DNA from: Planctomycetota bacterium
GTDB taxonomy: Bacteria; Planctomycetota; Planctomycetia; Pirellulales; Thermoguttaceae
Assembly (NCBI GenBank): GCA_029550925.1
Contig: JAKPGL010000024.1
Coordinates: 1-33,994 of the forward strand
Length of the DNA stretch: 33,994 bases
Reading direction: 5' to 3'
Positions 1 to 33,994 of this stretch are shown here, piece after piece; within the stretch, counting starts at the first letter, position 1; the number at the start of each line of letters is the position of its first letter. The notes under the pieces are model-generated. The model was given only the letters and a program-made list of their open reading frames with translations. It did not search any database and had not been told where the DNA came from. A program made the translations under genes and the position numbers.

Positions 1-62
1 GCCTTTCCTACTCACTTCCTCCAGCGGGGAGAACAGGTCGAATCTTTTGAGGTTTCGTTTTG

Positions 63-1340
63 TTAGAACTTCTTAATCCCCCGCTCAGCCAGGCGCCAAA
101 AGGCCGTTGAGGCCATCAACAACACATACGGCTGCACCGGACAGGAATATCGAAATTCGGACACCAGCAGCGTATGCACCAACGCCAACACAACCAAAAT
201 GGCCAAGGCCCGATGCAGAAGGAACCTCAGCCGACCGTCAGCCAGCAGGTAGCCCAGGATGGCCAGTAGATAGAGGGCAACGCCCAGAAGCAGCCCTTTC
301 CACGTCGGCAGCCAGCCTCGCGGCGGATACTGAAAAAAGAACATGAAAAACCGCTTCGGCAGACAAAGGAGCACCTGGCCAGGCGATTGCCGAAGGTTCT
401 GCCAGGCCATTTCCGAAAACATGCGGTTCCGCTCTTCCAGCGGCAATTCCCAGAAACCCTGGCCGGCAGGAGGAAACCGAGTCGGATCATGAAGGGGATC
501 ACATTGCCAGTTAGCCTCCTGGTACCAGGTAGCTAAAAAGAAGTTTTCCATACCGGCGTCGGCCGTCAGGATTGCCCGGCCCACCGAGAGCCAATTCCGT
601 ACTACCCAAGGGACTTCCAAAAGGGCAAATCCTACGAAGATCAAGGCCGCTCCGCCCCAGGCCCGTCCGGTGCGCCATCCTTGCCGACACAGCGTGTCTA
701 AAACCGGAATTGGTGCAAGCACATACACTTCCGGTCGGCACAAAGCGCCCACAGCCAATAAAAGTCCGGTTAATAAATGGTTCCACCAAGTGGGCCGACG
801 TACCATCTCCAGCCAGGCCCACAAAATCAGTGCTAGTAGCAGCGTAAAGAGCGGTTCGGTAAAGATATGGCAGAACCAGGGCCAGGCTGGCCAAAAGAAC
901 ATCACCCCCACCATGCTCAAAACCACCACCCGCAGCCGGGCGCCATACCGATAGGCCAATAGCCCAATCAACCCATTAGCCAGGGCGTAAAAAACACACT
1001 GGGCCGTTTGTACCACTTCCAGTCGGGGACCAAAAACCAAGGCCAACCCCGCACACACCAGCGGATAGGTGGGGCCACGGAAGGCCGTTGGCCGCCCCTG
1101 ATCGTCAACCAACCCCCGCCCTTCGGCAATCCGGAATCCATACCGGGCATAGCCGTCCGCATCAATGATTCCTGTTTTTTGCCGTTCCCGCCACGCCGCC
1201 CCCAACGCCACAACCAACGTGGCCGCCGTCAACAGCCCAATCGCCAGCGCAGCACGCAACCGGATCGGCTGAATGGCCAAGGAAGAAGAAATGGTTTCAT
1301 TCCGCTCGGACTGCTGGTTCATCGCCTTCTGATCGCCCAT
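63..1340 (-). CDS. GT-C type membrane glycosyltransferase (ArnT/GT39-like)
   Basis: Polytopic inner-membrane protein of about 425 residues that probably transfers a sugar from a polyprenyl-phosphate donor. After a short cytoplasmic tail and a first membrane helix comes a loop with DADGYARYGFRIAEG and FRGPTYPL, matching the acidic catalytic loop and the R-x-P-x-Y-P-L pattern of GT-C enzymes. The later segment FTEPLFTLLL is also typical of the family, and about eight to ten hydrophobic helices follow. The reading frame extends upstream to a GTG at 1379, but that codon overlaps a promoter-like TATACT and has no ribosome site. The ATG at 1340, preceded by a GGGG run, is preferred; an ATG at 1322 is also possible. 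It lies 87 bases downstream of the UPF0261 gene on the same strand. Acceptor and sugar cannot be told from sequence. Confidence 0.75.
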   Translation of the reverse strand: MGDQKAMNQQSERNETISSSLAIQPIRLRAALAIGLLTAATLVVALGAAWRERQKTGIIDADGYARYGFRIAEGRGLVDDQGRPTAFRGPTYPLVCAGLALVFGPRLEVVQTAQCVFYALANGLIGLLAYRYGARLRVVVLSMVGVMFFWPAWPWFCHIFTEPLFTLLLALILWAWLEMVRRPTWWNHLLTGLLLAVGALCRPEVYVLAPIPVLDTLCRQGWRTGRAWGGAALIFVGFALLEVPWVVRNWLSVGRAILTADAGMENFFLATWYQEANWQCDPLHDPTRFPPAGQGFWELPLEERNRMFSEMAWQNLRQSPGQVLLCLPKRFFMFFFQYPPRGWLPTWKGLLLGVALYLLAILGYLLADGRLRFLLHRALAILVVLALVHTLLVSEFRYSCPVQPYVLLMASTAFWRLAERGIKKF

Positions 1341-1363
1341 TGAAAACCCCAGAACATACCGCC

Positions 1364-1397
1364 CCTGCAAGTATAGCACGTTTCGAACCAGGAACGT
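1364..1397 (-). promoter_or_regulatory. Candidate promoter for the glycosyltransferase gene
   Basis: On the minus strand, TGCTATACT (extended -10 form, TGn-TATACT) lies about 25-30 bases upstream of the ATG at 1340. A CTGACG resembling a -35 box sits about 19 bases further upstream, slightly longer than the ideal spacing. This would start transcription inside the apparent GTG-initiated extension and supports the shorter protein start. It is a pattern match only; planctomycete promoters are poorly defined. Confidence 0.35.
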
Positions 1398-1427
1398 CAG
1401 GCGGGGCCTAATCGCTGGGCCGCTTCC

Positions 1428-2657
1428 TTACGGGCGCGGCTCAGTAGGCTGGACTTGCTGTATCAACCCAAGCAGGGTTTCGGCGCACGTGCGGGCAAAC
1501 TCGGGGTCATTGATGTTGGCGTCCATTTCTTGCAAGGAAATGTCGGGCCGAAGGTTCTGACGCAGGGCGTCGGCAAAGGCTTGATCCGCTTCGGGCTGCC
1601 AGAATGGGCCGCCGGGAGCGTCGATCATGCTGAAACCCCGTTTGGGGACAAACACGGCAACCGGCCCCCGGCTTTGATTGAGCTTTTGGGCGAATATGTG
1701 GCCCAGTTGGCGGTTTTCTTCCGGCGTGGTTCGCATGAGGGTGATATTCGGATTATGGCGGTAAAACAGTCGGCCCTGGAATTTTTCGGGGATGGTTTCC
1801 GGCGCCCAGAAATTGACCATATCGAGGCAACCGGGGACAATCACGGCAGGCACTCCACAGCGGGCAGCCGCTTCCAGTCGTTCTGGGCCGGCCCGCAGTA
1901 CGCCGCCGACCAGTTCGTCGGCCCATTCGGTGGTCGTGATGTCCAGCACGCCGCGGATTCGGCCGGAGGCAATCAAATGTTCCATTGTCCGGCCGCCTAC
2001 GCCCGTGGCATGGAAAACCAGCACCTCATACCCGGCCTGTTCCAAAATGGCCTTTGCCGTCTCAATGCAAGGAGTGGTATTGCCGAACATGGAGGCGACC
2101 ACAAGCGGTCGGTCTTCGCCCGGCGGAACTTCTGTTTCGACCATGCCGCACACCGCGCCGGCGGCCCGGCTGAAGACCTCCCGGCTAATCGAGTTGATCC
2201 CGGCCACATCGACCACCGCTGGGATCATCACAATATCTACGCCGCCCACATAGCCGGAAACATCGGTCCCGGCCACCGTGGAGACCATGACTTTTGGCGC
2301 CCCCAGGGGCAAGCTGCGCATGGCGGCGCAGGCGACCGAGGTACTGCCGCCGCCGCCCAGGGCCAGGATGCCCTGGAATCGGCCTTCCTGATAGAGCCGG
2401 GGTATCAGCACGGCGGCGCCGCGGGCCATGGCGGCCATTGCTTCGCCGCGGTCTTGCCCGGCCGCCAGCTCCTGGAGGTTTACACCGGCGGCATCGGCCA
2501 ATTGATCTCTAGTGATATCCGGTTCAAGCCGGGGCGGCCCCAAGACGCCAAAATCAATCACCAACGTGCGATGCCCCCGGGACTCGATACATTGTTTCAC
2601 AAAGGCATACTCTGCCCCTTTGGTATCCATCGCCCCCAACAGCGCAATGGTGGTCAT
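1428..2657 (-). CDS. UPF0261 / Tm-1-like ATP-binding domain protein
   Basis: A full-length member (409 residues) of the Tm-1-like/UPF0261 family. The N-terminus MTTIALLGAMDTKGAEYAFV, the glycine loop LALGGGGSTSVACAAMRSLPLGAPKVMVST (about residues 100-130) and the V-A-G-T-D-V-S-G-Y-V-G-G-V-D stretch are hallmarks. A second half follows with FGNTTPCIETAKAILEQAG and FHATGVGGRTMEHL. The plant relative Tm-1 binds a viral replication protein and ATP; bacterial members are cytoplasmic and their reaction is not established. The ATG at 2657 has a clear GGAGG ribosome site (AATAGGAGGCGCTCGCT before ATG). The gene stands alone between a glycosyltransferase gene and a repeat-rich spacer, so context gives no pathway. 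Confidence 0.9.
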   Translation of the reverse strand: MTTIALLGAMDTKGAEYAFVKQCIESRGHRTLVIDFGVLGPPRLEPDITRDQLADAAGVNLQELAAGQDRGEAMAAMARGAAVLIPRLYQEGRFQGILALGGGGSTSVACAAMRSLPLGAPKVMVSTVAGTDVSGYVGGVDIVMIPAVVDVAGINSISREVFSRAAGAVCGMVETEVPPGEDRPLVVASMFGNTTPCIETAKAILEQAGYEVLVFHATGVGGRTMEHLIASGRIRGVLDITTTEWADELVGGVLRAGPERLEAAARCGVPAVIVPGCLDMVNFWAPETIPEKFQGRLFYRHNPNITLMRTTPEENRQLGHIFAQKLNQSRGPVAVFVPKRGFSMIDAPGGPFWQPEADQAFADALRQNLRPDISLQEMDANINDPEFARTCAETLLGLIQQVQPTEPRP

Positions 2658-2894
2658 AGCGAGCGCCTCCTATTTCGTGGAACCGATCCGCTTCCTCGTG
2701 CCGCTTGACTTGGAAAACCTGGTTGGATGAGTTTCTGTGGGCGTACCATTTCATCCGAATGGAGATATCGTTCTTGTCATCCCCGCGAAATGGAGACTCA
2801 AAAAATCGGTAACATTTTAGCCGAATGCAGAAGAAGCTGATTTTAGGGCAAAATTTGCCCAGGATTGCCACTGCCGCTCTAGCGGCATTTCACC

Positions 2895-3010
2895 GTTGTC
2901 ATTCCCGCGAAAGCTCTCAATCCTGGGTCCTGTGAGGCGGCTATGTGGTTATTCCTCCCACGTAGCGGCTGCAAGAAGCCTAGATTGGGCGATTGCACGG
3001 GAATGACAAC
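2895..3010. repeat. 116-bp inverted-repeat element (GTTGTCATTCCCG ends)
   Basis: Bounded by GTTGTCATTCCCG (2895-2907) and its exact reverse complement CGGGAATGACAAC (2998-3010). The interior can fold further, with CTATGTGG facing CCACGTAG around 2941-2965. The ends resemble the GTCATTCCCGCGAAAG-type small repeats found scattered in many bacterial genomes. There is no room for a coding gene. Its right end abuts and shares a base with the MITE-like element that starts at 3010. Confidence 0.55.
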
Positions 3011-3133
3011 TGGAGTTTTGCAAAATGGGCTTGTTCAGGTGTTTGTACACTGTACGTCCCCAAAAAATCCCGAGATTTTTGAAGGTCGGTAGTGTACAAG
3101 ATCGGGGGAAATCTCAAATTTGCAAAACTCCAG
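3010..3133 (+). mobile_element. MITE-like element, copy A
   Basis: A 124-bp element with perfect 15-bp terminal inverted repeats, CTGGAGTTTTGCAAA and TTTGCAAAACTCCAG. Just inside is a second inverted pair, TTGTACACT and AGTGTACAA. It is flanked by TGACAA on the left (3004-3009) and CGACAA on the right (3134-3139), a 6-bp target duplication with one change. A second copy in opposite orientation lies at 19421-19545. The first 41 bases of the two copies differ at one position and the last 50 at two; the middle is more diverged. It is too small to code for a transposase, so it would need one supplied in trans. Confidence 0.8.
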
Positions 3134-3231
3134 CGACAAGGTATTGCATTCGGTTAAAATGTTACACAAAAACCACCTTTCTATGAAGAAATAGGAGGCT
3201 GCTTTGTTTGGCGGAATGAGGTTCCATTTTG

Positions 3232-4008
3232 TCAGAGTCTCTCCCTAGTTACCGGAAAGGTATAGACCAGGGATAATTCTTCGCGCGGCCCTCTGGTTTC
3301 GGCGCGTTTCGGTTGGGGGCTACTACGAGATTTCCTCTGTCCGAGCAACCGCCGAAACCATTCTACCCATGTTCCTTTTGTTTTTTGCGTCGGGGCAAAT
3401 TGACACCGTTCTGGAAGCATCTGGGCCAGACGTGCAAACCGCTCCCAAAAGAACTGCTCCACAGGGGCTTTTTTGGCAAGTCCGTAGAGAGTATGCGGCT
3501 GACAAGGCGATCCACGCCAGGCAATGAGCGAAGCCGGAAAGAAGGCCAGCAGTCGGGCCAAGCCTGTGGGCGTCCATCGCCATAACGAGTGCTCCTCTGC
3601 CGGGGTCTCCTGAGACCGAACACAGACGGAATCGTCGGCTTCACCAGGCGTCTTCTCCCCATGGGCTGATCTGCCCACCACCACCAGCAGGCCGCCCGGC
3701 GCGAGAATACGTTCTATTTCCTGCATCGTTTGGACCGGATCGGCCAGATGCTCCAGCACTTGCAGACACAAGACCGTTCGGGCCGTCGCCTCGGCAAACG
3801 GCAATCTTGACAGGTCGGCCCACCGATCCACCTCGAAACCGCCCCAACCGCCCCCTTCCAGCAGACTCACCGACTTGGCCTCTGCTTGGGCGTTTCTGGA
3901 CGGACCGACCGCCACCGCCTCGAAGCTGAATTCATAGATCGGCTTTTGCAGGTCCAACACCTCGGCCACGGTTTGAAGAAATATTTCGATATCTCGATAG
4001 GCGTCCAT
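3232..4008 (-). CDS. SAM-dependent methyltransferase-like protein (class I fold)
   Basis: About 258 residues with the second half of a Methyltransf_11 domain. WADLSRLPFAEATARTVLCLQVLEHLADPVQTMQEIERILAPGGLLVVVGRS (about residues 60-115) shows the D-x-x-x-L-P-F, V-L-E-H-x-x-D-P and L-x-P-G-G elements. The usual glycine-rich SAM motif I is not obvious; the equivalent region reads FEAVAVGPSRNAQAEAKSVSLLEGG. SAM binding is therefore not assured, and the protein may be degenerate or divergent. The frame runs up to 4164 and into the upstream gene, but ATG 4008 (MDAYRDIEI) with GAGGGAAA upstream is the sensible start. It lies 40 bases after the larger glycosyltransferase and is probably cotranscribed with it. 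Its C-terminus is basic and low in complexity. Confidence 0.65.
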   Translation of the reverse strand: MDAYRDIEIFLQTVAEVLDLQKPIYEFSFEAVAVGPSRNAQAEAKSVSLLEGGGWGGFEVDRWADLSRLPFAEATARTVLCLQVLEHLADPVQTMQEIERILAPGGLLVVVGRSAHGEKTPGEADDSVCVRSQETPAEEHSLWRWTPTGLARLLAFFPASLIAWRGSPCQPHTLYGLAKKAPVEQFFWERFARLAQMLPERCQFAPTQKTKGTWVEWFRRLLGQRKSRSSPQPKRAETRGPREELSLVYTFPVTRERL

Positions 4009-4009
4009 A

Positions 4010-4045
4010 TTTCCCTCACTTCGACAATTTCCCTCACTTCGACAA
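4010..4045. repeat. 18-bp tandem duplication over the methyltransferase ribosome site
   Basis: The 18-mer TTTCCCTCACTTCGACAA occurs twice head to tail (4010-4027 and 4028-4045). On the minus strand each copy carries GAGGGAAA, so the Shine-Dalgarno-like sequence of the methyltransferase gene is duplicated directly upstream of its ATG. It sits in the short gap after the preceding gene's stop at 4049. Confidence 0.85.
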
Positions 4046-4048
4046 AAG

Positions 4049-5965
4049 CTATCCTCCGGGACGGACGACGTAACGGGTTGGTTGGCAGCCTGAACTATGG
4101 GATTGGCCGCCGCTGTCGGTCGGCTCGGCCCGGAGAGCAAGTCGCCTCGAAAATCCCGCCCCATCCCAACGATACAGTTCCACCCTGGCTATTCCCAAAG
4201 CGTTCTCCTGTTGGGAAGGAAAAACTCCTATACACTCTCCGGCAGCCTCTAAGAGGAACCGGATCGTTTTGGCCCGAGCACTTTCCGAGGCCAGTTCCTC
4301 GGATTCGACGACAACATATCCAAGCCGAGGATCGGCTAATACCCCCGCCGATTCCCCATAAAGATAAGTGGTTCGGCCGGAATAGAGGCCCGTCCACCCT
4401 CGGGTATCGACCACGATGGCCTGGGGGTCGGCGTGAAGAGCCAGGTACTCCCCGGCCAACCGATGCCCTAACCGACTCCCGTGTACCCCACCGATTTGGG
4501 TCAGCAGGGAGGCCAACACGGCCGCTCCCAACGGCGTCAAACGCCATCGGCGACCCCTCGGTCCGTTCCCAGCCCCGGTCCTTTCCCCCAATTCAGAGCT
4601 TAGGTTTTCGCCTTTCGGGGCATCCCGGTGCGCAGGATCGGAAGACGACTGTCGCACGAATCGGGAGGATAACCGCCGGGGCGAAAATCGTTTGGCTAGC
4701 CAGCGGCCTACCCGATCCGCCCCGGCCCCGGCTGCTCCGATTCCGCAGACCACCACCAGCACCAGATGCCGGGCTTCCAGATACCCGACCCAAGCCCCGT
4801 ATATGGCAGCCCCTACGAAAACAACGGCTGCGGTAAGCCCTAGAAAAATGGTTTCTGGCGGTATGGGCCGGGGGCGTCGTTGCGGATTTCTCCAGGCATT
4901 CCATAGGCCCACCAAGGCCAGCCCTCCCACCCAATAGCCCCAGACATCGGCCATTTTATGGACACTCCGAAAGCACATACTCCCCCAACCTCGGCGGCGG
5001 ATGCTGACCGTAGGTTCCTTGGCGGCGAAAGACGGCGGCGCTCCATCGGGCAACCGCCAACCGAGCGAATCTTCTGTTTTCGGCGACCGGCCCGTGGGTT
5101 TTGCGGAGGGCAGAGGGGGATTTGGGGAATCGGCCAAGTTCTGTTCCGGAGAGGGCGGCGGCAACGCCAACTTTTTCAAAGGCCCTCCTCCGCCCGCCCC
5201 CGACCAGAGGGACGCCATTTCTCCCAAACCGGCGATTCGAGTCGCCTTCGCATAAATTCCTAGGACGCCTCCGAATCCGATGAGAAACAGGCCGATAGAT
5301 AAAAGAACTTCTCGAAACCGCACAGGCGGTTTCTGTTGGAAAAGAACCACCGTCCAGGTTCCGATCCAAGCCACTGCCGCCGCCAGCACCTCTGCACGAA
5401 CCAAACTCGCCAGCCCCGCCAGAACCCCGCCGGCGGCAACCCATCCAAGGGCCGAGCGAGTTCCCAATCGGTTCATTGCTTCGACCAAAACCAGCATTAC
5501 CCCGGCGGCCAGGGCCAAATGGAGCGAGTCGCTCAATCCATCCACTCCCAACCGGGCAACTTCCGGGAGAGTGCAAAACAATAATGCTGCGCAAATACCA
5601 GGCCATTTCCCCCACCGTCGGCTGGCCAATCGAGCCGTCAGAACAAAGGCGGCCAGCAGGGGCAAACAAGCCGCCAGTTGTACGCTCACCGCCCATGCCC
5701 AAGCCGCTTGCCCACATACCAAAACCACTCCCCTATGGAGCGCCCAAAGCCAAAGGATCCATAGGGGGGCTTCGGGGTGTTGGCCGATCGCCTCGGCCAA
5801 GCCCACCCGGTCGATCACGGCGGCCGATCGGACAAAGCGGACCGCATCCAGGCTGGGTACCGGCGATCGCCAAAGCAGCCATACTTGCAGCCCCACGGCC
5901 AGGCAGCCTACAGCGACGATCCATCCGATTTCTCGGCACCCCCTGCCGGAGAAAGTTTGCCGCAT
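4049..5965 (-). CDS. Large GT-C type membrane glycosyltransferase-like protein
   Basis: A 638-residue polytopic membrane protein. The first periplasmic loop, SLDAVRFVRSAAVIDRVGLAEAIGQHPEAPLW, has the acidic residue and the H-P-x-x-P-L pattern of GT39/PMT-like enzymes. About eight helices follow, including GVDGLSDSLHLALAAGVMLVLVEA. Two proline/serine-rich hydrophilic inserts interrupt the membrane part: about residues 255-330 (near 4975-5200) and about 425-470. They are compositionally unlike the rest and probably face the periplasm or cytoplasm as linkers. The C-terminal 150 residues are soluble, with VVDTRGWTGLYSGRTTYLYGESAG. The ATG at 5965 is preceded by AAGGGG. The methyltransferase-like gene follows on the same strand, so the pair may build and modify a surface glycan. 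Substrate unknown. Confidence 0.7.
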   Translation of the reverse strand: MRQTFSGRGCREIGWIVAVGCLAVGLQVWLLWRSPVPSLDAVRFVRSAAVIDRVGLAEAIGQHPEAPLWILWLWALHRGVVLVCGQAAWAWAVSVQLAACLPLLAAFVLTARLASRRWGKWPGICAALLFCTLPEVARLGVDGLSDSLHLALAAGVMLVLVEAMNRLGTRSALGWVAAGGVLAGLASLVRAEVLAAAVAWIGTWTVVLFQQKPPVRFREVLLSIGLFLIGFGGVLGIYAKATRIAGLGEMASLWSGAGGGGPLKKLALPPPSPEQNLADSPNPPLPSAKPTGRSPKTEDSLGWRLPDGAPPSFAAKEPTVSIRRRGWGSMCFRSVHKMADVWGYWVGGLALVGLWNAWRNPQRRPRPIPPETIFLGLTAAVVFVGAAIYGAWVGYLEARHLVLVVVCGIGAAGAGADRVGRWLAKRFSPRRLSSRFVRQSSSDPAHRDAPKGENLSSELGERTGAGNGPRGRRWRLTPLGAAVLASLLTQIGGVHGSRLGHRLAGEYLALHADPQAIVVDTRGWTGLYSGRTTYLYGESAGVLADPRLGYVVVESEELASESARAKTIRFLLEAAGECIGVFPSQQENALGIARVELYRWDGAGFSRRLALRAEPTDSGGQSHSSGCQPTRYVVRPGG

Positions 5966-6785
5966 GTTCCGGCCCCTTGTTGGGCCTACGTGGTTGAGAT
6001 GGACTTACTTTCGGGAAATTTCCCGAATCAGGCCGAAGCGTACCCTGCCAGTCCCTGAACGGTCAATGGCAAAGCGGTTGGTCCTGGTGTGTTTCCCACA
6101 GGGAGGTTTTTCCAGCAGAGAAGGCAAGCTAAGGTGTCGAGGGGGACTTCCGACGAGAAAGGCTCCTTCGGTTAGTCAAAATAGGTCGTATAGGGAAAAT
6201 GCATCGATTAAACAAAATTCATTTGAGAACATACAGCAAATAGGATGTTTAGAAAAAATAGAAGTTCTGGGACAGATTTCCCGCTTAGTTTTGGAAAATA
6301 AGTCCAATTCCATCATCCAGATAAAAATTGCCGACAAGTCAAAAGAAACCCCATGTTTTCAAGACGCCTCCGTAGGGAACCGCAGTAGGTAACCACCACG
6401 GAAGGGAACACCGTCTGGCTGACGGGAATCCAGCCGGTGTAACAGACTAGGTTACCAACCAGCCGCGGCGTCGGAGGCAATATACCTCTACGAAAAGAGG
6501 GTAGGCTGTGAGTATTTCCGAAAAACCGAGACGGCCCCCGACTTGCCGCAGTTTTGGCGGAATTGCCATTCCCTGGTCAGGGGTCTTCGGATATGATCCT
6601 TGCGGTGTTGTTTAGCCGTGCCGATTGATCCGTCTGTACTGTTTCGAGGTAGCGGCCAACGAGACGATCGACGCCGACTGTTGCTGTGCGAACCGACGGC
6701 GTCCGGAGAGACTACTTCTGCGCGCAAACGCCCCCGACGAAACCGCCATCGCTCCCTTTCGCTCCATTATGGGGACGGCAGCTTT
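5966..6785. other. 820-bp gene-free region between divergent genes
   Basis: This stretch separates a leftward glycosyltransferase gene from a rightward membrane-protein gene. 6150-6360 is A/T-rich, unlike the surrounding coding DNA, and would suit divergent promoters. 6363-6500 has nested complementary segments and is listed separately. Open frames crossing here (for example a rightward extension beginning near 6600) lack ribosome sites, and their protein composition is arginine-rich as expected from antisense or noncoding frames. Confidence 0.5.
6363..6500 (+). ncRNA. Candidate structured RNA (unassigned)
   Basis: Three nested pairings are visible. GCCTCCG (6366-6372) pairs with CGGAGGC (6472-6478). 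GGTAACC (6388-6394) pairs with GGTTACC (6450-6456). ACACC (6408-6412) pairs with GGTGT (6436-6440), continuing into GGCTG (6417-6421) with CAGCC (6431-6435) around a loop ACGGGAATC. A separate hairpin CCTCT/AGAGG follows at about 6485-6499. Purine-rich internal loops (GGGAAC, GAAGGGAAC) recall riboswitches, but no known consensus fits. Strand is assigned by co-orientation with the downstream gene at 6786, for which it could be a leader. Confidence 0.35.
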
Positions 6786-7910
6786 ATGGACCAGATTCCC
6801 CGGCTCACCGACCTGATCCCCCGTTCGCTTTGGCCGTATGGCCTGATGCTGTTGCTGGGGCTGGGCATGATCGCCGGATTGGAATGGCTTTATGCGGGCC
6901 TGATGCCTCAGTTGGCCCCTTGGACCACCGACGGGACCGTAGAAGCCTTTGATCTGGACGGGGAAGGTACGTTGGCGGTGTGGTTTTCTTCGACCACGTT
7001 GCTTTTGGCCTCCGGCGTATCGGTCATTGTCTATCTGGTCCGTCGGTATCGGCGTGATGATTATCAGGGGAGGTATCGTATCTGGCTTTGGGCCGCCGGG
7101 TGTTGGCTGCTTTTGAGTCTGGACGAAACCGCCAGTCTCCATGAAGGCTTCAAAAAGATGATGGTCCTCTTGACCGGCCAGAGCCTGGGAGGCGACGGTT
7201 CGTTGTGGTGGGCGGCAGCCTACTTTTTCCTGCTGGGCGGGGTGGGCGTTCGGCTGCTGCTGGATATGCGAGAATCTCTGCTTTCCAGCGGCGTATTTGT
7301 TGGAGTAGCGATCTGTTACGCGACGGCGGTAGCGGCCCAGTTGGAATGGATACTCCCTCTCTCGGGGACCCGAGAAATTATGGTGGAAGAGGGGGCGGAA
7401 ATGCTGGGCGACTTGCTGCTGCTATTGGCCATGATGTTGCATGCCCGCCATGTCATTCTGGATGCCGAAGGCCGACTCCCGCAGAAAAAGACCGGCTCGT
7501 CTGCCGTTTCCCATTCAACGGCGTCCACTTCGTCTGCCAGCGCCCCGACTTCGACATCCGGCGTTTCCGACGGCGCAGCCGGGGGACGTACCGTCGTTGT
7601 CCATCCGCCGCAAAGCGCCTCGACGGGAGGCGCCCATTGGGGCCTTTCGGGGTTGGCGGGCGGCGGCGGTTCGTCGGTTGGTGCGGCCTCTGTTTCGGGA
7701 AGTTCTTCGAGTTGGACAGGCGTCCGGGACGCAGGCCCTTCTTCGTCGCTGAGGCAATCGACTTCCCAAGTCGGGGTCGGCCAGAGCGGCGCCGAAGACG
7801 GCAGCTCTCCGGGCGGCGTTCGACGCACGTTGACCGAAGCCGAAAAAAAAGCCCTCCGCCGCAAATTAGAAAAGCTGCGTAAACAACGCGAAGGGCAGGG
7901 CAACTACTAA
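6786..7910 (+). CDS. Six-helix membrane protein with low-complexity C-terminal tail
   Basis: A 374-residue protein of unrecognised function. The N-terminal 220 residues contain six hydrophobic segments, beginning with LWPYGLMLLLGLGMIAGLEW and including LWAAGCWLLLSLDETASLHEG. The L-S-x-D-E-x-x-S-L-H-E motif at the end of the third helix is, from memory, shared with uncharacterised bacterial membrane proteins, and its acidic and histidine residues could bind metal. From about residue 235 the chain becomes Ser/Ala/Gly-rich and disordered. It ends in a basic helix, TEAEKKALRRKLEKLRKQREGQ, likely to bind nucleic acid or phospholipid headgroups or to form a coiled coil. ATG 6786 (MDQIPRLTD) is chosen over an upstream start because the residues before it are arginine-rich and non-conserved in character. 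Confidence 0.6.
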   Translation: MDQIPRLTDLIPRSLWPYGLMLLLGLGMIAGLEWLYAGLMPQLAPWTTDGTVEAFDLDGEGTLAVWFSSTTLLLASGVSVIVYLVRRYRRDDYQGRYRIWLWAAGCWLLLSLDETASLHEGFKKMMVLLTGQSLGGDGSLWWAAAYFFLLGGVGVRLLLDMRESLLSSGVFVGVAICYATAVAAQLEWILPLSGTREIMVEEGAEMLGDLLLLLAMMLHARHVILDAEGRLPQKKTGSSAVSHSTASTSSASAPTSTSGVSDGAAGGRTVVVHPPQSASTGGAHWGLSGLAGGGGSSVGAASVSGSSSSWTGVRDAGPSSSLRQSTSQVGVGQSGAEDGSSPGGVRRTLTEAEKKALRRKLEKLRKQREGQGNY

Positions 7911-8195
7911 AACCCCGTTTCTTTTTGCTCTTTCGGCCTTGCTGGGCAGGATCGCATCTTTCGGGGGTTGCACCGGCTGTTTTTCCTAAAACTGCGAGCG
8001 TTTAGGGAACATTTATTTATCTTTCGGCCGGGTTGGTTTTCAATGGCCCCCCTTTTCCTAACGGGCAGCCGTGGTATATCAATGGTTTTTCTGAGGCCCT
8101 TGGCGTGGGGTCTGTGAGGGTGGGCTGAAGCGAGTTCTCTTCGCCCTGTCCATGCAGACCGGGGGCCGTGCGAGAAGGTGTTGGAGAACCAGATC

Positions 8196-9755
8196 ATGGT
8201 ACGTACGCGTTTTGCTCCGAGTCCGACGGGATATTTGCACATCGGCGGGGTGCGGACGGCGTTATTTAATTGGCTGTTTACCCGACGGCATGGGGGCCAG
8301 TTTATCCTTCGGATCGACGACACAGACCAACAGCGGCACGTGGAGGAGGCGTTGCGGCCGATTTTAGACGGTCTTCGATGGTTAGGCGTCGAGTGGGACG
8401 AAGGGCCGGATGTCGGCGGGCCGTACGCCCCCTACTACCAATCGCAGCGATTGGAGTTTTATCAGAAGGCGGTCCAGCGACTGTTGGAAGTGGGTGCGGC
8501 GTATCGGGACTATGCGCGGCCGGAAGAAATCCAAGCGGAGCGGGAGGCCGCCCAACGGGAAAAACGCCCCTTCGTCTATAGCCGACGCTGGATGGCCGAG
8601 ACAGCCGAAGACGCCCGCCGGTTTGAGTCGCAAGGGCGTCAGGCGGTGGTTCGGCTGAAGATGCCTCGGGAGGGGACGTTGGTGATCGACGATTTGATCC
8701 GGGGGCGAGTGGAGTTCGATTGGTCGCAGGAACAAGACCATGTGATCCAACGTGCCGACGGGACGTGTCTGTATCATCTGGCGAGCGTGGTGGATGACTA
8801 TGAGTTTCGGATTACCCATGTGATCCGTGCGGAGGAACATTTGTCCAATACACCGCGGCAAGTCTTCATCGCCCAAGCCCTTGGCTATCCGCTGCCTCAA
8901 TACGCCCATCTGCCCTTTGTGGCCGAGCCGGGAAGCCGCGTGAAACTCAGTAAACGCAAACTCGACAAATACCTCAAAAACAAGGAATTCGCCGAGCGGG
9001 TGGAGCACGGCCGTCGCATCGCCGCCCGATTGGGCCTGGCCACGGAGTTGGAAGTGTTCAATCCGGTGGTGGTGGATTTTTATCGGCAGGTGGGCTATCT
9101 GCCGGAAGCGATCGTCAATTACCTGGCTCTTTTGGGCTGGTCGCTGGACGACAAGACCGAAATGTTCACCCGGGAGGAATTGATCCGGCATTTCTCGCTG
9201 GAAGGAGTGAACAAGGCCCCGGCCAGTTTCGACCCGCAGAAACTCTGGGCGTTTCAGGATCGTTATATGCGGGCCGTACCGATGGAGAAAAAAATTGAGC
9301 TTGTGCTTCCGTATTTGGAGAAAGTGGGCTGGGTATCGGCGCCCGCGTCGGCGGCGGTTCGGCAAAAGGTGGCGCAGATTCTTCAGGCGGCCGGCGACCG
9401 GATCAAGACCGCCGGAGACATCTTGGACTACGGCTACTTCTTCACGCCGGACGATCGGTTGGAATACGAGCCGGGGGCCATCGAGAAACGGTTGCGTGCG
9501 CCCGGGGTCGCCGATCGGCTCCGACGGTTTGCCCAGCAATTGGCCCAGGTCGAACCCTTTGAACCCGCCATGCTGGAACGCATGATGCACGATTTCGTCA
9601 TGGCCGAGGGAATCAAACTCGGCGACATCATCCATGCGGTCCGGGCGGCGGTAACCGGCACTACGGTGGGTTTGGGAATGTTCGACGCCTTGGCCATTTT
9701 GGGGCGGGAGTCCTGCTTGGCTCGGATCGAGCGGGCCTTGCAATACGCCGTGTAG
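8196..9755 (+). CDS. gltX: Glutamyl-tRNA synthetase (class Ic)
   Basis: A full-length, about 519-residue cytoplasmic enzyme that charges tRNA(Glu) with glutamate using ATP. RTRFAPSPTGYLHIGGVRTALFNWL carries the HIGH-type signature (here HIGG) at about residues 15-18. VKLSKRKLDKY (about 248) is the KMSKS-type signature in its KLSKR form. Between them are GRVEFDWSQEQDHVIQRADGTCLYHLASVVDDYEFRITHVIRAEEHLSNTPRQ, the conserved binding core. The C-terminal anticodon-binding helical domain is complete. ATG 8196 is preferred over an upstream GTG at 8178 because GGAG lies nine bases before it. Whether it also mischarges tRNA(Gln) cannot be judged here. It appears monocistronic. Confidence 0.97.
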   Translation: MVRTRFAPSPTGYLHIGGVRTALFNWLFTRRHGGQFILRIDDTDQQRHVEEALRPILDGLRWLGVEWDEGPDVGGPYAPYYQSQRLEFYQKAVQRLLEVGAAYRDYARPEEIQAEREAAQREKRPFVYSRRWMAETAEDARRFESQGRQAVVRLKMPREGTLVIDDLIRGRVEFDWSQEQDHVIQRADGTCLYHLASVVDDYEFRITHVIRAEEHLSNTPRQVFIAQALGYPLPQYAHLPFVAEPGSRVKLSKRKLDKYLKNKEFAERVEHGRRIAARLGLATELEVFNPVVVDFYRQVGYLPEAIVNYLALLGWSLDDKTEMFTREELIRHFSLEGVNKAPASFDPQKLWAFQDRYMRAVPMEKKIELVLPYLEKVGWVSAPASAAVRQKVAQILQAAGDRIKTAGDILDYGYFFTPDDRLEYEPGAIEKRLRAPGVADRLRRFAQQLAQVEPFEPAMLERMMHDFVMAEGIKLGDIIHAVRAAVTGTTVGLGMFDALAILGRESCLARIERALQYAV

Positions 9756-10146
9756 CCTCGGCCCCCCTGTTTGGTGGAACGTCGAAGCAGGGCCTCTTGA
9801 GTTCTGAATCCAAAAGGTTATTATTACAGTTTTTCTCGACGAATTCAGGGATTTCAAGTCGCTCCGCCCACGGCGGAAAAAACTTGCAAAATCCCCAAAA
9901 CCTGGGAAAAATAGAAGGAATACAAATTTCGACAGACCTATTTTTAGGGACTTTTTCGTTTCCGTCGGACAAATAGAAAAAAGTACATCTTTCTCCATTC
10001 GAAAAAATCGTTTCGTGGGCCTGGGTGGGAAACCTAGGCGTCCAAGACCCACTCATGGAAGAAGCAGCGGACCAAGAGGTCGCTGACGGGTGGTTATCGA
10101 GTTTCTGGTTGGTCCAACGAAGTTGGCAATCGAGGAGAGTGGGCCT
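9756..10146. other. 391-bp intergenic region after gltX
   Basis: No gene is visible. The segment is A/T-rich compared with its neighbours. It contains a perfect 6-bp hairpin TCCGCC-CAC-GGCGGA near 9864-9878, followed by an A-run, so it is not a plus-strand terminator. A second imperfect hairpin lies at 10019-10039 (GCCTGGGT facing ACCTAGGC, with wobble). The promoter of the following exported-protein gene must lie here, but no convincing -35/-10 pair stands out. Confidence 0.4.
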
Positions 10147-11556
10147 ATGGGGACTAGGTTTTACAGTGTTTTTGTGTTCTTACTGGCGGTGGGATGGAGT
10201 TTGATGGGAGGATGGGGACTGGCAGCGGCGCCAACCCCAGCCGAACAATCCGATGCGGACGGCGGGCAGGAAGTGGCTTCCGTGTTATGGCAGACGCACT
10301 ATGGCCCGGCCCTTCTGGCGGCGGAACGAGAAAAGAAAATGGTCCTGGTTGTGTTTCATCGGCCGACGCCGGACGCTGTGGACGTGCATTTCCAGCAGCG
10401 TATCTTGGCCGATCCCGAGGTGAAAGCACGTTTGGCCAACTACGTGTGCGTGCGTCTGCCTCTGGACGCAACCATTCGGCTCGAAGGGAAGCAGAAGCCC
10501 CTCATCGAACATCCTTCGTTTGCGGCGATGGAAGGCCGACCGGGCATAGCAATCGTTGACTATGCCCATCCGGAGGCGGCGTACTATGGCTGTGTGGTGA
10601 GTGCGTTTCCGTTTGAGCCGGACGCCTGCTATTCGATCCAGCAAATAAAAACAATCCTGGACCTGCCGCCCGGCGACTTCGTGCAACGGCGTCAGTGGTA
10701 TGTCCAACAGATGCACGAGTTGGCTAGGCAATCTTCTACGGGGCCTGCCCAGGCGGCTGCGCCGTTGCAGTGGTATGAGGATTATGCGACGGCTTACCGA
10801 ACAGCCTACCAAAGAGGCCGAATGCTCCTGATCCTTTTCGCTGATCCCGAAGAGCAATCCCTTGGAAATCGTTTTGAAAAAGAAGTCCTAAACGACCCAA
10901 GTCTGCGCGAAAAACTGGAAGAATATGTGCTGCTCAAGTTGCCCCGAAACGGCGCAACGACCCAACAGGGTCGGTCGGTGGTCCTTTTGGAAGAGCCGGC
11001 CTTTTCAGAGATGCTGGGCCAAGAAGGGCTGGCCATCCTCGACTTGGCCAACCGAGATCAAAAGCAGTACGGCACGGTAGTCAGTGTCTTTCCGTTCCTC
11101 CATGGACGTTTATATACTTTAGAGCAAACCCAGGTGATTCTGACTCTTCCGCCGGGAACGCTCACCCAACGGACGATGATTTACGCCGTGCGGACGCACC
11201 CGGAACGCCCAGCCAGCACCACCGGAGAATTGGACCCAGTTTTGGCCCAGGAAGCAGAGAACCATTCCGCGTATCAGGCTCGCATTCGGCTTCAAGGGCA
11301 TCACCAGTGGAGCAGCCGATTTCACCGGATCAGTCAACTTTTGCCGCCCGGTTTGTTGGCCCAAGAGGTATGCGCGGAAAGCTGGCCGGGCCAGAATCTT
11401 TTAGAGGCGGCCATTGAGTGCGTACGCTGTTGGCGGCTTTCTTCGGGGCATTGGAGTGCGGTGCGGGCCGCCCATCCTCGGTACGGCTATGATATGAAAA
11501 AAGGGGACAATGGCGTGTGGTATGCCACGGGGATTTTCGGGCGACCGGCACATTGA
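10147..11556 (+). CDS. Exported protein: two thioredoxin-like repeats plus CAP-like C-terminus
   Basis: About 469 residues. A signal peptide (MGTRFYSVFVFLLAVGWSLM, cleaved near GLAAA) is followed by two homologous units at about residues 46-185 and 208-348. Each begins W-x-x-x-Y-x-x-A-x-x-x-A-x-x-x-x-[KR]-x-[ML]-L-x-[VI]-x-F, as in thioredoxin-fold DUF255-like domains, and each ends in S-x-F-P-F, an I-L-x-L-P-P-G turn and Q-R. Neither carries a CXXC pair, so redox catalysis is unlikely. The last 100 residues resemble a CAP/SCP domain: AESW, then CVRCWRLSSGHWSAV and HPRYGYD...WYATGIFG, matching the W-x-x-S-x-G-H and W-x-x-x-x-F-G pattern. ATG 10147 has GAGGAG upstream and starts a clean signal peptide. 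It stands alone. Function unknown; probably periplasmic or cell-surface binding. Confidence 0.7.
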   Translation: MGTRFYSVFVFLLAVGWSLMGGWGLAAAPTPAEQSDADGGQEVASVLWQTHYGPALLAAEREKKMVLVVFHRPTPDAVDVHFQQRILADPEVKARLANYVCVRLPLDATIRLEGKQKPLIEHPSFAAMEGRPGIAIVDYAHPEAAYYGCVVSAFPFEPDACYSIQQIKTILDLPPGDFVQRRQWYVQQMHELARQSSTGPAQAAAPLQWYEDYATAYRTAYQRGRMLLILFADPEEQSLGNRFEKEVLNDPSLREKLEEYVLLKLPRNGATTQQGRSVVLLEEPAFSEMLGQEGLAILDLANRDQKQYGTVVSVFPFLHGRLYTLEQTQVILTLPPGTLTQRTMIYAVRTHPERPASTTGELDPVLAQEAENHSAYQARIRLQGHHQWSSRFHRISQLLPPGLLAQEVCAESWPGQNLLEAAIECVRCWRLSSGHWSAVRAAHPRYGYDMKKGDNGVWYATGIFGRPAH

Positions 11557-11599
11557 CCCCAAAAAACGCCTTGGAACCGTTCCGCCAAAACAGGGGGAA

Positions 11600-11632
11600 G
11601 CCTCGACTCCCTAAAGGGAGGCATTTCTTTTT
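11600..11632 (+). terminator. Possible terminator after the CAP-like gene
   Basis: CTCCC-TAAA-GGGAG (11607-11620), with partial outer pairing by GCCT/AGGC, is followed within a few bases by TTTCTTTTT. The stem is short (five strong pairs), so termination efficiency is uncertain. It lies 50 bases past the stop of the exported protein gene and 220 bases before the sigma factor gene. Confidence 0.45.
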
Positions 11633-11848
11633 CCCATTGCCTCCCCGAAAATGATCAAAGGCAGCCAAAACGGAGGGGCCATCTGTGGGTCTTCACGCCA
11701 ATCCCCCTCTGTGAGTTAGAAAACAGCCCCTATAAAAAGGGGAACTCCTAGGGATTGGGAATATTTTCCACCTCTTGAAACGAGTGGTCTTTTAGGAAAG
11801 GCCCACACCAGGCGGTCCTTGTGCTCAGCGGCAAGAAGGAGAGGAAGG

Positions 11849-12352
11849 TTGGCCCTGGAACCTGCGGATTTTAACCGCTTGGTGGAGGAACACGGTCCGG
11901 CCTTATATCGGCTGGCGTACCGGTTGGTGGGGGATCGTCACGAAGCGGAAGACGTGGTCCAGGAGACCTTCCGATCTGCCTGGAAGAGTCGGGATCGGTT
12001 TCTGAAGGGCCAAGGGGAACGTGCCTGGTTGACCGCCATTTTGCGACGGCGTACGGCGGATTATTGGCGGCACAAAGGCTCACGCCGAAATGTTTCCTCA
12101 CCCGAGTTTCCGGGCGATGTATGTTCCCCGGAATCCCCCGAACAGGGATATATTGACCCCATCCAAAGGGCGTTAGATCAATTACCGGAAGAACTTCGGG
12201 AAACTCTCCTGTTGGTCGTGGTGGGCGAATTGACCCATCAACAAGCTGCCGAGATGCTTGGCATCCCTATTGGAACGGTGCTTTCTCGGGTCAGTCGGGC
12301 ACGAATGCGGCTTCGGGAGGCCCTCCTGGCTGCCGGAATTCAGGAAAAATAA
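11849..12352 (+). CDS. ECF-type RNA polymerase sigma factor
   Basis: A 167-residue sigma-70 family factor of the extracytoplasmic-function group. Region 2 reads LVEEHGPALYRLAYRLVGDRHEAEDVVQETFRSAWKSRDRF, and the D-A-E-D-x-x-Q-E-T-F core is clear. Region 4 reads ALDQLPEELRETLLLVVVGELTHQQAAEMLGIPIGTVLSRVSRARMRLREAL, with a helix-turn-helix at GELTHQQAAEMLGIPIGTVLSRVSRA. The frame extends to another TTG at 11819, but the TTG at 11849 directly follows AAGGAGAGGAAGG and is taken as the start. A YfbK-type VWA gene follows after 95 bases, probably in one transcript. Target promoters are unknown; autoregulation is common for the class but not shown here. Confidence 0.9.
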   Translation: MALEPADFNRLVEEHGPALYRLAYRLVGDRHEAEDVVQETFRSAWKSRDRFLKGQGERAWLTAILRRRTADYWRHKGSRRNVSSPEFPGDVCSPESPEQGYIDPIQRALDQLPEELRETLLLVVVGELTHQQAAEMLGIPIGTVLSRVSRARMRLREALLAAGIQEK

Positions 12353-12447
12353 GAAACATAAGAAATATGCGTCGTTTAGGAAACCAGAGTAAGAAGGATA
12401 GGGATTTCTCATCTTCCTTCCACCCAGCTCCAACGAGCAGGTAGGCC

Positions 12448-14529
12448 ATGAGTGAATCTCCTCATCCGAGGGATCAGTGGATCGAAGCCCAATTAAGGGC
12501 GGTTCCCATGCCGGAAGGTCTTCTCGACCGACTCCGGAGGACCCCCCTCTCGGAAGATGAGGATTTAGACGCTCTGGTGCGGGAGGTTCCCGTTCCGGAC
12601 GACCTCCTGCGTCGATTACGACGGTTGCCGCGAACGCCCACCTGGCAGATTCGGGTCCAGTGGTGGGTTACCGCGGCAAGTCTGTTTTTGCTGTTCGGGC
12701 TGTGGCAATTGGGATTGATCCTTTCGATGGTGGGTTCTTTGCCGGGAGTCGGGTGGACCGGAAAAGGGAAAAAAGAGCCCGTTCGCTGGAGCGGGCAGTT
12801 CACCGAGCCGCTCGCCACGAACTTATTGCTGCCTCGGCAATCCCCTGAAGAAGACAGCTCCTCGACGCCTTCTGTCCAAGTGGAACCTGGGCTGGTACGT
12901 GTGGAGGCAATGCCGTCGGCAGAAACTTCTCCGCCGATCCCCGCAACGCGGGATTGGATTCTCCAGCGATGGGGGGTTGCCCGAAAGGAGTTGGCTCTAG
13001 CGAAGACGCTGGTGAAATGGCCGATGATGGCCAGCCCGGTGAGCGTGGATTGGGAGGACCTTTGGACGGTGCCATTGCCATCGCCTCGGGGGGTGGACCC
13101 GCCTTTAGTCCCCGGGTTTCCTTGGGGCGAGTATCGCCGATGGGGGGTACATCCGTTCGTGGTACCGGCGGCGCATCCCTCGTTAACGGTCAGTGAGGTG
13201 CCGTTGGAGGTATCGCCGGCCAGTTTTCAGTTGGCCCGGATGTATTTGGCCCGTGGGATGTTGCCGCCTCGAGAAGCCGTCCGGACCGAAGAGTTTTTGG
13301 CGGCGATTGATTATGGGTATCCGGCGCCTCGCGCGGGGGAGCAGATGCGGCTAAGTATGTGGGCAGGCCCCTCGCTGTTTCGAGGCGGGCAATTTCAGAT
13401 GATTCAGGTAGGTGTGCAAGCAGAGTTCCTGCGGGATGCAGATCGCCCGGGCGCTTCTACGACATTGGTCCTGGACTGCTCTCGCAGTATGCAATGGGGC
13501 GCCCGGTGGGAATTGATTCTCCAAGCTCTTGAGTTGCTAAAAACTCGATTAGGCCCCCAAGATCGGGTCCACGTGGTGCTTTTTGATACCCAGGCGTTTG
13601 CCGCGGCAGAGGACCTTGGCCGGGAGGACATGTCCGAGTTGCTGGGGGTGTTGGCCCATCAGGAGCCTACCGGTTCGACGAATGCGGCCGAAGGGTTGCG
13701 TCATGGATACGCCTTGGCTCGGCGGTATGCAGGGCAACAGAGGCGGAACAACCGAGTGATCCTGTTGACCGATGGACTGGTGGTGTTCGAACCATCCGTC
13801 GGGAGGAGGATCGAATCGTTGGTGGAGGAGTCGGCTAGGGAGGGGATTCGATTGGACGTAGTCGATCTAGGGCAAGAGCGGCTGGACGATCAACCGGAAT
13901 CCTCGTTGGTTCGGTTGGCGGAGCTGGGGGGAGGCAAAGCTTATCGGGCCGCCAGCGCCAGACAGATTCTCTGGGCCTTATTGGAGTCGATCACCGGACA
14001 AGTGCAGCGGGTGGCGGCGGACGTTCGAGTGCGCGTGGTGTTTAATCCCAGGGCGGTGATTTCGTACCGGCTGTTGGGGCACGAGTCGAAGGCGATCGTT
14101 GGGTTAACCCCCCCCCGATTGGAGACAGACTTTTATTCGGGGCAATCGGGCACGGTGTTGTATGAGGTTCGGCTTGCGCCTGGAGCGGCCGACGAGGTAA
14201 TCGCCACCGCGGAATTATCCTGGCGAGACCCCCGAACAGGACAGTCCAAATCAGTGCAACAAAAACTGCAACGGAAGCAGGCGGCCGGTTCGGTATTGCA
14301 ATCTCCCTTGCCGCTTCAGGCGGCAATGCTGGCCGCCCAGACCGCCGAAGTGCTTCGAGAAAGTCCCTTTGCCGGCTGGATTCCCGCGGTGGGGCAACCG
14401 AAAGCGGTGCTGGAGGCGGGCCGACAATTGGATAGTCGGATTCTGGCTTGGCCGAGCGTGCAACAAATGTTGGACCTATTGGAAAAAGCAGTTACCGCAA
14501 AACCCTATCGGGCGAGCGGGATTCGATAA
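12448..14529 (+). CDS. YfbK-type von Willebrand factor A membrane protein
   Basis: A 693-residue protein. The cytoplasmic N-terminus holds two copies of a V-P-[MV]-P-[ED]-x-L-L-x-R-L-R-R-x-P motif (about residues 18-32 and 48-62). One membrane helix follows (about 70-92, WWVTAASLFLLFGLWQLGL). The YfbK family region then appears: SFQLARMYLARGMLPPREAVRTEEFLAAIDYGYP at about 260-295. The VWA domain (about 335-470) has a complete metal site: DCSRS (about 343), T-G-S-T-N (about 408) and L-T-D-G (about 439). The C-terminal YfbK signature VRVVFNPRAVISYRLLGHE is at about 525-545. It probably binds protein ligands outside the membrane through Mg/Ca. Placed directly after the sigma factor gene, with a short cytoplasmic tail, it could act as its regulator (inference). 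Confidence 0.85.
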   Translation: MSESPHPRDQWIEAQLRAVPMPEGLLDRLRRTPLSEDEDLDALVREVPVPDDLLRRLRRLPRTPTWQIRVQWWVTAASLFLLFGLWQLGLILSMVGSLPGVGWTGKGKKEPVRWSGQFTEPLATNLLLPRQSPEEDSSSTPSVQVEPGLVRVEAMPSAETSPPIPATRDWILQRWGVARKELALAKTLVKWPMMASPVSVDWEDLWTVPLPSPRGVDPPLVPGFPWGEYRRWGVHPFVVPAAHPSLTVSEVPLEVSPASFQLARMYLARGMLPPREAVRTEEFLAAIDYGYPAPRAGEQMRLSMWAGPSLFRGGQFQMIQVGVQAEFLRDADRPGASTTLVLDCSRSMQWGARWELILQALELLKTRLGPQDRVHVVLFDTQAFAAAEDLGREDMSELLGVLAHQEPTGSTNAAEGLRHGYALARRYAGQQRRNNRVILLTDGLVVFEPSVGRRIESLVEESAREGIRLDVVDLGQERLDDQPESSLVRLAELGGGKAYRAASARQILWALLESITGQVQRVAADVRVRVVFNPRAVISYRLLGHESKAIVGLTPPRLETDFYSGQSGTVLYEVRLAPGAADEVIATAELSWRDPRTGQSKSVQQKLQRKQAAGSVLQSPLPLQAAMLAAQTAEVLRESPFAGWIPAVGQPKAVLEAGRQLDSRILAWPSVQQMLDLLEKAVTAKPYRASGIR

Positions 14530-14845
14530 ATGGCCGGGCCAAGGGCCTCCGGCCTGCGGAGAGGCGGAAAGCGGGGGCCTCGACTGTGGTTTCGAGGTCC
14601 CTTCCTTGTGATTTTTAGAGATTAAGGGTAAGTTGTTATTATTCTCGCAGCGGTTGGGGCTGCATGTTTTTCCGGCGCGGAATCGCCTTCCAGGAGGCAA
14701 AACAGGCCGGGGATTGCAGAGAATAGTCGTTCGGATATACTACGATTGCTTTGGGGGCGGAGAAAAGGGGCCGAGGGTAACAGAGGACCCATACGAAGAA
14801 TCCGACAAAAGGGTTTTGGGGATTGTTTTAAGCGAGGGAGATACG
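14530..14845. other. 316-bp intergenic region
   Basis: No gene is seen. An imperfect stem (GGGCCTCGA at 14575-14583 facing TCGAGGTCCC at 14592-14601) lies shortly after the VWA stop and precedes a T-rich stretch; it may weakly terminate transcription. The rest should carry the promoter of the long TPR gene. The open frame running from 14633 into that gene lacks a ribosome site and a signal-peptide-like start. Confidence 0.35.
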
Positions 14846-17800
14846 ATGGCCCGGAAGTGTTGGTTGAGGACGATGTGTCTGGGGCTGGGCTGGTGGGTAG
14901 TAGTCGCCTCTTCGGCCCCGGCAGTTGAAGAAGCACAGAAGTTTTTGGAGGCCCTTCGCAGCAAAGGGTATTTCGATACGGCGCTGGATTATCTGGAGTG
15001 GCTTCGGACCAGCCGGTTCTGCCCGGAAGAGATGAAAAAGACCCTGGGCTACGAAGCGGCGATCACCAACCTGTCGGCTTCGTTAGCCAGCCAGGACTTG
15101 AGGTATCGGCAGGAATATCTGGACCGGGCGCGCCAGCAATTTGAAGAATTTCTCAAGGAACAGCCTTTACATCCTTTAGCAGCGGACGCCCGAGTGCAAT
15201 TGGGCAATGTGTTAGTCGAACGGGCCAAAATTAAAAGGGAGCAGGCGGCCAAACCCACCGTCAAGGACGAAGAGAAAAAGAAAATGCTCAAGGAGGCTCA
15301 GGACATCTTAGAGAATGCGAGAGAAGTTTTTACCGAGTTGGAACGGTATTTTACCAACGAACGGCTCAAATATCCCAAAGTGATCGATCCGAAATGGCCG
15401 GAAAAGAAAAAACAAGCATTCGAAGAGGTGGTCCGCAACATGGCGATGGCCCGGATCTACCTAGGGATGGTGGAGTATGAACTGGCCCAGACGTATCCGC
15501 GGGGAAGCAACGAATATAAAGACCAGTTGTTTTCGGCGGCCAAGAAATTCCGAGAGGTGTATGAGAAATTCAAGGATTGGTTGGCTGGGATTTACGCACG
15601 GTATTGGGAAGCTCGCTGTTATAAAGAAATCGGTGATGCGGAGGGACTAAAGACCGCCCGACAAATCTGCCAGGAATTGGCCACCCAGCCGGACGAGCCG
15701 AAGCCGTTCCGGGACCTGAAAAACAAGGCCCTCATTCTTGAGTTGGAGATGCTTCGGGATGAGAAGAAATTCGAGGATGTGAGGAAAAAGGTGAAAGACT
15801 GGCTCGATAGCGCGCGCGGCGATGAGGAAACCTCTCCCGAAGGATTGACCATTCGGTTTTTCAGCGCCCAGGCGGGCGATGCGATGCTGCAACAACAGAA
15901 GGAGAAAAAAGACGCGGCCTTGTTCAATGCGGTTCGGGATGAATATCGTTTTGTGGCGCGATACGAAGGACCGCATCAGATGGCGGCCCGGATTCGGCTC
16001 AGGGAACTGGCCGAAGGACAAATGCAGGCCGGCAGTTACGAGGAAGCCCGAGACTATGGGAAGGCGGCCTTGGACGAGCTTCAGGCCGCCGATATGGAAA
16101 TGCGTCTTAGCGCCGGCCAAGGGGCCCTAGATGAAAAGAAAAAACAGGAACTGGAACAACGCATCCAAAGCGCCCAACAAGAGGCCAAATCGTATTTTCA
16201 ACAAGCCCTGCAATTAGCCGCCGGTTTGCCCGCGGAACGCCGGAAAGACATTCTCGACGAATTAAATACCCTCCGCTATTACCTGGCGTACTTGAACTAC
16301 CTTTCCGACGATCTCTACGAAGCCGTCGTGTTGGGAGAGTTTCTGGCCCGAAAATATCCCAACAGCGGCGGCGCTCGTCCGGGGGCCAAAATCGCCCTGG
16401 CCTGTTGGGTCAAAATGCGATCCTCCTTGCCCAAGGATGCGGATCGCAGCTTTGAAACCGCCCACATGACCAGTTTGGCCGAATATATCGCCGGTCGTTG
16501 GAAAGACGCCCCGGAAGCCGAAGACGCAATCGTCATGCTCCTGCGCAGCGCCGTGGCCGACCAAGACCCGAAAAAAGCCCTGGAATACCTCAACCGACTT
16601 CCGAAGGAGTCCGCCAAACGACCGGAAGCCGAAGTGCTGATTGGCCAGGCCATTTGGTCGGCGTATGTTCGGTCGGCTCGGCTTCCGGAAGAAGAGCGGC
16701 CCAAACAAGAGGAACTCGACCGAATGCGGCAAGAAGCCCAGCAGTACTTGGAACAAGGCGTGGCAAACCTTCGGAAACAACTGACCGACCAGACGCCGGT
16801 AGATTATACGTTGGTCAGTGCGGTCCTTTCGTTGGCGCAGATTTATATTGAGACGGGCCAGTCGAAAAAGGCCCTGGAAAGTTTGACCGATCCCCGGACA
16901 GGGCCGCTCACACTTGTTCAGGCAAACCACCCGGTCGCCGAACGCGGCAATTTCCGCTCCGAGACGTATAAGGCCGCCCTGCGAACCTATGTGGCCGAAA
17001 AACAGTTGGATAAAGCTGAAGAAGTGATGAACACCTTGGAAAAGGTCATGGCCGCTGATTCCGAAGGAGCGGCAAAGCTCACCCAACTCTATATTAGCCT
17101 GGGTATGGAATTAGAGCGGACCTTGAACCGGCTGCGTCAGGAACGGAAAGAGGAAGAAGCAAAAAAAGTCCTGGATGGATTCGAACTTTTCCTGGATCGC
17201 ATCATGAAGCGGCCGGACAATACCTTCAACTCCCTGTACTGGGTGGCGGAGACGTTCCAAAGTCTCGGCGCCGGATTGGACCCAGGCGGAACTCGCACGT
17301 GTCCGCCCGATGCGAAGCAATACTACGAAAAAGCCGCCGTCGCCTACGAAAAACTCCTCGACCAAGTAGAGGAAAAACTCGAAGAAATCGATAAACAACT
17401 TCAACCCGTCGAAGAAAAACTCAAACAGATCAAAGACCCAGAACAGAAAAAGGTCGAAGAAGAAAAAGTCCAACCGATCCGCGAAGAAAAGAACAAACAG
17501 GAAATGATTCGCGGAAGCATCCTTCTTCGGCTAGCCAAATGTTCGCGCCGCGTGGGCCAATATAAAGAAGCCCTTAAGTGGATAACTTTCCTGCTGCAGG
17601 AAAAACCGATGATGATCGACGGCCAAGTGGAAGGCGCCTATATCTGCCAAGCCTGGGGCGCCGAAGACGCCAAGTATTATCTGTACGCCATTCAGGGAGG
17701 ACTCAAGGCCAAAGGGAAAGACGGCAAAGAATTTCAGTTGCCTATTTGGGGTTGGGGTCGGCTGGCGCGGACCGTGCAGCGATTCATGATGGACCCCCGC

Positions 17801-18115
17801 ATGGAGAGCCCCGAACGACAAGCGGACAAACAACGCATGTCCAATTATTTCCACGAAGCCCGTTATAATCTGGCCCTGTGTCGGTTTGAATACGGCAAAA
17901 CGCTCTCCGGCGAGCGACGTACCAACACCCTCAAACAAGCTGAGGAAGACATCTTGATCGTCCATCGTCTGATGCCGGAATTGGGAGGTCCAGAATGGTT
18001 CAGCAAATATAATGATTTAGTCAAACGGATTCAGCAAACCCAAGGAAAATCTCCGACGGGGCTGCCCGCGGTCAAACCCGCTCCTTCGACGCCGAACGTA
18101 TCCGCCAAAAAGTAA
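14846..18115 (+). CDS. Large exported TPR/alpha-solenoid protein
   Basis: About 1089 residues. MARKCWLRTMCLGLGWWVVVASSAPAVEEA is a signal peptide. The rest is almost entirely helical repeats rich in Ala, Glu, Lys and Arg, including ALDYLEWL, AITNLSASLASQDLRYRQEYLDRARQQFEEFL, YEEARDYGKAALDEL, KKALEYLNRLP and YKEALKWITFLLQ, each fitting the TPR helix pattern. A highly charged segment (VEEKLEEIDKQLQPVEEKLK onward, about residues 835-890) is a probable coiled coil. No enzymatic motif is visible; a protein-protein scaffold in the periplasm or at the outer membrane is likely. ATG 14846 follows GCGAGGGAGATACG and begins the signal peptide. A second TPR gene follows after 239 bases, suggesting a functional pair. 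Confidence 0.75.
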   Translation: MARKCWLRTMCLGLGWWVVVASSAPAVEEAQKFLEALRSKGYFDTALDYLEWLRTSRFCPEEMKKTLGYEAAITNLSASLASQDLRYRQEYLDRARQQFEEFLKEQPLHPLAADARVQLGNVLVERAKIKREQAAKPTVKDEEKKKMLKEAQDILENAREVFTELERYFTNERLKYPKVIDPKWPEKKKQAFEEVVRNMAMARIYLGMVEYELAQTYPRGSNEYKDQLFSAAKKFREVYEKFKDWLAGIYARYWEARCYKEIGDAEGLKTARQICQELATQPDEPKPFRDLKNKALILELEMLRDEKKFEDVRKKVKDWLDSARGDEETSPEGLTIRFFSAQAGDAMLQQQKEKKDAALFNAVRDEYRFVARYEGPHQMAARIRLRELAEGQMQAGSYEEARDYGKAALDELQAADMEMRLSAGQGALDEKKKQELEQRIQSAQQEAKSYFQQALQLAAGLPAERRKDILDELNTLRYYLAYLNYLSDDLYEAVVLGEFLARKYPNSGGARPGAKIALACWVKMRSSLPKDADRSFETAHMTSLAEYIAGRWKDAPEAEDAIVMLLRSAVADQDPKKALEYLNRLPKESAKRPEAEVLIGQAIWSAYVRSARLPEEERPKQEELDRMRQEAQQYLEQGVANLRKQLTDQTPVDYTLVSAVLSLAQIYIETGQSKKALESLTDPRTGPLTLVQANHPVAERGNFRSETYKAALRTYVAEKQLDKAEEVMNTLEKVMAADSEGAAKLTQLYISLGMELERTLNRLRQERKEEEAKKVLDGFELFLDRIMKRPDNTFNSLYWVAETFQSLGAGLDPGGTRTCPPDAKQYYEKAAVAYEKLLDQVEEKLEEIDKQLQPVEEKLKQIKDPEQKKVEEEKVQPIREEKNKQEMIRGSILLRLAKCSRRVGQYKEALKWITFLLQEKPMMIDGQVEGAYICQAWGAEDAKYYLYAIQGGLKAKGKDGKEFQLPIWGWGRLARTVQRFMMDPRMESPERQADKQRMSNYFHEARYNLALCRFEYGKTLSGERRTNTLKQAEEDILIVHRLMPELGGPEWFSKYNDLVKRIQQTQGKSPTGLPAVKPAPSTPNVSAKK

Positions 18116-18354
18116 GGAAAATAATAAAGGAGGTTTAAGCTGCTCCAACAGCAGATAGAACTCATTCCATAACCGATCGGCCCTTCTGCGGTCGGCAAAG
18201 GAAACCATCCTGAACAACCCAGTCCGATAGCCGTCTCTTGGGCCGCCGAAGTCGCAACAACCTGTAGAAATTTCAATAACCCAATCTCTCAACCATCCAG
18301 CCGTTTTATAGACCTTCAGGAAAAGATCGCTTAGGGAAAAAGGAGAATCGAACG

Positions 18355-19413
18355 ATGCGTAAACTTTATCTTGCAAGACAAATGCTTTGCACAGTCGGCT
18401 GCCTGATAGGACTATGGAGCGGGGCATCCGCTCAGGATACCGTCCGCCTAGCCGATCGCACCATTCAGGGAACCGTCAAATCCATGAGTCCTTTGCAGGT
18501 GGTGGTGGAGCACCTCGGCCAGGACACGACCATCCCTGTGAACGAAATTCGGTGGATTACCTTTCAGGGAGAACCCGCGGCGCTAAATACCGCCCGAACC
18601 ACCTTGGCCGGCGGTCGGTATCAAGACGCCCTGGATATCCTGAACGATCCCAAAAAAATCCCGCCCGAACAACTCGACCGAGCAGAACTCAAACAGGATG
18701 TAGAGTATTACAAAGCCTACTGCCTGGCCAAATTGGCTTTAGGCGGTTCGGCCGACATCGCCGAGGCGGGAAAAACGTTGGTCGCCTTCGTTCAAAACAA
18801 TCCCGGCAACTATCACTACCTGGAAGCCAATGAATTGATCGGCGATCTGCTGGTCGCAGCAGGCAAATATAAAGAGGCGGAAACCTACTACAATACCCTG
18901 GCAAAAACTCCTTGGCCTGATTATCAAATCCGCGCAGGCGTGGCCCTTGGACGTCTCGCGCTGGCCCAAAACCGGATCGACGACGCCGAAGGCATTTTCT
19001 CCAAGGTGCTCGCTATTCCAGCCAAAGGTCCCCAGGCCGAACTGTATCGCCAGGAAGCCCAACTGGGCAAAGCTCGATGTCTAGCAGAAAAAGGTAAATT
19101 CGATGAGGCGCGAAAAATCATCGAAGATATTCTCGCCGTAGCGGACGCCGAACACCAAGAACTCCACGCTCGAATCTATACCACCCTAGGAAACATCGAA
19201 CGCAAAGCCGGTCGAACCAAAGAAGCCCTCCTGGCTTTCCTCCATGTGGATCAACTCTACTTTACCAACGGCGAATTGCACGCCGAAGCCTTGGCCAATC
19301 TGGTAGAACTCTGGAACCAACTCCACAAACCCGAACGAGCGGCCCGCGCACGCCAAGTGCTGGAAACTCGATATAAAAACAGCCCTTGGACGAAAAAAGT
19401 CTCCGGCGCATAA
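18355..19413 (+). CDS. Exported TPR protein with small beta N-terminal domain
   Basis: A 352-residue protein. It has a signal peptide, residues 1-26, ending SGASAQ. Residues 27-75 form a small beta domain, DTVRLADRTIQGTVKSMSPL...VNEIRWITFQGEP, like the 'x-V-x-L-x-D-G-x-x-x-x-G-x-V' modules in secreted planctomycete proteins. TPR-type repeats follow to the end (for example ARTTLAGGRYQDALDIL, GDLLVAAGKYKEAETYYNTLA, LALAQNRIDDAEGIFSKVL, LGNIERKAGRTKEALLAFLHV). ATG 18355 has AAAAGGAGAA upstream. It lies 239 bases after the large TPR gene on the same strand. The MITE-like copy B has inserted two bases past the stop codon, leaving the gene intact, and a terminator follows beyond the element. Confidence 0.8.
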   Translation: MRKLYLARQMLCTVGCLIGLWSGASAQDTVRLADRTIQGTVKSMSPLQVVVEHLGQDTTIPVNEIRWITFQGEPAALNTARTTLAGGRYQDALDILNDPKKIPPEQLDRAELKQDVEYYKAYCLAKLALGGSADIAEAGKTLVAFVQNNPGNYHYLEANELIGDLLVAAGKYKEAETYYNTLAKTPWPDYQIRAGVALGRLALAQNRIDDAEGIFSKVLAIPAKGPQAELYRQEAQLGKARCLAEKGKFDEARKIIEDILAVADAEHQELHARIYTTLGNIERKAGRTKEALLAFLHVDQLYFTNGELHAEALANLVELWNQLHKPERAARARQVLETRYKNSPWTKKVSGA

Positions 19414-19420
19414 CTTAGAC

Positions 19421-19545
19421 CTGGAGTTTTGCAAATTTGGGATTTCCACCGATCTTGTACACTACCGACCCTCAAAATCACGGGATTTTTGAGGGTCCTG
19501 TTCCGTGTACGAACACCTGAACAAGCCCATTTTGCAAAACTCCAG
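19421..19545 (-). mobile_element. MITE-like element, copy B
   Basis: A 125-bp element with the same perfect 15-bp terminal inverted repeats as copy A (CTGGAGTTTTGCAAA), inserted in the opposite orientation. It is bounded by an exact 6-bp direct repeat TTAGAC (19415-19420 and 19546-19551), the expected target duplication. The centre forms a further palindrome (CCCTCAAAATC facing GATTTTTGAGGG). It sits between the TPR stop codon and that gene's terminator, so it is likely transcribed as part of the 3' untranslated region and could fold there. Confidence 0.85.
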
Positions 19546-19580
19546 TTAGACCTCTAACAAGTTAAAATCCCGGAAGAATT

Positions 19581-19624
19581 GGCGGTTTTCTTACCCCTCG
19601 AAGGCTGGTAGGGACCGCCTTTTT
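19581..19624 (+). terminator. Rho-independent terminator of the TPR gene
   Basis: GGCGGT (19581-19586) pairs with ACCGCC (19614-19619), with CCC/GGG pairing inside the stem, followed directly by TTTTT (19620-19624). It ends the rightward TPR transcript before the convergent EF-hand gene. The MITE-like copy lies between it and the stop codon. Confidence 0.65.
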
Positions 19625-19721
19625 GTTAGAGGCGTAGAACGGGCCTTTACGGTCCCCAAAAAGACCGGCGTCCCCAGAAGACCGAAATCCCGATCCGTTC
19701 GGCGGCGGAAGGGGCCGAAAT

Positions 19722-20942
19722 TTATTTCGATTTTTCGGCCCGGAGGCATTCTGCCGGGGTGATAATGCCGTCGTTATTCAGATCGTATTTTTGGAACTCG
19801 GCGGCTTTTGTATCGTTCCAATCGGCGGCGAACTCGGCCATGGAGACCTGCCCATCGCCGTCGGTGTCCTTCTGAATGAACCAATCGGGCAGCCCCTTGG
19901 GCAATCGTTCCAGAGGAGTCAGAAACCGGACTCGGCCCGGTTGCCCCGATTTGCTACTGCTGCCAGAAGATCGGGAATGGCTACCCCCACTCGATCCGCT
20001 CCCACTGGATCGGGAAGAACTCGCCGAACTGCCGGAGGCGCTGGAACTAGTACTAGTAGAAGTCCATCCCGAACTTCCCCCGGAACTGCTCGACGAACTA
20101 CCGCCGGAAACCGCTAACTGATTTCTTTCAAACTCCCGGGCGGTCAATTCTTCCAGGGTAATCACGCCGTCGTTATTCCGATCCGCCTTTTCCGGCGAAC
20201 CCCGCATATTTTGCCATTCCTCCCGCTCTAACACCCCGTTTTTATTCGCATCATACTGCCGGAGAAGACTTTGCGCATATTGGCGGACCCGCTCTTCTAA
20301 TTCTTGGCGTTCTCTACTGCCCACAGGAGGACCAGAGCCCCCAGACGGCGAACCGGTTCCCACGCTCCCGGAAGTACCCCCAGGCGAACCGAACCCGGCA
20401 GGTTTAGCTAAACTTTGGGAGGTTTCCCCTCCAAATCCCCTTAAGCCGGAAGAAGAAGGAGTTGGGGCAGAAGCTCCCCCCGACGACGGTGCGCCAGGAC
20501 CAGGTGCTCCACCTGGCCGGGGGCCTTCTCCTCTCGGCACCCCTCCGGGTGGACCGCCCGGCCCGCCTGCTGGAGGTTTTGGTTGCTGCTCACTTTGCTG
20601 AATATGTCGGACCACAGCAGTCCGAAATTCGCCTACCGCAATCGAATGGGAAGGATCCAGACCAGCTTCTTTGGCCATCCGTTCGTAGAGATATCGTCGC
20701 TGGCCCTGGACCTCGTTCGGTTCGATCACTCCGTCCTGATTGGCGTCGAACGAGGCGATCCATTGCTCGGCCCGTTCCAGGCGAAATCGTAATCGGGCTG
20801 CCGGGTCCTCTGGCATATTGCCACGTTCCCGCCACCGTCCCCGTCCGCCCGGACGTTCCTGCGCCCAGGCGATCCCTCCCAAAATCGCTCCCACCGCCAA
20901 GACCAGGAACCAGCAAATTCTCCGGGCCTTCCACAGGGTCAT
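19722..20942 (-). CDS. Exported five-EF-hand calcium-binding protein
   Basis: A 406-residue protein with a signal peptide (MTLWKARRICWFLVLAVGAI, cleaved near AWA-QE). Five canonical EF-hand loops are visible: DANQDGVIEPNE (66-77), DANKNGVLEREE (231-242), DRNNDGVITLEE (254-265), DTDGDGQVSMAE (359-370) and DLNNDGIITPAE (387-398). All keep the D at position 1, G at 6 and E at 12, so all should bind calcium. The loops are separated by a Pro/Gly-rich linker (about 118-210) and a Ser/Gly-rich linker (about 280-335). ATG 20942 follows GGAGGAGTGAGAGG. Located in the periplasm or outside; partner unknown. It lies downstream of the superoxide dismutase gene on the same strand. Confidence 0.88.
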   Translation of the reverse strand: MTLWKARRICWFLVLAVGAILGGIAWAQERPGGRGRWRERGNMPEDPAARLRFRLERAEQWIASFDANQDGVIEPNEVQGQRRYLYERMAKEAGLDPSHSIAVGEFRTAVVRHIQQSEQQPKPPAGGPGGPPGGVPRGEGPRPGGAPGPGAPSSGGASAPTPSSSGLRGFGGETSQSLAKPAGFGSPGGTSGSVGTGSPSGGSGPPVGSRERQELEERVRQYAQSLLRQYDANKNGVLEREEWQNMRGSPEKADRNNDGVITLEELTAREFERNQLAVSGGSSSSSSGGSSGWTSTSTSSSASGSSASSSRSSGSGSSGGSHSRSSGSSSKSGQPGRVRFLTPLERLPKGLPDWFIQKDTDGDGQVSMAEFAADWNDTKAAEFQKYDLNNDGIITPAECLRAEKSK

Positions 20943-21016
20943 TGCCTCTCACTCCTCCAATGGGGTCACCATGAACCCCCTAGCAAGATATTATCCTTCG
21001 AAAAATCCTTCTGCAC

Positions 21017-21061
21017 AACCTTTTTCCTCCTTCTTTCTAACCCTTTGCAAGGAAAAAGGTT
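21017..21061. terminator. 11-bp inverted repeat between the SOD and EF-hand genes
   Basis: AACCTTTTTCC (21017-21027) and GGAAAAAGGTT (21051-21061) form a perfect 11-bp stem around a 23-base loop. It lies about 40 bases past the superoxide dismutase stop and 75 bases before the EF-hand start. There is no clean T-run beyond the stem on either strand, so it may be a weak terminator, an mRNA-stabilising hairpin or a protein-binding site. Confidence 0.4.
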
Positions 21062-21099
21062 CTGATTTTGGAGGAGAATAGTACTTCGGAGGGGGGAGA

Positions 21100-21840
21100 T
21101 CAATCGAGCTGATCCACTTGGCCTCGCAGAGCGTATCGTTTGGCGGCGAACGGCCAATGGACATACTTCCAAAAACCCTCGACAAACCGGGCGCGCTCAT
21201 TTCGATAGTCGATGTAGTAGGCGTGTTCCCACACGTCGATGGTCAAGATCGGCTCTTTTTCATGCTTGAGCGGGGTGTCGGCGTTCGAGAGCGACATGAT
21301 CGACAGTTTGCCGTCTTTGTCGGCGGCCAGCCAGGCCCAACCAGAACCAAACAGCTTCACCGCCGCATCCGAAAAGGCCTTTTGGAATTCGGCGAAACTG
21401 CCGAAGTCCCGGCGGATGGCCTCGGCCAACTCGCCCGTAGGTTCGCCGCCGCCTTTCGGGTCCATGCAATTCCAGTAGAAGGTATGGTTCCAGGCTTGGC
21501 CCGCATTGTTAAACACCGGGCCGGTCGAACGGATGACCACCTCACGAAGCGTCATCGCCGCTTCCGGTTTTCCCTCCACCAAGGCGTTTAAGTTCTTAAA
21601 GTAGGCGGCATGGTGCTTGCCATAATGGAATCGCAACTGTTCCTCCGAAAGATACGGCGTCAAAGCATCCATCGGATACGGCAATGGCGGTTGTTGGAAC
21701 GGCATCTTTTTCTCTCCTGCAAACAAAGAACACTTCTCTCCAGAACCTATTTCCGGGTGCGGAAGGTATCGGGCACCCCATAGCCCCGCTCCCGCCCCCA
21801 AAACACCCGTTAAAAACCGTCGTCTCGGCACATAGGCCAT
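21100..21840 (-). CDS. sodB: Iron superoxide dismutase with Tat signal
   Basis: A 246-residue protein that dismutates superoxide to oxygen and hydrogen peroxide. The catalytic domain is complete: ligand histidines in FHYGKHHAAY and WNHTFYW, and the D-x-W-E-H pair in DVWEHAYYIDY. The residues NNAGQAWNH (Gln near the second histidine) and SNADTPL (no Gln there) favour iron over manganese. It is about 50 residues longer than cytosolic enzymes because of an N-terminal MAYVPRRRFLTGVLGAGAG, a twin-arginine-type signal (RRRFL), so folded enzyme is probably exported to the periplasm. ATG 21840 is preferred over an upstream frame start at 21876 because GAGGAG precedes it. It is divergent from the Spy/CpxP-like gene. 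Confidence 0.93.
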   Translation of the reverse strand: MAYVPRRRFLTGVLGAGAGLWGARYLPHPEIGSGEKCSLFAGEKKMPFQQPPLPYPMDALTPYLSEEQLRFHYGKHHAAYFKNLNALVEGKPEAAMTLREVVIRSTGPVFNNAGQAWNHTFYWNCMDPKGGGEPTGELAEAIRRDFGSFAEFQKAFSDAAVKLFGSGWAWLAADKDGKLSIMSLSNADTPLKHEKEPILTIDVWEHAYYIDYRNERARFVEGFWKYVHWPFAAKRYALRGQVDQLD

Positions 21841-22143
21841 GATCCACTCCTCGGAAGGGGGAAAACGAAACACCAAAAGTAGCCCCAGTTCAGGGATTGC
21901 TTATAAGAATTATCTACTCGCAGGCAAGCCTTTGGTGGAATTGGACGGCTGATTCCTACCCCTTCTGAGGGGGTGGCAGTTATTTCATCTTCTCGATTTA
22001 CCCGAGAGAAGAAGTTTGCGAAAATGCCGAAACTTGCTTCCCCAAGCGGGGTTGGATTCCTCAGAGACCGTCTAGGAAGAGAAACTCTCGATGGGCGAGG
22101 GTTTCCAGACGGGAAAGGCTCCTTTTTCGAGGAGGAAAGGTGT
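21841..22143. promoter_or_regulatory. Divergent intergenic region, sodB / Spy-like gene
   Basis: These 303 bases separate two outward-facing genes and must hold both promoters. An A/T-rich block, GCTTATAAGAATTATCTA near 21899-21916, is the most promoter-like part and could serve either strand. A hairpin CCCCT-TCTG-AGGGG lies near 21959-21972. The ribosome site of the right-hand gene is GAGGAAAGG just before 22144. No recognisable operator for an oxidative-stress or iron regulator was identified. Confidence 0.4.
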
Positions 22144-22893
22144 ATGCGCTGTCGGTACATGGTAGTTTTGGCCGTTGGATTGGTTCTGGGGTTGGTTGCC
22201 GGGCAGGTGTGGGCACAGCCACCCGCCCAACCTGGGGGGCCTGGCGGACCTGGGGGCCCAGGAGGCCCAGGAAGATTTTTCGGCCCCATGGGCGGGCCTG
22301 CGGCCAGGCTCATGATGCTGATGAACCCAGCCGTGGTCAAAGAACTGGAATTGACCGAAGAACAACAGCAAAAACTCAGGGAAATTGGGGAGCAAATCCG
22401 GGAACGGATGCGGGAACAATTCAGCGGAATGCGGGACCTATCGCCTGAGGACCGGGAAGCCCGATTCCGCGAGATGCGGGAAAAAATGGAAGCCCAGATC
22501 AAAGAAGTCCAGGAAAAAGTAAATCAAATTCTCCTGCCCCATCAGCAGAAACGATTGGATCAGATTTCCTTCCAGATGCGTACTCGGATGGGCGGCGGCG
22601 GTTTGGGCGGCCTGATTGACGATCCGGAAGTCGTCAAAAAGATCGGTTTGACCGAAGAACAGATTCAAAAACTTCGGCAAATCCGGGAGGAAACCCTAGA
22701 AAAACTCCGCACTTTGCCGCAACAAATCCAAAAAGAGGCCGAGGAAAAGGCCATGAACGTGCTCACCGAACAGCAGAAACAAATCATCAAAGAGATGACC
22801 GGGGAGCGATTTGAGTTTCAGTTTGGTCCTGGTGGGCCGGGTGGACGCCGAGGCCAACGCCCTGGCGAAAAACCTCAACCGAAGCAGGAGTAA
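22144..22893 (+). CDS. Spy/CpxP-like periplasmic LTxxQ protein
   Basis: A 249-residue exported protein. The signal peptide MRCRYMVVLAVGLVLGLVAG is cleaved near VWA-QP. A Gly/Pro tract (GGPGGPGGPGGPG) follows, then a helical region with two LTxxQ motifs, ELTEEQQQKL (about residue 75) and GLTEEQIQKL (about 180). These match the Spy/CpxP family of periplasmic chaperones and metal or envelope-stress sensors. The helices are Glu/Arg/Gln-rich and amphipathic. The C-terminus is again Gly/Arg/Pro-rich. ATG 22144 has GAGGAAAGG at good spacing. It is divergent from sodB. Whether it chaperones proteins or binds metal is not shown by sequence. Confidence 0.75.
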   Translation: MRCRYMVVLAVGLVLGLVAGQVWAQPPAQPGGPGGPGGPGGPGRFFGPMGGPAARLMMLMNPAVVKELELTEEQQQKLREIGEQIRERMREQFSGMRDLSPEDREARFREMREKMEAQIKEVQEKVNQILLPHQQKRLDQISFQMRTRMGGGGLGGLIDDPEVVKKIGLTEEQIQKLRQIREETLEKLRTLPQQIQKEAEEKAMNVLTEQQKQIIKEMTGERFEFQFGPGGPGGRRGQRPGEKPQPKQE

Positions 22894-23459
22894 TCCTTAC
22901 AGCCAAGCAGACAGCCCCCCTTTCCTTCCCCGATCGAGTTCCCTTCGGGGAAATGGATTCCTTGGAAAAGAGTTGGCCCCTAAAGACTTGTTGAGGCGGT
23001 CAATGCGTATCCATAAGGTCTTTTCCCCCTTCCCTTCAAGAGTTGGGGGGAGTAGGTAAGGGGCAGGTTCTCTTAAAATAGAGAAAATAAGAAAAATGAG
23101 TAGATTTCTTCCTTGATCTTGGGAAATCTACTTCTATCCTGGTTACAATAAAAGATAGGGGGATGGGTACCTGATGGGAGGCCCGTCCCCCTATATAACT
23201 ATTTGACTATCCCCTATTATGGCCAACTGGAAGGTGTTTGATAATTCTTACCCCAAGATGATGGGGAGATAATCGAACACTTGGAAGAGACGAAATGGGT
23301 TAAATTCCTGCCGCCCTGAAATAAAAAGTACCAGGCCACCGGGAGGACGCCTTCTATCAGAGTCAGCATCCGCCTTTTAGGGGCCTGGGCAAATCATCTG
23401 GTCGGTTTTAGAGAACCTTTTTGCATAAAAAAACCCCTTGGCAAAGGGGGGAAACAGTC
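22894..23459. other. 566-bp leader region before the secretion operon
   Basis: No gene is present. A TTCCCC/GGGGAA hairpin near 22926-22952 may end the Spy-like transcript. 23100-23280 contains three consecutive stem-loops, listed separately. 23060-23160 is A/T-rich (AAAATAGAGAAAATAAGAAAAATGAG) and may contain the operon promoter. The remainder to 23459 is unremarkable. Confidence 0.45.
23100..23280 (+). ncRNA. Three tandem stem-loops upstream of gspE (possible leader RNA)
   Basis: The first stem is GTAGATTTC (23100-23108) with GAAATCTAC (23123-23131). The second is AGGGGGATGGG (23157-23167) with CCCGTCCCCCT (23182-23192), eleven pairs with one G-U. The third is GTGTTTGAT (23234-23242) with ATCGAACAC (23272-23280), one G-U, closing an inner CCCC/GGGG pair. 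All lie 180-360 bases before the gspE start. No known riboswitch consensus was recognised. They could be terminators, an attenuator or a small RNA; orientation is assumed from the downstream operon. Confidence 0.35.
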
Positions 23460-25163
23460 ATGGAAGTCGGAGAAATCTTACTCCGAAAAGGGCTTGTGAA
23501 CGAGCGTCAGTTGGCGGAGATCCGCCAAGCGCAGGCGGAGGGAATGCGCCTGGATCAGGCAGCCGTCCAGAAGGGTTTGGTTTCCGAAGAAGCGCTTCTC
23601 CGGGCTTTAGCGGAGGAAATGGGCCTGCAATACATCGACTTGGCCGAAACCGAGATCAATCTGGATTTGCTGAAGCGATTTCCTCAGCGATTTATCCATC
23701 GGGAGGGACTGTTTCCGGTCGGCCAGGAAAACGGTACCCTGATCGTGGCGACCAGCGATCCGTTCAATTTGTATCCTTTGGACGAATTGGCGGCGGCGAC
23801 CGGCATGACGGTTACGCCGGTGTTGGCCAGTCGGGTGGAGATCGCCAAGCTGATTAAGACCCATCTGGGCGTGGGCAGCGAAACGATCGAAAGCCTGCTG
23901 GCGCAGACGGAAGAAGCGCCGGTGGAACTGGTCGGACAGATCGAGACGGACGGTTCGGAGCTTTCGGAGATGGCTCAGGAGCCGTCGGTCGTCCGACTGG
24001 TCAATGAAATTTTGCTGGAAGCGATTGAGGCCCGGGCCAGCGATATTCACATTGAGTCGCAGCCGTCGGGGCTAAAGATTCGGTACCGGATTGACGGCAT
24101 TTTGCATCCCCAGCCGGTCCCGCCGGAGATCACTCGGTTTCAGGCGGCGATCATCAGCCGGGTGAAGATCATGGCCCGGCTCAACATTGCCGAGCGGCGT
24201 TTGCCGCAGGATGGCCGCATCCAATTGAAAGTTCGAGGCCGGGAGGTGGATGTCCGGGTGTCGGTGATCCCGATGATTCACGGCGAAGGGATCGTGATGC
24301 GGCTTTTGGACAAGGGGGCGATGGAGTTCACCTTGTCGAAGCTCGGCATGGAGGAGGAGATTTATCGGACGTATCAGGAGCTGATCCGTTTGCCGCACGG
24401 CATCATTCTGGTAACCGGGCCGACTGGTTCGGGCAAAAGCACGACGTTGTACAGTTCGCTGTTGGAAATCCGCAGCGAAGAGACGAAGATCATCACCACG
24501 GAAGACCCGGTGGAGTATCGGTTGGAGGGGATCAACCAGATTCAGGTGCATCCGAAGATTGGGCTGACGTTTGGCAATTCATTGCGGTCCATATTGCGGC
24601 ACGACCCGGACATTGTGCTGGTGGGGGAAATCCGCGACCTGGAGACTGCCGAGAACGCCATTCAAGCGGCTCTGACGGGGCATTTGGTTTTCAGCACGTT
24701 GCACACCAACGATGCGGCCACAGCCTTTACCCGGTTGGTGGATATGGGGGTGGAACCGTTTTTGGTCTCCAGCACCGTGGAGGCGGTGATGGCGCAGCGA
24801 CTGGTTCGGACGTTATGTTCGGAATGTAAGCAGGCGTTTACGCCTCGGCGGGACGAATTGCCGTCGGATTTCCCCTACGAGCAGATGATGGCGTGTGGAG
24901 GCAAGATTTATCGGCCGGTGGGGTGCCGGGCTTGTCGGCATGTGGGTTATTTAGGCCGGGTGGGGATTTTTGAACTGTTGGTTTCCAGCGACCGGATTCG
25001 GCAACTGGCCCATGACCGGGCCACTGCGTGGGAAATCCGCCGGGCCGCCTTGGAAGAAGGGATGACCACCCTTCGGCAAGACGGATGGCGCAAAGTGCTG
25101 GCCGGTCGAAGCACGGTCGAAGAAGTCCTCCGGGTTACCAAAGGAGACCGACTGGAAGTTTAG
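23460..25163 (+). CDS. gspE: Type II secretion ATPase GspE
   Basis: A 567-residue cytoplasmic ATPase that powers pseudopilus assembly. The N-terminal domain (EILLRKGLVNERQLAEIRQAQ, about residues 1-150) is the T2SSE_N fold. The core has Walker A GPTGSGKST (about 319-327), an Asp box TTEDPVEYRLEGINQIQV, Walker B DPDIVLVGEIRDLETA (about 381-396) and a His box TGHLVFSTLHTNDA. A four-cysteine zinc element, CSECKQ (about 452) and CRACRH (about 490), is that of GspE/PilB. ATG 23460 (MEVGEIL) follows GGGGGAAACAG. It is the first gene of the operon. PilB is an alternative name, but the pseudopilin set downstream favours type II secretion. Confidence 0.93.
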   Translation: MEVGEILLRKGLVNERQLAEIRQAQAEGMRLDQAAVQKGLVSEEALLRALAEEMGLQYIDLAETEINLDLLKRFPQRFIHREGLFPVGQENGTLIVATSDPFNLYPLDELAAATGMTVTPVLASRVEIAKLIKTHLGVGSETIESLLAQTEEAPVELVGQIETDGSELSEMAQEPSVVRLVNEILLEAIEARASDIHIESQPSGLKIRYRIDGILHPQPVPPEITRFQAAIISRVKIMARLNIAERRLPQDGRIQLKVRGREVDVRVSVIPMIHGEGIVMRLLDKGAMEFTLSKLGMEEEIYRTYQELIRLPHGIILVTGPTGSGKSTTLYSSLLEIRSEETKIITTEDPVEYRLEGINQIQVHPKIGLTFGNSLRSILRHDPDIVLVGEIRDLETAENAIQAALTGHLVFSTLHTNDAATAFTRLVDMGVEPFLVSSTVEAVMAQRLVRTLCSECKQAFTPRRDELPSDFPYEQMMACGGKIYRPVGCRACRHVGYLGRVGIFELLVSSDRIRQLAHDRATAWEIRRAALEEGMTTLRQDGWRKVLAGRSTVEEVLRVTKGDRLEV

Positions 25164-25233
25164 GTCCTCCTCGGTTTTCGCGTGGTAGGAGCAGAAAGGG
25201 TTGAAGAGGTTCGAATAGCAAGGGACGCGAGCG

Positions 25234-26454
25234 GTGCCTGAGTTCAGCTACGTGGCGCGCAAAGCAAGCGGAGAGAAAGTAACCGGCGCCCTGGCGGCGG
25301 CAAGTCGGCAGGAGGTGCTGGGGGTATTGGCTTCGCAGGCGCTATTTCCGTTGGAGATTCGGGCGGAAACTGCTCGTCGGCCCCTGGCCTTGCGCCGGCG
25401 GATCCCGATGCAACTGTTGGCCATCACCTACAGCCAACTGGCGGACCTGTTGCGAAGCGGGGTTCCGTTGCTCCGGTCGCTGGACGTATTGCGCAAACAG
25501 ACCGCTCACGCCCGATTGGCCGAGATACTTTCCGACATCCACGACCGGGTGGAAGACGGCGCCACCTTGGGCGACGCTATGGCCCGGTTTGAGCATGTCT
25601 TCGGCGAAATGGCCGTCAGCATGATCCGCGCCGGCGGCGAAGGCGGTTTTTTGGAAGAGGCCCTATCCCGCGTGGCCGAGTTCACCGAAACCCAGGACGA
25701 TCTCCGCCGACGCACCCTGGGGGCCATGGCCTATCCGGTGATGTTGTCCGTGGTTGGGATGCTGGTGGTTACCGGGCTGGTGGTTTTTGTGGTTCCTCGG
25801 TTTGAACAGCTTTTTGGTCGGCTTCGGGAGCGGGGCGAGTTGCCGGCCCTGACCGACTGGCTTTTGTGGTCGAGCAATCTGCCCTGGCGATGGGACTTTT
25901 GGGTTCCTTGGGGACTGGGGATACTGGGCGGCGTGATCTTCGGCGGGTTCTACGGCTGGCGATGGTTCCACTCGGAGGCAGGCCGACTGTGGCGGGACCG
26001 GATGAAACTGCGTGTTCCGGTAGCCGGCGGCATCTTTTTGAGCCTGTCGATCGCCCGGTTCTGTCGGGTGCTGGGTACCATGCTGCGCAATGGGGTGCCG
26101 ATCCTACGATCGCTCCAGGTGGCCAGCGATTCGGCCGGCAACCGCGTGTTGGCCGAGGCCATCAAAAAGGCGACCGAAAATATCCGAGCCGGGCAAAACT
26201 TGGCTGTTCCCTTGGCCGCCAGCGGCCATTTCCCGCCGACCATCCTGGCCATGATCGCCGTGGCCGAGGAATCCAATACCCTGGAAACCGTTCTGCTGAC
26301 GATCGCCGATTCGCTGGAAAAGCGGACCTGGCGACAACTGGATTTGGCCGTCCGGCTGCTGGAGCCGATCATGCTCTTGCTGTTGGCCGGGGCGGTGCTG
26401 ATGGTCCTTGTGGCGTTACTCTATCCGATGTTCAAGATGAGCTATGCCCTTTAA
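25234..26454 (+). CDS. gspF: Type II secretion inner-membrane platform protein GspF
   Basis: A 406-residue membrane protein, the usual size. MPEFSYVARKASGEKVTGALAAASRQEVLGVL is the typical N-terminus. Two homologous GspF helical domains follow, at about residues 65-190 and 270-400. Both contain G-x-P-[LI]-L-R-S-L (RSGVPLLRSLDVLRKQ, RNGVPILRSLQVASDS). Three membrane segments lie at about 165-188, 225-248 and 375-398. It couples the GspE motor to pseudopilus assembly. The start is a GTG at 25234, 70 bases after gspE, with a weak AGGGA upstream. GspG follows 13 bases later. Confidence 0.93.
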   Translation: MPEFSYVARKASGEKVTGALAAASRQEVLGVLASQALFPLEIRAETARRPLALRRRIPMQLLAITYSQLADLLRSGVPLLRSLDVLRKQTAHARLAEILSDIHDRVEDGATLGDAMARFEHVFGEMAVSMIRAGGEGGFLEEALSRVAEFTETQDDLRRRTLGAMAYPVMLSVVGMLVVTGLVVFVVPRFEQLFGRLRERGELPALTDWLLWSSNLPWRWDFWVPWGLGILGGVIFGGFYGWRWFHSEAGRLWRDRMKLRVPVAGGIFLSLSIARFCRVLGTMLRNGVPILRSLQVASDSAGNRVLAEAIKKATENIRAGQNLAVPLAASGHFPPTILAMIAVAEESNTLETVLLTIADSLEKRTWRQLDLAVRLLEPIMLLLLAGAVLMVLVALLYPMFKMSYAL

Positions 26455-26467
26455 AGGAGATGGTGGT

Positions 26468-26935
26468 ATGAGTCTATCCTGCGATGTGGTGCGGCGTCCG
26501 GTCGGCCCAGGCCGGCGGGATCGTCGAGCGTTGACGTTGATCGAAGTGCTGCTGGTGTTGGCGATTTTGGTCATGATTGCCTCGATGGCGGTGGTAGCCT
26601 ATGGCCCCATCCAACAGAAAGCCAACATCCAGAGCGCCAAGACCCAACTCGGCAATTTTGATACCGCCCTGGGGTTGTATCATCTCGATATGGGTTCGTA
26701 TCCCACGACGCAACAGGGGCTAGATGCGCTGCGGAATCCGCCGGGGGATTTGCCGAATCCCGCCAAGTGGAACGGTCCCTATCTGAAGACGGAGGTGCCG
26801 TTGGACCCGTGGAGTCGGCCGTACCAGTACGAATGTCCCGGCAGATATAACCCAGATAGTTATGATGTCTGGTCCCTAGGGCCTGACGGCCAAAATGGCA
26901 CCAACGACGACATCGGCAATTGGACGGTCCAATGA
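26468..26935 (+). CDS. gspG: Major pseudopilin GspG
   Basis: 155 residues. After a 22-residue basic leader the prepilin peptidase site is RRA|LTLIEVLLVLAILVMIASMAVV, with Ala in place of the usual Gly at -1 and Glu at +5. The globular end (NPAKWNGPYLKTEVPLDPWSRPYQYECPG...YDVWSLGPDGQNGTNDDIGNW) is the diagnostic GspG calcium-binding C-terminus. It polymerises into the pseudopilus. ATG 26468 is chosen for its AAAGGAGA site over an in-frame ATG at 26444 that overlaps gspF. Its stop overlaps the next start as ATGA. Confidence 0.94.
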   Translation: MSLSCDVVRRPVGPGRRDRRALTLIEVLLVLAILVMIASMAVVAYGPIQQKANIQSAKTQLGNFDTALGLYHLDMGSYPTTQQGLDALRNPPGDLPNPAKWNGPYLKTEVPLDPWSRPYQYECPGRYNPDSYDVWSLGPDGQNGTNDDIGNWTVQ

Positions 26936-27636
26936 GGTTTTTTCGCCCCTCGGGAACCTGCCGATTGAGTTTTCTGCCGCACGGTCGGCCTAGGGGCAAA
27001 CTGTTGCGGCTACGGTCTAGTCCTCGAGGTGCGGACTGGCTTGCTGCAACCAAGCGGCGGGCCGGGGGCGTTACCCTGCTGGAAGTGATGTTGACCCTGG
27101 CGGTGCTGGTGCTGATGAGCGGCATTGCCTGGCCGGTGTTGACCCGTTCGTTTGAGAACCAACGGCTCAAAAAGTCGGCCGACATCATTCGGGCCGAGTG
27201 GACCCAGGCAAGGGTCCAGGCGATGAGCAGCGGCTATGTGTATGTTTTTCAATTTATCCCCGGCGACCGCCGTTACAGTACCTACCGTCGGGTAGCCTCG
27301 GAGGTAGAAGTTTCGCCCGACGGCCGGTTCCAGACCGACGGGGACGCTCTGCAACCTTTCGGCAAAGAGAAGACCTTGCCGGAAGGCGTCCGGTTTGCCG
27401 GCGGCGAAACGCTCCGGGACACCCGGGCGGAAAGGTACAGCGCGGACGCAACCGCCTTTTTGTCCCAGGATCAAGGCTGGTCCGGCCCGATCTTTTTTTA
27501 TCCCGACGGGACCACTTCGACGGCCTGTGTGGCGCTGGAGAACGAGCGAGGCCGACGGATCGAGGTTTCGCTGCGAAGCCTGACGGGCATGGTCTCGATC
27601 AGCGATATTTATACACCGGAGGAGGGCCAGCCATGA
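26932..27636 (+). CDS. Minor pseudopilin, GspH-like
   Basis: 234 residues, with a long basic leader of 46 residues. The cleavage site is RRAGG|VTLLEVMLTLAVLVLMSGIAWPVL, with Gly at -1 and Glu at +5. The rest (RSFENQRLKKSADIIRAEWTQARVQAMSSGYVYVFQF) matches the GspH/FimT pattern, in which residues after the helix read 'A-x-x-x-R-x-x-x-x-x-x-x-A-x-x-x-G'. It overlaps gspG by ATGA. By family, it sits near the pseudopilus tip. The name GspH rests on position and pattern; the C-terminal half is divergent. Confidence 0.82.
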   Translation: MRFFRPSGTCRLSFLPHGRPRGKLLRLRSSPRGADWLAATKRRAGGVTLLEVMLTLAVLVLMSGIAWPVLTRSFENQRLKKSADIIRAEWTQARVQAMSSGYVYVFQFIPGDRRYSTYRRVASEVEVSPDGRFQTDGDALQPFGKEKTLPEGVRFAGGETLRDTRAERYSADATAFLSQDQGWSGPIFFYPDGTTSTACVALENERGRRIEVSLRSLTGMVSISDIYTPEEGQP

Positions 27637-28205
27637 GGGGCGCTGACCAGCGATCTACGACTTCGTTGTCGTCTGGCAGGCGGCGTCTGCGGAATCGGCC
27701 CCCACGCCGGGCCTTTTCGCTCTTGGAGGTGATCCTGGCCCTGACAATTCTGGGCGTCAGCCTTGCGGTGCTAGGCGAGATGACCCGTTGGGGGCTTCGC
27801 AACGCCGAATATGCCCGCGACATGACCCAGGCCCAACTGCTCTGCGAAAGCAAGATGTCCGAAATTGTGGCGGGTATGGTGTTGCCAGAGCCGGTAACGG
27901 GCGCCCCCTTTGCCGCCGAAGACCTGATCGACCCGGACGACCCGGTCGGCTGGGTTTATTCCATCGAACTGGCCGAGACCGATCAGCCGGGCCTGGTCGC
28001 GGTGGCGGTAACCGTCTCCCAGAACTTGCCGCCGGAGCGGAAACCCGCCCGGTGTAGCTTGGTCCGTTGGGTCCCGGACCCAGGAATCGAATCGTATGAC
28101 ATTGCCACGGGAGCGGCGGCGGAAGCCCTGCAAACCCAGCAGAACGCCTCCTCCTCCGGTTCGAGGTCTCTGGGCGGTTCCGACACAGGAGGAACAACGC
28201 CATGA
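27633..28205 (+). CDS. Minor pseudopilin, GspI-like
   Basis: 190 residues. The leader (27 residues, ending PPRRA) is followed by FSLLEVILALTILGVSLAVLGEM, a standard class III signal with Glu at +5 but Ala at -1. RNAEYARDMTQAQLLCESKMSEIVAG matches the GspI helix (A-x-x-L-A-x-x-K-x-x-E). The C-terminus is Ser/Gly/Gln-rich. ATG 27633 follows GGAGGAGGGCC and overlaps the previous stop by ATGA. It is expected to form the pseudopilus tip with the GspJ- and GspK-like proteins. Confidence 0.85.
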   Translation: MRGADQRSTTSLSSGRRRLRNRPPRRAFSLLEVILALTILGVSLAVLGEMTRWGLRNAEYARDMTQAQLLCESKMSEIVAGMVLPEPVTGAPFAAEDLIDPDDPVGWVYSIELAETDQPGLVAVAVTVSQNLPPERKPARCSLVRWVPDPGIESYDIATGAAAEALQTQQNASSSGSRSLGGSDTGGTTP

Positions 28206-29974
28206 AGGGCTTATTTTGGGCGCCAGTACAGCCCGACAACGCTCGCCTTTGCCTGCCGTGGGAGAGACCGGCCAGCCGTCAGGCTGACTGGCGCCGGGGA
28301 CAGTTTCTACCCGCTCCCCAGGCGGGAGAGGGTCGGGGGGTGAGGGGAGTTCCTTCTCCCCTTTGCAGCCGAGCGGGAGCGGTGGGCGAGGGCGCCCGGG
28401 CTGCCATGACGTTGCTGGAAGTGCTCCTGGCCTTGGCCTTGGCGATGCTGGTGCTTCTAGGATTAAGTATGGCGATTGATTCCCATCTGCGCGCAGTGGA
28501 CCGGAGTCGGCGGCATGTGGAGCAGGCGCTATTGGCCCGGTCGCTTCTGCACCGGATCGCCGACGACATCCGCAGTGCGATCCGTTACGATCCACAGAAC
28601 ATCCGGGCCTTAGTGCCGCAGTTGACTACGCCCAGCTTGGAGGATTTGGCGGCCCAGTCGGGATTGGGCGAGATGGATTTTAGCGACATCGAGGACCCAG
28701 CAGCCACCGCCGCCGAGACCACCGAGCCGCCGCCGGTACCCGGCATCTACGGGAATCGTTATGAGCTTTACATCGACCTGAGCCGACTGCCCCGGCTGGA
28801 TCAGTTCCAATACGAGCTTACCGCCGCCGAAGGAAGCCCCATCCTGGACCGCACCAGCGACGTAAAACGAGTGGCCTATTATGTAGTCCGACCAGAGATA
28901 ACGGCTGTGGCCGAGGCGACCGACGCCCTGAGCCGAAGCGGCCTGGTGCGATGGGAACTGGATCGGGCGGTCAGTTTGCTGGCGGCCGAAGAAGGCACAT
29001 TGACCGACGTGGAGCGTCAACTGGAACCCCTGGCGCCGGAAGTGCAGAGCATTGAGTTTGAGTACTTCGATGGGCAACAGTGGGTCGATGAGTGGGATTC
29101 CGACGCGATGGGCGGCCTGCCCGTAGCCATCCGACTCGCCCTGGCCCTGGCCCCCGACGAGACCTCCAAGAGGGGCGGCGGAATTTGGGGGATGTTTTCC
29201 TCCGGTTCGACCGCTCCGAGCGAACCGATTATCTATCGCATGTTGGTCCATCTGCCTGCCTCCGCCCCGATCCAGGATACCAGCACGATAGAATCGCTGA
29301 TGGAAACTACCGAAGAATCGGAGTCCACCGAAGGAACCGGCCAACCGCAGCAGGCCAAGCAAGCATCCACGGCCTCCCAGTTGGGCGACTCCCTGGGCGG
29401 CAGCTTGGATCAGATGGGCCAGTCGGGAACAGGCGCCACAGGCCGGCGGGGAGTGGGTCCAAGCGGATTTGGTCCCGGCGGTTTTGGCCCGGGCGGTTTT
29501 GGCCCGGGTGGTGCTGGCGGAGGAGCCGGCGGAGGGCCTGGCAGCGGTTCAGGCCGGTTTGGCCCTGGTGGATTCGGCCCAGGTGGATTTGGCCCCGGCG
29601 CACAGGGTCCGGGAGTAGGACCAGGGGGACGAGGTTCCGGAGGCAACGGAGGGCCGACGCCTCCTTCGAATGGTTCAGGCGGCAGACGCCAAGGGGGTTC
29701 CTTTGGCGGTCGGAGTTCCGGTGGGAGTATGCCGGGCGGTTCGTCGGGATTTGGCCCTGGTTCGAGCGGTCGGGGCGGCGCAGGCTCCGGGAGAACGGGC
29801 GGCAGTTCTGGCGGCGGTACGTTCGGAAAAGGCGGCGATTCCGGCGGCGGAAGTTTTCGTGGGACTCCCTTCGGCGGTTCCACGGGGGGAACGCCTGGCG
29901 GAGGCGGTTTCGGCGGCGTCTCTGGCGGCGGTGCTGGTTCCGGCGCTTCGACTCCCGGAGGGAGCAAACGATGA
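28202..29974 (+). CDS. Minor pseudopilin, GspJ-like, with Gly-rich FGPGG tail
   Basis: 590 residues, about three times a normal GspJ. The class III site GARAA|MTLLEVLLALALAMLVLLGLS has Glu at +5. The globular part (about residues 90-340) follows the GspJ plan, with RHVEQALLARSLLHRIADDIR and VQSIEFEYFDGQQWVDEWDS. From about residue 415 it becomes a Gly/Ser/Pro tract with repeated FGPGG units, probably disordered or surface-exposed. The leader from ATG 28202 (ATGA overlap with gspI) is 68 residues, unusually long. A GTG at 28340, with GAGAGG upstream, would give a normal 22-residue leader, so the true start is open. The DNA of the leader looks like an inserted repeat. Confidence 0.82.
   Translation: MKGLFWAPVQPDNARLCLPWERPASRQADWRRGQFLPAPQAGEGRGVRGVPSPLCSRAGAVGEGARAAMTLLEVLLALALAMLVLLGLSMAIDSHLRAVDRSRRHVEQALLARSLLHRIADDIRSAIRYDPQNIRALVPQLTTPSLEDLAAQSGLGEMDFSDIEDPAATAAETTEPPPVPGIYGNRYELYIDLSRLPRLDQFQYELTAAEGSPILDRTSDVKRVAYYVVRPEITAVAEATDALSRSGLVRWELDRAVSLLAAEEGTLTDVERQLEPLAPEVQSIEFEYFDGQQWVDEWDSDAMGGLPVAIRLALALAPDETSKRGGGIWGMFSSGSTAPSEPIIYRMLVHLPASAPIQDTSTIESLMETTEESESTEGTGQPQQAKQASTASQLGDSLGGSLDQMGQSGTGATGRRGVGPSGFGPGGFGPGGFGPGGAGGGAGGGPGSGSGRFGPGGFGPGGFGPGAQGPGVGPGGRGSGGNGGPTPPSNGSGGRRQGGSFGGRSSGGSMPGGSSGFGPGSSGRGGAGSGRTGGSSGGGTFGKGGDSGGGSFRGTPFGGSTGGTPGGGGFGGVSGGGAGSGASTPGGSKR
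28300..28395. repeat. GC-rich repeat-like DNA inside the GspJ leader
   Basis: On the minus strand this stretch reads CCCCTCACCCCCCGACCCTC followed by TCCCGCCTGGGGAG, a composition and order resembling the CCCTCACCC...CTCTCCC-type genomic repeats found in many bacteria (from memory). It falls exactly in the leader of the GspJ-like protein, which is 68 residues instead of about 6-30. The frame is kept open. It does not recur within this window. Confidence 0.4.
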
Positions 29975-31617
29975 GACAACGTTGCTCCCTGCGGACCAGT
30001 GGTTGGACGCTCCGAATGGGCAAAGGCCCCTCGATCGGCCATTGGAAAAGGTGTGGCCGGAGGATCGAGGGTTTTCTGATTCGGCCAGGCCGATCGGCGG
30101 GGATGGTGCTTATTTTGGTTTTGGTGGTGGTGGCCCTGTTGAGTTTGGCGGCGTTGAGTTTTTCCCAATGGATGCTGGCCGAGCGAGAGGCCGCCGAACT
30201 GGCCGTCCGACAAAGCCAAGCCCAAGCCCTGGCCGACTCCGGGATCGAAATGGCCCGACTGTTTCTGGCCTTGGACTCGGCCGACCAGAACGAAGCCGGC
30301 GGCTGGTACGAAAATCCCGATTACTTCCGGGCGCGAGTGATCCGGGATGATACCGATCCGCGGTACCGGGGGCGATTCACGGTCGTCTCGCCGGCGGTGG
30401 ACGATCTGGGACTTCGGCAGGGCATTCGGTTCGGCTTGGAAGACGAATCGACGAAATTGAACTTAAATACGTTGCTGCTGGCGGATGAATATGCGGAGAA
30501 CGGTGCTCGGCAAATCCTGCTGGCCCTGCCCGGCATGACCGAAGAGATCGCCGACGCCATCCTGGACTGGATCGACCCGGACAACGAACCCCGGGAGTAC
30601 GGGGCCGAGGCGGATTACTACGCTCTGTTGGACCCGCCGTATCTGCCGAAAAACGGCCCGCTGGAATCGATCGAGGAATTGTTGCTGGTCCGAGGGGTAA
30701 CGCCGGCCTTGCTTTTCGGCGCCGACGCCAACCGGAACGGCATGGTCGATTCCGATGAGCCGCCCGCCGATTCCATCGAAGGCGTTGACAATATCGATGG
30801 GGTGATGGACAGCGGTTGGTCGGCCTACCTCACCCTATACAGCATGGAACTGAACGTCCGTCCAGACGGCCGACCAAAAGTCTATCTCAACCAGGACAAT
30901 ATGGAACAACTTTACAAGGAGTTGGAAGAGGCCGTCGGCCAGGCCTACGCCACGTTTATCGTCGCCTATCGGCAGAACGGCCCCTACACCGGCAGCCAGC
31001 GGGGACAAGCCATTCCGACCGGGCAGCTCGATCTTTCCAAGCCGGCCAAAGTCAAACTCAGCCAAGTGCTCGATCTGGTGGGGGTTCGGGTGCAGGTTAC
31101 CTTCCAGGGCGATGATCGGCCTACGGTGCTGGAAAGCCCGTTTCCAGACGCCCCTGTAGTTTCCGGAGTTTACCTGAAAGTATTGATGGAGAATACCACG
31201 GTCAATCCTTCGCCGCTGATCCCCGGCCGGATCAATATCAACCAGGCCCCACGGATCGTCTTGGCCGGCATTCCCGGCATGACCGAAGACATCCTTCAGG
31301 AAATCCTTTCCCGTCGGCATAAAAACCCGGTGGATCGGCCGGAGGGCCGAGAGTATGAAACGTGGATCTATACGGAAGGCATTGTTACCTTGGCGGAGAT
31401 GAAGGCCCTCATGCCGTTCATCACTGGCGGGGGACATGTGTTCCGTGGGCAATTCGTTGGATATTTTGACGGCGGCGGCCCCTCGGCCCGGTTGGAGGCC
31501 ATCCTGGATACGACGGTGCGGCCGGCCCGAATCCTTTTTTGGAGAAATTTGAGCCATCTGGGCCGAGGCTATCCGCTGGAAACCCTCGGCGTCGAGCTGG
31601 ATACCCTCCTGTGGTAG
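29971..31617 (+). CDS. Minor pseudopilin, GspK-like
   Basis: 548 residues. The leader (44 residues, ending GRSAG) is followed by MVLILVLVVVALLSLAALSFSQWM. This lacks Glu at +5, as GspK proteins characteristically do. RQSQAQALADSGIEMARLFL is the GspK helix. Two helix-hairpin-helix-like segments follow: LNLNTLLL...ILLALPGMTEEIADAILDWID and ININQAPRIVLAGIPGMTEDILQEIL. Between them is an EF-hand-like loop DANRNGMVDSDE (about residue 250). It is expected to cap the pseudopilus tip with the GspI- and GspJ-like proteins. It starts by ATGA overlap; a GGAGGGAGC site precedes it. It is larger than typical GspK (about 300 residues), mainly through extra loops. Confidence 0.87.
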   Translation: MRQRCSLRTSGWTLRMGKGPSIGHWKRCGRRIEGFLIRPGRSAGMVLILVLVVVALLSLAALSFSQWMLAEREAAELAVRQSQAQALADSGIEMARLFLALDSADQNEAGGWYENPDYFRARVIRDDTDPRYRGRFTVVSPAVDDLGLRQGIRFGLEDESTKLNLNTLLLADEYAENGARQILLALPGMTEEIADAILDWIDPDNEPREYGAEADYYALLDPPYLPKNGPLESIEELLLVRGVTPALLFGADANRNGMVDSDEPPADSIEGVDNIDGVMDSGWSAYLTLYSMELNVRPDGRPKVYLNQDNMEQLYKELEEAVGQAYATFIVAYRQNGPYTGSQRGQAIPTGQLDLSKPAKVKLSQVLDLVGVRVQVTFQGDDRPTVLESPFPDAPVVSGVYLKVLMENTTVNPSPLIPGRININQAPRIVLAGIPGMTEDILQEILSRRHKNPVDRPEGREYETWIYTEGIVTLAEMKALMPFITGGGHVFRGQFVGYFDGGGPSARLEAILDTTVRPARILFWRNLSHLGRGYPLETLGVELDTLLW

Positions 31618-31763
31618 CCGGTTTTTTTCGCTCTTATTTCGGGCGGTTCGGTGTTAAAATAGATAGATAGGAAAGGTGGTATGTCCTGTGGGACTACTCC
31701 GGTGGGGAGGGTGGAGTGTTTTCCTAGGTATTTGATGGTCCTTCGGGCCTTTGGGATTGAACG
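31618..31763 (+). promoter_or_regulatory. Operon gap that may carry an internal promoter
   Basis: A 146-base gap interrupts an otherwise tightly packed operon. It begins with CCGGTTTTTTTCG directly after the GspK stop. It contains an A/T-rich GTTAAAATAGATAGATAGG near 31653-31671, which could hold a -10 element. No strong stem precedes the T-run, so termination is uncertain. Confidence 0.3.
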
Positions 31764-33233
31764 ATGACGCGGTTATTGGCGTTGGAATGGAACGAGGACG
31801 AAGCGCGGCTGGTGGTAGCCAGCGGGCGTCGAGGGACGGTCGTCTTTGAGGAGGCGTTTTGTGTCCCTTTGGCGGAGGGCCAAGGGAGTAGCGCCGCCGG
31901 TCCTGCCCCCGCGTGGGACGCCAAAACCGTGGGCCAAAAAATTGCCCAGGCGGCGGCGGCCCGACGGTTAGGCCGGTTGGATGTGCTGGTGGCTTTGGGC
32001 CGAAGCAGTATTGAACTGCGACAACTTTCGCTGCCGCCTGCTCCGGACGAGGAACTGCCCAACCTCGTGCGATTCCAAGCAGTGCGGGAGTTCAATGAAC
32101 TGGACGAACATTGGCTTTTGGATTTTACGCCGATCGACGATGCCCCCGACCAACCCCGCACCGTCTTGGCGGCCGCCATTGGGCCGGAACTGGCCGCTCA
32201 GGTCCAGACCGTGTGTGCGGCGGCCGGTTGGAAGCCGCAGCGGCTGGTGCTTCGGCCTTGTGCGGCGGCGTCGTTGGTGAGCCGATTACGACCGGGCAGT
32301 GCGTATCAAGCTCGGCTTCTGGTCGATCTTTTGGGCGACGAGGCCGATCTGACGGTCATGGTGGATCGAAAGGTGATCTTCTTGCGAACCGCCCGATTGT
32401 CGGGCGATCCGCTCGTCCAACCGGAAGCGGCAGCAGACCTTCTGGTGCAAATCCGCCGGACCATGGCCGCTGTGCAGAACCAATTGGAAGGCCGACAGGT
32501 GGCCTCCATTGTTCTGTGCGGCGACGGCGAGGACTATGAGGCCCTGGCCCAACGGATCGACCACCAACTGGCGACTCCCACCGAACTGTTCCATCCGTTC
32601 GACGGGGTGGAGCTTGGGGAAGAGTTGGCCCAGCACTTGCCGGACTATCCCGGTCGATATGCTCCCTTAGTGGGAATGCTTTGGGACGAGTTGGAGGGAA
32701 TAGCGCCGGCGATCGACTTTTTGCATCCGCGGCAACCGCCGAAACCGCCTAGCCCTCACCGCAAGTGGATCCTAGCAGCCGCCGCAGGGTTGTTGGCGGT
32801 CCTGGGATTTTTCGGATATCAGATATATGGAAAATACCAGTTGGCCGAGGATGTCGATGAATTGCGTCAACATGCGCAAGAATTAGACCAAGCGATCAAG
32901 CAGGCGGAAAAGGCGGAGAAGATTTACCTGGAAGTGGCCCGCTGGAAAGAAACAGATGTTCACTGGCTGGAGGAACTTCGCCGGTTGAGCGAAAAGTTTC
33001 CGCCCGCCAAACAGGCAATGGTTTCCCAGATGTTGATGGGACCGTCTCGGCGGGGTGGGGCCGTCCAATTGGAAGGATTCGCCCAGAGCGCCTCGGACAT
33101 CGACGCCCTGGCGGAAAATCTCCGGGACGCCGACCATCAGGTGGAAGGCCGAAATCGGGCCGAAGACGCTTCACGCAAAGACTATTCGTGGCGATACAGA
33201 ATGAATATCTATGTACCTCCCCGGGAACTATAG
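31764..33233 (+). CDS. GspL-like PilM-PilN fusion protein
   Basis: 489 residues. Residues 1 to about 320 form an actin-like PilM/GspL cytoplasmic domain (LLALEWNEDEARLVVAS; LVALGRSSIELRQLSLPPAPDEELPNLVRFQA; LLVDLLGDEADLTVMVDRKVIFLRTA). One membrane helix lies at about 333-356 (KWILAAAAGLLAVLGFFGY). A coiled coil follows (AEDVDELRQHAQELDQAIKQ), then a PilN-like ferredoxin-fold domain (WLEELRRLSEKFPPAKQAMVSQ...GGAVQLEGFAQSASDIDALAENLRD). The combination is that of GspL, which ties GspE to the membrane. ATG 31764 is used; its ribosome site is weak. The PilO/GspM-like gene follows after 92 bases. Confidence 0.85.
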   Translation: MTRLLALEWNEDEARLVVASGRRGTVVFEEAFCVPLAEGQGSSAAGPAPAWDAKTVGQKIAQAAAARRLGRLDVLVALGRSSIELRQLSLPPAPDEELPNLVRFQAVREFNELDEHWLLDFTPIDDAPDQPRTVLAAAIGPELAAQVQTVCAAAGWKPQRLVLRPCAAASLVSRLRPGSAYQARLLVDLLGDEADLTVMVDRKVIFLRTARLSGDPLVQPEAAADLLVQIRRTMAAVQNQLEGRQVASIVLCGDGEDYEALAQRIDHQLATPTELFHPFDGVELGEELAQHLPDYPGRYAPLVGMLWDELEGIAPAIDFLHPRQPPKPPSPHRKWILAAAAGLLAVLGFFGYQIYGKYQLAEDVDELRQHAQELDQAIKQAEKAEKIYLEVARWKETDVHWLEELRRLSEKFPPAKQAMVSQMLMGPSRRGGAVQLEGFAQSASDIDALAENLRDADHQVEGRNRAEDASRKDYSWRYRMNIYVPPREL

Positions 33234-33325
33234 CCTTCCCTTTTACAGAACTTGGCAGAAAGGGCCTTCTTCCTGAAAAACGAAATGTTCGATTCTCAGG
33301 AATTGTTTTTCTCTGAACCTGACCT

Positions 33326-33994
33326 ATGGCTTTAAAGAAACGTGAAAAAATTCTGGCGTTGATGGTACTGGCAGCCCTGGTGCTGGAGGGGGTCTTTATT
33401 TTAGGCCCCATTTCCGGTCCCAGCATGGACGAGTTGCGCCGAAATTATGAAAATCTCTCGACAGAGGTGGGCCAGAAGGAAAAAAAGCTCCAGGCCTTGC
33501 AGAAGAAAATTGGCGATCGTCTGGCCGACTGGAATCGCCGGTCGCTGCCGGCGGACCTGAAATTCGCCCGCCCCAAGTATGAAAAGTGGTTAGTAACCAG
33601 TTTGGAGCAGGCAGGGTTGAGCGGCATTCGCCTCGAACCGGGCGAGCCGCGCACCCGGCCTGGCGCCTATACTTCGATCTCCATGAATGTTCGCTCCCAA
33701 GGAACGCTTGGGCAATTGGCTACGTTTCTCTATCGGTTCTATACGGCCGGGTATTTGCACAAAATCCGCCAGTTGAGCTTCAATCGGCTCGAAAACAACA
33801 GTCAGTTTGAGTTCATCATGACGATCGAAGGTCTGGCCCTGGCCACGGCCAATAGTCGAAACGAGCTGCCCACCAGAGTGGAAACGAAATTGGCTCTCGG
33901 CGGCGACAAGGAGTATCAGCAGGTATTGGTGCGCCGGTGCATGGAAGGGGATCGTTATGTGGAGGGCTTAGGGATTTTTTCGCCGTATGCCCCG
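33326..33994 (+). CDS. GspM/PilO-like assembly protein (partial, runs off right edge)
   Basis: The first 223 codons are open to the window edge without a stop. The protein begins MALKKREKILALMVLAALVL with a single membrane helix (about residues 9-28). A coiled coil follows (MDELRRNYENLSTEVGQKEK and onward, about 34-65). The next region (SLEQAGLSGIRLEPGEPRTR...SISMNVRSQGTLGQLATFLYRFYTAGYLHKIRQLSFNRLEN) fits the ferredoxin-like fold of PilO/GspM, with the typical 'L-x-x-F-L-x-x-[FL]-x-x-x-x-x-L-H-K-I' motif. It should pair with the PilN-like half of the preceding GspL-like protein. No strong ribosome site is visible before the ATG. Confidence 0.75.
   Translation, partial: MALKKREKILALMVLAALVLEGVFILGPISGPSMDELRRNYENLSTEVGQKEKKLQALQKKIGDRLADWNRRSLPADLKFARPKYEKWLVTSLEQAGLSGIRLEPGEPRTRPGAYTSISMNVRSQGTLGQLATFLYRFYTAGYLHKIRQLSFNRLENNSQFEFIMTIEGLALATANSRNELPTRVETKLALGGDKEYQQVLVRRCMEGDRYVEGLGIFSPYAP

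Follow-up and report, generated by a model that had tools for sequence, protein, structure and literature searches.

A recently amplified MITE family in a draft planctomycete genome and its probable link to IS701-family transposases

Two short, nearly identical palindromic elements lie 16 kb apart in a 33,994-nucleotide stretch of planctomycete DNA (the window), which raises the question of whether they belong to a mobile family and, if so, which transposase would have moved them. The elements and their boundaries are as follows.

19421–19545, + strand: MITE copy B, 125 bp, imperfectly palindromic from end to end and 1.6% diverged from the family consensus
19421–19435, + strand: left terminal inverted repeat of copy B, CTGGAGTTTTGCAAA
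19531–19545, − strand: right terminal inverted repeat of copy B
19415–19420: left target duplication of copy B, TTAGAC
19546–19551: right target duplication of copy B, TTAGAC, exact
3010–3133, − strand: MITE copy A, 124 bp, of the same family as copy B and more diverged, 6.5% from the consensus
3004–3009: left target duplication of copy A, TGACAA
3134–3139: right target duplication of copy A, CGACAA, matching at five of six positions

From two copies in the window to a family in the genome

A preliminary description of this DNA had placed both copies at these coordinates in opposite orientation, with perfect 15-bp terminal inverted repeats and with one difference in the first 41 bases and two in the last 50, and our analysis reproduced each of these observations, the last of them in copy A's orientation. 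Overall, copies A and B are 90% identical; their terminal 15-bp repeats are the same, and most differences fall mid-element, with few near the ends. The perfect 6-bp duplication that had been described is correct for copy B, whereas copy A has the imperfect pair listed above. Copy B starts seven bases after the stop codon of a predicted open reading frame (ORF; 18355–19413, +), with the next predicted ORF at 19722–20942 (−), and copy A is placed between predicted ORFs at 1428–2657 (−) and 3232–4164 (−). When folded, copy B forms a single long imperfect hairpin, with z-scores relative to shuffled sequences of −7.7 as DNA and −7.9 as RNA.

The window corresponds to contig C169 of a genome assembled into 233 contigs (4.9 Mb, 97.5% complete), and while "two copies" describes the window accurately, the genome holds many more. 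Copy B matched all 40 scored places, out of 90 first-look candidates, at 94–100% identity and nearly full length. The 15-bp arm, allowing at most one mismatch, occurs 71 + 66 times in the 4.9 Mb, compared to 0 + 1 for a reversed-pattern control; this excess, together with the genome-wide matches of copy B, excludes chance. We collected 57 distinct copies of 100–150 bp, each with a 25-bp flank on either side, a lower bound that excludes unfetched arms, copies cut by contig ends, copies outside this length range and those with weaker arms. The element measures 126 bp in 38 of the 57, far too short to encode a transposase. Divergence from the consensus has a median of 3.2%, with 28 of the 57 copies within 3%; the value for one copy (L024, 27.9%) is inflated because it was scored in the wrong orientation, and the values of the other copies are unaffected.

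Searching the genome with the ends and aligning the flanks, as had been proposed, thus returned many copies, and the duplications are present. Exact flush target duplications border 39 of the 57 copies (27 of 6 bp, eight of 7 bp and four of 5 bp), so the 6-bp length that had been reported holds for most of the family, with 7 or 5 bp in the others. No exact duplication was seen at 18 copies, nine of which come within one mismatch at 6 or 7 bp, and mispaired flanks matched in only 0.2% (5 bp), 0.3% (6 bp) and 0.1% (7 bp) of 2000 control draws. The duplications are AT-rich, at 79% compared to 54% in the flanks, and among the 27 six-bp duplications T leads at positions 1 and 2 (18 copies each) and A at the last (19 of 27). 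The copies sit mostly between reading frames: among the 49 with enough flank, eight interrupt a joined ORF of at least 200 aa and 26 one of at least 100 aa, compared to 75% and 87%, respectively, of 234 random positions.

A few copies vary in form. In L014 85–210 and L024 1498–1623 (C117), TAC replaces the terminal CTG at one end; the altered end of L014 abuts an end of the second repeat described below, and L024 retains an exact 7-bp duplication. A 141-bp variant (L045 1501–1641, C97) repeats part of its interior close to the tip of the hairpin and is flanked by an exact duplication, TTATTA, suggesting that length variants can still transpose.

Insertions into other repeats and empty sites

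Copy A lies inside a second repeat, which we call MITE2.

2809–3165: MITE2, host of copy A, with inverted ends GTAACATTTTAGCCGAATGCA at 2809–2829 and 3145–3165

MITE2, whose inverted ends read GTAACATTTYAGCCGAATG(C/G)A and which frequently encloses a CTTGTCATTCCCGCG segment, is also seen at about 2743–2800 of the window. This repeat is abundant in the genome, with dozens of ends within the loci examined, and a query spanning copy A and MITE2 gave 353 first-look candidates, compared to 92 for copy A alone. Seven chosen MITE2 copies are uninterrupted at the point where copy A is inserted and thereby provide empty sites, paralogous rather than orthologous ones, in which TTGTCA is intact in five and one base off in two (L066 and L087). 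The site is filled and duplicated both in the window and in contig C187 (L018), either because the two insertions occurred independently or because one composite transposed as a whole.

Across the genome, a MITE2 end lies within about 60 bp of 11 of the 57 MITE copies, compared to 15 of 1001 control windows, a proximity that may be partly indirect because both repeats lie mainly outside genes. Nesting is also seen within the family itself, where a copy at L004 interrupts the end of an older relative, with ACTCCA duplicated. Taken together, the target duplications, the near-consensus copies and the empty sites identify the family as a real, recently amplified MITE, a transposon and not a structured RNA, which bears out the earlier reading of a non-autonomous, MITE-like element with past mobility.

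Beside these copies, a 196-bp hybrid (L016 2260–2455, C223) combines CTGGAGTTTGG ... CAAAACTCCAG ends with a MITE2-like interior and has an exact TTAGAA duplication; single ends similar to those of the hybrid were seen at L065, L066, L068, L074 and L099.

The search for a transposase and the distribution of related ends

The preliminary description had stated that the transposase of the element is not in the window, in agreement with our wider search. A PF01609 profile search of the window's genome (E ≤0.1) gave three matches, none with the ends of this MITE. The match on C34 (L177 1675–2685) is an IS5-family gene with its own ends, GGAACYTCTGAATAAWTCCC by eye; that on C195 (L097) has ends GAGGGTTTCCCG by eye and only a weak IS1182 match (51 bits against a cut-off of 270); and that on C4 (L098) is a fragment of 43 positions, below the cut-off. 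The C34 element as a whole (L177 1331–2870, ends GGAACYTCTGAATAAWTCCC) directly adjoins a truncated end of the present MITE family. Clustering of 332 ORFs near the arms revealed no listed cluster that was transposase-like by the 80 residues shown; 100 of the 137 arm matches were listed, and a full-length element with one-mismatch ends could lie among the rest. No similar DNA was found in phages or plasmids, and no exact 20-mer in IMG/VR.

The same profile scores three intact haloarchaeal IS701 proteins at 47–62 bits and, in its own genome search, an element of the same genus (G002, described below) at 24 bits, so that a close relative should have shown and a more diverged one could be missed. 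Moreover, contigs C10, C42, C172 and C223 end inside a copy of this MITE. Because diverged relatives can be missed and contigs break inside copies, "absent" here means only that the driver was not found in the assembly.

Beyond this genome, the whole element is absent from all 59 other genomes searched, including two of the same genus, while its ends have relatives. The sequence CTGGAGTTTTGC occurs 7 + 12 times in G002 and 5 + 3 times in G001 (same genus) and 6 + 4 times in G074 (same family), and at most four times in total in every other of 99 genomes except G000. G002 holds many 144–149 bp elements with ends CTCGACTTTTGCCATTTT, for which exact 5-bp duplications were found in eight of 25 pairs, compared to 4.9% in a mispaired control, with flanks sharing TTAG. 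Exact 6-bp duplications were found in three of seven pairs in G074, and exact duplications of at least 5 bp in none of one pair in G001. The CTCGACTTTTGCCATTTT-ended elements of G002 form a dense family (loci L126–L143), in places with two within a few hundred bases (L126, L132), and often lie beside a recurring GACAGCCTCTTAG flank.

At greater distance, a 20-mer scan of GTDB 220 contigs returned eight stretches, six of them in the Planctomycetota MAGs JAISXA, VGYL and JAITKH (the last being both G101 and G334); the single matches in Limisphaerales and Shewanella had no closing arm nearby. Arms at no more than one mismatch number 58 + 52, 19 + 17 and 5 + 9 in the three MAGs, with 0, 1 and 0 in the controls. 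Among the pairs of these MAGs and a fourth set, exact duplications of at least 5 bp are rare (0 of 5, 1 of 7, 0 of 2 and 0 of 1). Exact CTGRAGTTYTGCAAA occurs in 16 of 392 genomes drawn from the phylum, as a single occurrence in nine of them; lone exact arms without a close partner were seen in G404, G183, G220, G026, G242, G137, G169, G184, G138 and G254, with weak closing arms at two mismatches in G137 and at three in G404:C113.

MITE families with such ends measure about 126 bp here and about 134, 148, 165, 180 and 240 bp in other Planctomycetota. The occurrence of related ends around unrelated interiors suggests that one transposase lineage may have bred several MITE families in the phylum.

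Several loci were considered as longer elements with such ends. An apparent 1.6-kb element (G326:C10:10383/12014) consists of two MITEs flanking a reading frame, and the arms of another candidate (L130 351–2775) pair with closer partners. No pair of such ends encloses any of the PF01609 loci L204–L233; L230 contains a MITE, and L216, L217 and L226 have single one-mismatch arms.

IS701-family elements with related ends and the rival drivers

The preliminary description had proposed looking for an insertion sequence of full length that shares the MITE's ends. In the window's genome none was found, while in G002, of the same genus, we identified, among loci surrounding PF01609 matches, an intact IS701-family element with related ends (L246 722–2332, corresponding to G002:C130:14421–16031). 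This 1611-bp element has ends CTCGACTTTTGCCATTTTTA and CTCGACTTTTGCCAATTTTT, of the CTCGACTTTTGCC type, and an open transposase gene of 446 aa that matches NCBIfam NF049999 (IS701) at 252 bits (cut-off 170; positions 3–402 of 412) and also Pfam DDE_5. Its ends are identical over 19–23 bp to those of G002's own MITEs of the 148-bp class. An exact target duplication is lacking at this element: the flanks, GAGGTTCTTAG and CTAAAGGAACCTC, are nearly inverted copies of each other rather than direct repeats.

For relatives of this transposase, seven of 117 plasmid records were fetched for reading of the ends. The Lichenicola relative (L263), with two stops in its gene, has ends CTCGACTTTGGCCATT and an exact 5-bp duplication, CTAAG; the Nostoc relative (L265; NF049999, 366 bits) has ends CTCGACTTTATCCATT and the exact 5-bp duplication ATTAG; and the Microvirga relative (L266; NF049999, 352 bits) has ends CTGGACTTTGGCCATT/CTCGAGTTTGGCCAAT and the exact 5-bp duplication CTTAG. 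In the other four, no ends stood out from shuffled flanks.

Ends nearly identical to those of the MITE were found in another planctomycete, JAITKH, where the IS701 copies are decayed. One relic (L174 291–1256, 966 bp) is bounded by arms that match the MITE end at 13–14 of 15 positions. Its fragments match NCBIfam NF033540 (IS701) at E-values of 1.7e-14 and 4.5e-13, under the curated cut-off as fragments, and the middle of the gene is gone, since the fragments abut in the DNA and match positions 15–109 and 283–362 of the 363-position model. No exact target duplication flanks this bounded relic. Locus L155, which coincides with L172 and L253, holds a second relic, 81% identical to the first over 86 residues, that runs into an end matching at all 15 of 15 positions. 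Both relics have about 50 bp of end sequence in common with each other and with the MITEs of JAISXA. On plasmids, the closest relatives of the relics are IS701 elements of haloarchaea, in 23 records; six were fetched and four read at both ends by eye, giving ends CTCAGCTTTGCACG; CTCAGCTTTGAACG; CTCACCTTTGCACG/CTCAGCTTTGCACG; and CTCGGCTCTGCACG, with duplications TAACCAA, ATACTAA, TAACGG and TTAGTCA, in the same order.

Ungapped comparison to CTGGAGTTTTGCAAA gave 13–15 of 15 matches for the relic ends, 11 and 12 for the G002 element, 11 and 12 for Microvirga, 10 for Lichenicola, 9 for Nostoc and 5 for ISHala4; as background, 0.1% of window 15-mers reach 10 of 15 and 0.4% reach 9. IS701-family transposases lie between or beside ends of the MITE's type at L246, L174, L155, L265 and L266. 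The searches returned no intact element whose ends are exactly CTGGAGTTTTGCAAA; near-identical ends accompany only the decayed IS701 genes of the one MAG.

On this evidence, the family is most probably a recently amplified MITE that an IS701-like transposase mobilised in trans, the transposase having since been lost, left out of the assembly or overlooked; the link to IS701 is well supported, and probable for the exact CTGGAGTTTTGCAAA ends. An IS701-family DDE transposase would recognise the CTGGAGTTTTGCAAA ends in trans and make a staggered cut of about 6 bp in the target, with host repair filling the gaps. The autonomous element itself may have been lost, may have fallen out of the fragmented assembly, or may be too diverged for the single profile used. 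A broader proposal, which we consider about evenly balanced, is that CTSRASTTYTGC-type ends mark a branch of IS701 with 5–7 bp duplications that is spread over Planctomycetota, cyanobacteria, alphaproteobacteria and perhaps haloarchaea, and that transposases of this branch repeatedly spawned unrelated Planctomycetota MITE families able to outlive the autonomous element in the same genome.

The length of the duplications bears on this link in several ways. By the 2008 definition, IS701 elements have 4-bp duplications and the end motif ---YACT-Y--YR, although the accessible part of the source (PMC2266710) adds that the IS701 consensus does not represent the whole family and gives three end signatures. 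The MITE departs from that definition in both respects, with duplications mostly of 6 bp and with CTGGAGTTTTGCAAA misfitting the motif by eye. A length of 6 bp is not a unique match to IS701, because the IS701 elements whose duplications we read have 5 bp (NF049999 type) or 6–7 bp (haloarchaeal); it does fall within the measured range of the family, since in the available passages of PMC8024623 transposition of ISGka1 and ISGka2 gave direct repeats of 4–9 bp.

Unlikely, although the strongest of the alternatives, is that another transposase moved the MITE, the IS701 ends merely looking similar and MITEs having inserted beside relic IS701 copies. The missing intact element with exactly these ends, the lack of a clear duplication at the bounded relic, a 6-bp duplication that lies between the IS701 values read (5, and 6–7), and the nesting of MITEs in other elements here (the 11 of 57 near MITE2 ends) are all compatible with such a driver. 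However, similar ends bound IS701 genes independently in the intact same-genus element, in the relic and in three distant bacteria with duplications, and the end sequence common to both relics and to another MAG's MITEs likewise argues against it.

Mobilisation of the same MITE (CTGRAGTTTTGCAAA ends) by an IS1634-family transposase is very improbable. IS1634 elements are described, in the same accessible part of PMC2266710, as having AT-rich duplications of 5–6 bp and ends C-----YT, which CTGGAGTTTTG fits by eye, but the G002 transposase scores 252 bits with the IS701 model and 11.7 with that of IS1634, the Nostoc and Microvirga relatives are likewise best matched by the IS701 model, and the relic fragments have no IS1634 match at E ≤1.

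Finally, a conserved structured RNA, attenuator or terminator at fixed sites, which the marked fold and the position of most copies outside long reading frames might have indicated, and which the preliminary description had named as the alternative should copies stay at orthologous sites without duplications, is refuted as the origin of the family and next to inconceivable as a general explanation, given the duplications, the empty and nested sites, the confinement of the whole element to this genome among those searched (the two same-genus genomes included) and the lack of any Rfam covariance-model match at gathering thresholds in the window. Individual sites may still have a secondary regulatory use.

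Among known systems, IS701 elements of the NF049999 type (G002 L246, Nostoc, Microvirga and Lichenicola) resemble the MITE in their CTSGASTTT-type ends, at 9–12 of 15 bases, and those of Nostoc, Microvirga and Lichenicola also in their short AT-rich duplications, albeit of 5 bp rather than 6; they differ in having a transposase gene, a length of 1.45–1.6 kb and ends that are not identical. For the NF033540 type, the likeness lies in the ends of the JAITKH relics (L174, L155) and in the 6–7 bp duplications of ISHala4-like haloarchaeal elements (L254, L256–L258), whereas the relics are decayed and the haloarchaeal ends match only with a one-base gap. ISGka1 and ISGka2, IS701 elements of Geobacillus kaustophilus, are full-length and, from the available passages of PMC8024623, resemble the MITE in their duplication range.

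The element seems to be of a familiar kind, and the wider family little described: neither an IS701-driven MITE nor this MITE family was found described in the titles and passages of the open-licence literature. Both target duplications and empty sites are in evidence, making this a clean case of a recent MITE burst in the draft genome of a planctomycete. Unrelated MITEs across Planctomycetota would be tied to the IS701 family, the published 4-bp duplication rule would be widened, and the genome would offer a testable case of small parasites persisting after their driver seems gone. A parallel appears in the available text of PMC3119063, where Haloquadratum walsbyi has mobile MITEs for which its genome holds no functional matching transposase; those MITEs are likewise short and non-coding, with terminal inverted repeats, target duplications and a transposase acting in trans, and differ in sequence and host. 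The REP/GTAG palindromes of RAYTs, as portrayed in the accessible portion of PMC3733652, are also multi-copy, palindromic and known in Planctomycetes, but measure 20–40 bp and carry a GTAG tag, whereas the MITE, at about 126 bp, has both target duplications and terminal inverted repeats.
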